Source: Bacillota bacterium (GTDB taxonomy: Bacteria > Bacillota > Sulfobacillia > DUMF01). Taken from it: 64,000 nt of DNA. The notes beneath the pieces were generated by a model. The model made no database searches. It was not told where the DNA came from and saw only the letters and a list, made by a program, of their open reading frames with translations. Each line of letters begins with the position of its first letter. The stretch's first letter is position 1. Location of the stretch: contig DUMF01000016.1 in the NCBI GenBank assembly GCA_012840015.1, forward strand, positions 1 through 64,000. Reading direction: 5' to 3'. Position numbers and translations under genes: made by a program. This document shows positions 1 through 64,000 of this stretch, in pieces.

Positions 1-215
1 CAACAAGCGGGGACAGTTACCGGTTTAAGGAAAGCTTGAAAAGAAGTCGGGAGAAAGTAGTTTAATTATGCCCGGGTGGATCCTGTTTCGATGGCCATGC
101 TGGTGCAGTTTTCTCTTGCCAAACACAGAACTCCCAAACAAAATGAATTCTGCGGCACGCGGAGGGCCTTTCTCCGATGCTAGAAGCCACAGCGAAAGAA
201 TTTGGATAAGGGTAG

Positions 216-975
216 ATCGTTACCTCCTTGCTTTTTGGTGACTACCTGCGGACCGCGCGAATCGGTCAGGATACGGCGGAGCAGATCAAAGAGACGACAA
301 AGCAGGTCCACCGGGGGATTCATGCAGGAGTCGATCCCGGACGATTGAAAGCCAAGTTTCAAAGGGACGATACGAAAGGCTGGCGCTAAGGTGTGAGGAT
401 CCTGGAGTTTCTCGACAAATTCGAGAAAACGAGAGCGAGATCAAGGAAAACCCCGCCAAGGGTCAGCTGATGGTTCAGTTCACGAGGGTCCGTGCCCACA
501 AGCACGCAAAACGAGGCGGTGGTTAGACCTGCGCCCACCCGGCCAGGCAAGCAGGATAACGTTCCCAGCAGGAACCTTGACCCGCGAGGAGCTTTAGTGG
601 ATACTCAACACCCTGCCTGTGGAGATCGCCTCCGTTGACAAAGAAGATGTACTTCGGTAGTTCCAGTAGCGAAAAAGACCGCATCTTTCCGAGTACAAGA
701 AGCAGCATTGCCCCCAAAGTGCAGAATTATCACCCGGCCAAAAGCCTTCCTATTGGTCAATTTGGTCAATGACATCCTGAACGCTTTCAAAAGCAGGAGA
801 AAAAGACTCAAAAAGCCTATGAATCCAGGGTGCGAAGGTGCGAAATATCTCTTGATCTTCTACTACTTTGCTATTTTGCTATTCGAAATGGCCGCGGTGC
901 GTACCCGAGCACTGTGGAAACCGTCCAGGATATCGCCGACATTCGGGAGATTCAGCGCGAGAAGCGGTTTGCCTT
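216..975 (+). pseudogene. decayed DUF438 / PAS-domain protein
   Basis: No intact frame remains, but pieces in the order of a DUF438 protein can be read. Around 240-389 one frame gives a helical stretch ending KAKFQRDDTKGWR and a stop, which resembles the N-terminal DUF438 domain. From 568 a frame reads AGTLTREEL, stop, WILNTLPVEIASVDKEDVLR, stop; then RIFP-, KVQNYHPAKSL- and VNLVNDILNAFKSR-like pieces follow in shifted frames. Near 900-970 comes TVETVQDIADIREIQREKR. This succession is the usual C-terminal PAS_10 module of DUF438/hemerythrin-type sensors. Stops, frameshifts and loss of the middle make it a clear pseudogene. The PAS half is well supported; the N-terminal part is less sure. Confidence 0.7.
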
Positions 976-1257
976 AACGCAAACGCAACGGATGTTATCC
1001 AGCCCAAAAGAACTCATCGGGCCGATAGGTTGGTAAAATGTCATTTTGGTTAAGGCAAGGGGTAAGCCCTGATCATAAGAGGGTTCGCCACCTCGCATTA
1101 AGAATTAAGAAGAGTTGCTCCCCCATGCTCACATGTTTATTTCTCTGCTTATCTTTACAGCTACGCCCAAGCGGACTATTGAGTTGCAATGTTTGCAAGG
1201 TAACATAATGCTTATTATGCGAAGTAGGAGATGCCGAGATCGAGATAGCGCTTACGG
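976..1257. other. intergenic region, no gene seen
   Basis: About 280 bases between the DUF438 relic and the promoter of the folate riboswitch transcript. Short open frames exist on both strands but none has a ribosome site or recognisable protein. An AT-rich patch with CATAATG/TTATTATG symmetry lies near 1205-1222. Confidence 0.5.
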
Positions 1258-1286
1258 TTGCACCTCCCGCAGCGGCAAAGTATACT
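1258..1286 (+). promoter_or_regulatory. sigma-A type promoter for the THF riboswitch-folT transcript
   Basis: A -35 box TTGCAC (1258-1263), a 17-base spacer and a -10 box TATACT (1281-1286) are seen. Transcription would begin near 1293, about 24 bases before the riboswitch aptamer. Confidence 0.65.
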
Positions 1287-1316
1287 TGTGTCAGACCCGG
1301 TCCAAAGCCGGTCACA

Positions 1317-1432
1317 GGCAGAGTAGGGATTGCGCGTAAAGTGCCACCGGATGGGAAGTTGCCGGTGGACGAAGGGACGACGAGCATAATCGTGTTCTAG
1401 AGTCCCGCGGTGCAAAGCCCGCATCCGCTGCC
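1317..1432 (+). ncRNA. tetrahydrofolate (THF) riboswitch aptamer
   Basis: The sequence opens with GGCAGAGTAGGGATTGCGCG, contains GGATGGGAAGTTG and GGACGAA, and closes with GCGGTG...GCATCCGCTGCC. The outer GGCAG/CTGCC helix, the AGAGTAG and GCATCCGC core elements and the GGATGGGAAGTTG hairpin match the THF riboswitch class. It lies 80 bases before a folate-type ECF transporter gene, the expected target. Downstream, CTCCTCCTA (1457-1465) is perfectly complementary to TAGGAGGAG (1494-1502), which holds the folT ribosome site, so control is probably at translation. Confidence 0.9.
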
Positions 1433-1511
1433 GTTGAACAAAAAGAGGGGCCCCTGCTCCTCCTATTGCAATGGCAGTTGGCTGGCTCGCCGGTAGGAGG
1501 AGGGAGTCCAG

Positions 1512-2084
1512 TTGCATTCCAAGACAGTTTCCCGTATCGGTATACTTGTAGCCCTCAGTGTGATCCTGACCAGGTATTTCGGATTCATGGTGAACGTGGC
1601 AGGTGTAATTGGCCTCAGAATCAGTTTTGGAGAAGTCCCAATCATGGTTTCGGGCATCCTGCTTGGCCCGGCTGTCGGAGCAGTGACGGGGATCTTATCT
1701 GACCTCATAGGTTACATGCTTAACCCAGCTGGAGGACCATATTATCCAGGCTTCACGTTGACTGCAGCGCTAGAGGGCGTTTTACCGTCTATTGTTCTGT
1801 CTGCTTTGGGACAGGGTCAACGGGGCAAGCCCAAAGGAAGCTGGAGCTTCCCGAAGATTCTCTTGGCAGTCGCAATAACGGGCGTCTCATGTAGCACCTT
1901 GCTGAACACTTTTTGGATTCATCGACTCTATGGGAAAGCGTTCGTGGTTCTCCTACCCTCCAGGATCGTAGCCAGGGCTTTTCTCATTCCAGTTCACTCA
2001 ATGGTGATCCACGTCCTCGTCAGGGCGTTCACGCCTAGTCTCTCTCAGCAACCGCTGGGGCAGGCGGGCAATACGGGGGCCTGA
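1512..2084 (+). CDS. folT: ECF transporter S component, folate-specific
   Basis: A 190-residue integral membrane protein with about six hydrophobic segments, of the folate ECF S-component family. It binds folate in the membrane and works with a shared ECF energising module (two ATPases and EcfT), which is not in this window. The start is TTG at 1512, ten bases after GGAGGAGG; no earlier start fits. The THF riboswitch just upstream supports the substrate. The last 87 bases overlap the end of the convergent bioY gene. The substrate assignment rests on family resemblance plus the riboswitch. Confidence 0.85.
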   Translation: MHSKTVSRIGILVALSVILTRYFGFMVNVAGVIGLRISFGEVPIMVSGILLGPAVGAVTGILSDLIGYMLNPAGGPYYPGFTLTAALEGVLPSIVLSALGQGQRGKPKGSWSFPKILLAVAITGVSCSTLLNTFWIHRLYGKAFVVLLPSRIVARAFLIPVHSMVIHVLVRAFTPSLSQQPLGQAGNTGA

Positions 2085-2600
2085 AGTGGCAGCTATTACC
2101 ACCTTGAGCAGGTCGCCCGGAATAAAAGGCAATGCGCCTAAAAGTATTGCTTTAGCAATTGGTATCCGGGCTACCACGCAAAGTTGCGCCACGCCCAGGA
2201 CGTAAACTGAGAGTATGCCTCCAGCAATCGTCGCTCCGATGGCTCCTGCAAAGCCCTTGTGCGACCAGCGAAAGAAGGTGCCGGTTACCCAGGCGCCCAC
2301 TACGAACCCCCAGATGTACCCACCGGACGGGCCTATGACAACGCCCGGCCCGGCTGCTTTGTTTGCGAACACAGGCAGTCCAAGAACACCTAGCAAAACA
2401 TAGACGATCTGACTAATGGCGCCATATTTGGGGCCGAGGACCAAACCCGCCAGCATCGGACCCAGGCTCTGGCCGGTGACAGGTATCGGCGTAAACGGAA
2501 GAGGAATCTTTATCAGACTCAACACCGCAGTAACGGCCCCGAAAAGAGCACACAGCACGTAGGCTACCAGCCGCTCAGGAGGCTCCACCCGATCCCGCAA
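1998..2600 (-). CDS. bioY: biotin ECF transporter S component BioY
   Basis: A 200-residue, six-helix membrane protein of the BioY family. The diagnostic GPSGGYIWGF stretch (near residues 91-100; consensus GPTGGY) and the N-terminal ITVPLPFTPIPVTGQ-like region (here KIPLPFTPIPVTGQ) are visible. It imports biotin, with an ECF ATPase module or alone. It is the last gene of a minus-strand operon and follows birA by 15 bases, so uptake and use of biotin are linked. The start is TTG at 2600, preceded by GGGGTGA. Its 3' end overlaps the 3' end of folT on the other strand. Confidence 0.92.
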   Translation of the reverse strand: MRDRVEPPERLVAYVLCALFGAVTAVLSLIKIPLPFTPIPVTGQSLGPMLAGLVLGPKYGAISQIVYVLLGVLGLPVFANKAAGPGVVIGPSGGYIWGFVVGAWVTGTFFRWSHKGFAGAIGATIAGGILSVYVLGVAQLCVVARIPIAKAILLGALPFIPGDLLKVVIAATSGPRIARLPQRLLRETRRERPDEDVDHH

Positions 2601-2615
2601 TCTGCGTCACCCCGT

Positions 2616-3437
2616 TTACCAGTGTGAAAGCGTAACATCGCCTGCGTAAATGTTCACCGAACGACCATTACCTAGAATACGCACCCTCAGCGCGCCGTCA
2701 AGCTCGATCTTCAAGGCTTCGGCGGCAAATACCGTCTGGCCGTCGTTAACCCGGACTGTCTTACCCAAAGTAACGCACTTCGAAGAGATCAGTCTCACAA
2801 GCTCCTGCCTATCGCCTCCAACAAAAAGTCTGTACGCCCGGTCTAGGGAGGTGAGAACCGAGGCCATAACCGCATTTCTGTCGGCTGCTCGCCCCAGAAG
2901 CATCTTCATGGAGGTAGAGACCGTCCTTATCTCTTCCGGAAGACTCTCCGGGTCGAGGTTTGCGTTTATCCCAATTCCTGCGATTACCCACAGTTCGCTG
3001 CATTCACACAGCACGCCACAGAGTTTCTTGCCATCGGGAACTGACACGATATCGTTAGGCCATTTGATCCCCAACGGATTGCCGTTCAAGTGGCACTGAA
3101 GTCCTTCACACACTCCCAAACCCACCGCCAACGGCAGAAGCCCCAGCGAATCACACCGACCCGGGCGTAATATTACACTGAACCACAAACCGCCTGCCGG
3201 CGAAAACCAGCGTCTTTGGAGGCGCCCCCTCCCTTTCGACTGGCGCTCTGCGATTATGACGGTCCCCTCCGGCTCCCCATTTTGCGCTAAAGCACGCGCT
3301 TCGTCGTTTGTGGATTCGCACTCAGAAAAGAGGCATATTTTCTTCCCTATCCTGGATCCTTCGAGGAGGGACTGAATTCTGGAAGGATTCAGCTCACTCC
3401 CCATCTCGTCGAGACCTCCGACACGCCAGTCCGACAT
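2616..3437 (-). CDS. birA: biotin--[acetyl-CoA-carboxylase] ligase, no repressor domain
   Basis: 273 residues covering only the ligase part of BirA. ESTNDEA (41-47), the biotinyl-AMP loop GRGRLQRRW (69-77), SPAGGLWFSV and KWPND (125-129) are present, followed by the small C-terminal domain. It activates biotin with ATP and attaches it to a lysine of biotin carboxyl carrier proteins. The N-terminal winged helix of bifunctional BirA is missing, so it is probably a group I ligase without DNA binding. The start ATG at 3437 has AGGAGGG eight bases upstream. It sits five bases after the ThiS/MoaD-like gene and directly before bioY. Confidence 0.93.
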   Translation of the reverse strand: MSDWRVGGLDEMGSELNPSRIQSLLEGSRIGKKICLFSECESTNDEARALAQNGEPEGTVIIAERQSKGRGRLQRRWFSPAGGLWFSVILRPGRCDSLGLLPLAVGLGVCEGLQCHLNGNPLGIKWPNDIVSVPDGKKLCGVLCECSELWVIAGIGINANLDPESLPEEIRTVSTSMKMLLGRAADRNAVMASVLTSLDRAYRLFVGGDRQELVRLISSKCVTLGKTVRVNDGQTVFAAEALKIELDGALRVRILGNGRSVNIYAGDVTLSHW

Positions 3438-3442
3438 TATGG

Positions 3443-3673
3443 TTACCCTCCTGCAGGAGGCGACACGAGCACGAGCTCCTCCCCATCCCTCGGCACGTAG
3501 TCCTGCCCTCTCCTCTGCCCTCCAGAAAACACGGACATAATGAGCTGGGGGTTTATGGAAAGCTTCTCGAGGATTTGCGCAACCGACAGAGGTTCGTCAA
3601 ACTCCAGCTCTACCGGCGTACGGTCGAGGAAAAACTGCCGGGAGTGCCCGTAAACAGATATTCTGACCTTCAA
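3443..3673 (-). CDS. ThiS/MoaD-type sulfur carrier-like protein
   Basis: A 76-residue ubiquitin-fold protein starting MKVRISVYGHSRQ and ending in SPPAGG. The terminal Gly-Gly is the hallmark of ThiS/MoaD carriers, which are adenylated and thiocarboxylated by an E1-like enzyme to deliver sulfur. I chose the TTG start at 3673, six bases after GGAGGGG; an in-frame ATG at 3700 would add nine residues. No E1-like activator, thiG or moaE is in the window, so the receiving pathway is unknown. It lies between an FmdB-like zinc ribbon gene and birA in one operon. Confidence 0.72.
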   Translation of the reverse strand: MKVRISVYGHSRQFFLDRTPVELEFDEPLSVAQILEKLSINPQLIMSVFSGGQRRGQDYVPRDGEELVLVSPPAGG

Positions 3674-3700
3674 ACTCATCCCCTCCGCGGCATGCTGCAT

Positions 3701-3916
3701 TCAGTGACAGGTCGAGCAACTCCCCCCTGAGCAACTCCCACAGGAGCTCGCTCGAATTTGAAAGCCGTCGCTTCCCTTTGCAGAAAACCTTGAAATCATT
3801 TTGATGACTTTGCTACTCCCACACTTGGGGCAAGCAGGCGCAACCTGACTATTCCTGCTCTCGAGTTCCTCAAAAATGTCGCCGCAGTCACTACATTTGT
3901 ATTCAAATATGGGCAC
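3701..3916 (-). CDS. FmdB-family zinc ribbon protein
   Basis: A 71-residue protein whose N-terminus MPIFEYKCSDCGDIFE and later CPKCGSSKV form the CxxC...CxxC zinc ribbon of the FmdB family. The tail is rich in Cys, Ser and Gly and ends CSTCH. The GTG start at 3916 follows a run of GGGGGGAG, and the family normally begins MPIFEY, so the longer frame from 3979 is rejected. Its function is not established; FmdB relatives are called putative regulators. It is 27 bases ahead of the sulfur-carrier gene and is probably co-transcribed with it. Confidence 0.8.
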   Translation of the reverse strand: MPIFEYKCSDCGDIFEELESRNSQVAPACPKCGSSKVIKMISRFSAKGSDGFQIRASSCGSCSGGSCSTCH

Positions 3917-3941
3917 GATACTCCCCCCGATCATCAAGAGT

Positions 3942-4286
3942 TCAGGCGAAGCGCTGCTGCCTGGACCGCTTGTTTGCATGTTTATCCAATAACTCTTCTA
4001 GAAGCGAGATGACCTCTTCCGTGTTACCTTCACCAAGCCAAATCAGCGGATCACACGCGAGCCTCGCAAACAAATCATTCAGTGTCTCTACGCGTTTTCG
4101 GATAGAGTCTACCGCTCGTCTTAACTCGTCTTCATAAGTAACATGGTAACCATTCGAAGCGTAGAATTCAATGAGTTTGGCGCGTTCGTCATCGTCAAGA
4201 CTTACGAGCTCGCTTAGATAGCGTGCTTCCTCTTTTATGGCAAGCATTTCCTCGCGCAGTTGCGTTGCAGGCAAAAAATGCCTCAT
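3942..4286 (-). CDS. unknown helical protein, first gene of the birA-bioY operon
   Basis: A 114-residue protein I do not recognise. It is charged and probably all-helical: LREEMLAIKEEARYLSEL at the start, then VDSIRKRVETLNDLFARL, then VISLLEELLDKHANKR. There is no signal peptide or membrane segment. The ATG at 4286 is preceded by GAGGTG at six to seven bases. It ends 25 bases before the fmdB-like start, so it probably leads the operon. The divergent SASP gene begins 130 bases away. Function unknown. Confidence 0.6.
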   Translation of the reverse strand: MRHFLPATQLREEMLAIKEEARYLSELVSLDDDERAKLIEFYASNGYHVTYEDELRRAVDSIRKRVETLNDLFARLACDPLIWLGEGNTEEVISLLEELLDKHANKRSRQQRFA

Positions 4287-4415
4287 TTGAAACACCTCGC
4301 GCTAAATAATTCCCTCCTCACGTTACAGCTTCCTTCGATTTAAAGCAACAAATTCTAGGATATAGCCCCATTACAAATGCAAAGACTATAACTAGGGTCA
4401 AAGGAGGTGACTTCT

Positions 4416-4643
4416 TTGCCAAAATTTAGTGACAACCCACTAATTACAAAAGATACCTTGGATCGCTTTAAATATGAAATTGCTGAGGAATTAGGACTCA
4501 TGCCCAAGATACGGCAAGTAGGTTGGGGTGACATGACCTCCCGAGAGTGCGGCAAGATAGGCGGCAAGATCGGCGGTAATATGGTTAAGGTAATGATTAG
4601 ATACGCCGAACAGGCGCTCAACCAAGGAACGCCACTGCAGTAA
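4416..4643 (+). CDS. alpha/beta-type small acid-soluble spore protein
   Basis: A 75-residue SASP. FKYEIAEELGL carries the first conserved block with the Glu-Ile of the GPR protease site, and GDMTSRECGKIGGKIGG is the second conserved DNA-binding block. These proteins coat spore DNA, protect it from UV and heat, and are degraded at germination. The start is the TTG at 4416 (MPKFSDNPLI), nine bases after AAAGGAGG; the GTG at 4407 lies inside the ribosome site and is rejected. A terminator follows the gene. Expression late in the forespore is expected from the family. Confidence 0.9.
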   Translation: MPKFSDNPLITKDTLDRFKYEIAEELGLMPKIRQVGWGDMTSRECGKIGGKIGGNMVKVMIRYAEQALNQGTPLQ

Positions 4644-4652
4644 TCTGTGTGA

Positions 4653-4696
4653 CGAGGGATGGCCCGTCCATCCCTCGATTATCTTTTATCTTTGTG
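4653..4696 (+). terminator. Rho-independent terminator after the SASP gene
   Basis: CGAGGGATGG (4653-4662) and CCATCCCTCG (4668-4677) form a perfect 10-bp stem with a five-base loop, followed by the T-rich ATTATCTTTTATCTTT. Confidence 0.85.
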
Positions 4697-4708
4697 AGGA
4701 GGATAACC

Positions 4709-5257
4709 ATGCCCAAAAAGGAAGATTATGACCTAGATAGGCTTGCCTTAGAAAAGGGCCCAGACACGCCTATCAATCAATTGCAGCAAACCGTCAAGAC
4801 TTTTACTCCACCACCTCCGAAATCTGCTTTTGAGCAGGTGTCGGATCTGGTAAGCCAGATTCAAGGCAGCCTGCGAGAACAGCAAATGAGCGTCGAGCAA
4901 CAGTTACAGGGCTCACTGACTCAGGCGTCTACTTACGTGCAAGATTCTCAAAAGCTGGAGATGCTTGCCCGTTTGATCCAAAGAGTGCACGAAGTCACCC
5001 AAAGTGGGCCAGAATCGGTAAAAACCAACGCCCAAAATGTGAAAAAGACGCTCGATCAAATCTCCCAGGAGTTGGGTACTGCCCGCTCAAGAGCAGACAC
5101 TCAAATTGCCCAGTCACTTCAGCAAGCGGTGTCTGCCCTTTCTCAGTCCCAGACCGCTATGTTTCAGTCTCAAGCACTTAACCAGATGGAGCAAATGCTG
5201 AAGCAATGTACTAACATCCTCAACCAGTTTCAAAGTCCATCTGAACAAGTACAGTGA
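4709..5257 (+). CDS. unknown Gln/Ser-rich helical protein
   Basis: 182 residues, not recognised. The start ATG at 4709 has GGAGGATAACC before it; an earlier in-frame start at 4649 would run through the SASP terminator and is rejected. A short polar N-terminus includes FTPPPPKS, then a long helical part is very rich in Gln and Ser: SLREQQMSVEQQLQGSL, TQIAQSLQQAVSALSQS, LNQMEQMLKQCTNILNQF. There are no signal peptide or membrane segments. It looks like a coiled-coil structural protein. Because it directly follows a SASP it may be spore-associated, which is only inference. Confidence 0.65.
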   Translation: MPKKEDYDLDRLALEKGPDTPINQLQQTVKTFTPPPPKSAFEQVSDLVSQIQGSLREQQMSVEQQLQGSLTQASTYVQDSQKLEMLARLIQRVHEVTQSGPESVKTNAQNVKKTLDQISQELGTARSRADTQIAQSLQQAVSALSQSQTAMFQSQALNQMEQMLKQCTNILNQFQSPSEQVQ

Positions 5258-5258
5258 G

Positions 5259-5281
5259 AAAAAAAGGGGGCGATGGCCCCC
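5259..5281 (-). terminator. Rho-independent terminator of hbd
   Basis: On the minus strand GGGGGC-CATC-GCCCCC is followed by seven T. The stem begins immediately after the hbd stop codon and lies in the 23 bases between two converging genes. Confidence 0.9.
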
Positions 5282-6135
5282 TAAGAACCGTATTTGAAAA
5301 AGCCCTCGCCAGTCTTGCGCCCCAGCTTTCCGGCTCTCACCATCTTACGAAGCAACGGACAAGGTCTATACTTATCTTCCCCTAATTCGGAGTGCAGTAT
5401 TTCCATTATGTAAACACATACATCCAACCCGATCAGGTCTGCCAATGCCAGCGGTCCGATTGGGTGATTTGCCCCCAGTTTCATGGCAGCATCGATGTCC
5501 TCTGCCGAAGCTACACCCTCCATGAGTTCGTAGCAGGCCTCGTTGATCATCGGTAAAAGAATTCTGTTTACGATGAAACCGGGTGCCTCGTTTACCAGTA
5601 CAGGGCTCTTCCCTACGCTTAGGGCAAAAGCTTTAGCGACTTCCAGGGTTTCGTCCGAGGTAAGCATGCCCTTCGTGATCTCCACCAGAGCCATTACAGG
5701 CGCGGGGTTAAAGAAGTGCAGGCCGATGAACTTGTCCGGTCGCTTGGTAGCGGACGCCATCTTCGTGATGGACAGAGTGGATGTGTTCGAGGCAAAAATC
5801 GTGCTCGCGTCACAAATCGAGTCCAGCTTACGGAAAAGCTCCTCCTTCGCTTTGAGATCTTCCGTAATCGCTTCAATCACGAGCGAACAATCCTTGCCTA
5901 CAGCCACATCCTCGGTGATCTGAATTCGATCCAGGATAGTGTGCATTTCTTCTGGCTTAAGCTTACCCTTACTCACCTTCTTCTCTATATTTGACTTCAC
6001 TCGCGCGAGACCACGCACCACCAAGCATTCCTCTATGTCAGCAAGCACCACTGGGTAACCGGCCTCTGCCACTACCTGTGCGATGCCGGAACCCATCGTT
6101 CCAGCACCTACGACCATCACTTTTTCGATATTCAC
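5281..6135 (-). CDS. hbd: 3-hydroxybutyryl-CoA dehydrogenase
   Basis: 284 residues, the normal length. The N-terminal Rossmann motif VVGAGTMGSG (8-17), IEAITEDLKAKEELF, SNTSTLSIT, the catalytic-His block GLHFFNPAPVM and the C-terminal NHPIGPLALADLIGLD are all present. It interconverts acetoacetyl-CoA and 3-hydroxybutyryl-CoA with NAD(P)H in butyrate or beta-oxidation type metabolism. The GTG start at 6135 follows AGGGGGTG; the longer frame to 6189 crosses the promoter and is rejected. A consensus sigma-54 promoter sits directly upstream and the activator gene precedes it, so it is probably induced as a single-gene unit. Confidence 0.94.
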   Translation of the reverse strand: MNIEKVMVVGAGTMGSGIAQVVAEAGYPVVLADIEECLVVRGLARVKSNIEKKVSKGKLKPEEMHTILDRIQITEDVAVGKDCSLVIEAITEDLKAKEELFRKLDSICDASTIFASNTSTLSITKMASATKRPDKFIGLHFFNPAPVMALVEITKGMLTSDETLEVAKAFALSVGKSPVLVNEAPGFIVNRILLPMINEACYELMEGVASAEDIDAAMKLGANHPIGPLALADLIGLDVCVYIMEILHSELGEDKYRPCPLLRKMVRAGKLGRKTGEGFFKYGS

Positions 6136-6161
6136 ATTCGCACCCCCTGGTGTCAGAATGG

Positions 6162-6177
6162 TGCAAATATTGTGCCA
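6162..6177 (-). promoter_or_regulatory. sigma-54 (-24/-12) promoter of hbd
   Basis: Read on the minus strand the sequence is TGGCACAATATTTGCA, a perfect match to TGGCAC-N5-TTGCA. The start point would be near 6151, giving a leader of about 16 bases with the GGGGGTG ribosome site. About 20 bases further upstream GACACC and GGTGTC (6185-6190 and 6218-6223) form an inverted repeat spaced 33 bases centre to centre, a possible activator site. Confidence 0.85.
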
Positions 6178-6253
6178 TCCATGAGACACCTGGGTTTGCT
6201 TGCTGCCTGAGTTTTCGGGTGTCGCGGCCCATGGACGTTAGCGCCTGGACAAC

Positions 6254-8014
6254 TTAAATCAAGCCAAGTTCCGACTGTCTATGTTCAGCGACGTCACCTC
6301 GACTAGACACATCTAACACGGATGATGGTTCTATGTGGTATTTCTTGAGCTTCTGGTACAAGCCTGACCGGTGAATCCCTAATAGCCGGGCCGTTTCTGT
6401 CCTGTTGCCTCCGGTAGCCTTTAACGCCGCAATTATGGCCGCTCTTTCGGATTCCTGCAACGTAGCCTGTAGCCTCCGCGCAGCTTGCTCAGGCTGCCTC
6501 TTGCGTCTAAGGTGATCCGGGAGATGTTCGAGCGAGACAACGTCACCTTGTTCGATGAGGTTGTATGCCCTCTCCAGCATATTCTCAAGCTCACGAACGT
6601 TGCCGGGCCACGAGTAAGCCATCAACGCCGAGAGTGCTTCTGCCGACACTCCTTTAACCTGTATACCGAATTCCGAGTTGAATCTATTTATTAAGTGGTT
6701 GAGGAGTAAAGGGATGTCTTCTCTATGCTCACGTAATGGTGGCAGCGTGATCGTCACGACGTTTAACCGGAAGTATAGGTCAGCACGGAACTCACCGCTC
6801 CTGACCTTTTGCTCGAGATTCTGGTTGGTGGCCGCGATCACGCGCACGTTCACCTTTGTGGGCCGGTTAGAACCGATCCTCTCAATCTCACGTTCCTGTA
6901 GGACCCGGAGTAACTTAGCCTGCATGTTCCCAGGCATATCTCCAATCTCGTCCAGGAAGATTGTACCCCCATCGGCTAGCTCGAACTTGCCAGGTTTGCC
7001 GCCGTTTCTTGCCCCGGTGAAAGCCCCCTCCACGTAGCCAAACAGTTCCGACTCGAGAAGTGTTTCAGGTACAGCAGCACAATTGATTTTCACGAAAGGG
7101 CCGCCATGGTACGCGGACAGTTCATGAATCGCGTGGGCTACCAGTTCCTTCCCGGTCCCGCTTTCCCCACGAATTAGCACAGTGGAATTAGTCCGAGCCA
7201 CCTTCTCGATCATCCTTTTAACGTCTTTAATCTGCTGGCTTTCCCCTACAATACTTTGAAGAGAATATTTCGAAGCATATGCTCTTTTAAGTTCCCGCTT
7301 ATACAACTCGAGTTTCTCCTCTAATACGTTTAAGCGCCTCACCAACGCTCTAGCTTCTTGAACGTCGCGGAACATCACTTTCCCGACAGCACCTATCACT
7401 CGTCCGTCCTTAAAGATGGGCACCCTCATGACCACCGTGTTGTGGCCTCTAATCCTCTGTACTTCCCCTACTTCAGCGATCCCCGTTTGCACCACGAGGT
7501 GTAATCGGGTGTTTTCTATGACATCGGTAACATGTTTGCCGACCGCTGTTTCTGCATCTACCCCGAGAAAGCGCGCGTAAGGTTGGTTCAACATCGTAAT
7601 GAAACCGTCCGCGTCCACAACCACGATTCCCTCGTAGGCATTTTCGAGTATGGTTTCAAGGGTGCTTTTCATTGACCGCATCTCATCTAGCTGCCGTACA
7701 AGATCTATGGTTTCGGTCACATCCTCCAGAGTAAACAGTGCGAGCATGGTGGACTCGAGCTCGAGGTCACGACGCCTCACCCTGATACTTCGTCCGTTCA
7801 CCGTGCGCGAAGCACCGGGGAAGTCTGAACACGAATCAGGCGGTATCAATTCGCCCACGTTTCGACCCAACAAGTCTCGCGGCATAGCGTTGAACAGTTT
7901 AGCCGCCGCATCGCTGGCAAGAAGGATGTGTCCAGCAGCGTCACACGCCAAAACGGCCAAACCCAACGAATTGAGCAAAGCCAGGACGGACTCGAAGTTT
8001 GGTGAGCCTGACAT
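6254..8014 (-). CDS. sigma-54-dependent transcriptional activator with PAS domains
   Basis: 586 residues from the ATG at 8014, which has GGGGTG upstream. Two PAS-like sensor regions (about 5-100 and 115-225) and a short coiled linker precede an AAA+ domain with Walker A GESGTGKE (283-290), the sigma-54 contact loop GAFTGA (330-335) and FLDEIGDM. A Fis-type helix-turn-helix ([21 protein letters not shown]) is at the C-terminus. It is a bacterial enhancer-binding protein that remodels sigma-54 polymerase in response to a small ligand or redox cue sensed by PAS. The next gene, hbd, has a sigma-54 promoter and is the likely target. The open frame runs on to 8383 but lacks a convincing start. Confidence 0.92.
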
Positions 8015-8507
8015 GGCCAGCACCCCGGTTTCCGTTGTGGACTTGGTATTGCGCCAATATTCGCTCTCGCCTGGCAATTTTCCTTCTCGTGTTTCCCCTC
8101 TCCTACTTCGTCTCAGCGACGACACGCATGGCCTGGCACCATTTGGCAGCCACAGGGCTTCTGCAGCTACGTTTTGTAGCATCAAACGGAGCGTGTACCA
8201 GGTGATGCAGGCCGCTGGAGAGTTTGCTGGCCCTTGTAATCTACTGCTCTCGGGCGCGAAGATGGGAAATCGCAAGGCAGTGTGTTGCGAGCCCTGGGAT
8301 GGATGTCCCAAAGCTCCACGATACCAGCAGGACCTTGAAAAACAAAGCCCTTCTTCCCAAGCAGATAGTGCAAGGGGGGTCACGGCTTCATTACAGGCGC
8401 ACCCAGGTTTTTGAAATGTGCAGTGTGAAGTAATCGTTTAAGCGCTCTGGCCACCAAAGTGATAGTATGTCCGACCCTGTCGTGTTATTGTAAAGGGGGT
8501 GATGCGT
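8015..8507. other. long leader region between the activator and lexA, no gene supported
   Basis: About 490 bases between divergent genes. Open frames cross it on both strands, including an N-terminal extension of the activator, but the predicted peptides look compositionally random and lack ribosome sites. I saw neither a sigma-54 promoter nor a Gram-positive LexA box here. Confidence 0.5.
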
Positions 8508-9116
8508 GTGTCCGATCTTACCCCTCGTCAGGCAGAAATCGTCCGGTTTATCAGAGAAACCCTAACGCAGCGCGGATACCCTCCTACGGTGAGGGAGATC
8601 GGCCGTGCTGTGGGGCTGAAGTCCCCCTCTGCAGTACACGCCCAACTGAAAAGGCTAGAGGAGAAGGGCATTATTCTTAGAGAGCCGTCCATTACAAGGG
8701 CGATCAGGCTCCTCGGTAGCGAAAGCCTGCCTAATAACCTCCTACCTCTTGTGGGAAAGGTTACTGCCGGGCTGCCTATTCTAGCTACACAGAATATAGA
8801 GGGCTATTTGCCAGTACCCACTGAGCTGGGCAAGCCTGGATCACACTTTGTGCTCCGAGTGAAAGGGGATAGCATGATCGGCGCAGGTATTTTAGACGGG
8901 GACTTCCTAGTCGTGAGGCAACAAGATTACTGCTCCGAAGGGGACATCGCGGTGGTTTTGCTGGCAGACGAGGCTACCGTAAAGCGTATACATTTCGGGC
9001 AGGATTGCGTGATACTCCATCCGGAGAACCCCGCTTTCTCCGATATAACGATCCGAGGAGGAGAACCATTTAAAGTGCTCGGTGTCGTAACGGGGTTGTT
9101 TAGGCGAATAAAGTGA
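8508..9116 (+). CDS. lexA: LexA repressor
   Basis: 202 residues. The N-terminal winged helix (LTPRQAEIVRFIRE, GYPPTVREIGRAVGLKSPSAVH) is followed by the Ala87-Gly88 cleavage site in KVTAGLPI and the S24 peptidase dyad: Ser122 in GDSMIGAGI and Lys159 in ATVKR. It represses SOS genes and cleaves itself when RecA is activated. The GTG at 8508 gives MSDLTPRQ and lies eight bases after AAGGGGG; the GTG and ATG at 8499 and 8502 overlap that ribosome site. No LexA box was found upstream, so autoregulation is not visible. It overlaps the convergent YnbB-type gene by 17 bases. Confidence 0.95.
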   Translation: MSDLTPRQAEIVRFIRETLTQRGYPPTVREIGRAVGLKSPSAVHAQLKRLEEKGIILREPSITRAIRLLGSESLPNNLLPLVGKVTAGLPILATQNIEGYLPVPTELGKPGSHFVLRVKGDSMIGAGILDGDFLVVRQQDYCSEGDIAVVLLADEATVKRIHFGQDCVILHPENPAFSDITIRGGEPFKVLGVVTGLFRRIK

Positions 9117-10371
9117 GGGCTGCGCGCAGCAAAGCAGCAACCACATGTGCTGCGCTGATGCCGCCCTGTAGATACACTTCGTATGGCGAGATTACCGGAG
9201 CGTCTGCACTAAGCTCTATCGAACTCCCCTGAACGAAGGTACCAGCAGCCATCACCACTTCGTGTTGATACCCGGGCATTTGCCAAGGCTCTGGGGTTAC
9301 ATGGGAATCAACTGGAGAAAACCTCTGGACCTCCCTGACGAACTTCAACAATTTTTCTTTCGATCCCAGCTTGATTGCTTGAATGATGTCAGACCTTTCC
9401 TCGTCGAAACGCGGCCTGACTTCCAGGCCCAAGAGCTCGAATAATCGCGCACCAAAGACTGCCCCTTTCAGGGCCTCTCCAACCGTATGAGGCGCAGTGA
9501 AAAGTCCCTGGAAAACATGTCTGAATCCCATTGGTGATGGCCCTACGTCAGCACAGCCAGGTGCAATCAATCTTTCGGCCACACGCCTGACCAGGTCTGC
9601 TCTACCCGCAACATATCCGCCAGTGGGAACCAGCGCTCCGCCTGGGTTTTTGATCAGAGAACCAGCTACGAGGTCAGCGCCAACTGCATTCGGCTCCATG
9701 TCATTCACAAACTCACCATAACAGTTATCTACAATGCAAACCGCTCGAGGGTTCCTGTTCTTTGCCTTTTCTACAATTCGTCCGATTTCTCCGAGCGGCA
9801 ACGCCTTGCGTGGCGAATATCCTCCCGATCTTTGGATGAGCACGACTGATGTTTCACGGGTAATGGCCTCTTCCAGCAGACGCAAATCTGGCTTGTTGTC
9901 GGGAGTCAGGTTCACCTGTACGTACTTCACCCCGGCCTGGCTCAAGCCGTTTTCCTGGCCAGCGATGCCAAGGATCGATTTAACCGTCTCATACGGTTCC
10001 CCCGTGGCGCTTACCACCGTGGTGCCAGGGTGTGCAGTTGCCCAAAGGCAGAGCGCAATGGCATGCGTCCCAGAAACGATCTGGGGCCTAACCAGGGCGG
10101 CTTCCGCTCCAAAAACCTTCGACCAGACCGCCTCCAAAACCTCTCTGCCTCTATCTCCGTATCCATAGCCCGTCGAAGGGGCGAAGTGCTCCGTAGACAC
10201 ACGACACTCCTTGAAAGCGAGCAGCACCCTCGTCTGGCGCCTTGCCGCGGCCGCCGAAATGGCATGCCAGATGGGGGCGATATCTCGTGCGGCTGACAAG
10301 GCGTTCTTCCCTACCGGGCTACTTTCGTCGATATCCAATTCCGCCATAATATTACGCACAAACGACTCCAT
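9100..10371 (-). CDS. PLP-dependent methionine gamma-lyase-like protein (YnbB / aluminium-resistance family)
   Basis: 423 residues with the fold of Cys/Met metabolism PLP enzymes. STGYGYGDRGREVLE, PQIVSGTHAI, VLIQRSGGYSPRKAL, IVDNCYGEF and the probable PLP-lysine motif AGSLIKNPGGALVPTGGY are visible. The family is annotated as aluminium resistance protein or YnbB in Firmicutes, but the true substrate is not settled; a carbon-sulfur lyase role is inferred from relatives. The start ATG at 10371 has GGAG four bases upstream. It follows the small GTPase gene by about 40 bases on the same strand and may share its transcript. Confidence 0.85.
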   Translation of the reverse strand: MESFVRNIMAELDIDESSPVGKNALSAARDIAPIWHAISAAAARRQTRVLLAFKECRVSTEHFAPSTGYGYGDRGREVLEAVWSKVFGAEAALVRPQIVSGTHAIALCLWATAHPGTTVVSATGEPYETVKSILGIAGQENGLSQAGVKYVQVNLTPDNKPDLRLLEEAITRETSVVLIQRSGGYSPRKALPLGEIGRIVEKAKNRNPRAVCIVDNCYGEFVNDMEPNAVGADLVAGSLIKNPGGALVPTGGYVAGRADLVRRVAERLIAPGCADVGPSPMGFRHVFQGLFTAPHTVGEALKGAVFGARLFELLGLEVRPRFDEERSDIIQAIKLGSKEKLLKFVREVQRFSPVDSHVTPEPWQMPGYQHEVVMAAGTFVQGSSIELSADAPVISPYEVYLQGGISAAHVVAALLRAALTLFA

Positions 10372-10410
10372 GCGCTCCGTACCCCATGGTAGTTTACTAC
10401 AGGGCCTGAA

Positions 10411-10914
10411 TCAGAGCAAATTAAAGAGGTACTCCTGCACTTGGTGGAAACCTGTCTGCAGGGTGGCCGATATCGGTATAATTGTTTGGTCGCCCAATTC
10501 CGCCCTCAGCTCCTGGATACCGGTCCTGGCACCAGGTAAGTCGCACTTATTTGCCAGGAGCAGATACTTTTTGCGCCTTCGAGCATACCTAGAAACCAAA
10601 AGATCTATGGCCCCTGTGGTTTCCCGGAAGCCCTTCGCCCCTAAGGGCGCACTCACCACGTGGATGACGACGTAGGCGCTCGCCAGAAGCATAAGCGTCC
10701 GAGCCATCCCCGCCCTAGCCGCTGCGTCAGGGAGGATACCGTCCACCAGGCTGACCGTATCCACGAGCTCGCACGCCTTTACCGAACGTTTCCAACGCAG
10801 GGTGATGGGGCACGCCTCCCCTTTTGGATCGCGGTAACCCAGAGAACGGAGAAAGTTCGTGTAAAACGTAGTCTTGCCGCAGTTGGCTCTTCCCACGATG
10901 ACACAGGCGTTCAA
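10411..10914 (-). CDS. small P-loop GTPase coupled to spoVK
   Basis: 167 residues with one G domain. The P-loop GRANCGKTT spans residues 8-16 and the G4 motif NKCD lies in LLLANKCDLPG; ISAT near the end fits G5. The expected G3 DxxG is atypical (VDTVSLVDG). The size and N-terminal layout resemble small EutP/PduV-like or MMR_HSR1 GTPases, but I do not recognise a named family. The ATG overlaps the spoVK stop by four bases (ATGA), so the two are translationally coupled and probably function together, perhaps in sporulation. That role is inference. Confidence 0.75.
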   Translation of the reverse strand: MNACVIVGRANCGKTTFYTNFLRSLGYRDPKGEACPITLRWKRSVKACELVDTVSLVDGILPDAAARAGMARTLMLLASAYVVIHVVSAPLGAKGFRETTGAIDLLVSRYARRRKKYLLLANKCDLPGARTGIQELRAELGDQTIIPISATLQTGFHQVQEYLFNLL

Positions 10915-11831
10915 AGCAGGTCCACCTCGGCTACAGTTATCGTCATCAACTCATCCATGGTAGCGTCAGTTTTGCTGACGAGCCTCAGCGCTTGCCGTCT
11001 AATTGCCTTTTCTACCATGTTCCTGACCATCCTGGCGTTCCCCGGTATTAGCTCCGTACGAAGTGCTCCTTCGATGCGCCGGAAAAACGCCTCGCGGGCC
11101 TCGGAAGTAAAGCGGTATTGGCGTTTTTTCAACATGAGCTCGGCTATTTGCAGCAATTCGTTTGGGGAGTAGTCAGGGAACTCGATTTGAATCGGGAATC
11201 GCGAGCGCAGTCCGGGGTTGGCTTGCAGAAATCGCGCCATTTCGTCCCGGTAACCCGCCAAAATCAGAACGAGTTCATTGCGATGGTCTTCCATAGCTTT
11301 GACTAGCACATCGATGCACTCCTTGCCGAAGTCCTTTTCACCTCCCCTGGCCAGTGAGTAGGCTTCGTCGACGAAAAGAATCCCGCCTAAGGCACGCTTT
11401 ATCTGCTCTCGTGTTTTTTGAGCCGTATGTCCTATGTACTCGCCGACGAGGTCTGCACGTTCCACCTCCACCAAGTGGCCTTTCTTAAGAATCCCGACCT
11501 CCTTGAGCATCTTTCCAATGACCCTGGCTACCGTGGTCTTGCCAGTACCAGGGTTACCCCTAAATATCATGTGCAGGCTCATCGCTTCTGCCGCCAGGCC
11601 CACTCTTGTCCGGCGCCGCTGCACCTCAACGAACGCATATAGCTCCTTCACGAGGTCTTTCACCTCGTTGAGGCCAATCAGTTCATTCAGTTCAGCTAGG
11701 CATTTCTCCACAGAAGCAACGCTACACTTCGCGTTCTGGTCGGCCTCTTCGTCCAGGAGTCTCAGGGCGGTAGTAACAGGAATCTGTCCTTTCTCCAATT
11801 GAACAAAAATGTCCGGTACTGGACTCTGCAT
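10911..11831 (-). CDS. spoVK: stage V sporulation protein K-like AAA+ ATPase
   Basis: 306 residues. ELNELIGLNEVKDLVKEL leads into a CbxX/CfqX-type AAA+ domain with Walker A GNPGTGKT (92-99), Walker B ILFVDEAYSL (151-160), the pore-like VGEYIGHTA and arginine-finger region NPGLRSRFP, then a C-terminal lid. Relatives include SpoVK, needed for spore maturation in Bacillus, and Rubisco activase CbbX. The ATG at 11831 follows GGGGGG by seven bases, so the frame start at 11864 is rejected. The gene lies back to back with a RodZ-like gene. Confidence 0.9.
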   Translation of the reverse strand: MQSPVPDIFVQLEKGQIPVTTALRLLDEEADQNAKCSVASVEKCLAELNELIGLNEVKDLVKELYAFVEVQRRRTRVGLAAEAMSLHMIFRGNPGTGKTTVARVIGKMLKEVGILKKGHLVEVERADLVGEYIGHTAQKTREQIKRALGGILFVDEAYSLARGGEKDFGKECIDVLVKAMEDHRNELVLILAGYRDEMARFLQANPGLRSRFPIQIEFPDYSPNELLQIAELMLKKRQYRFTSEAREAFFRRIEGALRTELIPGNARMVRNMVEKAIRRQALRLVSKTDATMDELMTITVAEVDLL

Positions 11832-11944
11832 GGTGTGTCCCCCCGGCAGCCCCATAATACGCATTTGAGAACTCTGTTTGTGACATGAAAGAAGGATATT
11901 GGGGTTTCTTATCGAACGCCATCTATGGGTGGAGGAACGGCATA

Positions 11945-12757
11945 ATGGAACAACTGGAAGCCCTAGGAAAGACCCTTAAAGAAGCGAGGGAAGCCCAGGG
12001 TCTTGCCCTGGAAGAGGTCGAAGCTAAAACTAAAATAAGAAAAGTACATCTGAAGAATATAGAAGCGGGAAGGCCATTACCTTACCTGAATATGGCGTAT
12101 TTCCGCTTGTTCGTGAAGACTTACGCAGAATGCCTGGGCTTGGATAGTACCAAACTGTTGACGGAGTATCTCGGACATCCAACAGACGAAGAGCCTGAGC
12201 CACAGACTCAGGCAACCCAAACCTCCGAACGGCCCAGGCGGGCACAACGGGCACGCGCAAACGCCGTCCCCAAGTGGGTGTTCGGATTCATCGTGCTCGC
12301 GATCGCTGCCATCGCATTTCTCGCAATTAGACTCGTCTCCAGGCCTGCAAGCACGCAACTAGAACCGGCCCCGGCGAAGGAAGCTCAGCAGGTAGACCAC
12401 GATGCTCCGAAGGAGCCGGCTCAGCCACCTGAGAAACCGCGCGCAGTGCTTGTGGAGAATACCGCCTATAATACTGTATACGAGCTGGTCGGCAGAGAAG
12501 CGGTGATCTCGCTCGAAATCGTGGCGGGTGCTCCGGGCGACACGGAATGTTGGATCAGCGCAGTTTCAGATGGGAAGCAGGTTTATCAGGGATTGATGAA
12601 GCCCGGGCATGCGCTGGAAGTTAAAGCAGCCAAACAAGCTGTGATAAGATCTGGCAAACCCTGGATGTGCGAGATTACAATAAACGGCGAGAAGATTGGT
12701 AGGATGGGCGGCGTCGGAGAGCCGAGGAACCTAACAGTGAGAGTGAAGAATAACTGA
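11945..12757 (+). CDS. RodZ-like helix-turn-helix membrane protein
   Basis: 270 residues. An N-terminal Xre/HTH_25 domain (about 8-75; LGKTLKEAREAQGLALEEVE) is followed by a charged linker, one transmembrane helix (about 110-131), a Pro/Ala-rich stretch and a C-terminal DUF4115 beta domain. This is the layout of RodZ, which links MreB filaments to the wall-synthesis machinery. The ATG at 11945 is ten bases after GGAGG; a GTG-less longer frame to 11885 has no ribosome site. In many Firmicutes it lies near pgsA/cinA or ymf genes; here it stands alone, divergent from spoVK. Confidence 0.85.
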   Translation: MEQLEALGKTLKEAREAQGLALEEVEAKTKIRKVHLKNIEAGRPLPYLNMAYFRLFVKTYAECLGLDSTKLLTEYLGHPTDEEPEPQTQATQTSERPRRAQRARANAVPKWVFGFIVLAIAAIAFLAIRLVSRPASTQLEPAPAKEAQQVDHDAPKEPAQPPEKPRAVLVENTAYNTVYELVGREAVISLEIVAGAPGDTECWISAVSDGKQVYQGLMKPGHALEVKAAKQAVIRSGKPWMCEITINGEKIGRMGGVGEPRNLTVRVKNN

Positions 12758-12780
12758 TCGTACGGTCCAGCTAAAAGGAG

Positions 12781-12811
12781 CCCGGTCTGAGCGGAAAGGC
12801 AGCTCGCCGGG
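12781..12811 (+). terminator. possible terminator hairpin after the RodZ-like gene
   Basis: CCCGG...GAGC pairs with GCTC.CCGGG around a nine-base loop and is followed by GTTTCAGCTTT. The T-run is weak, so this is only a candidate. Confidence 0.4.
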
Positions 12812-12924
12812 TTTCAGCTTTCAGCCCCCCTCAAGGTCATCCCCCCAGCTAGGCGTCTACTGCTCAACTGTATAATGGATTGTAGATTCAACCTAGGTCA
12901 TTTCGGAACGAGGAGGCAGCCAGA

Positions 12925-13746
12925 GTGAGGGTGTTCAAGCTAATACTTGTCGATCTCGACGGCACGATGCTGGACCGTTCCCATCGCGTTACTGCGGAAG
13001 CAATGGAAGCAGTTCGTCTCGCCCACGAAGCCTCCATAGAGATAAGCGTAGCCACTGGGCGGGCCTACCCTGCTGCAGCCCACATCATAAGGCAGTTGGG
13101 CATCCGAGTCCCGTTCATATGCGCTGGTGGTGCTACCATACGTTGCCTCGAGCGGGATGTGATCCAGGACAGAATCCTGGACCCCTCCGTATACGCAGAG
13201 GTGCTTGCACACGTGCCGCCGGATTTGGACATAGTGGTCTTTACTTCTGACAATGGCTTTGCGAAGAGGCTAAGCGAAGGCGTATTGAAATACGCTGCAG
13301 CACTTGGGATGAATTTCGTAGAGAAAGAGAATTTGGCAAGCCTCTCTAGTTCTGTACGGGTGGTCGCCTTGCGGGGAAGTCCCGAAAGAGTGACTCCCCT
13401 GTGTATGCAGCTGTCGCGCCGCCTTTGTGGCTGCGCGGAGGTTGAAAGAGTATTGCCCCACCTACTAGAGATCAGGGCGAAAGATGCTACCAAACACCAT
13501 GCAATGTGCGTGCTCGCAAAAGCAATGGGCATTGGGACCGACGAAATCGTCGCGATCGGTGACGGCCTCGGAGACCAAGGGATGGTTAGAGCTTCCGGGT
13601 TCGGAGTGGCGGTTTCCAACGCAGTAGACGAACTCAAGAGCGTCGCCAATTACGTAACCACTGCGCCGTATTCCGAAGGAGTACTGGAAACTGTCCGGGA
13701 TATCGTAGCCGGAAAACTTCCCAAAGATAGCAGGAATTCTGAATAA
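12925..13746 (+). CDS. Cof-type HAD-superfamily phosphatase
   Basis: 273 residues of the Cof/IIB HAD family. Motif I is VDLDGTML (9-16) with the nucleophile Asp10, motif II is SVATGRAY, the lysine motif is KDATKHHA and motif IV is IGDGLGDQGM. These enzymes dephosphorylate sugar phosphates, nucleotides or flavins; the substrate is unknown. The usual GDxxND of motif IV here has Gly in place of Asn. The GTG start at 12925 follows GAGGAGG. A TATAAT box at about 12870 suggests its own promoter. Confidence 0.85.
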   Translation: MRVFKLILVDLDGTMLDRSHRVTAEAMEAVRLAHEASIEISVATGRAYPAAAHIIRQLGIRVPFICAGGATIRCLERDVIQDRILDPSVYAEVLAHVPPDLDIVVFTSDNGFAKRLSEGVLKYAAALGMNFVEKENLASLSSSVRVVALRGSPERVTPLCMQLSRRLCGCAEVERVLPHLLEIRAKDATKHHAMCVLAKAMGIGTDEIVAIGDGLGDQGMVRASGFGVAVSNAVDELKSVANYVTTAPYSEGVLETVRDIVAGKLPKDSRNSE

Positions 13747-13809
13747 AAAGGCGAACCAAGTGAAGGTGCGTGTCATATCTTGAAGGCTCGATGAAGCGAG
13801 GTGGTCTCT

Positions 13810-14718
13810 TTGGAGCTGACTCCGCGCCTTCGCAACTTGGTCGATTCGGCAAAACGGCATGCCCCAGTCAGGATAGCCGTAGCTGGAGCAGAATACACTG
13901 AAGTGCTCGAAGCGTGCGCGTGGGCCGTACGGGAAGGGTTAGCTGAGCCCATATTCTTCGGAAACGCGACAAAAGTGAATGAGCTGTGGTCTCAAATCAG
14001 CCCTGAATCCTCAGCATTTGAGATTCGCCACTCAGCAAACGTCAAGGAGGCATGCGCAGGTGCGGTTGAAGCCGTTCGCGTGGGCGAAGCGGGGATCCTG
14101 ATGAAAGGCCTCCTCCAGACGGCAGATATCATGAGGGCAGCACTCGATCCGGATAAGGGTCTTCGCACCGGCAGATTGCTCACGCACGTTGCCGCGATAG
14201 AGCTGCCGTGTATAAATAGGTTGTTCCTCCTAAGCGACGGCGGCTTGGTTCCTGCACCGACATTCCCAGAAAAAGCGGAAATCGTCCGAAATGCGGTATT
14301 CGCCGCCCGGGCCTTCGGCCTGGAAAACCCGAAGGTAGCTATATTGGCCGCTGTAGAAACGATTTCCGAGGCCATGACGGCTGCCGTGCATGCAGCATGC
14401 TTGAAAGTCATGGCGGAACGAGGGCAGATAACGGGCTGCGTGGTGGACGGGCCATTGTCCCTGGACGCTGCCATTAGCCCAGAAGCTGCCAAGCATAAAA
14501 AGATAGCAGGGCCAGTAGCAGGAAGTGCAGATATTCTCATAGTGCCAGACATCGAAGCAGGTAATGTGCTCGCCAAGAGCATGACCTTTATTGCAGGCGG
14601 CCTTATGGCCGGCATCGTCGTGGGAGCTCGAGCCCCCATCGTGATCACCTCTCGGGCAGACCCTCCCGCCTCAAAGCTAGCGTCGATCGCGTTTGCCGCA
14701 GCAGTCTCGAGACTGTGA
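13810..14718 (+). CDS. ptb: phosphate butyryltransferase family protein
   Basis: About 302 residues of the phosphate acetyl/butyryltransferase family. Seen: IRIAVAGAEYTEVLEA, GNATKVNEL, ILMKGLLQTADIMRA, RLLTHVAAIELP, GCVVDGPLSLDAA, SADILIVPDIEAGNVLAKS and the C-terminal ARAPIVITSRAD. It exchanges acyl-CoA and orthophosphate to give acyl phosphate, the step before ATP formation by an acyl kinase. The TTG at 13810 follows GAGGTGG at six bases; a GTG at 13801 lies in that site. It is followed 14 bases later by leucine dehydrogenase, pointing to branched-chain acyl-CoA use. No kinase gene follows here. Confidence 0.9.
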   Translation: MELTPRLRNLVDSAKRHAPVRIAVAGAEYTEVLEACAWAVREGLAEPIFFGNATKVNELWSQISPESSAFEIRHSANVKEACAGAVEAVRVGEAGILMKGLLQTADIMRAALDPDKGLRTGRLLTHVAAIELPCINRLFLLSDGGLVPAPTFPEKAEIVRNAVFAARAFGLENPKVAILAAVETISEAMTAAVHAACLKVMAERGQITGCVVDGPLSLDAAISPEAAKHKKIAGPVAGSADILIVPDIEAGNVLAKSMTFIAGGLMAGIVVGARAPIVITSRADPPASKLASIAFAAAVSRL

Positions 14719-14732
14719 GGAGGTAAAGAAAA

Positions 14733-15812
14733 ATGAGTATCTTCAAGATGATGGAGGAGTCGGGATGCGAACAGGTGACCTTCTGCTACGACAAGAGTTC
14801 AGGATTGAAGGCCATCATCGTAATTCATGACACCACTCTTGGGCCGGCTTTGGGTGGGTGCCGAATGTGGCCCTACAAAACCGAAGAAGAGGCTCTCCGT
14901 GACGGCATTAGGCTAGCTAGAGGCATGACGTATAAGAACGCCGGCAGCGGTCTCAACTATGGCGGCGGGAAGACGGTAATATGGGGGGATCCTAAGGAAA
15001 AATCAGAGGAGATGTTTCGCGCTCTGGGCCGCTTCGTTGGTGGTTTCAACGGCCGATACATGACCGGTACCGACGTGGGGACCACCCCCGATGATTTTGT
15101 GTTCTCCCGCCATGAGACCCGCTGGGTAGTGGGACTGCCGGAAGAATACGGTGGCGGTGGTAGTACGGCCATACCGACAGCCTACGGCGTATTTGAAGGT
15201 ATTCGCGCCACGCTCGAAGAGGCCTTCGGAGACCCATCCTTAAAGGGACGGCGCGTGGCAGTTCAAGGACTCGGCAAGGTGGGTTCGCTTTTAACGGGAA
15301 TGCTCATTGACGCGGGTGCACACGTCACCGCGTGCGATGTCCTGCCCGATAACGTAGCACGTGTGAAGGAAAAGTACGGCGCTGCTATAGAGACCGTCGA
15401 CCCGGACTTCATTTTCGACGTAGCCTGTGACGTTTTCTCGCCGAACGCGCTCGGGGCTGTGCTCAACGACGACACTATTCCCAGGTTAAAGTGTCGCGTG
15501 GTGGCAGGAGCGGCCAACAATCAACTCGCCGAGCCACGGCACGGTGACCAACTTCACCAGCGCGGTATTCTATACGCGCCCGATTTCATTATAAACGCCG
15601 GAGGGGTAATCCAGGCAGCTGACGAACTGGAGGGTTTCCGTCGGGAGCGTGTAATGCACAAGGTGAGAGACATCACCAGACGGCTGCGTCTCGTATACAG
15701 AATCTCGAAGGAAACAGGCCTACCCACTCACAGAGCTGCGGAAGTCATGGTAGAACAGAGGATCGCCAAGCTAGGCCATATCCAGCGCATCTACATGAAT
15801 CCGTCAGCATAG
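14733..15812 (+). CDS. bcd: leucine (Glu/Leu/Phe/Val) dehydrogenase
   Basis: 359 residues. The substrate half has LGPALGGCRMWPY, MTYKNAGSGLNYGGGKTVI (catalytic Lys) and the TDVGTTPDD block; the NAD half has VAVQGLGKVGS. These match leucine dehydrogenase, which reversibly deaminates branched-chain amino acids to 2-oxo acids with NAD. The ATG at 14733 follows GAGGAGG. It forms a two-gene operon with ptb, as in the branched-chain amino acid degradation loci of Bacillus, but the buk and bkd genes are not next to it here. Confidence 0.93.
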   Translation: MSIFKMMEESGCEQVTFCYDKSSGLKAIIVIHDTTLGPALGGCRMWPYKTEEEALRDGIRLARGMTYKNAGSGLNYGGGKTVIWGDPKEKSEEMFRALGRFVGGFNGRYMTGTDVGTTPDDFVFSRHETRWVVGLPEEYGGGGSTAIPTAYGVFEGIRATLEEAFGDPSLKGRRVAVQGLGKVGSLLTGMLIDAGAHVTACDVLPDNVARVKEKYGAAIETVDPDFIFDVACDVFSPNALGAVLNDDTIPRLKCRVVAGAANNQLAEPRHGDQLHQRGILYAPDFIINAGGVIQAADELEGFRRERVMHKVRDITRRLRLVYRISKETGLPTHRAAEVMVEQRIAKLGHIQRIYMNPSA

Positions 15813-15833
15813 TGTGTGGCTGAAAGTGGTCTG

Positions 15834-15860
15834 TGCCCCGGGGGTACGCTGCCCGGGGCA
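15834..15860 (+). terminator. GC-rich hairpin after the leucine dehydrogenase gene
   Basis: TGCCCCGGG pairs with CCCGGGGCA around a loop of about eight bases, 20 bases after the stop codon. No T-run follows, so it may be a transcript-end stabiliser rather than an intrinsic terminator. Confidence 0.5.
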
Positions 15861-16474
15861 GGTTGGACTGTGGGCTTATTCGGCTTTCCAATACGATCCT
15901 AAAGCTGTTCCTGGCATTCTTCGTGAATGTCAACACGATAACCCTGTTCAGCGAGCAGGTCTCTAGAGGGCGCCGTCAACCGAAAGCTCGCGGACGGTAA
16001 GATAGCATATCCCGCACGTGCCTTTGCACCTTGAGTGTGCATGTGTTGCCGCTGAAGCCTTGGTGAAGCGCCTCAAGCAGCACATCTAGCCCTCCCGGAA
16101 GCGGAAAGTAACGGATCCGGTGCTCCCCCCGCCCCTCCCGTCGGAGGGCTCCGCACATCCCTCGCGGGGAATCCATAAGCCTTCACTGAGTCGCGGAGAG
16201 GAGTCTCAGTTCAGGCGAGCCTACCTCATGCGATCGTCACAGAGCTTCTTGTTATCCTCTGCAACTCGTACCTATCCGAGTCAGTCAACAGGTCGAAATC
16301 ACACACCTCCAGTTTCGAGGTGCCTCAAACCGACTTTGTTGAACTCCTCAACAGCCACCCGTAGCAGGCTCTTGAATTCCTCCAAACCGCAGCTGCCACA
16401 GCTGTTGAGATCTTCGACAGTCCTGTCCCATCGACTGTACGGCCAGCCCGCAGTCTATCCGCCCAAGCGTTGAC
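15861..16474. other. gene-poor region with decayed coding traces
   Basis: No intact gene. On the plus strand near 16320-16420 frames give TDFVELLNSHP, then QALEFLQTAAATAVEIF and DSPVPSTV with stops and shifts between them. On the minus strand a frame ending about 15900 reads APSRDLLAEQGYRVDIHEE. The pieces look protein-like in composition but I do not recognise them. Confidence 0.4.
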
Positions 16475-16570
16475 ATGCCCAACAATGCGTATACCAAGAC
16501 TGCTGAACTGCTCAACAAACTCCCGACCGTAGCTGCGGAACTTCTCAACCGACCGCAGTTGTTTAGCTAA
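16475..16570 (+). pseudogene. relic end of an unknown ELLN-repeat protein
   Basis: A 31-codon frame from ATG 16475 reads MPNNAYTKTAELLNKLP and VAAELLNRPQLFS before TAA. It shares the ELLN motif with TDFVELLNSHP at about 16330, suggesting both are parts of one decayed gene. No ribosome site precedes the ATG. Family unknown. Confidence 0.35.
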
Positions 16571-16727
16571 TCAACAATCCGGGTTCCAGGTTCCCTCGGA
16601 TTTGCGTTTCTGGCAAGTAAGTACTCTGCTTTCTGGCTAGTTCGTCGACAAGTCCTTCTCACGAGAGCAGGCGACGTCTCATCAACATAAGATGGGGTGA
16701 GTAAGTTGCCTGAGGGGGTGTTACAAC

Positions 16728-17627
16728 ATGGCAAACGAGCAGCCAAAAGCCGAATATTGGGACGACCGGGGTGGCAATCCGGTGGATTGGCCTGAAAGCG
16801 CGGGTAGCCACCTGCTGGCAGAAGTCCGTTTCTGGACAAGGATCATGAGAGAACATGCGATGTTCATAAAACTGGGCCTACCCTTTGACCGGCCTGACCT
16901 CATAAGGGAAGCTCAGGCGCTTGAACAGAGGCTCCTAGACCTCGAAGAAAGGGTGAACCGTGCTACAGTACTGGATCCCAATCTTCTTGCCACTTTGCGG
17001 CAGGTTGTGGCCGACCTCATCGATTTCAAGTACCGGCTCCTGCGCCTGATGCTGCAGTCCCAGCTGCGCCCCGCCTTGCTTCCGCTACTTATCGACCATA
17101 TAACTCGTGAGGCAGTCCACTTCCTCACACGCCTTCAAATGGTTATTGAACTGCCGCCAGAGGAAACTCATCGTTTCCGCGCTATTATGCGGCGCGCAGT
17201 CTTTTGGATGCGTATCATGAAGGAACACGTCGAATTCATAATACACCTGCTCGACCCGTCGGAGAGGGCACTCATTGCCCAAGCCGAGGAGTTCCTCAGA
17301 ACCTTTACGCGCCTGTTCCAGACGGCCATGGACCTGGAGTCGATGTCAGAAGCGCGTCCCGAGTCCTTCAATACGGTCGCCAGGTTCCTAGACGAAGCCA
17401 TCGCCAGGACGACTGAACTGCGTGACTTCAAGGCCGCAGCTCACGAGCTCCTCCTCATGAGCCAGATCCTCAGCACGGTTTCCACACCTGTTATTGCCGA
17501 CCATCTCCGGCGAGAGGCTGATAGGGCCCTCTTAGAGCTTCGCGCGCTGAGGGATCGTATTCGCGTTGAAAAGCCACTAATCGAACCGTCCGTACACGTG
17601 GGTGTTAAGCCGAGCGACATGCGGTGA
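16728..17627 (+). CDS. DUF2935 domain protein
   Basis: 299 residues, two DUF2935 repeats in an all-helical ferritin-like arrangement. The first begins LLAEVRFWTRIMREHAMFIK and the second RRAVFWMRIMKEHVEFIIHL, the repeated E/R-x-FW-x-RIM-x-EH pattern being typical. The conserved His and Glu may bind metal. The family occurs in spore-forming Bacillus and Clostridia and has no proven role. The ATG at 16728 follows GAGGGGGTG. It stands alone between two regions of gene wreckage. Confidence 0.85.
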   Translation: MANEQPKAEYWDDRGGNPVDWPESAGSHLLAEVRFWTRIMREHAMFIKLGLPFDRPDLIREAQALEQRLLDLEERVNRATVLDPNLLATLRQVVADLIDFKYRLLRLMLQSQLRPALLPLLIDHITREAVHFLTRLQMVIELPPEETHRFRAIMRRAVFWMRIMKEHVEFIIHLLDPSERALIAQAEEFLRTFTRLFQTAMDLESMSEARPESFNTVARFLDEAIARTTELRDFKAAAHELLLMSQILSTVSTPVIADHLRREADRALLELRALRDRIRVEKPLIEPSVHVGVKPSDMR

Positions 17628-18119
17628 CCCGTTAGAATGCTACTTTACGAACGCGGCGAGATCAGAGTCCCCAGCGGGGTCCCCGAGAGTCTGTAAAAGC
17701 AGCTCTGTGCCCAAGGTCATCTGTGGTCACTTTGCCGTAAGACCGCGACGTTTCTGGCCACCTCAGTGATAACGATCGTGCCCGAAGTTGCTTTCGAAGC
17801 GGCTGCCGATGGTTGACCGTATGATGGGAAATCGCCTTTCTCTCCCTTCTGCCATTTTTCATTCGCTCAGAGCTGATTACGGGCTTGGACGTCGTCCACC
17901 TCGTAGGTCTGTTATTGGAGCTGTTAGAGACTGCTGGAGCGGGGAATCTATGCTCGAGGGCAGAGGCTGAGTGCCTTCTTTGCTTCTTCTCAATCCGAGG
18001 ACAAGCTCAAGAGGGGCCCGCGTTACACCTGCTGGCCATTTCTCAATTGCGGACACAGCCCACCGGTATACATCCTGGTCCCCCGGGTACGCGTACTAAC
18101 GGCCTAATGCATAAACATC
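17628..18119. other. gene-free region before the lgt relic
   Basis: About 490 bases with only short unconvincing frames on both strands. I see no ribosome site, no conserved motif and no repeat. It is probably decayed DNA. Confidence 0.45.
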
Positions 18120-18329
18120 CGCAGCGCAGTTAGGCCCGGGCGCATCTTCTCGCTTTACATGCTCATGTATTCAGCGTTGCGTTTCGCTGTAGAGTTCCCG
18201 CGGGGTGAACCAGCGGTAATGCTGGGGTTGACAGCCGGGCAGATCGCAAGCCTCCTCATAGCCGCGATTGCAGGCGCTGCTGTAGTTCTTAACAGGCATC
18301 CGCGCCACGCACACCGCTCTAGCAGATGA
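18120..18329 (+). pseudogene. C-terminal relic of prolipoprotein diacylglyceryl transferase
   Basis: The frame reads RPGRIFSLYMLMYSALRF, AVEFPRGEP and GLTAGQIASLLIA, ending with TGA at 18327. This is the last transmembrane part of Lgt (pattern G-x-x-F-x-x-Y...RF-x-x-E-x-R-x-(D/E)...GLT-x-x-Q). The frame is closed by a TAA just upstream and the first three quarters of lgt are absent, so this is a tail fragment. It is antisense to, and touches, the damaged 3' end of the radical SAM gene. Confidence 0.8.
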
Positions 18330-19341
18330 ATCCTCTCCCGGCGTCTGCCTCCTGGCCGTCAGGATGGCCAGCTCCTTTTCGAATGCCTTGCGAGTCTTCC
18401 CTTCCCCGGTGATGGGCTACGCTTTGGCAGTGTGGTGCGGAGGTCTCGAAAACCATCGAACAGCATTCGTACCTGACGTTCACCGAGTACCCCTTTTGCG
18501 CGGCGTACGAGACCAGACCGTCCGACGGGTATGCGATCCCGTCGAATCCCAGATCCACCGCCATCTTCTCCAGTTCGTGCCCGTAAGAGCCAGGAGGCCT
18601 GGCGCATCCGAGCAGAAGGGGCACGCGAACGAGCCTCGATCTGGCGTAGGCGAACACTTCTCGCACCGAATCGAGAACGGGCGGCGCCACACCTTCCATC
18701 GGGGTACCACGCGTGGGTTTTAGCACCACGAGGACGGCGGAATTCACTGGGACAGAAGCTATCATGTCAATAGCTTTCATTTCACCCCGAATGTGCCCGT
18801 AGTCAAGGCCGATCACCACGTGGGGGCTCATCGGAACTCCGGCATCAGCAAGGTTGAGCAGAGATTCGAGGTACGCGCTGGGGCCGGCGGGAAGGTGGCA
18901 GACGCGATTCAGCGTTTCCGCGCTGCCGACAATGTCAGTCATCGCCACGGCCACTTTCGCCCGCTTCAGCGAGAGAGCCGTGCGCCGCGAGACTATGCCA
19001 GTGTGGACGGCGATCCGCAACCCTAGTTCCTCTCTGGCGAACTTCATCACATCTTCGAATGGCTCTAGGGGAACCCTTCCGCCAGCATCTGACCCGCCAG
19101 TGATCAGCGCTCCTGTGCATCCGTCGGCGGCCAGGCGAACGAGGAGGTCTTTCAGTACATCCGGGGTTTCTGCGCTGAACATGGACTCCAGTATCTTCGC
19201 GCTGCAGTGATCGCACATGAGCGAGCAGGTGGTCCCCGTCACCGATATGGGGACGAAGGCGGGACCCGCCATGGAACATACTTCGCCGGTCTCAAAATGT
19301 TTAAGGTTTGGAACGAAGAATGTAATCTTCAGTAGGTCCAT
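18319..19341 (-). CDS. radical SAM protein, candidate lipoyl synthase subunit (LipS-type)
   Basis: 340 residues. A radical SAM cluster motif TTCSLMCDHCSAK (CX3CX2C) and GALITGGSD lie near the N-terminus, and SPHVVIGLDYG and VVLKPTRGTPM follow. It overlaps by 13 bases a second radical SAM gene and follows a lipoate ligase, the company expected of the two-protein lipoyl synthase LipS1/LipS2, which inserts two sulfurs into octanoyl groups. Which of the two it is cannot be told here. The C-terminus looks frameshifted: after about 18418 the natural-looking sequence PITGEGKTRKAFEKELAIL is in another frame. The gene may be damaged. Confidence 0.7.
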   Translation of the reverse strand: MDLLKITFFVPNLKHFETGEVCSMAGPAFVPISVTGTTCSLMCDHCSAKILESMFSAETPDVLKDLLVRLAADGCTGALITGGSDAGGRVPLEPFEDVMKFAREELGLRIAVHTGIVSRRTALSLKRAKVAVAMTDIVGSAETLNRVCHLPAGPSAYLESLLNLADAGVPMSPHVVIGLDYGHIRGEMKAIDMIASVPVNSAVLVVLKPTRGTPMEGVAPPVLDSVREVFAYARSRLVRVPLLLGCARPPGSYGHELEKMAVDLGFDGIAYPSDGLVSYAAQKGYSVNVRYECCSMVFETSAPHCQSVAHHRGREDSQGIRKGAGHPDGQEADAGRGFIC

Positions 19342-20486
19342 AGTTGTGCCTCTATCTTTTCAATGTCTTCCTTCTCAGGTAAGAATGGATAGCTCCTGAT
19401 GTCCTCACCAGGCATGGAGTCGCCATATGGCCGGTTGCACGCGAGGCTGCCGTCGCGCCCGGGGCATCCGCTGGTCATGAACGGCTTCCCGCCGCGGATA
19501 ACCTGTCGCAGCAGTTCAGACTCAACCCCGAACTGCCTGATCCTATCCTGGTCATCGAAAACCATGTTGTCGAACGACGCCAGGCCCTCATCCATGAGGT
19601 ACCTTACGAGCTGTATCCGTCGATAAGTGGAGGCGCTGGGTTGAGGGCGGTCTTCCATCGCGGAACCCGCCTCAGGGTAGAACGAGAAAAGGTGGGTGGA
19701 ACCACCCGCCTGCTTAACCCGCCATATCATGCTTGACATTTCCCGTTCAGTCTCGCCGAGGCCCACTATCAAATGAACGCCCACGAATCCCGCGCCGAAT
19801 ATGCTTAGTGCGTCCTGGAATATCTCCCAGTAATGGGGCCACCTGTGTGGGCCCCTGACGGAGGCACCTCTAATCTTCTCGAAGAGCTCTGGGGTGGGAA
19901 GGTCGAACGCTACACCGATTCGCTCTGCTCCGGCCTGTTTCAGGGCCAGCAGATCCTCGCGCTTCATTACCGTCGGCGAAATCAGGACGGAGATGGGCAG
20001 GTCGCAGGCCTCCCTCGTCAATCGTACGACCTTGATGCTGTCTTCGACCGCCCTCTTTTGGGTGATCATGGAGATGCATACTCTCTTCAACCCGTGCTCT
20101 CCTTCTCGGAGGGCCGACAGCACCTGTTCCAGGGGATATACGGGCCATGCCACCCGGATGAAACTCTGGCCCCTTTTTCCGATTCTTCTCTCGCGGGCCA
20201 GCCCGCAGTACTGGCAATTTCCCGCACACCCGTTTCTGTATGTGAGGAGGATGTTAAGGCAGCCCAGCGTTGCCCCCCTGTAGAACTGGCCGGGTTTAAA
20301 TCCCAGGCTCATCGCGGCTGCGAGGCTGATCCTCACTACTTCGGGGCTCTCCACTTCGCGGCTCTCCGCGCCGGGGCGCTCAGCCCGAACATCTTTCGTG
20401 TCGGAGCTTTCCAGTCTGGGTTCTTCCCCGCACAGCGTCTCCATAGCCCTATCTTGCACCTCCGTTACTCGTCTTACGTCCTGCAT
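19329..20486 (-). CDS. radical SAM protein, candidate lipoyl synthase subunit (LipS-type, BioB-like)
   Basis: 385 residues. A Glu-rich N-terminal tail is followed by a radical SAM domain with NGCAGNCQYCGLAR (CX3CX2C), VCISMITQKRAVED and VGVHLIVGLGETE. Near the C-terminus two further cysteines occur in FMTSGCPGRDGSLACNRPYG and may bind an auxiliary cluster. The layout is biotin-synthase-like, as described for LipS proteins. It overlaps the lipoate ligase by 13 bases upstream and the other radical SAM gene by 13 bases downstream, so all three are one tightly coupled operon. The lipoyl role is inferred from family type and neighbours. Confidence 0.75.
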   Translation of the reverse strand: MQDVRRVTEVQDRAMETLCGEEPRLESSDTKDVRAERPGAESREVESPEVVRISLAAAMSLGFKPGQFYRGATLGCLNILLTYRNGCAGNCQYCGLARERRIGKRGQSFIRVAWPVYPLEQVLSALREGEHGLKRVCISMITQKRAVEDSIKVVRLTREACDLPISVLISPTVMKREDLLALKQAGAERIGVAFDLPTPELFEKIRGASVRGPHRWPHYWEIFQDALSIFGAGFVGVHLIVGLGETEREMSSMIWRVKQAGGSTHLFSFYPEAGSAMEDRPQPSASTYRRIQLVRYLMDEGLASFDNMVFDDQDRIRQFGVESELLRQVIRGGKPFMTSGCPGRDGSLACNRPYGDSMPGEDIRSYPFLPEKEDIEKIEAQLWTY

Positions 20487-21556
20487 TTCCTACGGCTGTG
20501 TACCTCCTCCGAGTTCATGCCTGCGCTGTAGATGGCTTCGGCCAGCTGCTCCGTGCCTATACGGGCCAGCAACGGGCTGTTGACAGCCTCAAGCGCCGCC
20601 TGGATGGACTTCTTTATGAGGGGTTTCCACTTTAGCGCGGCTTCCAGGGCGAAAACGTCCTGTTCGGACGCGAAGAAGTCTCCGTGCACCAGCAGGCTCG
20701 AAATGGTACCTTTGACGGTGGCCACGCTGACACGGATGAGGCCAGCGGGTGTTTTGAACGCCGCCTGGCCCGTACGCTTCGGAGCCTGTACCAGGTACAC
20801 CCACTCGTCCTTGCCGTACTTGGATTCGGCCAGGTGCTGTATAACCTTCAGTTCGGCGTTTGTCAGCCGCTCCCTGGAGAATTTCACCCCGAAACGCTCG
20901 GAGAATGCTGCGATGATGGCCTGCCGGACCGCCTCCATTGGGACTGGACCACATTCCTTTCTGACCGTCGTGATCCTATCCTTAAAGGAGGCTATGGCCT
21001 TATCCGCAATCTTAATGGAGGGGAGCTTCAGGAGGCGTAGCATCAGATCTGCATCGAAATCGACGAGGGTGCTGGCGTGAAACAATAAGATGCTCTCGTG
21101 TTCGAGATCCGAACCGATCCCCGCGATCTTTCTGCCCCCGACCTCGATGTCGTTCTTGGGGCGGTACGAAGCGGGTAAGCCCAGGTCCCTTAGCCCGCGG
21201 GCCAGTATGTTTCCGAAGGTGGCGAATATGGCGTCCGGTTCTCCCCCGACGTTCAGCAGGCTAAGGGGTGCCACGAAAGCCAGGCCCAGGCACCCTTCCG
21301 ACATGAAGATGGCCCCGCCGCCCGTCGTCCGCCTGTTAATATCGATGCCCAAGCTGCGGCATTCCTCCACATCGACCTCGGAGTGCACATCCTGGAACCT
21401 CCCGACGATCACTGCGGGCTTGAAGGTATAAAGATGCAGTGTTGGCGGAGCGCCCCTGGAGACAAAGTCGATGAGCGCCTCATCAACTGCAAGCCCAAGC
21501 GGCGCGGGACAATTGTCCTCCACTACCACCCTCCATTTGTCCAACCCATGCCCCAC
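20474..21556 (-). CDS. lplA: lipoate-protein ligase family protein
   Basis: 360 residues of the LplA/LipB/BirA fold. GLAVDEALID, the lipoyl-AMP loop RRTTGGGAIF, KNDIEVGGRKIAGIG with the catalytic-type Lys, and a C-terminal accessory domain (AAFKTPAGLIRVSVATVKG) are present. It activates lipoate or octanoate with ATP and transfers it to lipoyl domains of GcvH or 2-oxoacid dehydrogenases. As first gene of an operon with two radical SAM proteins it probably loads the octanoyl group that they sulfurate. The frame from 21556 begins MGHGLDKWRVV with GAGG nearby. Confidence 0.85.
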   Translation of the reverse strand: MGHGLDKWRVVVEDNCPAPLGLAVDEALIDFVSRGAPPTLHLYTFKPAVIVGRFQDVHSEVDVEECRSLGIDINRRTTGGGAIFMSEGCLGLAFVAPLSLLNVGGEPDAIFATFGNILARGLRDLGLPASYRPKNDIEVGGRKIAGIGSDLEHESILLFHASTLVDFDADLMLRLLKLPSIKIADKAIASFKDRITTVRKECGPVPMEAVRQAIIAAFSERFGVKFSRERLTNAELKVIQHLAESKYGKDEWVYLVQAPKRTGQAAFKTPAGLIRVSVATVKGTISSLLVHGDFFASEQDVFALEAALKWKPLIKKSIQAALEAVNSPLLARIGTEQLAEAIYSAGMNSEEVHSRRKCRT

Positions 21557-22360
21557 CTCTTGTTGGGGACTCTACTGTGTCTCAGCTGAGGTCCAATCAC
21601 CAATCACCCTGTCTGAACATTGATTCGGCGCCGGCGACCCACTTTCCTTCACCGTTCGCAATCACTTTGCTTTGAAGCCACCTGGACACGCTGACGGATC
21701 TTGTGGGGCGGGTGTCACCGTCCCGCAGCACTTCTTATGCTTGCGCCTGCTTCCGCACCAGCATGGGGGTCATTACGGCCCGGTGGCCAAGCGACTGTCT
21801 TGCCACGTGATGCAAGCACAGCGGCATACCGGAACCGTGTCCCGGGAGTCCCCGGGTCCAGCGCTCCCCATTTCGTCTCATTAGAGACTTAAGGTGAGGC
21901 CCACCATCTCCGCCGCGCTAGCTGCGGAGATGGCAACGACCAGGGCTATAATGATGGCTTAACTAGCAGGTTCCTCCAAGATCCCTGCCCGGCCATCGAA
22001 GGACTCCCCTCTGCCCCGCTGCATAGACCGTTCGAGCCATATAACCTCTGCAGCCAGCCCGATCTTCCCCAGCCCAACGAAGAGATTGCAGGCGTCAGGG
22101 CCTTTGAGCCGCCTTGTAGCACCCCAAACCAATAGGCACAGACCTCTTCCAGGAAAACCGTCCCACGGTTTGCAGGCCCTAGGAAGCCGATCTTGTCCCA
22201 TAGCTATGGCCTTGGCCTCTGGCTTCTTACAGCTCAATAAAGACTTCACCATACTCCAATACCGGCCTCCAGAATCCTCCCGACTTTCGCTGCGTATTTT
22301 GGTCACCAAGCAGGAAACTTTACAGTAATGTAGAAGAATGAATGGCAGTGGAGGCATGAA
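21557..22360. other. gene-poor region with relics
   Basis: About 800 bases without an intact gene, apart from a SEC-C relic (given separately). A perfect 10-bp hairpin, CCATCTCCGC/GCGGAGATGG, lies at about 21910-21940 without a T-run. A 132-codon minus-strand frame at 21959-22357 has no ribosome site and a low-quality composition; it includes a protein-like stretch GPDACNLFVGLGKIGLAAE but I do not recognise it. Confidence 0.4.
21662..21769 (-). pseudogene. SEC-C zinc-motif tail fragment
   Basis: On the minus strand a short frame after a TGA reads PPCWCGSRRKHKKCCG, the SEC-C metal-binding motif (CxCxSGxxxKxCC type) found at the end of SecA and of YecA-like proteins, and ends with TGA at 21662. 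Nothing upstream continues it, so it is a fragment. Whether it came from secA or another protein cannot be said. Confidence 0.6.
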
Positions 22361-23101
22361 ATGCTACGGTGGAGTAGGAAAGCTATCGGGGTGCTTGAGG
22401 AGATAATCGGGGCAGTGATTATCGTGACGGTCCTCTGGTTATCCCGGCCTTCTAGTGCCTGTGCAGGTACCCTACTCAAGATCGGCTCCCAAGGGGAGAC
22501 GGTGCGTTCAGTGCAATATTCGTTGAGTAAGCTCGGCTATTACTTCGGCCCCGTCGACGGCAAATTCGGACCTGCTACCAATGCTGCAGTGATAAAATTC
22601 CAGAAGGCCAGCGGTCTAAAGCCTGATGGATTGGTCGGTAATGCTACTCTTCAGGCCCTGCAACGAGCCTCCGGCGTGAGTTCGCGTTCGTCTACCGCGC
22701 ATAAGTCAGGTTCCTCGCCCGCTCCGGCGGCTTCAGGCCAGCAAGTGGCGGATATTGCCAAGACGTATCTTAACACGCGTTACGTATGGGGCGGTACCAC
22801 TCCAAAAGGTTTTGACTGTTCGGGGTTTGTCTACTACGTTCTCAACGCCTCGGGGATAAAACTTTCTCGCGATATTGCCGTTCAGTATAGATCAGGCGAG
22901 TCTGTAAAAAAAGAAAACCTAGCACCAGGCGATTTGGTTTTCTTCACCACTTATGCTCCGGGGCCTTCTCACGTTGGGATTTATATTGGAGACGGGCAGT
23001 TCATCCACGCCTCATCTGCAGGGGGCAAAGTGATTATTACCCCGTTGAACAAACCTTACTATACTCAAAGGTGGATCGGAGCCAGGAGAGTTGTCAAATA
23101 A
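22361..23101 (+). CDS. NlpC/P60 endopeptidase with peptidoglycan-binding domain
   Basis: 246 residues. A hydrophobic N-terminal segment (about 12-36, ending SSACAG) is a signal peptide or anchor. A PG_binding_1 domain follows (about 42-100; LLKIGSQGETVRSVQYSLSKLGYY), then a Ser/Pro-rich linker and a C-terminal NlpC/P60 domain with FDCSGFVYYVL (catalytic Cys), SHVGIYIGDG (His) and FIHASS (His). It cleaves D-Glu-diaminopimelate bonds in wall peptides outside the membrane. The ATG at 22361 follows GGAGGC. Its end overlaps the convergent sirtuin gene by eight bases. Confidence 0.92.
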   Translation: MLRWSRKAIGVLEEIIGAVIIVTVLWLSRPSSACAGTLLKIGSQGETVRSVQYSLSKLGYYFGPVDGKFGPATNAAVIKFQKASGLKPDGLVGNATLQALQRASGVSSRSSTAHKSGSSPAPAASGQQVADIAKTYLNTRYVWGGTTPKGFDCSGFVYYVLNASGIKLSRDIAVQYRSGESVKKENLAPGDLVFFTTYAPGPSHVGIYIGDGQFIHASSAGGKVIITPLNKPYYTQRWIGARRVVK

Positions 23102-23846
23102 CTCCTCTGTGCTCCAGTTCCGCGCTTAACGCTTCCATCACTTCCCCTGCCCGGCCGTGTATCACCACCGCAGCTGCAGCATCATATGGAGTAGGCTCGA
23201 GGTTCACTATCGCAAGTTGTCCAGCCAACCGCGGTAAATATGCAGCCGGGACTACCTGAAGGCTAGAACCGATCACTAGCATCAGATCAGACTTGCTCGC
23301 TTCTGTAACTGCCTCTTGAAAGGCAGGCGGCATCGGATCCCCGAACAAGACCACGTCCGGCCTGATGATACCTCCGCAGGAGCACTTGGGTGGGATAATA
23401 CCTCGCTTTACCTGGGATTTGATCTCTGCAAAAGGATACTTCCTGAAGCACTGGGTACACGTGGCGTCGCGCAGATTGCCGTGGACCTCGATGACCTTTC
23501 TGGAGCCTGCCTGTTGGTGCAGGCTATCGATATTCTGCGTTATGACTGCCTTCAATATGCCGGCTTCCTCGAGCCTGCCCAAAGCTTTGTGGGCCGGGTT
23601 CGGAGATACTTCTCGAAACGCCCCGAGCAAGTCTAACCCCTGCGTGTAAAAAACCTCTGGCCTAAACTGGAGTGCCTCGGCAGAAAGTACTTCCATAGGG
23701 TCTACGCGTTCCCACAGCCCCGTGCCGGGGCTCCTGAAGTCTGGAAGGCCGGATTCCGTAGAGATTCCTGCTCCCGTGAGCGCTACCATATACTTCGATG
23801 CTGCCACGAGATCGGCAAGCCTATCTATCTCTGGTTGCTGGTTCAT
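23094..23846 (-). CDS. cobB: NAD-dependent protein deacylase (sirtuin)
   Basis: 250 residues of the Sir2 family. GAGISTESGLPDFRS, TQNIDSLHQQAG with the catalytic HG in VIEVHGNL, a zinc site CTQC...CSC, and GSSLQVVPAA are present. It removes acyl groups from lysines with NAD consumption, forming O-acyl-ADP-ribose, and often controls acyl-CoA synthetases. The second zinc pair is CSC rather than CxxC (KCSCGG), a common variant. The ATG at 23846 is preceded by AGGAGAATTCC. It precedes no obvious partner; cobO lies just upstream on the same strand. Confidence 0.95.
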   Translation of the reverse strand: MNQQPEIDRLADLVAASKYMVALTGAGISTESGLPDFRSPGTGLWERVDPMEVLSAEALQFRPEVFYTQGLDLLGAFREVSPNPAHKALGRLEEAGILKAVITQNIDSLHQQAGSRKVIEVHGNLRDATCTQCFRKYPFAEIKSQVKRGIIPPKCSCGGIIRPDVVLFGDPMPPAFQEAVTEASKSDLMLVIGSSLQVVPAAYLPRLAGQLAIVNLEPTPYDAAAAVVIHGRAGEVMEALSAELEHRGVI

Positions 23847-23867
23847 CTGGAATTCTCCTTTCGACGT

Positions 23868-24401
23868 TCAGTACTCAATGCACTCTAGGGCGGGGACTCC
23901 TGCATAGTAGTGATGTTTGACTAGTTTCATCTCGGTGACGGTATCTGAGGCCTCGCAGATCTCATCGCGAGCATTTCTACCTGTGAGAACCAGGTTCGTG
24001 TGAGGATGACGCTCCCTGATTATCTGCAACACGCGCTGCACATCGACGAGCCCGTAATCCACAGCAACGTTGATCTCGTCCAGAACAATGAGGTCATACT
24101 TCCCTGAGATGGCCGCATCCAGAGCGAAGGCCACCCCATCTTGAGCTAACCTGACGTCTTCCGCGGCAGGTTGTTCCTTCGAGACAAACTCATCTCTGCC
24201 GAATCTCACCACTTGGATTTCAGGTATTCTGGCCGCCGCAAGGCTGGCTTCGCCGTACTCATTCCCGGGTCCCTTCATAAACTGTACCACTAAGCATCTT
24301 TTGCCATGACCCGCTGCTCTCATGCACAGGCCAAAGGCTGCAGTGGTTTTCCCCTTGCCGTTTCCCGTATAAACGATACATACGCTTTCCTTATGATCCA
24401 T
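23868..24401 (-). CDS. cobO: cob(I)yrinic acid a,c-diamide adenosyltransferase
   Basis: 177 residues of the BtuR/CobO family. The P-loop TGNGKGKTTAAFG lies at about 12-24, and VVQFMKG, DLIVLDEINVAVDYG and LVLTGRNARDEI follow. It transfers the adenosyl group of ATP to cob(I)alamin precursors. No cobalamin riboswitch is visible upstream. The ATG at 24401 has GGAGGGCTGGTGAT before it. It lies between the beta-propeller gene (16 bases upstream) and the sirtuin gene, all on the minus strand. Confidence 0.94.
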   Translation of the reverse strand: MDHKESVCIVYTGNGKGKTTAAFGLCMRAAGHGKRCLVVQFMKGPGNEYGEASLAAARIPEIQVVRFGRDEFVSKEQPAAEDVRLAQDGVAFALDAAISGKYDLIVLDEINVAVDYGLVDVQRVLQIIRERHPHTNLVLTGRNARDEICEASDTVTEMKLVKHHYYAGVPALECIEY

Positions 24402-24417
24402 CTATCACCAGCCCTCC

Positions 24418-25887
24418 TCACTGGAAGCGTACCCTGGCCTGCAGGTGAGTACCGTCCCAGTCGATCTCGCCGCCGAGACATTTTACAAAAGCGCGCACTG
24501 GCACCATGATCCTGCCATCTGTCGTCAGGGTTTCTTCCGTTAACTCTTCTCGCTTCCCGTTTATCATTATATAACTGCCATGAGATGGCACCGAGATGGT
24601 CATGTCCACGCGCTTGCCCAAAGCCGCTGCATTAGCCTCATCCCACGCGACCTCCATGCCCATCGCTGCGAGAATTGGTCTGAGCGGTGCATATAGTTTT
24701 CCACCCAAGATACGGCACGGCGTCGTAGGGTCCACCAGTGGCATGCCGTCTACTATCACCGAGGGCATCCTGTAAAAGAGCAGGTGGTCATCGAGAGCCA
24801 GTACCAGCGACTGGCCGTCCACTTCTCCACCCCATGCCAGACGCCCTTTGAAGCTGATAGAACTCACTTGGTCCCCATCTGACGCCTTAAGTATCTCCAG
24901 AGTACCGCTGGATGCAATGTCATAATAGGTCGTTATGCAAATATGTCCTTCAGGACCCGAACAGATATTAACGACATTGGGATAGAAAGTGGATCTCTTA
25001 CGCCCCACCGCACGCGCCACCGGCTTGCCCAGCCATGACCATTTCTGATTGCCCGTAGTTGCCTCGAGCGCCACCACCTGTCCCTGGCACCCAGCGTAAA
25101 TGGTTTGCCCATCTGCAAGCAGCGAACTCCAGTGCGAATCAAAGTCACCCCGGTATTTCCAAAGCAACGCTCCATTTCGTGCGTCTATGCCCCATACGGC
25201 TCCCTCTCGGTCCCCGGAGGTAGCCACCACGATCACAGGGTAGGCCGAACACATGCATCGGCTGGACCAACCATCGAGTTGTGTCACGAACAGCAGCTTC
25301 CCAGATGCAGCCTCGAAGCAATGGAGTTGACTGCCCGTTTTTGTTCCCCCTGTCGTACATATGTAAACTTTTCCCTCTACTTGTAGCGGCCCGCCATCGA
25401 TAAAGTCATTGACCACGGTTGTCCAGACTGCTTTTCCGCTCTCTAGCAGGAAAGCGTATACGCTACCACTGCGCCCGGCAGCGAAAACGTATTTGCCATC
25501 CGTCTCCAAAAGACCCGTAACGCAATCCGGGATAGCTTGCTTCCAGATAACCGCACCATCTATTGCTCGAATACAGGCGACCGTTCCATCCTCGGAACCG
25601 AGGAGCAAAAAATCGCCGTGCGGTCTAATGCCCCCTCGAATTTTGGAACCTCCAGAATACGTCCACTTTATTCGGCCGTTATCGGCGGAAATAGCCACTA
25701 CTTGGCCGTCCCGTAGGCAAGAGTAGACTACTTCGCCTTGTAGGGCGAGTTCTGCCTGGGCTTGAGCCGCCATAGGAACTTTGAACCTATACACCACCAG
25801 ATCTGCAGGGAGGCTTTCTGCTGCTTCCGCGGAGGCTGGAACCGTCAACAGTACTGCCAGGCATATCAGGATAGCTAGGACCCTCAT
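24418..25887 (-). CDS. secreted PQQ-type beta-propeller protein with copper amine oxidase N-terminal-like domain
   Basis: 489 residues. A clear signal peptide (1-22, MRVLAILICLAVLLTVPASA) precedes a series of PQQ-like blades with repeated patterns such as GQVVAISADNGRIKW, GTVACIRAIDGAVIWK and GQVVALEATTGNQKW. The last 120 residues are a Cu_amine_oxidN1 domain (LGGKLYAPLRPILAAMGMEV, GRIMVPVRAFVKCLGG). That domain is common in surface proteins of thermophilic Clostridia and probably binds wall material; no amine oxidase activity is implied. The protein probably lies outside the membrane. Role unknown. Confidence 0.85.
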   Translation of the reverse strand: MRVLAILICLAVLLTVPASAEAAESLPADLVVYRFKVPMAAQAQAELALQGEVVYSCLRDGQVVAISADNGRIKWTYSGGSKIRGGIRPHGDFLLLGSEDGTVACIRAIDGAVIWKQAIPDCVTGLLETDGKYVFAAGRSGSVYAFLLESGKAVWTTVVNDFIDGGPLQVEGKVYICTTGGTKTGSQLHCFEAASGKLLFVTQLDGWSSRCMCSAYPVIVVATSGDREGAVWGIDARNGALLWKYRGDFDSHWSSLLADGQTIYAGCQGQVVALEATTGNQKWSWLGKPVARAVGRKRSTFYPNVVNICSGPEGHICITTYYDIASSGTLEILKASDGDQVSSISFKGRLAWGGEVDGQSLVLALDDHLLFYRMPSVIVDGMPLVDPTTPCRILGGKLYAPLRPILAAMGMEVAWDEANAAALGKRVDMTISVPSHGSYIMINGKREELTEETLTTDGRIMVPVRAFVKCLGGEIDWDGTHLQARVRFQ

Positions 25888-25929
25888 GATCTACGTCACC
25901 TCGCTGCAAATGCCTCCGTATAATGGAAC

Positions 25930-26385
25930 ATGAAGCTTACAGCGTCATCAACTAGAATAGAAATCAACAGGTCCGCGTTGCGGTTGATTTTCATATTGAA
26001 CGGTGCGCAATGGCGAACGTACCCGTGCGCTCTGGGGAAGCCCTCCACTCCGACTCCGGCGGGCAATTGGAAGATCCGCGAGAAAATCGTGAACCCGTCA
26101 TGGGAAGTGCTCGGTACCAGATGGATGGGCCTCGACATACCCGCAGGAAACTACGGCATCCATGGAACTAATGCACCATGGTCTATCGGCAGTTACATTT
26201 CCAATGGATGCATAAGGCTCCACAACGAGCACATCGAGGAGATATTCCCCTTAGTATCTATCGGTACACCTGTTAAACCGCGACTCAGAGTCGCCCCTAC
26301 CACGAAGTTCGATGCGCAAACCCGGGTACTCCTTGCCCAAGCGTGCCAGAAGCTCACTCAGGTATTTCCGCGCAACCAGGCGTAA
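25930..26385 (+). CDS. L,D-transpeptidase (YkuD) family protein
   Basis: 151 residues covering one YkuD domain. The signature IHGTNAPWSIG then SNGCIRLHNEHIEEIF, with catalytic Cys and His, is intact; TPTPAGNWKIREKIVNPSW is the conserved N-terminal part. The enzyme makes 3-3 crosslinks or attaches groups to peptidoglycan. There is no signal peptide or LysM domain, unlike typical YkuD, which is odd for a wall enzyme and suggests a spore-internal or non-classically exported form. It is divergent from the beta-propeller gene. Confidence 0.9.
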   Translation: MKLTASSTRIEINRSALRLIFILNGAQWRTYPCALGKPSTPTPAGNWKIREKIVNPSWEVLGTRWMGLDIPAGNYGIHGTNAPWSIGSYISNGCIRLHNEHIEEIFPLVSIGTPVKPRLRVAPTTKFDAQTRVLLAQACQKLTQVFPRNQA

Positions 26386-26533
26386 TTCCTCCTGAGACGC
26401 TTCTGCCCTCAGCCCTTTTCCATCAGAGAACAATAGCTCTATTCGCACAAAAAGGAGCCTCCCAACAGCCCTTCGGTCCAATCCAATCCAATCTATGTTG
26501 GAAAGCCCCCGCTCATTCTATTTGATCTCTTGC

Positions 26534-27430
26534 CTATCGCCTCAGGAAAAACACAGACACAGTACCCTCCCCCACGTGACTTCCGATCGTGGCTCCGATT
26601 TCCGATATGAGAAACTGCTTTACCCCGAAGCGCTCCTCAATCGCTCTCTTTAATGTGAGGTAAAGCTCCGTATCCCCGGCATAGTTTAAACCTATGGTTT
26701 GCCTGGAGAGGTCATAGCCCCTTTCTTCCATAATCTCCAGCATTCGTGTCACTATGGCCCTCTTCCCTCGAACCTTGTCACAGGGTACGATGCAACCGTC
26801 GACGAATTGGAGGATCGGATGAATGTTCAAGACCGTACCGATCAGGGCCGTACCTGCAGATATCCGGCCGCCTCTCTTCAGCATTTCCAGCGACCCAACC
26901 GCAAATATATGCTCCATTCGTTTCACCATATAGTCGACTCTTTCCAAAATGGCACCGGCATCCTCTCCCCTATTTGCCATGAGTGCGGCTTCGCGCACAA
27001 TTAAACCCAGACCAACGGACGCCGCCCTGGAGTCGACCACATCGATGTCGTCGCTTCCCACCAGATCTTTTGCGACGCATGCCGATTGGTACGTCCCACT
27101 CAACTGGGACGAAAAGCAGATCGCAATCAGGTGGTACCCTTCTTCAACGGCCTTGCGAAATTCTTTTTCGAATTCCGGGGGTGATATTTGGGAGGTTGAC
27201 GGCATTATCTTGGACGCCCGGAGTTTTGCATAGAACTCCTGTGGGGTAATAGTAACTCTGTCCAAGTAGACGTCCTGCCCGAAACTCACCTTCATTGGTA
27301 TGAAGCTCACGCCAAGAGAGTCAAGATACTCCTTGTCCAAATCACACGTGCTGTCCGTCAGTATTCTGATTTTCTTACCGCTCGTGCCTATGTGGTTCGC
27401 CCCCCTTCGTACTCTTCCTGGCACCAACAT
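26534..27430 (-). CDS. DegV family fatty-acid-binding protein
   Basis: 298 residues. IRILTDSTCDL, IPMKVSFG, TSQISPPEF, SSQLSGTYQSA, VVDSRAASVGLG and the C-terminal IGSHVGEGTVSVFF are DegV hallmarks. Relatives bind fatty acids and act as FakB subunits that present the substrate to kinase FakA, which is not in this window. The start is uncertain. The in-frame ATG at 27430 lies on a TATAAT box and lacks a ribosome site, while AAGGGGGG sits just before an in-frame ATA codon 14 codons later. The neighbour upstream is a divergent recombinase gene. Confidence 0.9.
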   Translation of the reverse strand: MLVPGRVRRGANHIGTSGKKIRILTDSTCDLDKEYLDSLGVSFIPMKVSFGQDVYLDRVTITPQEFYAKLRASKIMPSTSQISPPEFEKEFRKAVEEGYHLIAICFSSQLSGTYQSACVAKDLVGSDDIDVVDSRAASVGLGLIVREAALMANRGEDAGAILERVDYMVKRMEHIFAVGSLEMLKRGGRISAGTALIGTVLNIHPILQFVDGCIVPCDKVRGKRAIVTRMLEIMEERGYDLSRQTIGLNYAGDTELYLTLKRAIEERFGVKQFLISEIGATIGSHVGEGTVSVFFLRR

Positions 27431-27491
27431 TATAACCGAGGAATAGCAGCCTAAGCTTCAAGAATAATTTTACGGCAGGAAGTGATATGCT

Positions 27492-28982
27492 GTGAGACGC
27501 GCCGCGATCTATTGTAGAGTATCGACAGAAGAACAGGCCTCCGATGGGATGTCCATAGCCGCCCAACGCAAGGCCATCATGGATTATGCCCAGAGGAACG
27601 GCTTCGTGGTCGTGGAATGTTTCATTGACGAAGGCGCTTCCGCCAGAACGTCCGAAAGAGCTGAATTTCAGAAAATGATCAAGGCTGCCAGAACCAAGCC
27701 CAAACCGTTCGATGCTATCCTAGTCCATAAGACAGACAGGTTCGCTCGAAACCGTGAAGACGCAGTTCTGTATAAGGCACTTCTCAGAAGGGAATGCGGG
27801 ATCGAGGTAATCTCAGTCACGGAACAATTCGACGATTCCCCAACAGGACGCCTCCTCGAAGGAGTCATGGAAGTCATAGCTGAGTTTTACTCGCTCAACC
27901 TCTCTCAAGAAGTTAAAAAAGGTATGAGAGAGAAAGCCTCCCGTGGTGGGAAAGGACTTGGCATGCCGCCATTCGGCTATCGTCTGGCCCCTTCGGGACA
28001 TATAATCCCCGTACCTGAAGAAGCCCGCATAGTACGCTTCATTTTCGAGTCCTACGCTTCGGGAGGGCACAGTCTGTCGTCGCTTGCCAACCTCATGCGA
28101 ACGAAAGGCTTGTCTCTCTTCGGCGAGGCTGCATTGAAATTGAAGTGGTCCACATCAGGCATTCGAAATATGCTCAAGAATCCCGCGTATGTGGGCACTT
28201 TAGTATGGAATAGACGCGAGAACGTACAGGGTGCGAGGCGGCTGCGTACGCCCGATCAGTGGGTAGTGGTAGAAGGTTCGCACGAACCAATAGTCTCGGC
28301 CTCATTATTCCGTCAGGCAAACTCCATCATGGCTTCAAAAGGGAAAACCCGCCATGCCAGATCCGGAGATTATCTATTGAAAGGCCTTATCTTTTGCGGC
28401 AACTGCGGCGGAGCCATGTGCTCTAACAGAGTAACATGGGAGCTAAAGCGGGGAATCACTCAATACAAGCGGATGCTTTCCTGCTCCCGTTATCATAACG
28501 CGCGTGAGTGCTATTACAACCACGCCGGAATGGAGCAGCTCACGCAGGAGGTCATGGCTGCATTATGCAGCCTACTACGTGGCTTTGTAACGCTCGAGGA
28601 CATCTGCATCGAGCCTGACCCGAAGGCCAAAAGGGATGCCAACACCGAGGAAAAGCTGAATGCCATCGAAGCAGCTTTTCAGAGGCAGTTTCAAGCTTAC
28701 GAGGCAGGTCTCATAAGCCTGGCTGAACTCAAAAAGGCTCACGAGCGCCTAAACGCGGAGAGATCGAGGCTACTCTCAGATCTAACTAAGGAACGCGAGC
28801 GTGGACAGCGTGAGAACGAAAAGTTGGAAAGTGTACGGCGCAGGGTCGAGGTGATGCTGGAAACATTGGACGACCCCTCTATGCCAGTGTCTGAACGCCG
28901 GCAGGCTATCAAAACCGTACTCCAAAGAGTAGAATACTCACAACGGGAGGACCTACTCAGGATAATCATAGCTCTACCATGA
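27492..28982 (+). CDS. large serine site-specific recombinase
   Basis: 496 residues. The resolvase catalytic domain has the nucleophile Ser11 in IYCRVSTEEQ, DGMSIAAQRKAI, HKTDRFARN and DSPTGRL. A recombinase domain follows (MPPFGYRL, IRNMLKNPAYVG), then a zinc ribbon (IFCGNCGGAMCS...CSRYHNARECY) and a long coiled coil. Such enzymes integrate or excise phages, or excise elements during sporulation (SpoIVCA/SpoIVCA-like). The GTG at 27492 follows AGGAAGTGATATGCT. No att repeats or phage genes are nearby. The stop overlaps the ATG of the next gene, so the two are coupled. Confidence 0.93.
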   Translation: MRRAAIYCRVSTEEQASDGMSIAAQRKAIMDYAQRNGFVVVECFIDEGASARTSERAEFQKMIKAARTKPKPFDAILVHKTDRFARNREDAVLYKALLRRECGIEVISVTEQFDDSPTGRLLEGVMEVIAEFYSLNLSQEVKKGMREKASRGGKGLGMPPFGYRLAPSGHIIPVPEEARIVRFIFESYASGGHSLSSLANLMRTKGLSLFGEAALKLKWSTSGIRNMLKNPAYVGTLVWNRRENVQGARRLRTPDQWVVVEGSHEPIVSASLFRQANSIMASKGKTRHARSGDYLLKGLIFCGNCGGAMCSNRVTWELKRGITQYKRMLSCSRYHNARECYYNHAGMEQLTQEVMAALCSLLRGFVTLEDICIEPDPKAKRDANTEEKLNAIEAAFQRQFQAYEAGLISLAELKKAHERLNAERSRLLSDLTKERERGQRENEKLESVRRRVEVMLETLDDPSMPVSERRQAIKTVLQRVEYSQREDLLRIIIALP

Positions 28983-29260
28983 AGAGGGCTCTTAGTCGCA
29001 TCTTAACCGGTACACCCGTTTTAATCTACGGTGAATACGGAGTCGTTTCTGATGCCGGTTTATTGACAATGGGCTCCATGAGTAACGAAGTATGTCTCTT
29101 ACAGTCCAGGCTCATCGCGCTCGGTTATTATCACATGACACCTGACTGCTTATTCGGGTACCAGACCTATCTAGCCGTAGTGAGATTCCAAAAAGAGCAT
29201 GGGCTGACGCCGGATGGCATAGTTGGGCCTCTTACACGAAAAGCGCTCGGGATGATGTAG
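28979..29260 (+). CDS. small peptidoglycan-binding domain protein
   Basis: 93 residues. An N-terminal part with no clear signal peptide (MKRALSRILTGTPVLIYG) is followed by one PG_binding_1 domain: NEVCLLQSRLIALGYYH, FGYQTYLAVVRFQKEHGLTPDGIVGPLTRKALG. The first bases ATGA overlap the recombinase stop, so translation is coupled. It probably binds spore cortex or wall. Pairing with a recombinase is unusual. It ends six bases before the convergent spoIIIE gene. Confidence 0.8.
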   Translation: MKRALSRILTGTPVLIYGEYGVVSDAGLLTMGSMSNEVCLLQSRLIALGYYHMTPDCLFGYQTYLAVVRFQKEHGLTPDGIVGPLTRKALGMM

Positions 29261-29265
29261 TAGAA

Positions 29266-31404
29266 TTACCCGTTCTTCTGCCCGGGGCCAAAGAGCTGAT
29301 CGTAATCGGCCAGCTTTATCTTTACTTCTCTGGGCTTTGAGCCTTCATATGGTCCAATAAAGCCACGTTCCTCCATGCAATCTATCAGTCTGGCAGCCCT
29401 GGCATAGCCAATCGGTAGTTTGCGTTGTAGCAACGATACCGAAGCTTGTCCCGCTTCTATCACAGCCCTAACTGCCTGAGGGAAAAGGGGATCCTCGTCA
29501 GCGATCTTCCCCTCAGTCTCGACCTGCTCGAGCTGTGACATATCCACCTTGTACTCAGGCTGCCCTTGCGCCTTCACGTACTCCACCAGCTGTTCGATCT
29601 CACGTTCGGTAATCAGTGCACCCTGCGCACGTATCGGCCTTGACACCCCTACTGGGAAGAAGAGCATATCACCTCGCCCGAGCAGTTTCTCTGCTCCGGC
29701 GGAATCCAAGATTGTGCGGGAGTCTACTTGAGAGGAGACAGCAAATGCGATTCTCGAAGGAATATTGGCTTTAATGGTACCCGTAAGCACGTCCACTGAC
29801 GGCCTTTGAGTGGCTACCACCAGATGTATTCCAGCAGCCCGCGCCATTTGGGCCAACCGGAAGATCGCATCCTCAACGTCCACAGGGGCAACCATCATCA
29901 GGTCCGACAATTCGTCTATAATCACGACGATGTAGGGCATGAATTCTCTATCAGCCAGTTGATTGTACCTGGTTATATCTCTGACCCCGGCTTGGACGAA
30001 CAAACGGTAGCGATTTTCCATTTCGTTCACCACCCATCGCAGGCATCCCGCAGCTTTCTTAGGGTCTGTTACTACAGGGGCAATCAAATGGGGTATCCCG
30101 TCGTAGACAGACAGCTCCACCATTTTGGGATCGATCATGACGAACTTCAGTTCGCCCGGAGTAGCCTTGTAAAGGAGGCTCGAGATGATGCAGTTGATGC
30201 AAACGCTTTTTCCGGAGCCCGTGGCACCTGCGATCAACAGGTGAAGTAGCTTCTCAAGGTCAGATACCACTGGTTTACCCGAGATTTCTTTACCGAGAGC
30301 AACGGTTAACTTCGACGGGTTATTGTGGAATTCGTCTGAACCAAGGATCTCCCTGAGATGCACCACTGCAGTTTCCTTATTGGGTATTTCGATTCCTATT
30401 ACCGATTTCCCGGGAACCGGAGCCTCGATACGAACATTCGATGCTGCCATGTTCAAAGCGATATCATTAGCCAGCGAAGCGATGGTGGCCACCTTGACCC
30501 CCGGGGCTGGTTGCACTTCGAAGCGGGTGACAGACGGCCCCACCGTGACGTTGACCACCTTGGCATCTACTCCGAAGTTCTTAAGCGTCTCTTCCAGGGT
30601 TCCTTTCTTCTGATCCACACTTCGCTCCTGTTTGGGCGCTTTAAACTTGTATTTCTGGAGGAGGCTCAAAGGCGGCAGTTTATAGCTGCATTCGGCTGTT
30701 ACAGGAAGTTGCACTGGCTTAGTTTCAGGCGGGCTTGGCGCTACAGATAGCGTTTGAGGCTGCTGTGGAGCCTCTTGCACCGGTTCGGAGGATACTGCCG
30801 GCTCACTTACCTCTGGTGGCTCCTCACCATAAACATAGTCCTCGAGCGACGATATGCCTTCTGACACGACACATGCCAAGCCTCGCCACAACTTTACCAA
30901 CGCCACAGAAGGCGAGACGCTAAACGCTAAGGCTAGCGAGACACAGAAGCTCGCGGATATAACCAGGTACCTGCCACCGATGCCGAACAGTCTTCCGAGG
31001 CCATATGCGATTATCCCACCGACGAGGCCTGCATGCTCTTCTGCAAGCTGTAGGGACAGCTCATTCCCGTACTCGCAACTGAGTGACTGCAGTATTGCCG
31101 CCAAACTCAAGCCGAACAAGCAAAGTCCGAATAGTCGTCGGGATTTGAGTCTCGGATTGGGATTGGTCATCAGCCACAAGCCAAATGCGAACAATCCCAA
31201 CGGAGCCAAGAACCAGAGGTACGTGCCAAATAGTAGGAGCAGCCCCTTACGCGCCCAAGCCCCGACCCACCCGGAAAGTTCGGTGGTGTCTTTAAGCCCC
31301 GCTAGAAACAGATAAACCGCTCCAGAACAAAGCACAATACCAAGCGCTTCGTTCCTTATGTTTCGCTTCGGGCTGAGAGCGCTTTCTTCTTCTCCAGACG
31401 TCAC
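29266..31404 (-). CDS. spoIIIE: DNA translocase FtsK/SpoIIIE
   Basis: 712 residues. Four transmembrane helices (about 20-175) precede a Glu/Pro-rich linker and the RecA-like motor: the alpha domain with [20 protein letters not shown], Walker [11 protein letters not shown], Walker [15 protein letters not shown], and [12 protein letters not shown]-terminal gamma winged helix ([20 protein letters not shown]) recognises oriented DNA motifs. It pumps DNA through the division or sporulation septum. The GTG start at 31404 follows GGTAGGTGATGC. SpoIIIE beside tepA and ylzJ is a standard Firmicute order; here uppP and the Na/Pi transporter lie between. Confidence 0.95.
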
Positions 31405-31407
31405 GCA

Positions 31408-32220
31408 TCACCTACCGAAGCAAAGTGCGATCAATCCGATGGCAAAGCAATAGGCTGCAAAGGGCACTAGGCGCCTCTTTTTGAGCCATGCGAGCAGCGC
31501 AGCCACTGAAAGGTAACTTGTAACCATTGAAGCCATAAACCCGAGGACGAGCAAGGACAAAGGCACCATCTCCCCGCCCCTTCCCTTCATTAGCTGGAGC
31601 ACATTCAGGGCTCCAGCCCCAGCCACTACTGGTATGGAAAGAAGGAAACTGAATCTGGCTGCAGCCTCCGGAGCCAAGCCTTCAAATAAACAGGCTGAGA
31701 TCGTGCTCCCTGATCGAGATACTCCTGGGAACAAGGCTATACACTGACATAAGCCCACCCACAGGGCCTCACACGAGGACGGTACGGCTTTCTGACGATG
31801 ACACAGAGCGAATGATTCTGAAAATAGGCTTGCCGCGAGCATGATCATTCCCCCTACTAGAAAGCCGACGCCTACCCATCGAATGGAAGCAAAGGCTTTC
31901 TCTACTGAAGATTGGAGCACCAAACCTCCAATAGAGGTGGGGATACACGCGATCGCGATACCTAGGGCTAACTGTTTTTCCTCGCGGAGTTCGTGTAGCC
32001 TTGCCTGTCTGGAGTTGAACAAGGCAGCCAGAAGCCGGACTATGTCGTGACGGAAGAAAATCAGCACCGCGATGAGGCTGCCCAGATGGAGAGTGACTTC
32101 GAAGCCCAGCCCGGCTGGCTTTATTCCCCAGAAGTTTTCCAGGAGCGCAAGGTGACCCGAGCTGGATACGGGTAAAAACTCCGCCACTCCTTGCACTGCC
32201 CCCAACAAAACTGCTTGCAT
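31408..32220 (-). CDS. uppP: undecaprenyl-diphosphatase
   Basis: 270 residues with about eight membrane helices, BacA family. GAVQGVAEFLPVSSSGHLAL near the N-terminus and LFPGVSRSGSTISA are the two catalytic signatures. It dephosphorylates undecaprenyl pyrophosphate to recycle the wall-lipid carrier and gives bacitracin tolerance. It ends three bases before the spoIIIE start and follows the Na/Pi transporter by 28 bases, so these probably share a transcript. Confidence 0.95.
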   Translation of the reverse strand: MQAVLLGAVQGVAEFLPVSSSGHLALLENFWGIKPAGLGFEVTLHLGSLIAVLIFFRHDIVRLLAALFNSRQARLHELREEKQLALGIAIACIPTSIGGLVLQSSVEKAFASIRWVGVGFLVGGMIMLAASLFSESFALCHRQKAVPSSCEALWVGLCQCIALFPGVSRSGSTISACLFEGLAPEAAARFSFLLSIPVVAGAGALNVLQLMKGRGGEMVPLSLLVLGFMASMVTSYLSVAALLAWLKKRRLVPFAAYCFAIGLIALCFGR

Positions 32221-32248
32221 CGCAGTCGTAGAAACCGCCTCCTAATAC

Positions 32249-33853
32249 TTAATACTTACCGAGCAGGGCGTTAGCTATGTTGACTGCATGATCGCCTACT
32301 CGTTCCAGATCATTGATCAGATCCAGGTAGAGCACGCCTGAAGCTGGATAGCACCTTCCCTCGTTCAATCGCTTGATGTGTCCCTTTCTCAGCCTCTTCT
32401 CCATATCGTCTACGATATCGTCCAGTCCGGCAATGGTAGCGGCGATACCAAGGTCGTTTGACTCGAACGCCTTTATAGATTTTTTGAGAGTATTCAAAAC
32501 CAGATCGTACATTTCCTTCAATTCTTTCATAGCTTCGTCGCTAAATGGCAGACGTTCTTCGTATTTATACACGCCCAAAGTAGAAATGTTTTGAGCGTGG
32601 TCACTGACTCTCTCCAGGTCGTCCACTACATGGATGAGGGCGGTAAGCGTCTTTGTCTGCTCCTCCGAAAGTTTTGATTGGGCCAATTTTGCGAGGTACT
32701 CGTTAATTCTAGCTTCAAGCATGTCTACCAGTTTTTCTTGGCTGTCGATTTTCTCTACGTCCCCCTTTTTCTGGTTGAAAAAGAGTCCCATCGCCAGAGT
32801 GACGTTTTCTTCCGCGAGCGACGCCATTCGCAGAGCCTCTTTCTTAGCCTGTGCGAGGGCCAAGGAAGGAGTCTTTAGCAGTCTCGCATCGAGATACCTC
32901 GGGCAGAACTCCAAAGGTCCTTCGCTACCGGGTATAAGTCTGGTAACGGCACTCACGAAGTAGTTGAACGCCGGTAGGAGCAGCAGAGTAGTGGAAACGT
33001 TGAAAATCGTGTGGGCGTTGGCCACTTGGTGCGCTGGATTTGACCCAGTTAACGTGGATATGTATTCTAAAGGCCCCATGAGGAACAGGAAAACCGTGCA
33101 TCCGATTATGTTAAAGAGGAGGTGAGCCAGTGCAGCTCTTCGCGCTGCCACGCACGTTCCGACCGAAGCTAGCAAAGCAGTAACGCAAGTCCCAATATTA
33201 GCTCCAAGTACAATCGGCAAGGCTTCTCTCACAGTGATTAACCCTTGCGAAGCCATGGTCACCAGGAGGCTGGTGGTAACGCTCGAAGACTGTATTATCC
33301 CAGTGAAAACCGCTCCCCCTACCACACCCAACAGGCGATTGTTTCCTACTGAAGCCACGAACCGCTCGAACACGGCAGATTCTTTCAGCGGACTAACCGC
33401 ATCGCCCATGAGATCGATTCCCAAAAAAAGGATGCCAAACCCGAGTACAAGTTGCCCGAAGTACTTTTGAAGCTTGGTTCTCCCTAAGAATGAGAATCCG
33501 AAGCCTATGCCGATAGCCGGCATTGCATAAGCCCCTAGCTTCAACGACACCATTTGGGCCGTGATCGTTGTACCGATATTGGCCCCCATGATCACGCCCA
33601 CAGCTTCCTTTAGGGTCATCAGCCCGGCATTTACTAACCCTACCACCATTACGGTGGTAGCACTGGATGACTGGATCAAAGCTGTAATAACTGTACCGAC
33701 TAGTACCCCTTTTAGCGGTGCTTTCGTAAATGCTTCCAGAATACGACGCAGCCTGTCGCCGGCCGATTTCTGCAGAGCTTCGCTCATCATCTGCATCCCC
33801 AGCAGAAAAAGGCCGACACCACCGAGCAAACCGAAAGCTATAGATTTTGTCAC
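32249..33853 (-). CDS. Na/Pi cotransporter family protein with PhoU-like domain
   Basis: 534 residues. The membrane part has two inverted repeats with the paired QSSS motifs (LIQSSSATT and IIQSSSVTT) and GANIGTTITAQ/GANIGTCVTAL of the NptA/PNaS family. A cytoplasmic PhoU-like helical domain follows (LIHVVDDLERVSDHAQNIS, LDLINDLERVGDHAVNIA). It exports or imports phosphate with sodium. The GTG at 33853 (MTKSIAFGLLGG) lies behind GGAGGTG; the frame start at 33862 overlaps that site. Confidence 0.9.
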   Translation of the reverse strand: MTKSIAFGLLGGVGLFLLGMQMMSEALQKSAGDRLRRILEAFTKAPLKGVLVGTVITALIQSSSATTVMVVGLVNAGLMTLKEAVGVIMGANIGTTITAQMVSLKLGAYAMPAIGIGFGFSFLGRTKLQKYFGQLVLGFGILFLGIDLMGDAVSPLKESAVFERFVASVGNNRLLGVVGGAVFTGIIQSSSVTTSLLVTMASQGLITVREALPIVLGANIGTCVTALLASVGTCVAARRAALAHLLFNIIGCTVFLFLMGPLEYISTLTGSNPAHQVANAHTIFNVSTTLLLLPAFNYFVSAVTRLIPGSEGPLEFCPRYLDARLLKTPSLALAQAKKEALRMASLAEENVTLAMGLFFNQKKGDVEKIDSQEKLVDMLEARINEYLAKLAQSKLSEEQTKTLTALIHVVDDLERVSDHAQNISTLGVYKYEERLPFSDEAMKELKEMYDLVLNTLKKSIKAFESNDLGIAATIAGLDDIVDDMEKRLRKGHIKRLNEGRCYPASGVLYLDLINDLERVGDHAVNIANALLGKY

Positions 33854-33966
33854 GTTTGTCACCTCCGTTTCTTGCTACGAAATGCCAGACTCACCCCCCA
33901 GATTATAGCATACGAAGTATATAAACCATGGCGGTTGGAAAAGGTAACATCCCGGGAGGTACAACG

Positions 33967-34683
33967 ATGGCTGAACCAGTCCAGACGGTGGCTTCAGTAA
34001 CGGCACTGGGCACCACCTCAATGCCGGATGGCAAAAGCAAGATACATTGTTTGACCGTAATTGGCCAGATCGAAGGTCACATACTTCTGCCATCTCAAAA
34101 CAAAACGACGAAATATGAACACGTGTTGCCCCAGCTGGTTGCAATAGACCAGGATCCCGACATCCAAGGGTTACTCGTCTTACTTAACACTGTAGGGGGC
34201 GATGTCGAAGCAGGCCTCGCCATTGCGGAGGCCATTGCCAGCCTAAGCAAACCGGTAGTTTCCCTCGTCCTGGGAGGCGGTCACAGTCTAGGCATCCCAA
34301 TAGCGGTAGCTGCTGATTACTCGTTTATCGCTCCGACAGCGACGATGACCGTGCATCCCATAAGACTTACCGGCCTGGTGGTGTCTGTACCCCAAACCAT
34401 GGATTATCTAGACAAAATGCAGGACAGGCTCATAAAATTCGTGGTCTCTAGATCGCGGATATCCGAGCAAGCTTTTCGTGAGCTTATGTTTCGCTACGGC
34501 GAGTTGGCGCGCGATATAGGAACTGTTCTAGTCGGAGCCGAAGCAGTGAGAGTCGGACTCATCCACGCCGTCGGGGGCATCAGCTCAGCAAGGGCGAAAC
34601 TATACGAGCTAATCGCTTCTAAAGGGGATGATGAAGCGGATGTTTTATACCGTGATTCCGCTAGACCTGCTGTTCCAGAGTAA
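33967..34683 (+). CDS. tepA: TepA-type ClpP-like protease
   Basis: 238 residues of the ClpP/crotonase fold. [22 protein letters not shown] and the serine region [19 protein letters not shown], then TMTVHPIR, match the YmfB/TepA family, which in Bacillus helps secretion or sporulation and is encoded upstream of ylzJ and spoIIIE. The ATG at 33967 follows GGGAGGT. The gene ends inside the overlapping ylzJ frame. Confidence 0.88.
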
Positions 34684-34882
34684 CACCTACCAAGAAGGTT
34701 CGTCCGGGGAGCGTGTGTTGAGACTCTCATACCGCGGTAAGGACGTCCTCGTACGCCAAGTGAAAGATACACTCGTGATCGATCGCTTGGTTTCTACCGA
34801 TCCCCAAGACTACCTCGACCCGGCGCTGCAACCCGGGCAAGTTGTGGGTTACATTCCGGTTTCTCTCAAACCTCCACAATGA
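34628..34882 (+). CDS. YlzJ-like protein
   Basis: 84 residues: [13 protein letters not shown] and [11 protein letters not shown] match the YlzJ family, a small conserved protein of spore formers with no known function, usually encoded between tepA and spoIIIE. It overlaps tepA by 56 bases. Several in-frame ATGs (34628, 34631, 34640) follow AAAGGGG; the family usually begins close to MFYT, so 34640 is also possible. Its 3' end overlaps the end of the convergent rnjA gene by 17 bases. Confidence 0.8.
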
Positions 34883-36524
34883 TGGGCAGGATCATCGGAC
34901 GCCGTCCGGTGCGTTCGTAAAGGAATCTACTCAACGTATCCTTAACCACCGATTTGATCGTACTCCAATCGCTGACCTTTTTGGCGCCGCAATCGGACAA
35001 GGCGGCCTTTACCTTTTCCTTTGATTCTTCTAGTAGCGCCTCTGACTCGCGCATATAAATGAAACCCCGTGAAATCACGTCCGGGCCAGATATGAGTTGA
35101 GCCGTCTCTGTATTCAAAGCCACTACCACTATGAATATTCCATCTTCGGACAACTGCTTTCGGTCCCTGAGTACCACTGTACCCACATCGCCCACGCCAA
35201 GCCCATCCACGAGCACGTTACCCGCCGTGACTCGACCCGTCACGTGGGCTTCATTTGGCGTAAGCTCGAGAACCATACCGTTCTCTCCGATGAAAATGTT
35301 TTTAGAAGGAATACCTACAGATTCAGCCAGGTGGGCATGATGAACGAGGTGTCGGTACTCACCATGTACAGGCAAGAAAAAGCGCGGTTTGACCACGTTA
35401 AGCATGAGCTTGAGCTCCTCTTGGCTGGCATGTCCTGAAACGTGAACTCCTGCCGAGGGCTCGTATATTACATCTGCTCCTCTCCTAAACAGATTGTCTA
35501 TCGTCCTCGTCACCATGGTTTCGTTCCCCGGCACCGGTGTTGCAGCAATTAGGACGACGTCCCCTGGCTCGATGCGCACTTTCCTGTGATCATCGTTTGC
35601 GATTCGCGTAAGCGCAGACATTGGCTCACCTTGTGAACCGGTTGTGAGGATGACCACTCTCGACCTGGGCAGCAGATCCAATTCCTCTACAGTCACAAGC
35701 AAACCCTGCGGTATCCTCAGGTAGCCCAGCTCATTGGCTACCTGCACGACCGTCTCCATGCTTCTCCCCACGACGCCCACTTTACGGCCGTTGGAAGCGG
35801 CTGCATCTATGACCTGCTGGATACGGGGTACATGGCTGGCAAAGGACGCTACCAGCACTCTGCCAGGCGCATTCACCATAATTCGGTTGAGCGTCCCGCC
35901 CACGAGCTTTTCGGAAGGAGTATACCCCGGTCTGTCCGCATTAGTACTGTCTGATAGCAACAATAGAACACCGTTTGCTCCAAACTCGGCTAATCTGTGG
36001 AAGTCGGTTAGGTTTCCGTCTACCGGGGTCTGGTCCAACTTGAAGTCTCCAGTGTGGATGACTGTGCCGACAGGCGTATGAATAGCTAAACCTGCGCAAT
36101 CAGCCGCGCTGTGATTCACCCTGAAAAATTCCACTCTGAAGGCCCCGCACCTGACTGTTTGTCCTACCGTTACCACCCTTGCGTCCAGAAAAGCGTTCGA
36201 CCCCTGGTCTGCCATCTTTGCCCTGGCAACGCCCAAGGTGAGTCTCGTGCCGTAAACCGGAACGTCGAGTTCCCGCACTACATACGGGAGACCGCCGATG
36301 TGGTCCTCGTGTCCATGAGTAAGGAAGATTCCTCGTACTTTATCTCTGTTTTCCAGCAAAAACGAAATGTCGGGAATCACCAGGTCGACTCCTAACATTT
36401 CTGCTTCTGGGAAAGCAAGGCCAGCGTCTACCACAATTATCTCGTTGCCGAACTCGAAAGCAGTCATGTTCTTGCCTATTTCCCCGAGCCCGCCCAGTGG
36501 TACAACTCTGAGTTTCTCTGGCAT
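34866..36524 (-). CDS. rnjA: ribonuclease J
   Basis: 552 residues, the usual length. The metallo-beta-lactamase motif THGHEDHIGG, FRVNHSAADCAG, TGDFKLDQTP, the beta-CASP block TTGSQGEPMSAL and the late HGEYRHLVHHA give full zinc ligation. It is the 5'-to-3' exonuclease and endonuclease of RNA decay and rRNA maturation in Firmicutes. The ATG at 36524 follows AGGAGAG; the frame to 36590 crosses the promoter and is rejected. It is monocistronic. Confidence 0.95.
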   Translation of the reverse strand: MPEKLRVVPLGGLGEIGKNMTAFEFGNEIIVVDAGLAFPEAEMLGVDLVIPDISFLLENRDKVRGIFLTHGHEDHIGGLPYVVRELDVPVYGTRLTLGVARAKMADQGSNAFLDARVVTVGQTVRCGAFRVEFFRVNHSAADCAGLAIHTPVGTVIHTGDFKLDQTPVDGNLTDFHRLAEFGANGVLLLLSDSTNADRPGYTPSEKLVGGTLNRIMVNAPGRVLVASFASHVPRIQQVIDAAASNGRKVGVVGRSMETVVQVANELGYLRIPQGLLVTVEELDLLPRSRVVILTTGSQGEPMSALTRIANDDHRKVRIEPGDVVLIAATPVPGNETMVTRTIDNLFRRGADVIYEPSAGVHVSGHASQEELKLMLNVVKPRFFLPVHGEYRHLVHHAHLAESVGIPSKNIFIGENGMVLELTPNEAHVTGRVTAGNVLVDGLGVGDVGTVVLRDRKQLSEDGIFIVVVALNTETAQLISGPDVISRGFIYMRESEALLEESKEKVKAALSDCGAKKVSDWSTIKSVVKDTLSRFLYERTGRRPMILPIIVEV

Positions 36525-36573
36525 AGCATTCTCTCCTCTGACTGTTTCTGGCCCTGAGTCAAGTCCATCACCA

Positions 36574-36601
36574 ATTATACACGCGGGCACGGCGCGAACA
36601 A
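36574..36601 (-). promoter_or_regulatory. promoter of rnjA
   Basis: On the minus strand TTGTTC (36601-36596), a 16-base spacer and TATAAT (36579-36574). The start point near 36567 gives a leader of about 43 bases. Confidence 0.6.
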
Positions 36602-36632
36602 AAGCGCGCTGCCCGTACTAGTATACGGGCAG
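36598..36632 (-). terminator. terminator of the YflT-like gene
   Basis: CTGCCCGTA and TACGGGCAG form a perfect 9-bp stem (36609-36632), followed on the minus strand after four bases by CTTTTGTT. It lies about 30 bases after the YflT-like stop codon and just before the rnjA promoter. Confidence 0.6.
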
Positions 36633-36660
36633 CCTCGTCAACTTTGGAGCCGTCTTCCAG

Positions 36661-37170
36661 TCAGTGGACCTCTACGTCATGGGCCCCGTTTCTCCTGAAA
36701 ACGTCGGCCGCATCATCCACTTTTTCCCGCGATGCCTTGACTATTGCTAGAATCTCGCCCTCTTTCACCTTCCCTTCATAGTAACGACCGCGTTCCTCAG
36801 GAATTCCCCAATCTATCAGCCCGCCTGCCAAACCCCCACCAACCGCACCCGTGAGGGTTGCAGCGATCGGGCCTGCCGCCACTATCGGGCCAATTCCGGG
36901 AATTGCCAATGCACCCACTCCCGCTAGCAGGCCTGCCAAACCACCGAGTACGCCACCCGTATAGGTCCCCTCGGACAGATCCTGGCCCCCACCTACTCCC
37001 CCGGTCAGGCCTGTCGTCTGTCCGCCTTCTCCTTGCTCCCTCCTCGCGCGATCGTCCCTCGCGACGATGCTTATCTCGTCGCTCGTGAGCCCACGCTTCT
37101 GAAGCTCTGTCACTGCTCTTTCCGCATGGCTACGTGAATCGAACACTCCGATCAGCGTACGTTCTTCCAC
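36661..37170 (-). CDS. YflT-type general stress protein with glycine-rich membrane-like core
   Basis: 169 residues. The N-terminal YflT fold reads LIGVFDSRSHAERAV and RGLTSDEISIVARDD; the middle is a Gly/Ala-rich hydrophobic stretch (GGVLGGLAGLLAGVGALAIPG, then LTGAVGGGLAGGLID); the end is REKVDDAADVFRRNGAHDVEV. This matches the 17M-type general stress family, of unknown mechanism. The GTG at 37170 (MEERTLIG) follows GGGAGGC at seven bases and is preferred over the frame start at 37185. Confidence 0.8.
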   Translation of the reverse strand: MEERTLIGVFDSRSHAERAVTELQKRGLTSDEISIVARDDRARREQGEGGQTTGLTGGVGGGQDLSEGTYTGGVLGGLAGLLAGVGALAIPGIGPIVAAGPIAATLTGAVGGGLAGGLIDWGIPEERGRYYEGKVKEGEILAIVKASREKVDDAADVFRRNGAHDVEVH

Positions 37171-37232
37171 TTCAAAGCCTCCCACTCTAGCCGATTTCTT
37201 GTCATTTCTAGTATTCCTTGGTCTAGAAGAGG

Positions 37233-37538
37233 TTATCCCTGAGAGGGCAGTGGGAAGAACGACTGAACCAGAGCCAGCAAGAGGGACGCTACGGCCAGAG
37301 GATCGACGGAGACGCCTAACAGAATCACTCTCGCAGGGACCTCCATTCCGAGGAAGCTCGTTAGAGCAACGAGACTAATGTACAGGCCACCTGCGATCCC
37401 GATCATCGATTTCAGGGCGACTGAATATGGCGATTCTTTCGGAGCAGTCTCCTCGGAACGCTGTCGCACGGTCAGTTTCCTCGCGCGCACGTAGGTTCCA
37501 AGGGCTACTATCCCTGCCCAGACCAGAACAGCGGCCAC
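37233..37538 (-). CDS. small membrane protein of unknown function
   Basis: 101 residues with three hydrophobic segments: VLVWAGIVALGTYV, MIGIAGGLYISLVALTSFLG and VILLGVSVDPLAVASLLLAL. Between the first two lies a charged loop (RARKLTVRQRSEE). No family recognised. The GTG at 37538 follows GGGGGGTGAGGTT; the ATG at 37559 has only a C-rich run before it. It lies between a Spo0E-like and a YflT-like gene on the same strand. Confidence 0.55.
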   Translation of the reverse strand: MAAVLVWAGIVALGTYVRARKLTVRQRSEETAPKESPYSVALKSMIGIAGGLYISLVALTSFLGMEVPARVILLGVSVDPLAVASLLLALVQSFFPLPSQG

Positions 37539-37595
37539 AACCTCACCCCCCATTGCCATTTATGCGGCAGGGGGGAAAGTATTACTGGCCGCCAT

Positions 37596-37811
37596 TCACT
37601 TTAGCCTTTTGGCAGCCAGCTTATGCTTCATGTATTCAGTAATGAGGATATCCAGTTCGGAGCTGATACCGAGAACCGTGCTCAGCCGACGATGGTCCAC
37701 TCCGTTATCGACGCACCGGTTCAACCTCTCCCTGAGTAACTCAACCTGTGAAAGCAATGCCGCTTCGCTTTTGGTATAGAATGGTCCCAAAACCCCTGTC
37801 ACCTCGGCCAT
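37596..37811 (-). CDS. Spo0E-like aspartyl phosphatase family protein
   Basis: 71 residues. LRERLNRCVDNGVDHRRL and then ISSELDILITEYMK fit the Spo0E two-helix hairpin with the SxELDxLIxxY active motif. Spo0E proteins remove phosphate from Spo0A~P and delay sporulation. The motif carries Ser-Ser-Glu-Leu-Asp where the consensus is Ser-Gln-Glu-Leu-Asp. The start is not certain, as the ATG at 37811 has only AAAGG 13 bases upstream. Spo0A itself is encoded 17 kb away. Confidence 0.72.
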   Translation of the reverse strand: MAEVTGVLGPFYTKSEAALLSQVELLRERLNRCVDNGVDHRRLSTVLGISSELDILITEYMKHKLAAKRLK

Positions 37812-37939
37812 GTTAGCTAAATACCTTTGTTAGGATTTTAAAGCCGCTAACCACCCGACTTCAATTAGTCTTTTTTCGTCATGTTTCGACGGTATTACGG
37901 ATATCCCTTAACGCCCTTGATAAAAAATAATACAGGACG

Positions 37940-38404
37940 GTGATCTATTTGACGAAACAGGCGTTGGCCCTGTTGCTCGCTTTTTTAAGCGGGGCCGCCA
38001 TGGCAATACAGGGGGGGCTCGACGCTTCCCTTTCCAAGCGCATAGGGGTAATAGAGGCCTCTGCGGTAGTCCACGTCGTGGGGCTCATTTCTCTGCTCAC
38101 CTTTTTAGCGATCTGGCTGCTTTTCGGCGGGAGGCCGGTACGCGCACTGGAGCTCTTCAGTCTACCTTGGTACCTATTAATAGGCGGCGTCATCGGGGCT
38201 TTCCTTATCGCCGCTGTGGCTTTCTCTGTGTCCAGCGCAGGCGCGGTTGCAGCTACTACAGCGATAGTAACGGCGCAGGTACTCATGGCTGCAGCGCTCG
38301 ATCATTTCGGCCTTCTAGGATTGCAGCCTGTCCCCTTTACGCCGTTCAAGTTCATCGGCGTCGCGCTCGTAGCAGGAGGAACCTGGATTCTTCTCGGCCG
38401 TTGA
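37940..38404 (+). CDS. DMT-superfamily membrane protein (YdcZ/DUF606)
   Basis: 154 residues with five hydrophobic segments. ALALLLAFLSGAAMAIQGGLDASLSKRIG, LPWYLLIGGVIGAFLIA and TTAIVTAQVLMAAALDHFGLLG fit the half-size DUF606/YdcZ transporters, which usually act as pairs. Only one copy is seen here. Starts at GTG 37940 or TTG 37949 are both possible. The last 90 bases overlap the end of the convergent dUTPase gene. Confidence 0.8.
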   Translation: MIYLTKQALALLLAFLSGAAMAIQGGLDASLSKRIGVIEASAVVHVVGLISLLTFLAIWLLFGGRPVRALELFSLPWYLLIGGVIGAFLIAAVAFSVSSAGAVAATTAIVTAQVLMAAALDHFGLLGLQPVPFTPFKFIGVALVAGGTWILLGR

Positions 38405-38755
38405 GGCCACGTACCCGTCCTTAGTCGAAAGGCCGAGCTGTCTCAGCCGGTTCTCTCGATTCTTCCGTACATAGGCCTCAAAAAGCTCTTCGGGCCCGAT
38501 TTCGAGTTTAAGGCAGGTACTTATGAAAAAATGAAATACATCAGTGAGCTCTTCTACGATTTTGTTACGATCCATGGCTGGGCTTTTCTTCCACCACTTA
38601 AAGCCGGTCAGGTTGAGCAGTTCCATCAGCTCATCGATCATCGCCAGCGTTTCTTTTTGAACCCATGTACTTTGATCGAAAGCGATTTTCCACCGCTCTT
38701 GGATCATATCGTCTAGCTGGCGCTGCAGCTCGAATACTCTTTCCAGCTTGTCCAT
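38315..38755 (-). CDS. dimeric dUTPase (all-alpha, MazG-like)
   Basis: 146 residues of the dUTPase_2 family. DKLERVFELQRQLDDMI, ETLAMIDELMELLNLTGFKWWK and KIVEELTDVFHFFIS supply the Glu/Asp metal sites typical of the all-alpha NTP pyrophosphatases. It splits dUTP to dUMP and PPi. The last residues (ERDADELERRKGDRLQS) lie in the overlap with the YdcZ gene and extend beyond the normal family end. It ends the large minus-strand block after the M16 peptidase. Confidence 0.85.
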   Translation of the reverse strand: MDKLERVFELQRQLDDMIQERWKIAFDQSTWVQKETLAMIDELMELLNLTGFKWWKKSPAMDRNKIVEELTDVFHFFISTCLKLEIGPEELFEAYVRKNRENRLRQLGLSTKDGYVASTAEKNPGSSCYERDADELERRKGDRLQS

Positions 38756-38766
38756 GTGCCTTCACC

Positions 38767-40008
38767 TCAAGCTTTCCCTTCCTCATCTACCGGCCCGATA
38801 GCGGCCAACGCGAGTTTTCCGCTAGAAAATAATCTGTGACTTAACTCCTCTATATCGTCGAGCGATACTCCCTCGAGTCGCCTTATGGCTTCCTCTATTC
38901 CCACTACCCGCCCCAGAGAAAGTTCTGACCGACCCAAGCGCATCATCCTCGACGTAGTATTCTCAAGTGCCAGCACGATGCCGCCCTTTGCCTGGCTTTT
39001 CGCACGCCACAGTTCCTCAGGGGTCAGCCCGTCGGAAGCCACACGTAGGAGGTGCTTGCGTATGAGCTCTATCACGACCTCAGCATGCTTGGGATTGACT
39101 CCAGCATAGATCGTGAAGAGGCCGCCGTCTGAATAGGAAGATTCGTACGAGTAGACCGAATAAGCCAACCCTCGCTCCTCACGTATGTCCTGGAACAGCC
39201 TGGAACCAGCTCCCCCGCCTAAGGCGGAGCTGATCACGTGAAGGGTATAGCTATCCGGGTGTTCCAGTGGGAAGCCTGCGGTACCTACACAAATGTGGAG
39301 CTGCTCAGTCCGTTTGGGTTTGATTTTACGAGCGACTAACGTCGTCGGTGGGAAGGTTGGCCCGGCGAGCGCTGTGGACCGACACCAATTCGAGAAGTAC
39401 CTTGCTACCAGCTCCATAACGGCTTCATGGCTAACGTTGCCTGCGACCGCAATAACCATGTTGTCGGGGGTATAGAGCTTTTCATAGTAGCTTAGAATGT
39501 CTTCACGCCTGATAGACCGTACCGTATCTGCTTCTCCGAGGATGTTTCTCCCCAACGGATGCCCGGCCCAGCACGCTTCCATAAATAGGTCGTGAACCAG
39601 TTCGTCGGGAGTGTCCTCATACATAGCGATCTCCTCGAGTATTACCCCCCGCTCCATTTCGATGTGTTTGGGCATAAAGAGAGGAGAAACGAGCATGTCA
39701 CAGAGTACATCGAAGGCGATCGCGAAATGCTCATCCAGAACCTTCGCATAAAAGCAGGTATTCTCTTTGGTAGTAAATGCGTTCAGTTGCCCGCCCAGGC
39801 TCTCCACTTCCAAGGCGATCTGGCGTGCATTTCGCCTCTTCGTACCCTTGAATAAGAGGTGCTCGATAAAATGGGTGATCCCGCCGAGTCCTTCCGGTTC
39901 GTGCCGGGAGCCCGCACCTACCCATATACCGATACTCACTGATCGGACGTATGGAATTGTTTCAGTGACTACACGGATTCCTGACGGACCAATTTCCCTG
40001 ATTACCAA
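38767..40008 (-). CDS. M16 family zinc metallopeptidase
   Basis: 413 residues. HFIEHLLFKG carries the inverted zinc motif HxxEH, followed by the Glu ligand region (GRNILGEADTVRSI); the C-terminal half has the R/Y substrate block of M16B (GGGAGSRLFQDIREERGLAYSVYSY). Related to YmxG/processing-protease-like enzymes always encoded after pnp in Firmicutes. The TTG at 40008 is seven bases after GGAGG and overlaps the nfo stop. Substrate unknown. Confidence 0.93.
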   Translation of the reverse strand: MVIREIGPSGIRVVTETIPYVRSVSIGIWVGAGSRHEPEGLGGITHFIEHLLFKGTKRRNARQIALEVESLGGQLNAFTTKENTCFYAKVLDEHFAIAFDVLCDMLVSPLFMPKHIEMERGVILEEIAMYEDTPDELVHDLFMEACWAGHPLGRNILGEADTVRSIRREDILSYYEKLYTPDNMVIAVAGNVSHEAVMELVARYFSNWCRSTALAGPTFPPTTLVARKIKPKRTEQLHICVGTAGFPLEHPDSYTLHVISSALGGGAGSRLFQDIREERGLAYSVYSYESSYSDGGLFTIYAGVNPKHAEVVIELIRKHLLRVASDGLTPEELWRAKSQAKGGIVLALENTTSRMMRLGRSELSLGRVVGIEEAIRRLEGVSLDDIEELSHRLFSSGKLALAAIGPVDEEGKA

Positions 40009-40856
40009 AGCTTAGCCTCCCTGGCTCGCCTCATGGCTTCGAGATTTTTGCGATTAGATTCTTCGTCGTCCACCGGCGTTTCGAGTATGAAAGGCAGCTC
40101 CTGCAGCTCTTCAGTATGTAGCATCAGGCTAAAACCCTCAAGTCCTATGTGACCTTCCCCGATGTGTTCGTGCCGGTCCACATGCGAGCCCAAGGAGCCC
40201 TTCGAATCGTTAGCGTGCACCAGCTTAAGCCGTCCGAGCCCGATACCCCTATCGATTTCGCGCAACACTTCTGACAGCCCTTCAGGAGTCTTCAGGTCAT
40301 ATCCGGCGGCAAAAGCGTGGCACGTATCCAAACAAATTCCTAATCGGTAGGGGGTGAGTTCGAGCACTCTGCGGATCTCGTCCCATCTGAAGCCAAGCTC
40401 TTTACCCTGACCAGCACTGTTTTCAAGAAGCAGGCTGACTCCTTGGGCTTGTTTCGCCCGACCCATGGCTAGCTCAATAGCATGTGCAACCCTCTCATAT
40501 GGATCGAACGTCCCATTCGGATTCCCGTGACCGATATGAGTAACCACATATGCCGCACCAAGATCGCTGGCTCTTTCTAGATCCAAAGCGAGAGTCTCTA
40601 CGGAATACGTGAAGATATCATCCGCCTCTGCAGCAAGGTTGACGAAGTACGGCACGTGAACGACCAGTGGCTCTATGTTCGACCTGCCTAATTGATCCTT
40701 CATTTGCCGTACGTCGTCCAAATTGAGGGGTTTGGGGCGCCCCCCTCTGGGGCTCCTGGAGAAGACCTGTACCGCCTCGCATTTCAGACCAGCGGCTTGA
40801 CTGGCCATTGCCTTAAAGCCTCTGCCGATGGAAAGATGTATGCCGATCCTGCTCAT
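40002..40856 (-). CDS. nfo: endonuclease IV (AP endonuclease)
   Basis: 284 residues. [78 protein letters not shown] and [12 protein letters not shown] supply the trinuclear zinc ligands. It nicks DNA 5' of abasic sites. The ATG overlaps the pnp stop by four bases (ATGA), so it is coupled to pnp, an unusual place for nfo. Confidence 0.95.
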
Positions 40857-43027
40857 TTTCTCTTGACGTGACTCCTGCTATCCCTCCCTGTAGACTTCTG
40901 CGAGGAACCATCGCCTACTCCCTTGCGGCTCAAGTTTATCCTACCCATCTTGTCTATTTCGATTACCTTAACGAGGATCTCTTCTCCCACTTTAAGCACG
41001 TCTTCTACCTTTCGTACCCGGTCGTGAGACAGCTCGGAAAGGCGTACCAAGCCCTCTTTGCCAGGCAGTATTTCAACGAAAGCACCGAAGCTCGTCACCC
41101 TCGTCACCTTGCCCAGGTAAACTCCACCCACTTCAACCTCTTGGGTCAAAGCGTTGATCATCCGAGTGGCTTTCTCGGCACTCTCGGCATCAGGGCCGGC
41201 TATATAAACCTTGCCGTCCTGCTGGATGTCGATTTTGGTAGCCGTCTCAGCGATAATCTTGTTAATCATCTTCCCACCAGGGCCTATTACGTCCCGGATT
41301 TTTTCTGGATCGATCTGAATCACGACAATACGCGGTGCCCACGGCGAAAGCTCAGGCCGCGGCGCCGGGAGCACCTGAGCCATTTTGTCGAGGATGATAT
41401 GACGTGCTTCCTTGGCCTGTTGTAGAGCCCTTTCCAGTATCTTTTCGTCTACACCCGGGATCTTGATGTCCATTTGCAAGGCGGTGATCCCTTGCCTCGT
41501 GCCAGCCACTTTGAAGTCCATATCGCCTAGTGCGTCTTCCATCCCTTGAATATCGGTAAGTACCTCTACCTGGTCGCCCTCCTTGATGAGGCCCATGGCT
41601 ATACCGGCTACAGGTGACTTGATCGGTACACCCCCATCCATCAGCGCAAGTGTGCTGCCGCATACCGAAGCCATGGAGGTGGATCCGTTGGACTCGAGTA
41701 CATCAGACACAACCCTGATCGTATAGGGGAAGCTCGATTCGGGTGGAATCACCGCCAATAGCGCTCTCTCTGCCAAAGCGCCGTGGCCGATTTCCCGTCG
41801 GCCTGGACCTCTTAGGACCCTCGTTTCTCCGACACTGAAGGGAGGCATATTGTAGTGGTGAATGTACCTCTTGTACTCTTCCACGTACACGGTATCCAGT
41901 TCCTGTACGTCGGAAACCGCCCCGAGCGTGGCAACACTCAGTACTTGAGTTTGACCTCGCGTAAATAGAGCCGAGCCATGAGTTCTGGCTAAGACCCCCA
42001 CTTCGCAACTGATGGGGCGAATCTCAGATGGAGAACGTCCGTCTGGCCTGATCCCATCTTTGAGTATGGAACCTCTTACCAGCCCTTTAAGCACTGACTT
42101 CAATGCAGAAAGCACTTCAAGTTCCATATCAGGGTACCTTTCCGCCATCTTCTCTAGAGTGCGTTTCTCCACTTCGTCGATGGCGGTCTCCCGGCTTTGC
42201 TTATCATGCGCCTTTAAAGCAGCGAGCAGCGGCGCTTCCGCGAACTGGCGTACTGCTTCATAGAGGTCCTGAGGTACCTCAAATATTGGATAATTAGCCT
42301 TGGGTTTGCCGACCTCGGCCACTATCTGCTCCTGGAATGCCACGATCCGTTTGATTTCCTCGTGGCCAAACATTATAGCTTCTATCATGGTGGACTCGGG
42401 TACTTGATCTGCACCTGCTTCTACCATTAAAACGGCATCTTTCGTGCCTGCCACAGTCAGCTTCAGTGCGCTCTTTGAGGCTTCTTGTTGTGTTGGGTTG
42501 AGCACAAGCCTCCCTTCAACTAACCCTACTTCCACCGCCGCTATGGGCCCATTAAATGGTATATCCGAAATGGAAAGAGCCGCGGAGGCACCGATGATCC
42601 CCGCGATCTCCGGAGCGTTGTCGTGGTCCACAGATAGGATCGTTACTATCACCTGAACGTCATTACGGAACCCTTCGGGGAACAACGGTCGTATCGGCCT
42701 GTCCGTCAACCGTGCCATGAGGATGGCTTTCTCGGGTGGCCGCCCTTCACGCCTCGTCCAGCTCCCGGGGATTCTCCCGACCGCATACAACCTCTCCTCC
42801 ACGTCAACCGTGAGCGGGAAGAAGTCTACTCCCTCACGCGGTTCTGGGGAACAACACGCAGTGACCAGCAGATTCGTATCTCCATATCTAACGAGCACAG
42901 AGCCGTTGGCCTGTTTTGCCATTTTACCCATTTCCAATACAAGTCTTCGACCGCTCAACGAGTATTCGAATGTACGATAGGCAGGGAACAGCACTGACCT
43001 CGGATCGTTCACTTCCGTCAGACTCAC
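40853..43027 (-). CDS. pnp: polyribonucleotide nucleotidyltransferase
   Basis: 724 residues, full length. The first RNase PH domain has [23 protein letters not shown], and the second has [30 protein letters not shown] and [22 protein letters not shown] domain ([16 protein letters not shown]) and an S1 domain ([20 protein letters not shown]) close it. It degrades RNA 3' to 5' with phosphate. The GTG at 43027 is 12 bases after AGGAGG. A hairpin between rpsO and pnp lies just upstream. Confidence 0.96.
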
Positions 43028-43064
43028 TTTTCGTTTATCCCTCCTAACCCCTATCTGTTCAAAA

Positions 43065-43085
43065 CGCGCTCCTGCCCGGAGCGCG
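43065..43085 (-). terminator. hairpin between rpsO and pnp
   Basis: CGCGCTCC and GGAGCGCG form a perfect 8-bp stem around GGGCA, followed on the minus strand by TTTTG. It can act as a terminator or partial read-through signal, or as a processing site as in the rpsO-pnp junction of other bacteria. Confidence 0.6.
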
Positions 43086-43108
43086 CGATCCAGTATGATT
43101 TGTCAACG

Positions 43109-43369
43109 CTATTTACGCAAGCCAAGCTTATCCAAGAGCTGCCTGTACCGTTCCACATCGGTTCGTTCCAGGTACTGGAGCAAAGCCCTCCTGTGGCCCA
43201 CCATTTTGAGCAAACCACGCCTCGAATGGAAATCCTTCTTGTGGTTCTTAAGGTGTTCCGTGAGCTGTTCTATCCTCGCCGTGAGCAAGGCCACCTGTAC
43301 TTCTGGGGAACCAGTATCTGTCGGGTGCCTCCTAAACGCCTCGATTATCTCCTTTTTTGCGATAGCCAA
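43109..43369 (-). CDS. rpsO: 30S ribosomal protein S15
   Basis: 86 residues. [42 protein letters not shown] and the end [10 protein letters not shown]-type ([11 protein letters not shown]) are the S15 signature; it binds the three-way junction of 16S rRNA. The TTG at 43369 ([12 protein letters not shown]) lies six bases after GGAGGTG and gives the normal N-terminus, so the longer starts at 43384 and 43468 are rejected. Confidence 0.96.
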
Positions 43370-43448
43370 AGATTGCACCTCCATTCTTAGTTTTACCCGC
43401 ATGCCAAGAACCTCGTCGGAGGACTCGAGCCTCCTAGCAAGCGTACAA

Positions 43449-44414
43449 TCACTGCTTGATTCTACCATACCGCAATGGGTGTGTGAACTTTTCCTGGTTT
43501 AATTGCTGTGCAAAAGAGATGTCCTGTTTCACTTGCTCGATTAGGGCACTCTCATCTCGGAATGCTTTTTGCGCTCTCACCCACTTCAGGAAACTGACTG
43601 TTAGTTCTTCCCCATAAAGCGTACGCGCACCGCCTATTACATGTACCTCTAATAATTCCCGAATGGAGCGAAAGGTTGGTCTTGGTCCAAAGTTAGCAAC
43701 TCCGAGCCTGGCGCCTTCGCCCCAATCTACCATTACCACGTAGACACCGTGCCGTGGCTTGACGATTTGCGACGGCCATGCGATGTTGGCAGTGGGGAAG
43801 CCCAGTTCTCGCCCTCGCCCATCTCCAGATTGGACTGAGCCGCTTATCTGAAATGGTTTACCCAGCAGCTTCTCCGCCTGATCCACACTTCCACTCTTAA
43901 TCAGCGCTCTGATGGTGGTGCTCGAAACCACTACTCCATCACGCACCACAGGTTCCACGATTGCCACACCTACACCGTGTTGTGCCAGAAGTGGGCCGAG
44001 ATCTTCCGCACGGCCGGAGGCACGATGCCCGAAAGTGAAATTAAACCCCACCCATACGTGCTTGGCATTTAACTCTCCGAGCAGTACTTTCTCGACGAAA
44101 ACCTTTGGCTCCTGTGCGGCAAGCTCTCGATCGAAGCATCGCACGAAAACGTAGTCCACTCCAAGTTCCGCAATGAGCGCTGTTTTTTGATCCAACGACG
44201 TTAGCCGCTCTATACTACACCCAGGTCTGAGGGTTTCCGAAGGATGAGGCTCGAACGTCATAACGACGCTCTTCAGCCCTAGTTCCGCGCACCCACGTAC
44301 CAGTCTCCTTATTATCTCGCGATGCCCTACGTGCACCCCATCGAAGAAACCTATGGCGACCCCGCACCCTCCCGGGGGGAGAGCACTGGCATGGTAGATC
44401 ACGCTCAACTGCAT
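43449..44414 (-). CDS. ribF: bifunctional riboflavin kinase / FAD synthetase
   Basis: 321 residues. The N-terminal nucleotidyltransferase domain has [25 protein letters not shown] and [12 protein letters not shown]; the C-terminal kinase domain has [25 protein letters not shown] and [13 protein letters not shown]. It phosphorylates riboflavin to FMN and adenylates it to FAD. It overlaps truB by ten bases and precedes rpsO, the usual Firmicute order. Confidence 0.95.
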
Positions 44415-45292
44415 AACACCTTCTCGAGCATTATTCTACCTCCGGTAGACCTACCTACCGCTACGACCCCGCGCGACGGGTGTGCCAACAAGAGCATGAT
44501 TCCGTCGGGCAACCCAGACTTTATTCTTGGAACCCTTCCCGCGGAGACCCTTCTCAGATCTTCATCTCCTATCGTGATCGTAGGCATGCTGAGTGCCGCT
44601 GATGGAGGGACCAGCGCTTTCTCGAGTTCGCCACGGCGCGCCATGTCAAGCACGTCTTCCATAGCAGGGCAGTCCTCAATAGTAAATGCGCCCACGCCGG
44701 TACGCACCAAAAAAGAAACGAACGAGCCGCAACCCAGCGCCTTCCCAAGGTCCCGACACAAGCTGCGCACGTATGTACCCTTCGAACACTCGATTTCGAA
44801 CAATCCCATTGCGAACCGCCCTGGCACGAACCGAAGCATCCTGAAACGCTCCACGTGAACCACTCTGGCTTCAAGTTGGGGTGCCAGACCGTTACGTGCG
44901 AGCTTGTACGATCGTATTCCACCCCTGCTTACCGCGGAAAACGCGGGTGGCACCTGCAAGATGTCCCCGCAGAAGCTCGGCAATAATTCTTCCACCGCTT
45001 GTGCCGTGAGGTCTTCTGACCCACGGCTCTCTACAAGCTGACCAAGACAGTCGTCCGTATCGGTGGAGGCCCCAAAGGTGAACTCTGCGACATAGCTCTT
45101 CCGCTCATCGGCCATATACTCAGAAAGCCGTGTGGCAGTGCCGAGACACAAAACGAGAACCCCCGTTGCACAGGGGTCCAGGGTACCTGTATGACCCACT
45201 TTCGATCCAGGCTGCAAGACTCTTCTCACTTCGCGAACCGCATCGTGTGAGCTCAGACCTATAGGCTTGAGCATGCCCAAGAAACCGTTCAA
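44405..45292 (-). CDS. truB: tRNA pseudouridine(55) synthase
   Basis: 295 residues. GFLGMLKPIGLSSHD, the catalytic block VGHTGTLDPCATGVLVLC, KSYVAEFTFGASTDTDD, QVPPAFSAVSRGG and KGTYVRSLCRDLGKALG are present, with a PUA-like C-terminus. It makes pseudouridine 55 in the T loop of tRNA. The ATG overlaps the nrnA stop by four bases. Confidence 0.95.
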   Translation of the reverse strand: MNGFLGMLKPIGLSSHDAVREVRRVLQPGSKVGHTGTLDPCATGVLVLCLGTATRLSEYMADERKSYVAEFTFGASTDTDDCLGQLVESRGSEDLTAQAVEELLPSFCGDILQVPPAFSAVSRGGIRSYKLARNGLAPQLEARVVHVERFRMLRFVPGRFAMGLFEIECSKGTYVRSLCRDLGKALGCGSFVSFLVRTGVGAFTIEDCPAMEDVLDMARRGELEKALVPPSAALSMPTITIGDEDLRRVSAGRVPRIKSGLPDGIMLLLAHPSRGVVAVGRSTGGRIMLEKVLCS

Positions 45293-46287
45293 CCTTTTGC
45301 CGACTCCATTACTTGAAGAACTCTATTTAACACCTTAGATACTACAGAATCAATTGGCTCTCCCTTTATCGTACAACCTGAGGCCCGGGGATGACCACCG
45401 CCTCCAAACTCTTTTGCCAGAGCAGCCACGTCCACCCACTTTCTTGAACGCAAACCCACTTTGACAGAACCATTTTCGGTTTCCCTGAAGAGGATGCCCA
45501 CTTCCGCACCCCTTACCATCCTCGCATAGCTTACCAGTCCTTCGGATTCTTCTTCCGAAGCACCCGCTGCCTTCATGTCTTCTTTGGTAAGGGTAAGCCA
45601 TGCCACTTTCCCTGAAGGGTCCACCTTCAAATTGTCAAGCGCACGAGCAAGAAGCCTGAGGCTCGATATTGACTTGGTCTCGTATACGTGTTCGGAAACT
45701 TCGTTGGGGTTAGCCCCGAATTCCACCAATCGAGACGCTACCAAAAGAGCATGGGCTGTGGTATTCGTGTATCTGAAACTTCCTGTATCCGTAAAGATTG
45801 CGGTGAAAAGAGCAGTCGCGAGTTCCGGCGTGATCCTCGCCCCCAATGCCGTCAAGAGCGTATACATCATTTCACCAACAGATGAGGCGTCTGGCTCAAC
45901 CCAGGTTATGTCGCCATACATCGTGTTAGAAACGTGATGATCGATGTTTATCACCAAAGCAGCTCCGTCCAAGAGCCGTATTCCATCTTTCACCCTCGAC
46001 GGCTCCCCGCAATCCACAAGTATCGCGCAGTATGTCCCATGCTGTTCCTGGTTTATCTCAGACGGGTACTTCACCTCATCTGCCCCATGCAGGAACCGGT
46101 ATGCCACCGGAACGGGGTCACAGGATACTACGAGCGCACGTTTTCCAAGCTGCTTCAACGCCCCGGCTAGGGCAAGAGATGAACCGATAGTATCCCCGTC
46201 AGGCATTTCATGAGTAAATATCAGGAAGCTACCGTTATTATAAACCGCTCTCAGTATGTGGCTTATATCATGTAGCCCCGGCATCAC
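45289..46287 (-). CDS. nrnA: DHH-family oligoribonuclease / pAp phosphatase
   Basis: 332 residues. FLIFTHEMPDGDTIGSSLAL, AILVDCGEPSR, the DHH motif VINIDHHVSN and the DHHA1 block FGGGGHPRASGCTIKG are present. It degrades short RNA oligomers and 3'-phosphoadenosine 5'-phosphate. The start is GTG 46287 or ATG 46284, behind AAAGGAAG. It lies between rbfA and truB, as in Bacillus (ytqI relatives) and many Clostridia. Confidence 0.93.
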   Translation of the reverse strand: MMPGLHDISHILRAVYNNGSFLIFTHEMPDGDTIGSSLALAGALKQLGKRALVVSCDPVPVAYRFLHGADEVKYPSEINQEQHGTYCAILVDCGEPSRVKDGIRLLDGAALVINIDHHVSNTMYGDITWVEPDASSVGEMMYTLLTALGARITPELATALFTAIFTDTGSFRYTNTTAHALLVASRLVEFGANPNEVSEHVYETKSISSLRLLARALDNLKVDPSGKVAWLTLTKEDMKAAGASEEESEGLVSYARMVRGAEVGILFRETENGSVKVGLRSRKWVDVAALAKEFGGGGHPRASGCTIKGEPIDSVVSKVLNRVLQVMESAKG

Positions 46288-46639
46288 GATCTTCCTTTAG
46301 CTGGTTTAGAATCCGAGCTATCTCCACGCCTTTCTCTATTGATTCATCGAGCTTGAACATGATCTCCGGTGCGTGATAAAGCCCTAACCGACGCGTCAAT
46401 TCGCTCCTGATGAATCCCGAAGCGCTCTTTAGCCCCTCCATGGTCCTACGCTTATCCTCTTCTTCGCCGAGGACACTCACGAATACTTTTGCATGCCCGA
46501 GGTCTTGAGACAGCTCCACGCGTGTCACACTGCAAAACCCTATCCTTGGATCTTTCAATTCTCTTTGGATCATCAAAGAGACTTCCTCTTTCATTGCCGC
46601 AGAAAGGCGCTCTAACCTCATGGACATTTCGTCTCCCAC
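46268..46639 (-). CDS. rbfA: ribosome-binding factor A
   Basis: 123 residues at most. RLERLSAAMKEEVSLMIQRELKDPRIGF, HAKVFVSVLG, EGLKSASGFIRSEL and LYHAPEIMFKLDESIEKGVEI in pieces match RbfA. It binds the 5' end region of 16S rRNA during 30S maturation and cold adaptation. The true start may be one of the internal ATGs (MSMRLERL or MRLERL). Its 3' end overlaps nrnA. Confidence 0.94.
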   Translation of the reverse strand: MGDEMSMRLERLSAAMKEEVSLMIQRELKDPRIGFCSVTRVELSQDLGHAKVFVSVLGEEEDKRRTMEGLKSASGFIRSELTRRLGLYHAPEIMFKLDESIEKGVEIARILNQLKEDRDAGAT

Positions 46640-46640
46640 C

Positions 46641-46931
46641 TCATGTTATCGTTATATCGTAGCTGGAGACTTCCCCGTCCCAATTGTCCTCAATCCACCT
46701 CAGAATATCGTTCATTAGCCTCTGCAGCACCGTCCTATCATTTGAGACTGTGGCCACTCCGAGGGTCGCAATGGAGTGAGACTCCATTGAATCCACTTCT
46801 GCCGCGCCCACATTATACCTTCCGCGTAGGCGGTCAAGCAGACTCTTAACGACTCGCCTTTTACCCTTTAATGTATCATTACACGGGATTGTGATGGTTA
46901 CTTCAAGGCTCCCAACGAACACGGCCCCCAC
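46641..46931 (-). CDS. YlxP (DUF503) family protein
   Basis: 96 residues of the DUF503 family. FVGSLEVTITIPCNDTLKGKR and VKSLLDRLRGRYNVGAAEVD are typical, with ILRWIEDN at the end. It is always found between infB and rbfA and is thought to assist ribosome assembly. It starts with GTG two bases after the infB stop. Confidence 0.92.
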   Translation of the reverse strand: MGAVFVGSLEVTITIPCNDTLKGKRRVVKSLLDRLRGRYNVGAAEVDSMESHSIATLGVATVSNDRTVLQRLMNDILRWIEDNWDGEVSSYDITIT

Positions 46932-46932
46932 C

Positions 46933-49344
46933 TCAAGCGCTCTGTACTTCTTCCTCCGAATATACTTCTAGAACGTCTCCTTCCTTCACATCCTGGAAAC
47001 GGTCTAGACCGACGCCGCATTCGTATCCCGACGTCACCTCTTTTACGTCCTCTTTGAAACGTTTGAGTGATGCAATACTACCGTCGTATACCACTATGCC
47101 ATCGCGGATAAGGCGCACGTTGGAATCCTTCACGATCTTGCCATCCATCACGTAGCACCCAGCCACAGCCCCCACTTTGGGCACGCGGAATACTGCGCGC
47201 ACCTGAGCCCTGCCTTGGATCACTTCACGCTTCTTGGGCTTGATTAGGCCCTTCGCTGCGCTCTCTATGTCGTCTACGAGCTCATATATTATCTTATAGG
47301 TCCGTATTTCGACGTGCTCGCGTTCGGCCGTTTTCATGGCATTGGCATCCGGCCTTACATTGAAGCCCACCACGATGGCATTAGACGCAGCTGCGAGCAT
47401 CACGTCGTTCTCAGTGATGCCGCCCACGGCAGCGTGAATGACGCTCACCTTCGCTCCAGCAACGTCCAGCTTTCCGAGAGCCTGCTTTACCGCATCGATC
47501 GATCCCTGAACGTCGGCCTTTACGATCACGTTCAGCTCAGTTACTTGCCCCTCCTTGGCCTTATTAACCAGCTCCTCAAGGCTCATCCGGTGGAAAGCCT
47601 GGAAGTATTCCTCGCGCTGCTTCTTGGCCCTCGCCTCTGCCACGTCTTTGGCGACCCTCTCGGAATCCACAACCTGCAATATGTCGCCGGCCGCGGGTAC
47701 CGTGTTAAGACCCACCACTTCAACCGGCACCGACGGATACGCTCGTTTTATCCGCCGCCCTTTGTCGTCTATCATGGCCCTAACCCTGCCATATGCCCCG
47801 CCGCACACTATGGCATCGCCCACGTTCAGCGTGCCACCCTGTACGAGCACGCTCGCTACGGGCCCACGTCCCTTATCCAGCCTTGCCTCGAGCACTACGC
47901 CGTTAGCTTTCTTGTCGGGGTTAGCCTTTAGCTCCAGCATTTCTGCGACTAAAAGTATCATTTCGAGTAGTTGGCCTATATTGGTCTTCTGCCTGGCTGA
48001 AACGGGGACGCAAATAACGTCACCTCCCCAATCTTCGGGCACCAGGCCGAGTTCAGCCAGCTGGCCCTTTACCACGTCAGGCTTGGCTGTGGGCTTATCC
48101 ATCTTGTTGATGGCCACAATGATCGGTATTTTGGCTGCCTTCGCATGGTTTATGGCCTCGACAGTCTGTGGCATTACCCCGTCGTCAGCAGCGACCACCA
48201 GCACTACGATGTCAGTGGCCTTAACGCCTCTGGCCCGCATCGCAGTGAACGCTTCGTGTCCCGGGGTGTCCAGGAATACCACTTTTTTCCCTTTCACTTC
48301 GACGGTGGATGCCCCGATGTGCTGCGTTATGCCACCTGCCTCTTCTGCCGTCACATGTGTCTGACAGATTGCATCGAGCAGCGAAGTCTTACCGTGGTCC
48401 ACGTGCCCCATCACGGTCACTACCGGCGGCCGCGGTTTCAGTTTTTCCGGAGGATCTGGAGTATTCAGCTCTTGGCGTAGCTTCTCTTCAAGACTCAGCT
48501 CGGGTTCTTTTTGGATTACGTCCAAGCCTAACTCGGATACCACCACGGCTGCGGTATCGGAATCCAGCGTTTGATTGATGGTCGCCATCACGCCGAGCGA
48601 CATCAACTTTCTTATAAGCTCAGGGACAGGCACCCCGGTTTTCTCAGCCAGCTCTTTCACGGTTATAGATCCCTCAATCGTGATGCTCCGCTTAGGAGCG
48701 ACCTTTTGCGTAACCTGCCCTTGGCCTGCTTTCGCCTGCTGTCCGGCCTGCGGCTGAGATTGGGGCCGAGCCGGTTGACCCTGTCTAGGCCTTCCTGGTA
48801 CTTGGGCCGCCTGCTCAGCACGCGTCTGAGGCCGAGACGATTGTACCTGGGATGGACGCGCTTGCTGCGCCTGCGGCGAACGCGCGTGAGATTGACGTTG
48901 TTGCACCTGAGTCGAGCGCGCTTGGGGCCGGGTTACCTGTTGTGCCTGGGCCACACGCCCTTGAAGCCGAGGCGGCTGTACCTGAGACGGACGTGCCTGG
49001 GGCCGGGACTGCTGCACCTGGGACGAGCGCGTTTGAGGCCAGGACGGCTGCTGCGCCTGCGACGCACGCGCTTGAGGGCGAGCTGGTTGCACCTGGGGTG
49101 GACGCGGTTGGGATCGGGTTGACTGTTGTGCCTGAGCCGGGACCTGAGAAGGGTGTGGCTGGAGCTCAGCTTCGCGAGCTTCCCTTCCGGCTATCGCCTC
49201 CCTGGCGATCCTCGCGACCTCCGGCTGCAGGGTGCTCATGTGGTTTTTTACCGGTAACCCCGCTCGACTAAGTACATTCAAAATCGTTTTTGAGCTGACC
49301 CCCAATTCCTTGGCCAGCTCGTAGACTCTTAACTTATCTGACAC
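46933..49344 (-). CDS. infB: translation initiation factor IF-2
   Basis: 803 residues. An N-terminal IF2_N motif ([18 protein letters not shown]) is followed by a long Gln/Pro/Arg/Ala/Ser repeat region (about 65-215) built on units like [10 protein letters not shown], then a second IF2_N motif, the G domain ([37 protein letters not shown]), and domains II-IV. It places initiator tRNA on the 30S subunit. The GTG at 49344 follows GGGGGTG and gives MSDKLRV; the frame to 49383 overlaps ylxR deeply. The repeat is unusually regular. Confidence 0.96.
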
Positions 49345-49645
49345 CCTCGACACCCCCTCTGCCGCCTCTAGCCGTCTCCTCAACTTCGCGTATCCTCACG
49401 CGAAGCTGCTCAACTAACTCGGGGGGCATTTCTATCTCCAAAGCCCGTCCGATTTTCCCCGACTTTACCGCTTTCTCCAGGCAATCGTCCGACGGGCAAA
49501 TGTACGCGCCCCGCCCGGATTTCTTTCCGGTGGGATCCACAAATACCTGTCCTTCACATGTCCTCACTACCCTCACGAGCTCCCGTTTGGGCCTTTTCGC
49601 CCCACAACCCACGCAGCTCCGAAGCGGGATCTTCCTTGCCTTCAC
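49334..49645 (-). CDS. YlxR (DUF448) RNA-binding protein
   Basis: 103 residues. [20 protein letters not shown] and [20 protein letters not shown] are the YlxR signature. The fold binds RNA, and in Bacillus it acts on RNase P or nucleoid-linked regulation. The GTG at 49645 overlaps the nusA stop (GTGA), and its own end overlaps infB, so all three are translationally coupled. Confidence 0.93.
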
Positions 49646-50718
49646 CTTTGCACCTGCCTCCCAGCACCGGTATCTTCGGCCTCTTTCGCTGCCTGGCTTT
49701 CGCTCCTGATGTCAACCTTCCATCCCGTCAATTTCGCAGCCAGTCTAGCGTTTTGGCCTTCCTTCCCAATAGACAGAGAAAGCTGATTATCCGGCACTAT
49801 CACCCTTGCCACGCGGGAAGTCGGGTCGCATGTAACCGAAACCACCTTGGCTGGGCTGAGTGCATTAGCAACGAACTTCTCCGGCTGTTCGTCCCAACGA
49901 ACTATATCTATTCTTTCTCCTCTTAGCTCATTGACGATATTCTGTATGCGCAAACCCTTCGGCCCGACCACAGCTCCGACTGGGTCCACGTTCGGATCTC
50001 TCGGCCTCACCGCAACCTTGGAACGATGGCCCGGTTCCCTTACAATCCCCTTTATCTCAACGATCCCTTCGTGTACCTCTGGTACCTCCAATTCCAGTAG
50101 CCTCTTGAGCAGGCCTGGATGAGTTCTCGATATGGTCACCGCAGGTCCCTTCGTGGTGCGCTTCACTTCAAGTACGTATACTTTAATCCGATCACCCTGC
50201 TTCAACTTCTCGGTGGGGATTTGCTCCGCCGGCAGCAGTAACGCCTCAAATCTGCCGAGATCGACGACGACGTTCCTGTTGTCTGCCCGCTGGACGGTGC
50301 CAGTCATTATGTCTCCCTCTTTGCTGGACAGCTCTTCATAGATTACGCCGCGTTCGGCTTCCCTGATCCGTTGCACTATTACCTGTTTAGCCGTTTGAGC
50401 GGCTATGCGTCCGAAATCACGGGGAGTGACCTCTGTTTCAACTATGTCACCGGGCTTGTAGGCCGGATTCAGTGATCTGGCTTCTCCAAGAGAAATTTCC
50501 GTTTTGGGGTCCTTCACCTGCTCGACTACCACCAAGCGAGAAAACACGTGCACCTCGCCGGACTCTCTATCTAGTTTGGTCCTGACGTTTTGTGCCGTCC
50601 CGAAATGCCGTTTGTACGCAGAGATAAGAGCGGCCTCTATAGCTTCGATAAGAACTTCCTTATCGATGCCTTTTTCGCGTTCTATGTCATCTAAAGCCCT
50701 TATTAGATCCCCGCTCAT
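49642..50718 (-). CDS. nusA: transcription termination/antitermination protein NusA
   Basis: 358 residues, the short Firmicute form. The N-terminal domain has GIDKEVLIEAIEAALISAYK, then an S1 domain (GDIMTGTVQRADNRNVVVDLG), KH1 (RSKVAVRPRDPNVDPVGA) and KH2 (LSLSIGKEGQNARLAAKLTG). It binds polymerase and nascent RNA, and affects pausing and termination. The ATG overlaps the rimP stop by four bases. Confidence 0.96.
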   Translation of the reverse strand: MSGDLIRALDDIEREKGIDKEVLIEAIEAALISAYKRHFGTAQNVRTKLDRESGEVHVFSRLVVVEQVKDPKTEISLGEARSLNPAYKPGDIVETEVTPRDFGRIAAQTAKQVIVQRIREAERGVIYEELSSKEGDIMTGTVQRADNRNVVVDLGRFEALLLPAEQIPTEKLKQGDRIKVYVLEVKRTTKGPAVTISRTHPGLLKRLLELEVPEVHEGIVEIKGIVREPGHRSKVAVRPRDPNVDPVGAVVGPKGLRIQNIVNELRGERIDIVRWDEQPEKFVANALSPAKVVSVTCDPTSRVARVIVPDNQLSLSIGKEGQNARLAAKLTGWKVDIRSESQAAKEAEDTGAGRQVQR

Positions 50719-51200
50719 TTCCGCTGCCTCTCTTCTATATCGTCCTTCAGTCTCACTGAGGACACAATCGCCTTATCAAAGATCATTTCCTTGCCATTCT
50801 CCTGATCCGTTATGACGATCGTGTTCCCCGTAGAATCGCCGAGCTTTCCTATAAAGCGCTTTGACCCGCCCACTTCGCGGAAGGTTTGCACCTCTACCCG
50901 CCGTCCCTTGAAGACCCGGAATTCCCTGTCGCTCTTAAGCCGCCTGTTCAGCCCGGGGGAACAGACCTCGAGGTAGTAACTACCGTCCACCGGATCCTCA
51001 CGGTCCAACCAACTGTCCAGCTCTTTGGACACAGCCTCACAATCGTCAAGCGTCACTCCACCCGGCTTATCGAGCACGACGCGCAGGATCTTTTTGCCGC
51101 GTTCGGTCACGACTTCCACCGCCACGAGTAATGTGCCGTGGCTCGCCGCAATGGGTTCCGCGATATTCGCTATGAGCTCCTGAAGCTGCCGTCCCTTCAT
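50715..51200 (-). CDS. rimP: ribosome maturation factor RimP
   Basis: 161 residues. MKGRQLQELIANIAEPIA, LRVVLDKPGGVTLDDCEAVSKEL, DGSYYLEVCSPGLNR and LKSDREFRVFKGRRVEV match RimP, needed for 30S assembly. The ATG at 51200 follows AGGGGGT at four bases; the frame to 51221 is rejected. It is the first gene of the long information-processing operon and is preceded by a terminator-like hairpin and a promoter. Confidence 0.95.
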   Translation of the reverse strand: MKGRQLQELIANIAEPIAASHGTLLVAVEVVTERGKKILRVVLDKPGGVTLDDCEAVSKELDSWLDREDPVDGSYYLEVCSPGLNRRLKSDREFRVFKGRRVEVQTFREVGGSKRFIGKLGDSTGNTIVITDQENGKEMIFDKAIVSSVRLKDDIEERQRK

Positions 51201-51212
51201 AGTACCCCCTAT

Positions 51213-51242
51213 TTCAAACAAAGAGTGGGTATGAACCCACTC
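51213..51242 (-). terminator. terminator-like hairpin in the rimP-nusA-infB leader
   Basis: GAGTGGGT-TCAT-ACCCACTC is a perfect 8-bp stem (51223-51242) followed on the minus strand by TTTGTTTG. It lies between the promoter and the rimP ribosome site, the place of an attenuator. No clear anti-terminator was found. Confidence 0.6.
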
Positions 51243-51288
51243 GATGCGCGTGCCCCTTTTGCCTTTCTTCTCGACACATTACATATCG

Positions 51289-51294
51289 ATTATA
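51289..51294 (-). promoter_or_regulatory. -10 box of the rimP operon promoter
   Basis: On the minus strand TATAAT occurs in GGTATACTATAATCG. No good -35 box is found at 17 bases. The start point would be near 51282, giving a leader of about 80 bases that includes the hairpin. Confidence 0.45.
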
Positions 51295-51559
51295 GTATAC
51301 CACCAACTACCAACTCCATCAACAAAATCCCCGGCAGAGGCTGCGTCAATGTGCGTCAATGTATTTAGGAGGAACCGCGCAGTTCGTTTATGCTGACATT
51401 ATTCTCGGCAAAGCATGTACGAGCTGCTGTAGGTAGGGCGAATTTCAACCCCCACGGCATACTTGAAAAAGGCTGTTTCAGTGCCGGCATCGACACACTA
51501 AGTCAAGCTTCTTTATCTCTACCACTGTATCTACTTTCTACACGTGCTGGTACTAACTG
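51295..51559. other. intergenic DNA upstream of the rimP operon
   Basis: No gene seen. A short tandem copy of TGCGTCAATG occurs at 51342-51361. The rest is probably the decayed end of the adjacent IS110 relic. Confidence 0.4.
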
Positions 51560-52075
51560 CCCTTGTTTATTATTTCAGGCTTCACTCTCGGCGCGTTATT
51601 TCACATGCCGGTTTAACTCACCGTTTGATCTGGACATTGCTGGCGTGCCAGGGTGAGATTCCTCAATTCCGCGTATGCCCCCCAGGCAGGTACAGCCCGA
51701 AGAGGAAACCCCATCATTGGAATCCTAGCTATAAAGCCACCCGTCTTCACGGTCATTCTTAGCCGGTGAGTTGTCGTCGAACTCCTTTTACAGCTTCATG
51801 TGGTACGGGTTGACCACACAACACCAATCCCAGCGTTCTTCAGCTACCATGCAAGCGGCTTCCGATAATTTAATAGATGCCCTGCGGGGTACATAGCTAA
51901 TACAATCCCAGCTGCTCCATTCTTCTGATGACAAGCTCTTGCTACGCTTTCCAGTAGACAATCGAACCGATCTCTGTTATTCTGGGAAACCAAGGAGCCG
52001 CCCACCGGTGTACCTTTTGTCTATCCATAATGCATGTCCACTGCTTGTGCTTGGCGATGTCTACATCACTACAAG
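51560..52075 (-). pseudogene. decayed IS110-family transposase (N-terminal half)
   Basis: Minus-strand frames give VDIAKHKQWTCIMDRQ, then MVAEERWDWCCVVNPYHMKL, stop, KEFDDNSPAKNDREDGWLYS, stop, and further on WGAYAELRNLTLARQQ. These are the DEDD catalytic region (D-I-A-K-H-K; V-N-P-x-H...K-E-x-D-D-N-S-P-x-K-N-D) and linker of IS110 transposases. Stops and frameshifts are many. No terminal repeats are expected for IS110 and none was seen. Confidence 0.8.
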
Positions 52076-52199
52076 GGTGTGCTCAGACCGAACAAGTTCG
52101 GTTTTCTTAGCCCTTTGATCCACGTTTCTTCTACCTACTGCATATTGCTTTGGGATTGGGTGTTGCTCTTTAAGTTATATTAGGAGGCTTTTTAATACA

Positions 52200-52620
52200 T
52201 CAGCCACGCATACAAATCACCACAGGACTGCCTACCTGATCTTGAATCGTGCCCTGCCTCTCTTCTTCGGGCAGCTCACGAATCCCATCCCAGTTGTCCA
52301 AAAGATACCGATTCACGGCTTCATAACACTCGCTGTCGCAGGCTAAAAGCCTCAGTAATCGTTTGAAACACATTCGACCCGCCTCTAACCCACTCCGTTC
52401 GGTCTCCTCCAATCTGTACGTGCCCTATACCGATCAAATCCAACGTCTTATCCAAATGAGCACTCGCCCCTTTCCAAATCCTCCCGCGTCAACCCTTCCG
52501 GCTACACTTCTCCGGTTAACCATAACCAGCTGCCGCCCCCGCTCTTGTTCGTAGGCCACTATGAGCTTACTTCGTCCCTCTCCGGAGTTAGGGTGAACTT
52601 CCCTCCGACATATAACACCC
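52200..52620 (-). pseudogene. decayed UPF0236/ISLre2-like transposase relic (probable)
   Basis: A 70-codon frame ends CYEAVNRYLLDNWDGI, RELPEEERQGTIQDQVG. The order of a helical YLLDNWDGI block and then GTIQxQV resembles the C-terminal region of UPF0236/ISLre2-type transposases. Upstream on the same strand pieces such as VGGKFTLTPERDEV and YEQERGRQLVMVNRR appear in broken frames. The family call is from memory of the motif and is not certain. Confidence 0.45.
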
Positions 52621-52687
52621 AGTTCACGGGAACAATTCGTTTGAGAAGTACTCTTGAATGAAATATAGGCTTGAGGAGGAACCCGTC

Positions 52688-53461
52688 ATGGATATCACGA
52701 GGGGTTTGTTCAATCTCGATGGAAAAGTAGCCATCGTCACGGGTGGATCGAGGGGTATCGGAAAGGCGATATGCCTTGGTTTATCCGCCTTTGGCGCATC
52801 GGTGGCCATCACAGGTGTAAGCCGGGAAAATAAGAGAACGGTCGAAGAAATCACGAAACGCGGAGGAAAGGCCATCTTCGTTCCCTGTGACGTATCCGTC
52901 CCCGAAAATTCGAGGCGGGCAGTGGCGAAGACCGTCGAGACCTTCGGCAAACTGGATATCCTGGTAAATAACGCGGGTGTGGCTACTGTCGAGCCCGCCG
53001 AGAAGGTCACGGAGGAAGAATGGGATCGCGTGATCGGCGTCAACCTCAGGGGCCTCTTCTTCATGAGCCAGGCCGCCGCACAGGTCATGATAGAGCAGGG
53101 CAAAGGCGGACGCATTATCAACATCGGAAGCATTTTCGGCATCGCCGGCAGTGAAATTGGAGCTTCCATCTATCACGCGGCCAAAGGAGGCGTGATGATT
53201 CTCACGAGGGCACTGGCTTGCGAATGGGCTAAGTACGGTATTCTCGTGAACACCATCGGCCCGGGTTTCATCAAGACTGAGATGACTCAATCGATTCAAG
53301 AATCGCCCGAGCTGTACAAGCTTCTCAAGGACAGACATGCTCTAAAAAGGTTCGGAATACCCGAAGAGATAGTGGGTGCCGTCGTGTTTTTCGCGAGCGA
53401 CGCCTCAACCTTCGTTACGGGGCAAAACCTGTACGTGGACGGAGGGTACACCGCGTGGTAG
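52688..53461 (+). CDS. SDR family oxidoreductase
   Basis: 257 residues of the classical short-chain dehydrogenase type. The cofactor motif TGGSRGIGKA (18-27), DILVNNAGVA, the catalytic Ser in INIGSIFG, and the YHAAKGG Tyr/Lys pair are present; the end VTGQNLYVDGGYTAW is standard. Gluconate 5-dehydrogenase-like and FabG-like enzymes look like this, so the substrate is open. The ATG at 52688 follows GAGGAGG. It is an intact gene enclosed by transposase relics on both sides, so it may have been brought in or saved by selection. Confidence 0.93.
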   Translation: MDITRGLFNLDGKVAIVTGGSRGIGKAICLGLSAFGASVAITGVSRENKRTVEEITKRGGKAIFVPCDVSVPENSRRAVAKTVETFGKLDILVNNAGVATVEPAEKVTEEEWDRVIGVNLRGLFFMSQAAAQVMIEQGKGGRIINIGSIFGIAGSEIGASIYHAAKGGVMILTRALACEWAKYGILVNTIGPGFIKTEMTQSIQESPELYKLLKDRHALKRFGIPEEIVGAVVFFASDASTFVTGQNLYVDGGYTAW

Positions 53462-54289
53462 CGGCTACAAGAGCCGACGAATTTGGCTCACAAGTATAGG
53501 CACATATTCAGACAGGGTCGCATGGCACCGCCTTTTTCTCTTTTTGAAAAGATAGCCTCGAAGAGCTACGCCGCAGTGGCAGCCTAGGAACCGAGGGGGG
53601 AGATCTATCGAACCGTCGCGATCGCTATCCAAGAGTTTCCCCCGGGAAGCTATGTTTACGCTAATTTAGACAAGCTGTATTCTTTCCGCGTTCTCTACCC
53701 TGGAGGCCCAGCAACTCCGCCCGTATACCCTGAAAGAAGCGGTGCAGAAACCACGAGTCGTCTGCAAGCATTTCACTTTTGCGAGCGCTGCGGCGAAGCT
53801 GTAGACTCCAGTCGGGACAGCTGACCCCATTATGGGGGGCCTCTACCTGCGGGTGACCGACGTGGTCTTCGTTCACGCTTTCGAGACAGAGGAAATCTGC
53901 GCATCAGTTCCGATGAAGAGTCGTGCCAACGCCAGTCTGTGAATGCGGAGAGCCTCTGATGTCCAGCTGCGGCGCCTGCTGCCGCCTGTACCCGTATCCG
54001 TTCGCCATGTGGAGCTTCTGAGGCAGCCTAAGCTTACTAGTCTTCGTGCACGCAGGTTCGTGAGCACCCGAGAACAGTTCAACCTTTACTTCGACAACCT
54101 TCCGCCGAAGATGGTAGCTGACCCCTTTTCTGGAAACAGAAGTGGCTCAAAATTCAGCGGGAATCTGCACTGGCGCGGCCACCAGTTTCCAAGTAGCCTC
54201 GTCCTGCACTGAAGGGGAGGCAATAATCCTCCTATCAGCATTGAACTCCACTGGCACTTTTAGACAAGGGACTCAATGCTCTGGAGGGG
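53462..54289. other. gene-poor region with unrecognised coding traces
   Basis: No intact gene. A frame at about 53610-53822 on the plus strand reads RTVAIAIQEFPPGSYVYANL and LQAFHFCERCGEAVDSS before a stop, and another near 53530 reads MAPPFSLFEKIASKSYAAVAA. Neither has a ribosome site or family I know. The DNA is probably decayed. Confidence 0.4.
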
Positions 54290-54690
54290 AGCTCTGCGTC
54301 CGGGCTAAAGCGCGGGAAGAAGTGAAACTGCTGCTCGATGTTCCAGGTCTGGACGTGGTGAGCATTATGACCATTCTGGCTAAGATTGGTGATATACGGC
54401 GGTTTTCCTCTCCGAAGAAGCTGGCAAGCTATGCAGGGCTCGTGCCTCGGATGCACGCATCTGGTAAGCAGTACTACACAGGTGACATTACCAAAGAGGG
54501 CCGGAGTGCTTTGCGCTGAATTGTGGTAGAAGTGACACACCGGGCAGTACAGGTACCTGGTCCGATCCAGGCATTCTTCCTTCGCCTTCGCGCAAAAAAG
54601 GTTACAAGGTAGCCATATAGTAGCTGCCGCCAGAAAGCTTCTTGCCCTTATCTGGACGTTGTTGACTGGGGGCAAGGCGTACTGTGCTGC
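54290..54690 (+). pseudogene. decayed IS110-family transposase (C-terminal half)
   Basis: Plus-strand frames read LLLDVPGLDVVSIMTILAKI, GDIRRFSSPKKLASYAGLVP, SGKQYYTGDITKEGRSALR and then a stop where Trp is usual. After a further frameshift VAAARKLLALIWTLLTGGKAY follows. This is the Transposase_20 part of IS110. It lies on the strand opposite to the other IS110 relic and stops just before the spo0A 3' end. Confidence 0.85.
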
Positions 54691-54774
54691 CGATTTTCGG
54701 AGGACTCAGCTCCAGGGACGCGTTAAACCAAAAACATACCCCGCGTTTGCCCGAGCATGTTTTTTCGCTTCTGC

Positions 54775-55545
54775 TCAGCTCGCACGGCCCTTTTGCTCCA
54801 ACCTAAGCCTGTCCGCAATAAGTGCGATGAACTCCGAGTTAGTCGGTTTACCCCGCTCGGGGCTAACGGTGTGACCGAATATCGAGTTTATGAGTTCTAG
54901 ATTGCCCCTGGTCCAAGCCACTTCGATTGCATGCCGCATGGCCCTTTCTACACGGCTTGCCGTGGTTTTATACTTCGAAGCAATGGCAGGATACAACTCC
55001 TTCGTCACTGCCGAAAGCAAATCCACGCACTCCACTACCATGATGATGGCATCGCGTAAATATTGGTAGCCCTTGATATGGGCAGGTACGCCTATTTCCC
55101 GGATTGCATTGCTTACTTTAACATCTAGTTCCTTGGTATCCGCTGGGTACGAAACTTTTTGCTCATGTACTTCACAGCCCGTTAACTGTTTGATTCTCGT
55201 GACTAGAATATCCAGATCGAAGGGCTTCATCACATAATAATCCGCACCTAGCGCAGCCATCCTTTGTGCAACACTTTCGTGGCCGAACGCTGTTAGTACT
55301 ATGATCCTGGGGCGTTTTTTCAGTCTAAGGGATTCGAATTTTTCCAAGACTCCGATTCCGTCAAGATGAGGCATGATGATGTCAAGGATGACTACGTCGG
55401 GCTGAGTCTCCTGAATCATCTTAATGGTCTCTAGACCGTTATGAGCTGCACCTACTACCTTCAGGTCAGGCTGCGCCTTAAAGTAGCTGCTAAGGAGTTC
55501 GCAGAAATCTTTGTTGTCGTCGGCAATCAATATACTGACGCTCAA
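54775..55545 (-). CDS. spo0A: sporulation master regulator Spo0A
   Basis: 256 residues. The receiver has Asp pair ADDN (8-11), the phosphoacceptor Asp in VVILDIIMP, and KP in YYVMKPFD. The C-terminal effector has [40 protein letters not shown] and [19 protein letters not shown], the SpoA DNA-binding helices. Phosphorylated Spo0A starts sporulation and binds TGNCGAA boxes. The TTG at 55545 follows GGGAGG. Its leader carries two inverted TGACGAA boxes and a possible sigma-H promoter. Confidence 0.97.
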
Positions 55546-55597
55546 GTCGAATTCCTCCCAGGCGCTTTGTTTGGGGCTGCGTCACATTGCTGTTACC

Positions 55598-55622
55598 TTT
55601 CTACCAATTACGCGGATTTCCT
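55598..55622 (-). promoter_or_regulatory. candidate sigma-H promoter of spo0A
   Basis: On the minus strand AAAGGAAAT (ending at 55616) and, 14 bases on, GTAGAAAG fit the sigma-H pattern AGGAWWW and GAAT loosely. The -35 part adjoins the proximal TGACGAA box. This is a candidate, since the -10 match is imperfect. Confidence 0.4.
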
Positions 55623-55663
55623 TTGACGAAGTCGGGTAACTCTTCTCGTTATTTTTCGTCAAA
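55622..55663 (-). promoter_or_regulatory. inverted 0A-type boxes upstream of spo0A
   Basis: TTTGACGAA (55622-55630) and TTCGTCAAA (55655-55663) are a perfect 9-bp inverted pair 24 bases apart. Each contains TGACGAA, which fits the Spo0A box TGNCGAA. The distal box overlaps the spoIVB stop codon. Autoregulation of spo0A is known in Bacillus; here it is inferred from the boxes. Confidence 0.6.
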
Positions 55664-56954
55664 AAATGAACCCGGCTGAGCCGGGTAATGGAATTCCTGA
55701 TTCTAAGATCATGTTTTCTATAAATACACCGTACCCTTTTGTCGGATCATTGACGAATACGTGCGTTACTGCGCCGACCAGCTTGCCTTCCTGGATTATC
55801 GGACTACCGCTCATTCCCTGGATTATGCCTCCGGTTTTCTTCAGCAGGCGAGGATCGGTAATCTTTATTACTAAGTTTTTACCATCTATGTCGGAGCTAC
55901 CGGCTACTTTTATAATTTCTGCGCAAAACTTTTCCATTCGTTGCTCTTCGACCACGGTTATAATCTCTGCGGGGCCGACGTGGACTTCGTGCCCCATCGC
56001 TATAGGCAATGGTTCTGGATAGAAAGGGTTTTCGAGCATTCTATATAGGGTTCCGGAAATCCCATACCTGGAGTTCATATCTATCGATCCGAGAGCGTCT
56101 TCATCCTGAACAAAGACCCCGATTTTCTCGCCAGGTCTTCCTGAGCGACCACTTTCCACCGCCGTTACCGTCGCCCTAACGATTTCGCCGTCGCTCACTT
56201 CTAAGGGCCTACCAGTGTCAGCATCGGTGATGATGTGCCCAAGAGCTGCGTATCTCATGGCTTGAGGGTCCAGAAATGTCAGCGTACCGACTCCCGCAGC
56301 GCCATCCCTAACCCAAAGACCAATTCTGTATCTTCTAGTTTCTACGCAGAATTCAGGTTTTGCGAAGGTAGTATAGATTCGTCCGTCAATGCTCTTGGCA
56401 GTGATCTCCACGATTCTCCCCGACTTGCCGGCTTCGTTCACCGCCATAGCCATGTGCGACTCGCTTTTAACGTTTTCTCCATTGACGGTAAGGATCACGT
56501 CTCCTTGCCTTATGCCAGCTTCCTTGGCCGGGTATTTTGCTTGCCCAACCGGATTAACCACCGGGGATAGCCCAGTTACGATGACTCCCTTCGATCTCAA
56601 CAGAACTCCTATGGAATGGCCCCCAGGAATTAGACGCAGCCTGGGTAGTACGTCTACCCTTACCCTTTTTACAGGAACTTTTCCAAAAAGAAGTACGTCG
56701 AAAGCACTCGTCCCGCCGCTGCGTGCCTCTACCGAGAAAGGATCACACGATGAGGTCTGGATGATGGACTGGTCCCTGCAACGGACGGTGATGAAAGGAA
56801 CCCTGAAACCGAGGTCATAACGGTTGTCATCGGCTAATTTAACCCTATCCGGGAAAGTGAGCAGAGCCCTAACAGGAGGTGAAATGGCAGCTGCTACGAT
56901 GAAAACCGCAAGTATGACGCCGATAAACCTTCGTCTAGATGAGGCCTGAGGCAT
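55659..56954 (-). CDS. spoIVB: SpoIVB serine peptidase
   Basis: 431 residues. An N-terminal membrane anchor (IGVILAVFIVAAAISPPV) is followed by a PDZ domain (SPVVNPVGQAKYPAKEAGIRQ, VILTVNGENV) and an S55 peptidase domain with the catalytic Ser in IIQGMSGSPIIQEGKLVGAV and the His region YAALGHIITDADTG. In the forespore it signals across to the mother cell to start sigma-K processing. The ATG at 56954 follows GGAGGTGA. A terminator overlaps its last codons, and spo0A follows. Confidence 0.96.
   Translation of the reverse strand: MPQASSRRRFIGVILAVFIVAAAISPPVRALLTFPDRVKLADDNRYDLGFRVPFITVRCRDQSIIQTSSCDPFSVEARSGGTSAFDVLLFGKVPVKRVRVDVLPRLRLIPGGHSIGVLLRSKGVIVTGLSPVVNPVGQAKYPAKEAGIRQGDVILTVNGENVKSESHMAMAVNEAGKSGRIVEITAKSIDGRIYTTFAKPEFCVETRRYRIGLWVRDGAAGVGTLTFLDPQAMRYAALGHIITDADTGRPLEVSDGEIVRATVTAVESGRSGRPGEKIGVFVQDEDALGSIDMNSRYGISGTLYRMLENPFYPEPLPIAMGHEVHVGPAEIITVVEEQRMEKFCAEIIKVAGSSDIDGKNLVIKITDPRLLKKTGGIIQGMSGSPIIQEGKLVGAVTHVFVNDPTKGYGVFIENMILESGIPLPGSAGFIF
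55661..55685 (-). terminator. Rho-independent terminator within the spoIVB 3' end
   Basis: CCCGGC-TCA-GCCGGG (55671-55685) is followed on the minus strand by TTCATTTTTT. The stem lies inside the last codons and the T-run ends at the stop codon, so spoIVB transcripts should end before spo0A. Confidence 0.8.
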
Positions 56955-57062
56955 CGAGTCACCTCCAGTGCCTCCCCGACACAGGCTCTATTCTGTTTTC
57001 AAATCGCATATGTAACTTTCCCGGCAAATGAGCAAGCGATAAGTATAAAAAAGAGGCAGTTA

Positions 57063-58736
57063 TTAGAGACTTTTCTTTAACTGACTCGCATTCGACATAA
57101 GTTCCTTTGCGTGTTCGATCGTCACGCGCGAGCCCGTACCATCTCCCATCATTCTGGCTAGTTCACTGAGCCTCTCCTCGTACTCTAAACGTCGGATCCG
57201 GATCACGTTACGCCCGCCAAGTACTTCCTTTGAAATCGAATAATGGGTTTCGGCTATTGCAGCAATTTGCGGCGAATGAGTTACGCATATAACCTGTTTT
57301 TGTTTTGCTAGCTTCGACAGCAGCATCCCAATTCTGTGCGAAACCACTCCACCTATGCCTGCGTCCACCTCGTCGAAAAGGAGAGTTCGGGCAGACTCCG
57401 GTAGAACGCTAACAGCCTTGATTGCCAGCATTATTCTCGATAATTCTCCGCCAGAAGCCACCTTACTCAGCTCCAGCAGTGGTTCGCCTGGGTTGGCAGA
57501 GAACCAGAAAAGGGCCGAATCACCCTCCACTCTTATGTCAAACCGCGCAGAAGACATCCCTAACGAACGTAACGTGTCCACAACAGCTCCTGACAAAAGG
57601 CTGGCAGCCTCTCGGCGAATTCTCCCCAGTTCGTCTCGTTTTGCGGAAAGCTCAGTCGATATCTTTCCGATCTGCTCTTGAAGCTTGTCCACAATTACAT
57701 CACGCTCTGCCAACAGCTGAAGCTCCTCAGCTGCCTCCTGACGGAAGCGCAAGATCTCCTCTATGTCTTCGCCGTACTTTCGTTTGAGATCGTTAAGCAT
57801 TTCTAGACGGCGTTCTACCATTGCAAGACGTTCAGGATCAGAGTCGATCTTTTCGCCATACGTACTTATATCCCGAACGAGGTCTTGGAGCTGAAGGGCA
57901 ATATCTTCTAAAGACCGGCTGAAATTTGCGAGGCCATCGTCTATGCGCTTGGCTTCGGTCAAACCGCTCAAAGCGGCCTCGATCAGGTCAAGAGCGCTAG
58001 GCCCTTCACGCCCCTCTGCCAGCAACGTCCTGGCTTGTGCCACAGCCTCCTGCAGTCGTGCAGCATTTGACAGTATCCGTTGCTGCCGGAACAGCTCCTC
58101 TTCTTCGCCCAGCCGCAATTTCGCACTGTCTATCTCGTTGACTTGATAACGCAATAGCTCCATGCGCCGCCGTTGTTCGCGCTCGTCCCCACAAAGCTTT
58201 TTTAATTGTGAAGTAAGTTGAGCCAGTTGTCGGCCCATTTCTTCCGACTCGGCTCTTAGCTTGAGTGCCTCAGGTCCTGCATAATAATCCAGTAATTTGA
58301 GTTGCTCTCTAGGATCAAGAAGGACCTGGTTGTCGTGCTGACCATGTAAATCAACCAGCGCTGCCCCTATTTGCCGTAGCATACCTACATTGGCTAGCCG
58401 CCCGTTTACGCGGCATATCGATCTTCCGGCGCTGCTCACTTCACGCGAAAGCAGGAGGGATTCACTCGCCTCAAGGCCCAATGATTCGAGTAGGTGGGAT
58501 ACCGCTGCTTCCCCAGTGATATCGAAGAGCGCTTCCACGATCGCGCTCCTGGCCCCACTTCTCACGACCTCCGCAGAAGCCCTGCCTCCTGCAACCAAAT
58601 CCACGGCATCCACTACCATCGATTTGCCAGCGCCTGTTTCTCCAGTGAGTACGTTTAAGGACGGGCCAAACTCTAGATCAAGCTCATCTATGAGTGCGAG
58701 GTTCTCAACATGGAGCTGAAGGAGCAACTTTCTCAC
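57063..58736 (-). CDS. recN: DNA repair protein RecN
   Basis: 557 residues of the SMC-like RecN. LHVENLALIDELDLEFG, Walker A TGETGAGKSM, long coiled-coil arms, the signature VASGGELSRIMLAIK, Walker B TLLFDEVDAGIGG and CVTHSPQIAA are intact. It holds broken DNA ends together for recombination. The GTG at 58736 directly adjoins the argR stop. Many Firmicutes share the argR-recN-spoIVB-spo0A order. Confidence 0.96.
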   Translation of the reverse strand: MRKLLLQLHVENLALIDELDLEFGPSLNVLTGETGAGKSMVVDAVDLVAGGRASAEVVRSGARSAIVEALFDITGEAAVSHLLESLGLEASESLLLSREVSSAGRSICRVNGRLANVGMLRQIGAALVDLHGQHDNQVLLDPREQLKLLDYYAGPEALKLRAESEEMGRQLAQLTSQLKKLCGDEREQRRRMELLRYQVNEIDSAKLRLGEEEELFRQQRILSNAARLQEAVAQARTLLAEGREGPSALDLIEAALSGLTEAKRIDDGLANFSRSLEDIALQLQDLVRDISTYGEKIDSDPERLAMVERRLEMLNDLKRKYGEDIEEILRFRQEAAEELQLLAERDVIVDKLQEQIGKISTELSAKRDELGRIRREAASLLSGAVVDTLRSLGMSSARFDIRVEGDSALFWFSANPGEPLLELSKVASGGELSRIMLAIKAVSVLPESARTLLFDEVDAGIGGVVSHRIGMLLSKLAKQKQVICVTHSPQIAAIAETHYSISKEVLGGRNVIRIRRLEYEERLSELARMMGDGTGSRVTIEHAKELMSNASQLKKSL

Positions 58737-59189
58737 CTACCTACCGAGGTCTCTGAGCTGCTCAATTATGCTCATCATTGCTTCCTTCGGCCTTACCAAA
58801 ACGAACACAGTGTTGTCTCCTGCCACCGTACCGACGATTTCCTTCAGGTTGAGCGAATCGATAGCCTCGGCAACTGCCGGGGCCGTGCCGGTCAAAGCTT
58901 TTATGACCAGGATGTTTTCACTGTAATCCAGTGCAATACAGCATTCGTTGAAGATACGCCGGAACTTCTCGGAAGCCCCACCCGGTTTACGTTCATCCGG
59001 TGCGGCATAACGATACCTTCCGTCTCCGGTGGGTATCTTGATCAGGTTGAGTTCCTTTATGTCTCGCGAGACCGTTGCTTGGGTGACGTCTATGTTTTCT
59101 TCTCTCAACAGTCTGGCAAGCTCTTCCTGGGTCTCTACAGCGTGGTTCCTTATTATCTCGAGGATCTTCATTTGCCGCCTTGCCTTCAA
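58737..59189 (-). CDS. argR: arginine repressor ArgR/AhrC
   Basis: 150 residues, the normal length. The winged helix has MKILEIIRNHAVETQEELA and VTQATVSRDIKELNLIKI; the C-terminal hexamer and arginine-binding part has VIKALTGTAPAVAEAID and IVGTVAGDNTVFVLV. It represses arginine synthesis when arginine is bound. The TTG at 59189 (MKARRQMKI) follows GGGGTGATT. Context is the conserved nadK-argR-recN order. Confidence 0.95.
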   Translation of the reverse strand: MKARRQMKILEIIRNHAVETQEELARLLREENIDVTQATVSRDIKELNLIKIPTGDGRYRYAAPDERKPGGASEKFRRIFNECCIALDYSENILVIKALTGTAPAVAEAIDSLNLKEIVGTVAGDNTVFVLVRPKEAMMSIIEQLRDLGR

Positions 59190-59202
59190 ACCAATCACCC
59201 CG

Positions 59203-60051
59203 TCAGTGTTCTTTAAGCTTAGCCCTTAAAACGTCATAGAAGCTCCAATCCCTCAACCTCATCAGGTTTGCCACTTCCCTCGCACGAGAAACCACCACTG
59301 TGTCTCCCGCTTCCAAGCGCCGTAGCCTTTGCCCGTCAATCGTCACTGCCGTATCTTGATGGACGGATGTGACTTCTACCTTTATTTCCTCGTCGGCAGG
59401 TACCACAATCGATCTCGAGTATAGGCTGTGAGGGCAAATCGGAGTTATCAAGCACACTTTCAGCTCTGGGCTCACTATGGGCCCCCCTGCCGAAAGTGAA
59501 TATGCAGTTGAGCCGGTGGGAGTCGCAACGATCAAGCCGTCCGCATCGTATTGGTCGATCAAATGACCTGCAATGCTGACCTCCAGCTGAATGAGCCGCG
59601 CGAATGGTCCCTTAGATATCGTGACTTCGTTAAGGGCAAGAAAAGAATCTCTCCTGGCTCCATGGCCTACACTGACGCGAAGCATCATCCGCTCTTCAAT
59701 CGTGTAGTCTCCCCTGAGCAGTTTCGGCAAGGCATCGAAAATCTGTGTCGTCTCGAGCTCAGTTAGAAATCCAAGCCTACCCAGGTTCACACCAACCATC
59801 GGCACCCCGGCAGGAGCAAGGGAAGCAGCAGCATTGAGCAGCGTGCCGTCACCACCCAGTACGATGACGAAGTCCACGTCCTTTCCCCAGGCGCTGACGC
59901 CACGTCCCAGCTCTGGCCGGCCTATGCTGGCAGCCCCCTCAATCGTCAGGACCGGAGTCGCACTGTTTTCGATAAGCCACCTCGCAATACTCCCAGCCAG
60001 CTCTGCAGCGCCTTCCTTATCCAAATTCGGGAATATGCCTACCCGCTTCAT
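59203..60051 (-). CDS. nadK: NAD kinase
   Basis: 282 residues. FVIVLGGDGTLLNAA, GVNLGRLGFLTEL, DGLIVATPTGSTAYSLSAGG and the C-terminal VVPADEEIKVEV match NAD kinase. It makes NADP from NAD and ATP or polyphosphate. The ATG overlaps the tlyA stop by four bases, so translation is coupled. Confidence 0.95.
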   Translation of the reverse strand: MKRVGIFPNLDKEGAAELAGSIARWLIENSATPVLTIEGAASIGRPELGRGVSAWGKDVDFVIVLGGDGTLLNAAASLAPAGVPMVGVNLGRLGFLTELETTQIFDALPKLLRGDYTIEERMMLRVSVGHGARRDSFLALNEVTISKGPFARLIQLEVSIAGHLIDQYDADGLIVATPTGSTAYSLSAGGPIVSPELKVCLITPICPHSLYSRSIVVPADEEIKVEVTSVHQDTAVTIDGQRLRRLEAGDTVVVSRAREVANLMRLRDWSFYDVLRAKLKEH

Positions 60052-60854
60052 TTCTTGAACCTCTCGTGAGCTTCCTTCACAACGGCACTGACCACGTCGC
60101 CCCAGTCAGTGGCGTTTACCTCTTTTTCGTTGAGCATGTATAACCAGAACTCTATGTTTCCTTCAGGACCTTGAATTGGCGATTCGCATAACCCCTTTAC
60201 CAAAAAGCCCATCTGGTGAGCAGTATCGATTAGCCCCACCAAAACTTTAGAATGTACACCCGGGTCTGAGACCACACCACGCTTTCCCACATTCTCTCTT
60301 CCCGCTTCGAATTGTGGCTTTACCAAGGAGAGTATCTCAGCACGCGGCTTCGCGAGGTCTTGCACAGCTGGCCACACCTTCGATAGCGAAATAAAAGAGA
60401 GATCGAGGGTAACCAAGTCTACTCTTTCACCGATATGTTTCGACGTGAGGTATCGCAGGTTGGTCCGCTCCATCGGTACCACTCTAGGATCAGTCCTGAG
60501 ACTCCAGGCCAACTGACCATATCCCACATCTACAGCGAATACCTTCCTGGCTCCATGCTGTAGCAAGCAATCTACGAAACCACCCGTAGAAGAACCCGCA
60601 TCAAGGCAAACCTTGCCATCGACCGGGATTTGGAACCTTTTTAAAGCCCCTTCCAATTTGACGCCGCCACGGCTAACATAGGCGATAGGAGGCACGTCTA
60701 CCTCGATCACGGACTCAGCACGGACTACCGTGCCGCACTTGGACTGCGGAACGCCGTCAACTTTGACGCGCCCCTCCATAATTGCAGACTGCGCAGCGGT
60801 TCTCGATCGGAAAAAGCCCTTTTCCACGAGTAGCACGTCAAGCCTGGTCTTCAT
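60048..60854 (-). CDS. tlyA: TlyA-family rRNA 2'-O-methyltransferase
   Basis: 268 residues. An S4 RNA-binding domain at the N-terminus (MKTRLDVLLVEKGFFRSR, RVKVDGVPQ) precedes a FtsJ-type methyltransferase with VCLDAGSSTGGFVDCLL, VFAVDVGYGQLAW and LVTLDLSFISL. TlyA proteins methylate 16S and 23S rRNA with S-adenosylmethionine. The ATG at 60854 overlaps the dxs stop (ATGA). Confidence 0.95.
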   Translation of the reverse strand: MKTRLDVLLVEKGFFRSRTAAQSAIMEGRVKVDGVPQSKCGTVVRAESVIEVDVPPIAYVSRGGVKLEGALKRFQIPVDGKVCLDAGSSTGGFVDCLLQHGARKVFAVDVGYGQLAWSLRTDPRVVPMERTNLRYLTSKHIGERVDLVTLDLSFISLSKVWPAVQDLAKPRAEILSLVKPQFEAGRENVGKRGVVSDPGVHSKVLVGLIDTAHQMGFLVKGLCESPIQGPEGNIEFWLYMLNEKEVNATDWGDVVSAVVKEAHERFKK

Positions 60855-62749
60855 TCTCTCGCCCGTAGCTTCCCCTTTCTCTCCAAAAACCCTACGACGT
60901 GCTCCGCCACGTCCTCTGCTTTCAGGCCCAGACGTTTCAACCATACCAGTCTATCACCATGCGGCACAAATCGAGCTCCTATCCCGAGATTCAACACCAG
61001 ACATCCTGGGGCCTCCTGGCAGAGTATTTCAGCGACAGCGCTACCGAATCCTCCCTGCACCACGTGCTCCTCCACGGTCACCACAGCCCCCGTCTTTTCT
61101 GCAAGTGCCACCAAGTTCTCCCTGTCCAGCGGGTTGAGATATAACGGGTCGAAAACGGCCGCCGAAACGCCTTTGTGGTGTAGCAGTTCAGCAGCTTCGA
61201 GGCATTGAGTGATCATGTTGCCAACTCCGATGAGAACTACGTCTGTACCGTCGCGAAGGAGTTCTCCCACCCCCGGTTCTAGGAATTCCAGCTCTTCAAT
61301 CCGGAGCTGCACCGTACCCTCTGCTTCCCCTCTCGGATATCTCACGGCAACGGGCCGATCTAACCGGATTGCGGTGTATAACATGTTCTGCAGCGACCTA
61401 GCGTCTCTAGGTGCCATCAACACCATTCCAGGGATGTGCCGGAGGTATGAAATATCGAAGATACCCTGGTGGGTGTCACCGTCTCCACCTACAAGCCCAG
61501 CGCGGTCGATAGCGAAAACCACAGGAGCCTTCTGCCTGCACACGTCGTGAGAAATTTGGTCGTAAGCCCGTTGCAGAAATGTCGAGTATATCGCAACCAC
61601 GGGCTTCAGTCCGTTCAAAGCAAGTGCTGCGGCAAATGTGACTGCGTGAGATTCTGCTATACCGACGTCGAAAAACCTATTCGGAAATTCCTCTGCAAAT
61701 TTATCGAGCCCGGTGCCGTCTTTCATGGCAGCAGTTATGGCTACGATCCTTTTGTCTTCGCGGGCCAGTTCGCACAGGGTTTTACCGAAAACCTGGCTAT
61801 AAGTAGGGTTGTTGTTCTGCTTAACGATACATCCGCTTTCTATATCGAACGGACCCGGCCCATGATACAGCTCCGGCTTACACTCCGCAGGACGGTACCC
61901 ACGCCCCTTTTCGGTGATTACATGTACCAGCACTGGTCCATTCAGCTTCTTGCTGCGCTGGAACACCGATACCATCTGTTCTATGTCATGCCCGTCTATA
62001 GGACCGAGGTACACGAAGCCAAGCTCCTCGAAAACCACTCCAACGTTGAGTAAGTACTTGAGGCTGCCTTTGAGCCTTGTGGCCATATGCACAGCCCAAT
62101 CGCCTACAACCGGAAGGCCTTTCAGTCCGCGTACTACCTTGGCACGCAGGCCGAGGTAGCGCGGGTCAGTACGAATCGTGGCGAGATATCTCGCGATGGC
62201 TCCCACGTTCCTGCCAATAGCCATAGAGTTGTCATTGAGCACCACAAGCAGCTTTGTTTTGCCCAACCCAGCGTTGTTGAGCCCCTCGTAGGCCAGGCCT
62301 CCGGTGAGCGATCCATCACCGATCACTGCCACAACCGAGTAGTTCTGTCCTAAAAGGTCGCGTGCCTTGGCAAATCCCAAAGCCGCTGAGATCGAAGTGC
62401 TGGCATGTCCGGTTTCCCAAACGTCGTGGGGGCTCTCAGCCCTCTTCGGAAACCCAGACAAGCCATCAGTCAACCTGAGAGAGTCAAAATCCTTGTTTCT
62501 TCCGGTTAGGATCTTATGAGCATAACACTGGTGACCGACGTCCCAAATGATTTTGTCACGCGGAGAATCAAAGGCCAGATGTAAGGCGACCGTCAGTTCA
62601 ACAGCCCCTAGGCTTGCACCCAGGTGTCCACCGTTCTTGGACACCACCTGAATTATCCGTTCTCTGATCTCCGAACAAAGCTGTCGAATCTCTTGAGGAG
62701 TGAGTGCTTTCAGATCATCCGGTGAGTTGATCCGCTCGAGAATCCCCAC
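60851..62749 (-). CDS. dxs: 1-deoxy-D-xylulose-5-phosphate synthase
   Basis: 632 residues. The thiamine diphosphate motif VAVIGDGSLTGGLAYEGLNN, GHQCYAHKILTGR, GPIDGHDIEQM, RAYDQISHDV and ERAGLVGGDG-type DRAGLVGGDGDTHQG are present. It condenses pyruvate and glyceraldehyde 3-phosphate, the first step of the MEP isoprenoid pathway. The GTG at 62749 overlaps the oapA stop (TAGTG) by one base. It is followed by tlyA and nadK in one operon. Confidence 0.96.
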   Translation of the reverse strand: MGILERINSPDDLKALTPQEIRQLCSEIRERIIQVVSKNGGHLGASLGAVELTVALHLAFDSPRDKIIWDVGHQCYAHKILTGRNKDFDSLRLTDGLSGFPKRAESPHDVWETGHASTSISAALGFAKARDLLGQNYSVVAVIGDGSLTGGLAYEGLNNAGLGKTKLLVVLNDNSMAIGRNVGAIARYLATIRTDPRYLGLRAKVVRGLKGLPVVGDWAVHMATRLKGSLKYLLNVGVVFEELGFVYLGPIDGHDIEQMVSVFQRSKKLNGPVLVHVITEKGRGYRPAECKPELYHGPGPFDIESGCIVKQNNNPTYSQVFGKTLCELAREDKRIVAITAAMKDGTGLDKFAEEFPNRFFDVGIAESHAVTFAAALALNGLKPVVAIYSTFLQRAYDQISHDVCRQKAPVVFAIDRAGLVGGDGDTHQGIFDISYLRHIPGMVLMAPRDARSLQNMLYTAIRLDRPVAVRYPRGEAEGTVQLRIEELEFLEPGVGELLRDGTDVVLIGVGNMITQCLEAAELLHHKGVSAAVFDPLYLNPLDRENLVALAEKTGAVVTVEEHVVQGGFGSAVAEILCQEAPGCLVLNLGIGARFVPHGDRLVWLKRLGLKAEDVAEHVVGFLERKGKLRARE

Positions 62750-63300
62750 TACCTTCGATCGTTCCCTCCTTCCAGCCCCACAAGACTGGCAGCCCATTCC
62801 AGAGCTATCCCAGCTAGCCTGGTTATCTCGTTGGCTTTGGAAATTCCGTAGCTTTTGGCGAGCGCTTTTCCGGCGATCGTAACCCCTGCAACAGTGGCTA
62901 TCGCCACTGGCATTAGGTTAACTCCCCAGACCGCTCCCACTCTAAATGCGACTACCGTCCCAACCGCTCCCGCTATTGTCCCACAAAGGTCCCCTACGAA
63001 ATCATTGCAGAAACTGGCCACTTTCGCCCTGTTTCTGCATAGCCAAACGCTCCTTTTTGCACCCTTGAGTTTCTTAGAAGCCAAAGAGTGAAAAACAGCT
63101 TCGTCTGCCGAAGCTGCTGCCACCCCTATCATATCAAAGACTATTCCTGTCAACAGGACCGCCGCCAGAACCAGCATTGACACGACCTGACTGATACCAA
63201 AAGCCAGCCTGTTTAAAGTACCCGTCAGGGCAATCGCCACGCAAAACGACGCGATCCCCACCAACAACGCGTGAGTTATGTCAGATTTGGTTATCCGCAT
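62749..63300 (-). CDS. oapA: OLE-associated membrane protein OapA
   Basis: 183 residues with several hydrophobic segments: ALLVGIASFCVAIALTG, VVSMLVLAAVLLTGIVFDMIG, and two more toward the end. A charged loop (KLKGAKRSVWLCRNRAKVASF) and NDFVGDLCGTIAGAVG lie between. Size, topology and position, directly after the OLE RNA and before dxs, match OapA, which binds OLE RNA at the membrane and affects tolerance to cold, alcohols and Mg. The ATG at 63300 leads straight into the coupled dxs. The name rests mainly on the context. Confidence 0.8.
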   Translation of the reverse strand: MRITKSDITHALLVGIASFCVAIALTGTLNRLAFGISQVVSMLVLAAVLLTGIVFDMIGVAAASADEAVFHSLASKKLKGAKRSVWLCRNRAKVASFCNDFVGDLCGTIAGAVGTVVAFRVGAVWGVNLMPVAIATVAGVTIAGKALAKSYGISKANEITRLAGIALEWAASLVGLEGGNDRR

Positions 63301-63309
63301 CTCCCCGAA

Positions 63310-63857
63310 GCATGTTCTATCGTTGCGCGGTGGCCTGACAGTGAGTAAAACCTACGGCTTAAGGTCCAGCAGGCTTTCCCTGCCGGCCACCCGCCGTCGC
63401 CGAGCGGGCGGTTTCCCTTTAAGGCCGCTCGACCCCGTCACCGAAGGCCGCGCTGGATCGCCACTTAGTCCGTACTTTAATCCTCCCTGTCAGCCCCGCC
63501 GGGGACAGCCTAGAAGTTTTCCTTTTCGATCAGCACTACCCCTAGCCCCTTTTGCAGTGCCGATTTCGGCACGAGCCTCCCTCAGGCACCGCTCAGGGCA
63601 GGCTACTCTGCAAGCAGTGTGCTCCACCTGCAGGTTATGCTCGCACCGCTCGTGCAAGCCTCACGGAGATAGGGACTTAACCTGCATGCCGTTGCAGGCC
63701 ACCCCATCCCCTTCCCGCCTGCCCGGACCGGTCGCTGGGCCGCCACCAGCCCGCACAAGCGGTTTCATCGGTATGCCCTCTACGGCTTTTTAGGTCCGTT
63801 CTTGGGATAGCCAGTATCGACTAGGATACTGCGCCACCGCGCTAAAAACAGCCTAGT
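63310..63857 (-). ncRNA. OLE (ornate, large, extremophilic) RNA
   Basis: About 550 bases of GC-rich, highly structured non-coding DNA on the minus strand between an extended -10 promoter and oapA. The 5' end forms a hairpin with GACTAGG/CCTAGTC arms. Many more helices can be drawn, for example GCCGGCAGGG-type and GGCACGAGCC-type stems. No open frame with a ribosome site runs through it. Its place ahead of oapA and dxs is the known OLE location in Firmicutes. Ends are approximate. The identity rests on context, size and structure rather than an alignment. Confidence 0.78.
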
Positions 63858-63861
63858 CTGA

Positions 63862-63870
63862 ATTATAGCA
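63862..63870 (-). promoter_or_regulatory. extended -10 promoter of the OLE-oapA-dxs transcript
   Basis: On the minus strand TGCTATAAT is a perfect extended -10 (TGnTATAAT). No good -35 box was found. The start point near 63856 falls at the first stem of the OLE RNA. Confidence 0.6.
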
Positions 63871-63937
63871 TACGCTCAAGATATCTCGGGGCAAAATTGC
63901 CTTTAGGTAATCTATGAGTACATTTGGATATTGAAAC

Positions 63938-63957
63938 TGTTTTGCTATAGCAAAACA
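63938..63957. repeat. perfect palindrome upstream of the OLE promoter
   Basis: TGTTTTGCTATAGCAAAACA is a perfect 20-base palindrome about 70 bases upstream of the OLE -10 box. It could be an operator or the hairpin of a terminator for an upstream gene outside the window. Confidence 0.5.
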
Positions 63958-64000
63958 ATCGCCTAAATAATCACACACCCTCTTCCGGCATTCTCCCTCT

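Follow-up and report, generated by a model that had tools for sequence, protein, structure and literature searches.

The window analyzed here, a stretch of 64,000 nucleotides from a Bacillota genome, contains a trio of overlapping minus-strand genes (18319-21556) in the order ligase-lipS2-lipS1, with all three frames intact. As stated in the original prediction, the ligase gene overlaps the first radical SAM gene, which in turn overlaps the second; the overlap is 13 bp at both junctions and probably results in translational coupling.

The ligase gene (20474..21556, minus strand) encodes a lipoate-protein ligase of 360 aa with an LplA catalytic domain and an LplB accessory domain. Its Pfam/NCBIfam matches are LplA-B_cat (137.5 bits) and Lip_prot_lig_C (31.4 bits); PF21948 and PF10437 both score above cut-off and are fused in one chain, as in sLpl(AB). 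Together with the motif RRTTGGGA and the catalytic-lysine motif GRKIAGIG (residues 141-148), the sequence supports an LplA+LplB-type, sLpl(AB)-like enzyme.

The other two genes encode a LipS2-like radical SAM protein of 385 aa (19329..20486, minus strand) and a LipS1-like radical SAM protein of 340 aa (18319..19341, minus strand), both identified by profile match, alignment, and tree. Their scores, 222.3 and 214.8 bits, are below the NCBIfam equivalog cut-offs for LipS2 (270) and LipS1 (230), and the two proteins were therefore assigned to a divergent LipS1/LipS2-like subgroup, designated type b; seven other type b LipS2 proteins score 206-245 bits, also below 270. The predicted CX3CX2C motif was found in both proteins (residues 87/91/94 of the LipS2-like and 39/43/46 of the LipS1-like protein) and is invariant in the type b alignments, as are the auxiliary-cluster ligands: C137, H238, C341, and C350 in the former, and C246, C293, C294, and H174 in the latter, whose CC pair at 293/294 and Cys 246 correspond to the extra C-terminal cysteines foreseen for one of the proteins. 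In Thermococcus kodakarensis, the auxiliary ligands defined by mutagenesis are C85, C276, C279, and H178 of LipS2 and C230, C276, C277, and H159 of LipS1 (PMC9585515), the LipS1 correspondence being assigned here by motif and spacing. The window proteins thus have all the radical SAM and auxiliary-cluster ligands of that system, and differ from it in the spacing of the LipS2 auxiliary pair, a longer N-terminus, and the gene order. The predicted LipS1/LipS2-plus-ligase identity stands as far as the best family matches and the ligands are concerned, with the qualification that both radical SAM proteins belong to a divergent subgroup. The predicted site of sulfur addition is C8 for the LipS2-like and C6 for the LipS1-like protein.

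The auxiliary-cluster loop of the LipS2-like protein (19437..19466, minus strand; C341-C350 in GCPGRDGSLACNR) is lengthened, with CX8C in type b vs. CX2C (GCPxCNR) in canonical LipS2. Since the structure model is of moderate confidence (pLDDT 63, and below 50 in the C-terminal loop), we claim nothing about the CX8C geometry; the solved folds closest to the model include LIAS/LipA, and no relative was found by a PDB sequence search. When the reference LipS2 was sought on plasmids, only MSMEG_0568-type proteins were among the matches listed. According to the alignment, the LipS1-like protein has a C-terminal extension of about 42 aa past CCSMVF (18322..18447, minus strand); its relatives end a few residues at most after CCS.

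Composition and surroundings of the trio

The GC3 values of the trio genes (0.677, 0.699, and 0.740) are the three highest among the 33 window genes measured, vs. 0.574 +/- 0.031 for the 30 other genes (z 3.3-5.4), which bears out the earlier remark that the trio is more GC-rich than its surroundings. Moreover, in trees from which Proteobacterial and broader archaeal LipS2 were left out, the window LipS2 grouped with the LipS2 of an archaeon. Given both observations, acquisition of the trio by transfer, also suggested in the original prediction, is plausible. The flanks are gene-poor, as the short neighboring open frames (16120-16473, 17885-18133, and 21959-22357; 82-132 aa) match no Pfam family. 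A simple scan for promoter-like sites between 17600 and 22400 was negative, and a tblastn search with both GcvH-like proteins of the genome gave no match to an acceptor gene in the window.

A Sir2-family gene (23094-23846) lies on the same strand 1.5 kb upstream of the trio. SirTM-type systems combine a sirtuin, LplA2, GcvH-L, and a macrodomain protein. Such a system was rejected here, as judged from the sequence without a profile: the Sir2-family protein has the usual QNIDSLH motif, and a GcvH or macrodomain gene was not seen nearby.

Other lipoyl genes and carriers of the genome

LipA is absent from the genome, which is 96% complete: the best match to TIGR00510 scores 25 bits vs. the cut-off of 310. 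A second LipS1-LipS2 pair (contig C12, about 80-82 kb) is located, together with a LipM-like protein, within the glycine-cleavage operon gcvT-gcvH-gcvPA-gcvPB...glyA (C12, about 78-87 kb; genome label L012). This set is of the canonical type and has host-like GC3. Its LipS2 is 33% identical to the type b LipS2 of the window, the two falling into separate clades, as do the two LipS1 proteins. The same reaction is expected of both sets, the transfer step being assigned to a LipM-like transferase in the operon and to an A+B ligase in the trio. The suggestion that the trio is an alternative to LipA is therefore upheld only in that LipA, a single protein from which the same product is expected, is missing; with a second set in the glycine-cleavage operon, the trio is not its general substitute.

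The genome encodes only two GcvH-like carriers and no recognizable E2. Candidate E2 lipoyl domains were rejected, as the two best PF00364 matches carry the biotin motif EAMKM, and the remaining ones are weak and partial, one of them being the glycine-cleavage GcvH. The sole GcvH-like protein outside glycine cleavage is encoded in the locus glcD-glcF-ldhH-carrier-ligase-hdrD-hdrA2, which spans contigs C29 and C12, their junction being inferred from the split hdrD gene. This carrier has the lipoyl motif ESGK (vs. ESVK in the glycine-cleavage GcvH), groups outside the glycine-cleavage clade (support 100/100), and has as tree neighbors carriers that share a cluster with type b LipS genes (L153, L154, and L156). 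It contains a single Cys (residue 19), and thus does not have the conserved N- and C-terminal Cys pair of LbpA; the sHdr-linked carriers of relatives mostly have C7 and C142-149. The carrier already has its own adjoining ligase gene. Unlike the trio, the locus is not compositionally foreign, so the two were probably not acquired together. No hdrC1-B1-A-hyp-C2-B2 genes were found in the genome, a search for CCG domains yielding only glcF, ldhH, and hdrD of this locus.

Type b genes in other Bacillota

Type b LipS2 proteins form one clade (support 100/100), and LipS1 proteins from type b operons form one group (100/99). LipS1, LipS2, and a ligase of the trio's type occur together in all 14 other type b genomes of the same class, and 13 of these have a GcvH-like gene in the cluster, the exception (G037) being at a contig end. 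All 15 type b genomes contain at least two GcvH-like copies, vs. 23 of 136 others (Fisher p 9e-11, with kinship ignored). Among 20 type b loci from other classes of Bacillota, a GcvH-like gene lies close to 13, seven with glcD-glcF and three with hdrC-hdrB-hdrA. Clusters hdrC1-B1-A-hyp-hdrC2B2 of the sHdr type with LbpA-like genes are present in the type b relatives L059, L095, L096, and L103, and similar ones in L050.

In most cases type b is present in addition to another lipoyl synthase, since 12 of the 15 same-class genomes also have LipA; in eight other genomes of the phylum it coexists with canonical LipS2. It can also be the sole lipoyl synthase of a genome, as in G016 and G037, which have neither LipA nor canonical LipS2. 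Conversely, the carrier of the glcD-glcF-ldhH-hdrD-hdrA2 locus does not require type b, as G035 has an orthologous glcD-glcF-ldhH-carrier-hdrD-hdrA2 locus and canonical LipS2 only.

The trio resembles the sLpl(AB)-LipS1/LipS2 system of sulfur oxidizers in having an A+B-domain ligase and two radical SAM proteins in one cluster, and in its genomic association with LbpA proteins of the GcvH-like kind and, among relatives, with sHdr genes (PMC10332631, PMC6067878). It differs in that the CCG search revealed no HdrB-type gene of sHdr in the genome, lipT does not adjoin the trio, the candidate acceptor is without the conserved C-terminal Cys, and the companion of the trio is a canonical LipS1/LipS2 set instead of LipA.

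Possible role of the trio

Given the conserved linkage of type b to GcvH-like, Hdr, and GlcDF genes elsewhere, we consider it probable that the trio is a second set dedicated to lipoylating an Hdr/CCG-linked carrier. The ligase would activate octanoate (or lipoate) with ATP and attach it to a lysine of a small GcvH-like carrier; the LipS2-like and LipS1-like proteins would then insert sulfur at C8 and C6, respectively, each by radical SAM chemistry with sulfur drawn from its own auxiliary [4Fe-4S] cluster. This activity, the order of reactions, and the role of the carrier are inferred, the enzymology from homology. Glycine cleavage would be served separately by its own LipM-like, LipS2, and LipS1 genes. 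The acceptor is likely a non-glycine-cleavage, LbpA-like GcvH homolog (ESGK), a partner of Hdr/CCG-type oxidoreductases, and most probably, on indirect grounds, the carrier of the C29/C12 locus. Several observations count against a dedicated module: no acceptor gene adjoins the trio, the C29 carrier has a ligase of its own, G035 has the orthologous locus without type b, the trio and the C29 locus differ in composition, the radical SAM scores are below the cut-offs, the C-terminal extension of the LipS1-like protein is unusual, and extra GcvH-like genes also occur in 23 sampled genomes without type b.

The trio could instead be a redundant general lipoyl synthase and ligase, acquired by chance, that has no dedicated acceptor and modifies any carrier, including the glycine-cleavage GcvH. 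The absence of an adjoining acceptor gene, the two GcvH-like carriers and missing E2, the single canonical set of G035, and type b as the only lipoyl synthase of G016 and G037 are all in line with such redundancy; however, the frequent coexistence of type b with LipA or canonical LipS2 and its consistent linkage to non-glycine-cleavage carriers make it rather unlikely. It is highly improbable that the two radical SAM proteins make another sulfur-inserted product, with the CX8C loop reflecting a different substrate: the clade is divergent, with both scores below the cut-offs and an altered loop, but the conserved ligase and GcvH-like neighbors point to a carrier-bound octanoyl substrate, and type b occurs in genomes that carry sHdr clusters, a system in which the LbpA of sulfur oxidizers depends on lipoate (PMC6067878). 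Decay of the trio since its transfer, to which the foreign GC3, the LipS1 run-on, the gene-poor flanks, the lack of an adjoining acceptor, and the negative promoter scan could be attributed, has equally little in its favor, given three intact frames, the 13-bp overlaps, and retention of every catalytic ligand.

Beyond the dedicated module, we tentatively propose that in anaerobic Bacillota a lipoyl GcvH-like protein with its own ligase and type b LipS1/LipS2 might be a disulfide electron-carrying partner of CCG-domain enzymes, moving electrons between GlcD/GlcF/LdhH-type 2-hydroxyacid dehydrogenases and HdrA2-type flavoproteins, outside sulfur oxidation. For Culexarchaeia, lipoyl-bearing GcvH was proposed as a possible candidate for the unidentified disulfide of HdrB or HdrABC-type complexes (PMC9723716); unlike the trio, that case concerns an archaeal hydrogenase context, and the passages presenting the proposal do not mention dedicated lipoyl-assembly genes.

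The presence of two full LipS1/LipS2 sets in a genome without LipA sets a housekeeping set, for glycine cleavage, apart from dedicated lipoylation by the Hdr/GlcDF-linked clade. Knowledge of LipS1/LipS2 lipoyl synthesis is recent and has to date been linked mainly to archaea and sulfur oxidizers. In non-sulfur-oxidizing bacteria, GcvH-like lipoyl proteins become directly testable candidates for the unidentified disulfide partner of Hdr-type enzymes, and the electron-carrier reading, if true, would give lipoate a new function and explain what is reduced by Hdr enzymes outside methanogens.

Lipoyl assembly genes of the window

Three minus-strand genes encode a ligase (21556-20474, 360 aa), a LipS2-like protein (20486-19329, 385 aa) and a LipS1-like protein (19341-18319, 340 aa), their frames overlapping by 13 bp at each junction, in agreement with the original reading of an overlapping ligase and two radical SAM genes. 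The predicted functions agree with the best NCBIfam families (lipoate ligase, LipS2 and LipS1, respectively), though both LipS scores are under the cut-offs (222.3 bits versus 270 for LipS2; 214.8 versus 230 for LipS1). The ligase contains Pfam domain LplA-B_cat and an LplB-type C-terminal domain. The trio is also, as had been noticed, richer in GC than its surroundings: its GC3 values (0.68-0.74 versus 0.574 +/- 0.031 in 30 other window genes) are the top three among 33 genes measured. The fourth-highest (0.637) belongs to a DUF2935 protein gene (16728-17627, plus strand) in the gene-poor stretch adjoining the trio. A Sir2-family gene (23094-23846, minus strand), 1.5 kb upstream of the ligase, shows no sign of a link. 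The window also contains a full-length OLE RNA (63314-63853, minus strand; RF01071, 366.7 bits) and a THF riboswitch (1317-1432, plus strand; RF01831, 78.8 bits).

The LipS1/LipS2 pathway type is already known. For its auxiliary cluster, T. kodakarensis LipS1 requires C230, C276, C277 and perhaps H159, whereas LipS2 requires C85, C276, C279 and probably H178 (PMC9585515). Matched by motif and spacing, the window counterparts are C246, C293, C294 and H174 in the LipS1-like and C137, C341, C350 and H238 in the LipS2-like protein, all at positions invariant in 14 aligned proteins of the clade described below. The sole clear difference is the last LipS2 ligand pair, GCPGRDGSLACNR (CX8C) in the window versus GCPxCNR (CX2C) in canonical LipS2. 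If the trio works like its characterised counterparts (PMC9585515, PMC10332631), its ligase would load a small GcvH-like carrier protein with octanoate or lipoate, LipS2 would insert sulfur at C8, and LipS1 at C6.

Two LipS types and the origin of the trio

With the window LipS2 as query, 15 of 151 same-class genomes, including the source genome, scored at least 317 bits and the remainder at most 157; an alignment-based search of 398 phylum genomes gave the same gap (at least 469 versus at most 194). The LipS2 tree splits at 100/100 into a clade including the trio (type b, 36 rows) and a canonical one (21 rows), and LipS1 proteins of the same operons split congruently (100/99). Both LipS2 types occur together in eight phylum genomes besides the source genome. 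The window LipS2 is sister to a Thermoplasmata MAG protein (96/93), not to its class-mates; this position and the unusual GC3 support the suspected horizontal acquisition of the trio, while the LipS1 tree gave no resolved placement for the window protein. Type-b sequences may be among the data of PMC10332631, since its GTDB survey of LipS1/LipS2 covered Firmicutes.

Lipoyl genes and carriers elsewhere in the genome

The trio had been proposed as an alternative to LipA. Indeed, a profile search of the genome (2.04 Mb, 96% complete) found no LipA (top match 25 bits, cut-off 310), but the trio is not the only such set, as contig C12 encodes a second LipS1 (182 bits, likewise under the cut-off) and LipS2 (306 bits, over it) at 80.5-82.2 kb, within the glycine-cleavage operon gcvT-gcvH-gcvPA-gcvPB-lipS1-lipS2-LipM-like-glyA. 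The single-domain protein of this operon, with the cysteine motif SLCFEAASSY, is presumably LipM-like, judging also by general features of the LipM family. Two further ligases are encoded: C2 has a stand-alone LplA (TIGR00545, 418.5 bits), and C29 a ligase of the A+B type. There is one full-length dihydrolipoyl dehydrogenase and only two GcvH-like carriers; the top two PF00364 matches are biotin carriers (EAMKM), and no E2 was recognised among the PF00364 matches.

The GcvH proteins of glycine cleavage fall into a single clade (100/100) and carry the motif ESVK; in the remaining carriers the motif is mostly ESGK, ESAK or ETGK. Outside this clade falls the C29 carrier (L014:9084-9521, motif ESGK68), the only non-glycine-cleavage carrier found in the genome; it groups with carriers of genomes G035 and G018 and of loci L153, L154 and L156 (99/76; short alignment), the last three sharing a cluster with type-b LipS genes. 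The sHdr-LbpA system is set by the literature in sulfur oxidisers, and the hallmark of LbpA is two Cys (PMC6067878), both mostly present in the sHdr-linked carriers of relatives. The C29 carrier lacks this pair, so the genome has an LbpA-like carrier without these cysteines and without sHdr.

The C29 carrier and its own ligase lie in the order lctP-like/glcD/glcF/ldhH-like/carrier/ligase/hdrD-like, glcD and lctP being named by sequence and orthologous context. The hdrD frame is truncated by the contig end; at the end of C12 lies the missing half of an hdrD-like gene, encoding the CCG domain, and after it an HdrA2-like gene (856 bits). With the hdrD halves at the two contig ends, and glcD-glcF-ldhH-carrier-hdrD-hdrA2 unbroken in G035 of the same class (locus L098; identities to the source-genome queries 69, 52, 68, 57, 45 and 72%, respectively), we infer that the contigs very probably join within hdrD. 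The C29 carrier is a candidate acceptor for the trio, the pairing being indirect because the carrier has its own adjoining ligase, the locus is host-like in composition, unlike the trio, and G035 retains the locus although its only LipS set is the canonical one.

Genomic company of type b

Ligase, LipS2 and LipS1 genes occur together in all 14 other same-class type-b genomes, 13 of which have a GcvH-like gene in the cluster, usually with another ligase-like gene ahead. Type-b genomes have 2-6 GcvH-like genes, so that 15/15 of them reach two or more, versus 23/136 other genomes (counts that ignore relatedness); true LipA is also encoded in 12 of the 15. Several of the same-class type-b genomes encode a complete sHdr-like set (hdrC1-hdrB1-hdrA-hyp-hdrC2B2) with LbpA-like genes and a ligase after it (L059, L095, L096, L103), and at L050 such a cluster, similar in content, runs without a break into the lipoyl genes. 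A ligase-like protein of about 325 aa is encoded ahead of the carrier gene (L051:6923-7900, with equivalents in L050-L062); a pattern search of its L055 copy found no catalytic-lysine motif and no LipM-type cysteine. Ligases of 520-550 aa are encoded at L049 (4452-6014), L050, L144, L149, L151 and L153; the one copy scanned, from L049, ends in a C-terminal DUF116 domain (PF01976).

A frequent type-b order in other Bacillota classes is glcD-glcF-carrier-ligase-LipT-like-lipS2-lipS1. The order varies, glcD and glcF being present at 7 of 20 loci. At L142, L144, L148, L149, L150, L151 and L157, glcD, glcF and a GcvH-like gene recur together with a ligase gene and type-b lipS2-lipS1, most of these loci also having a LipT-like gene; the LipT-like product of L144 is a geranylgeranyl-reductase-family FAD protein. 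Three of the 20 have carrier-hdrC-hdrB-hdrA-ligase-LipT-like-lipS2-lipS1. PMC9723716 proposes that GcvH could act with HdrB in Culexarchaeia. A literature search for lipoate carriers linked to glycolate or lactate dehydrogenases returned nothing relevant, so the association of such carriers with these enzymes may tentatively be regarded as new. Overall, comparative evidence indicates that the type-b set serves non-glycine-cleavage carriers partnering CCG/Hdr enzymes.

Follow-up and report, generated by a model that had tools for sequence, protein, structure and literature searches.

OLE RNAs rank, to our knowledge, among the largest RNAs of bacteria that have no assigned biochemical function, and a recent cryo-EM structure of an OLE dimer has reportedly raised the idea of a membrane-spanning RNA. 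Published work on H. halodurans describes OLE as an abundant RNA that binds the protein OapA at the membrane, that is co-transcribed with upstream genes, and that belongs to clusters of isoprenoid, translation, DNA repair and cell-wall genes (PMC12265935). In the cryo-EM dimer, the L9.3 loop forms bridge B3 via a palindromic sequence, which is GGCC or, by covariation, GAUC or AGCU (PMC12286853). A survey of OLE diversity additionally reports that OapA is related to the Mg2+ transporter MpfA (PMC11332333).

We investigated a window of 64,000 nucleotides from the genome of an apparently uncultured Bacillota-type bacterium, in which an initial annotation had read a gene-free, strongly structured stretch as an OLE RNA, followed by OapA, and had proposed a search with the Rfam OLE covariance model and a comparison of the protein with OapA; the outcome of both was positive. 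On the minus strand this model, RF01071, matched positions 63853-63314 over its full length (1-616 of 616), scoring 366.7 bits where the gathering threshold is 50 bits (E = 3.8e-104). The stretch is thus a genuine copy of OLE RNA, as the initial annotation had rightly judged on its sequence alone, and adds a member to an already known RNA class. It is present once in the genome. The 540 nt RNA (ole, 63314-63853) has a predicted minimum free energy of -273.4 kcal/mol (z = -7.4 against dinucleotide shuffles, none of 100 shuffles being equally good), which bears out the claim of strong structure, but genes are absent from the stretch only below position 63853, since ispA lies above. OLE RNAs were identified in 56 of 61 genomes in a search of the class (the genome of the window included) and, at the level of the phylum, in 217 of 300; none of 14 control genomes had one. 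As in the described members of the family (H. halodurans, C. acetobutylicum and C. botulinum), the RNA contains nearly all conserved single-stranded blocks, the k-turn region, the L4, L5 and L6 loops and the end loop of P13, with oapA directly downstream and ispA, xseA, folD, nusB, dxs, tlyA, nadK and argR as neighbours. It differs from them in its length (540 nt versus about 600), in shortened P7 and P9 arms, and in the absence of the palindromic L9.3 kissing loop. In a tree built on the RNA core without P7-P9 it sits on a long branch and was not placed, indicating a divergent member. The RNA is ordinary as a discovery, with modest extra value as a compact natural variant.

The ends of the RNA are set by a terminal helix, P1, in which the 5' strand GCGCGGTGGC (63842-63833, minus strand) forms ten perfect pairs with the 3' strand GCCACCGCGC (63334-63325). 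Most class relatives retain this helix with other sequences, for example GGCAGGTGGCG/TGCCACCTGCC and CTGCGGGTGGCG/TGCCACCCGCAG, and these compensatory differences support it. Upstream, the extended -10 box TGCTATAAT that had been proposed as a promoter is found at 63870-63862 (minus strand), but it lies within the last codons of ispA, a feature overlooked in that proposal: the polyprenyl synthetase gene (PF00348, E 9.2e-42; 63853-64000, minus strand, running past the edge of the window) ends only with its TAG at 63855-63853. Similar boxes, scored as TGnTA(T/C)n(A/C)T within 60 nt upstream of OLE, occur in 20 of 44 loci, compared with 6 of the 1544 control stretches taken from these loci, and a dedicated ole promoter is therefore likely, judged from sequence. 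The box in the window could be a chance occurrence inside ispA, and a generic promoter scan left it unflagged because there is no accompanying -35 box.

Downstream of the RNA, the gene for a 183-aa membrane protein, oapA (63300-62749, minus strand), is coupled to dxs (62749-60851, minus strand; TIGR00204, 818.7 bits) as initially described, the TAG of oapA and the GTG start of dxs overlapping as TAGTG at 62751-62747. The cluster continues on the same strand with a tlyA-like S4/FtsJ methyltransferase gene (60944-60048; PF01479, PF01728), nadK, encoding NAD kinase (60051-59203; PF01513, PF20143), and the arginine repressor gene argR (59198-58737; PF01316, PF02863). The full gene order is asp23 (yqhY-like), nusB, two flavin/iron-sulphur enzyme genes, folD, xseA, ispA, ole, oapA, dxs, tlyA, nadK and argR. 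The two enzymes between nusB and folD are presumably an NfnAB or glutamate-synthase-like pair, judged from their sequences rather than by database search. This arrangement matches the kind of cluster published for OLE (PMC12265935). The same paper names ArgR as an unpublished candidate OLE partner, and the position of argR here, three genes after dxs, may be a meaningful linkage.

Synteny, homology, a weak CNNM profile match and the predicted fold identify the 183-aa protein as OapA, in agreement with the initial annotation and with the published OapA-MpfA relation (PMC11332333); RNA binding by this protein is putative. Its homologues adjoin OLE in most of the relatives fetched, and 100 complete OapA reading frames were recovered from OLE loci with short P9 arms. 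Six columns of the OapA alignment (G52, D56, D100, G103, D104 and G111) are invariant, and a basic stretch, a KKLKGAK...RNR block, is conserved. Neither Pfam and NCBIfam searches at default thresholds nor a profile search of PDB sequences returned a match to OapA, and its relation to CNNM proteins is visible only at weaker profile thresholds and by fold search. With E values up to 0.1, 37 of 46 aligned homologues matched the CNNM transmembrane domain (PF01595; best 5.1e-8), the window protein doing so with E 0.0018, below the Pfam gathering score. An AlphaFold2 model of OapA (pLDDT 92.4) gave, as its six best PDB matches in Foldseek, exclusively chains of CNNM/CorC Mg2+ transporters, with probabilities of 0.99-1.00 and E values of only 0.02-0.44. 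OapA thus shares with the CNNM/CorC/MpfA family a predicted fold and a weak match to the transmembrane domain, and differs in lacking CBS and CorC domains and in being coupled to OLE RNA. The start at 63300 directly abuts GGGGAG with zero spacing, so the exact start codon is unsure. We found no relatives of OapA in viral contigs.

The genome additionally encodes the other known OLE partners. Gene position and a match to PDB 7k9b, 'OLE-associated protein B' (E 6.5e-7), revealed an OapB homologue located between map and infA, which the KOW family model did not list in the genome. The gene between rpoC and rpsL encodes an OapC candidate that has YbxF as its closest match (4lck and 3v7e; E about 5.5e-16) and carries the conserved Gly15 of the YbxF-type OapC (PMC9723947), and bS21 is also present. 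We could not find CNNM proteins above the family cut-off in the genome, the sub-threshold matches being oapA itself (the best) and one other, whereas 12 of the 14 control genomes contain such proteins. As the assembly comprises 29 contigs and is 96% complete, the absence of MpfA is not certain. The locus independently repeats the published pattern, in which OapA, OapB, OapC and bS21 are present and MpfA is absent.

The suspicion that the RNA is a compact variant was borne out. At 540 nt it ranks fourth in shortness among the 55 OLE matches of the class that cover the full model (515-688 nt, median 615), and measured between fixed anchors its P7 (22 nt) and P9 (36 nt) arms are short, with ordinary P8 (23 nt) and P13 (29 nt). 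The shortened P9 arm (63606-63543, minus strand; anchors GTAGCCTG...GGGGCTA) is closed by a stable hairpin with a UCGU loop cap and contains no six-base palindrome, whereas long P9 arms in the class (69-98 nt) carry GGGCCC or another palindrome. The loop that forms bridge B3 is thus absent, as its palindrome is from many other OLE RNAs, and since the palindromic L9.3 loop varies within the family it is not required for membership. The B1 motif (L4 CUAAAAA) and the B2 motifs (L5 GCCCA and L6 GGCAUG) are intact, although the bridge contacts themselves are predicted, and any dimer of this RNA would therefore be held by B1 and B2 only. The P13 end retains the GGCGAC loop and the arm length seen in relatives, consistent with a putative binding site for OapB.

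The shortening of the arms is in itself already known, because RNAs with shorter P7-P9 are named variant 1, from TANB77 and other clades, in the published survey (Fernando and Breaker 2024, PMC11332333). The window RNA shares the shortened P7 and P9 with variant 1 as described there, but has an ordinary P8 and a retained OapB-binding P13 end, where variant 1 has a short P8 and often no OapB site. In contrast to the TANB77 hosts of variant 1, which for the most part lack OapB and OapC, the window genome encodes both. We found no statement that RNAs with shorter P7-P9 lose bridge B3 in the available portions of the literature outside subscription papers.

We considered whether a short P9 might be unique to this genome, and rejected this, as a pattern search of the GTDB species set with a P9 gap of 18-48 nt matched 118 further contigs. 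Hosts include Clostridium tepidiprofundi, C. ganghwense, Thermoactinomyces, Lihuaxuella and Melghirimyces, as well as many Syntrophomonadaceae/Dethiobacter-type MAGs and gut Clostridia. GGGCCC was absent from all 123 short P9 arms, and only two of the 123 had a palindrome of at least six bases in the predicted apical loop. On the core tree the P9 state changes between short and long at least 4-5 times by well-supported branches, and 10-11 times in the best tree, counted irrespective of direction. On balance, we lean towards the view that the short-P9 RNAs, with the window copy as one of the shortest seen, constitute a recurrent structural class without B3, in which dimers would rest on B1 and B2 alone or adopt another geometry, and that the P9 arch is a lineage-specific, dispensable module. 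The main use of the window RNA could be to probe, in a natural variant, the importance of bridge B3 and to show which elements the OLE dimer requires. It retains domain 2, the protein sites and the B1 and B2 motifs without the P9 kissing loop, which sets the likely core apart from an arm that is optional, and structural studies could profit from it as a smaller construct.

Further short-P9 RNAs (L046, L052, L145, L156 and L162) form another family, in which GNRA-type tetraloops (GCGA, GGAA) cap P9 at the place that the kissing loop occupies in long forms. Short-P9 RNAs were additionally identified in records that bear the names delta proteobacterium, Desulfovibrio, Actinomycetota and Peregrinibacteria (L089, L108, L109 and L110); these labels are probably binning or naming errors, which are noted for such matches in PMC11332333.

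We are almost certain that the window holds a functional, compact OLE ribonucleoprotein locus, based on the RNA family, the gene order, the four partner genes, the lack of a CNNM protein above cut-off in the genome, and the predicted OapA fold. In such a locus, a dedicated extended -10 promoter would drive transcription of ole, which is probably also transcribed within the nusB-folD-xseA-ispA-ole-oapA-dxs cluster, and the RNA would take the two-domain OLE fold, closed by the 10-bp P1. OapA, as a CNNM-type membrane protein, may bring the RNA to the membrane, while OapC would bind it at the k-turn and OapB at P12/P13, with bS21 as a further binding protein. The complex may serve as a membrane stress and metal-ion device that replaces MpfA-type Mg2+ transporters, with membrane binding and the stress function carried over from published work on H. 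halodurans.

The position of the RNA directly upstream of oapA and dxs, in the same orientation and with no clear terminator between, would also suit a long structured 5' leader that regulates these genes and does not act in trans. However, the RNA belongs to the OLE family, whose H. halodurans member is abundant and binds OapA at the membrane (PMC12265935), and the closed P1 helix gives the RNA defined ends, making a leader very improbable. We regard as less probable still that the compact form is a decaying gene, an early pseudogene heading to loss, as the short P7 and P9 arms, a score below that of most class relatives and the long branch in the core tree might suggest; nearly all conserved blocks and the helices are kept, including a P1 of its own sequence, P9 is closed by its stable hairpin, oapA is intact, and the partner genes are present. 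That the stretch is just intergenic DNA folding by chance, for which nothing speaks except high G+C, is already refuted by the z value and by the E value of the match to a family missing from every control genome, and has practically no probability left.

At the other end of the window, we identified a THF riboswitch (1317-1432, plus strand; RF01831, 78.8 bits), itself ordinary, followed by an ORF for a 190-aa membrane protein (1512-2084) resembling a FolT-type folate ECF component. Converging on this gene is an ORF that, judged by sequence alone, resembles BioY (1998-2600, minus strand), adjoined by a BirA-like ORF (2616-3437, minus strand).
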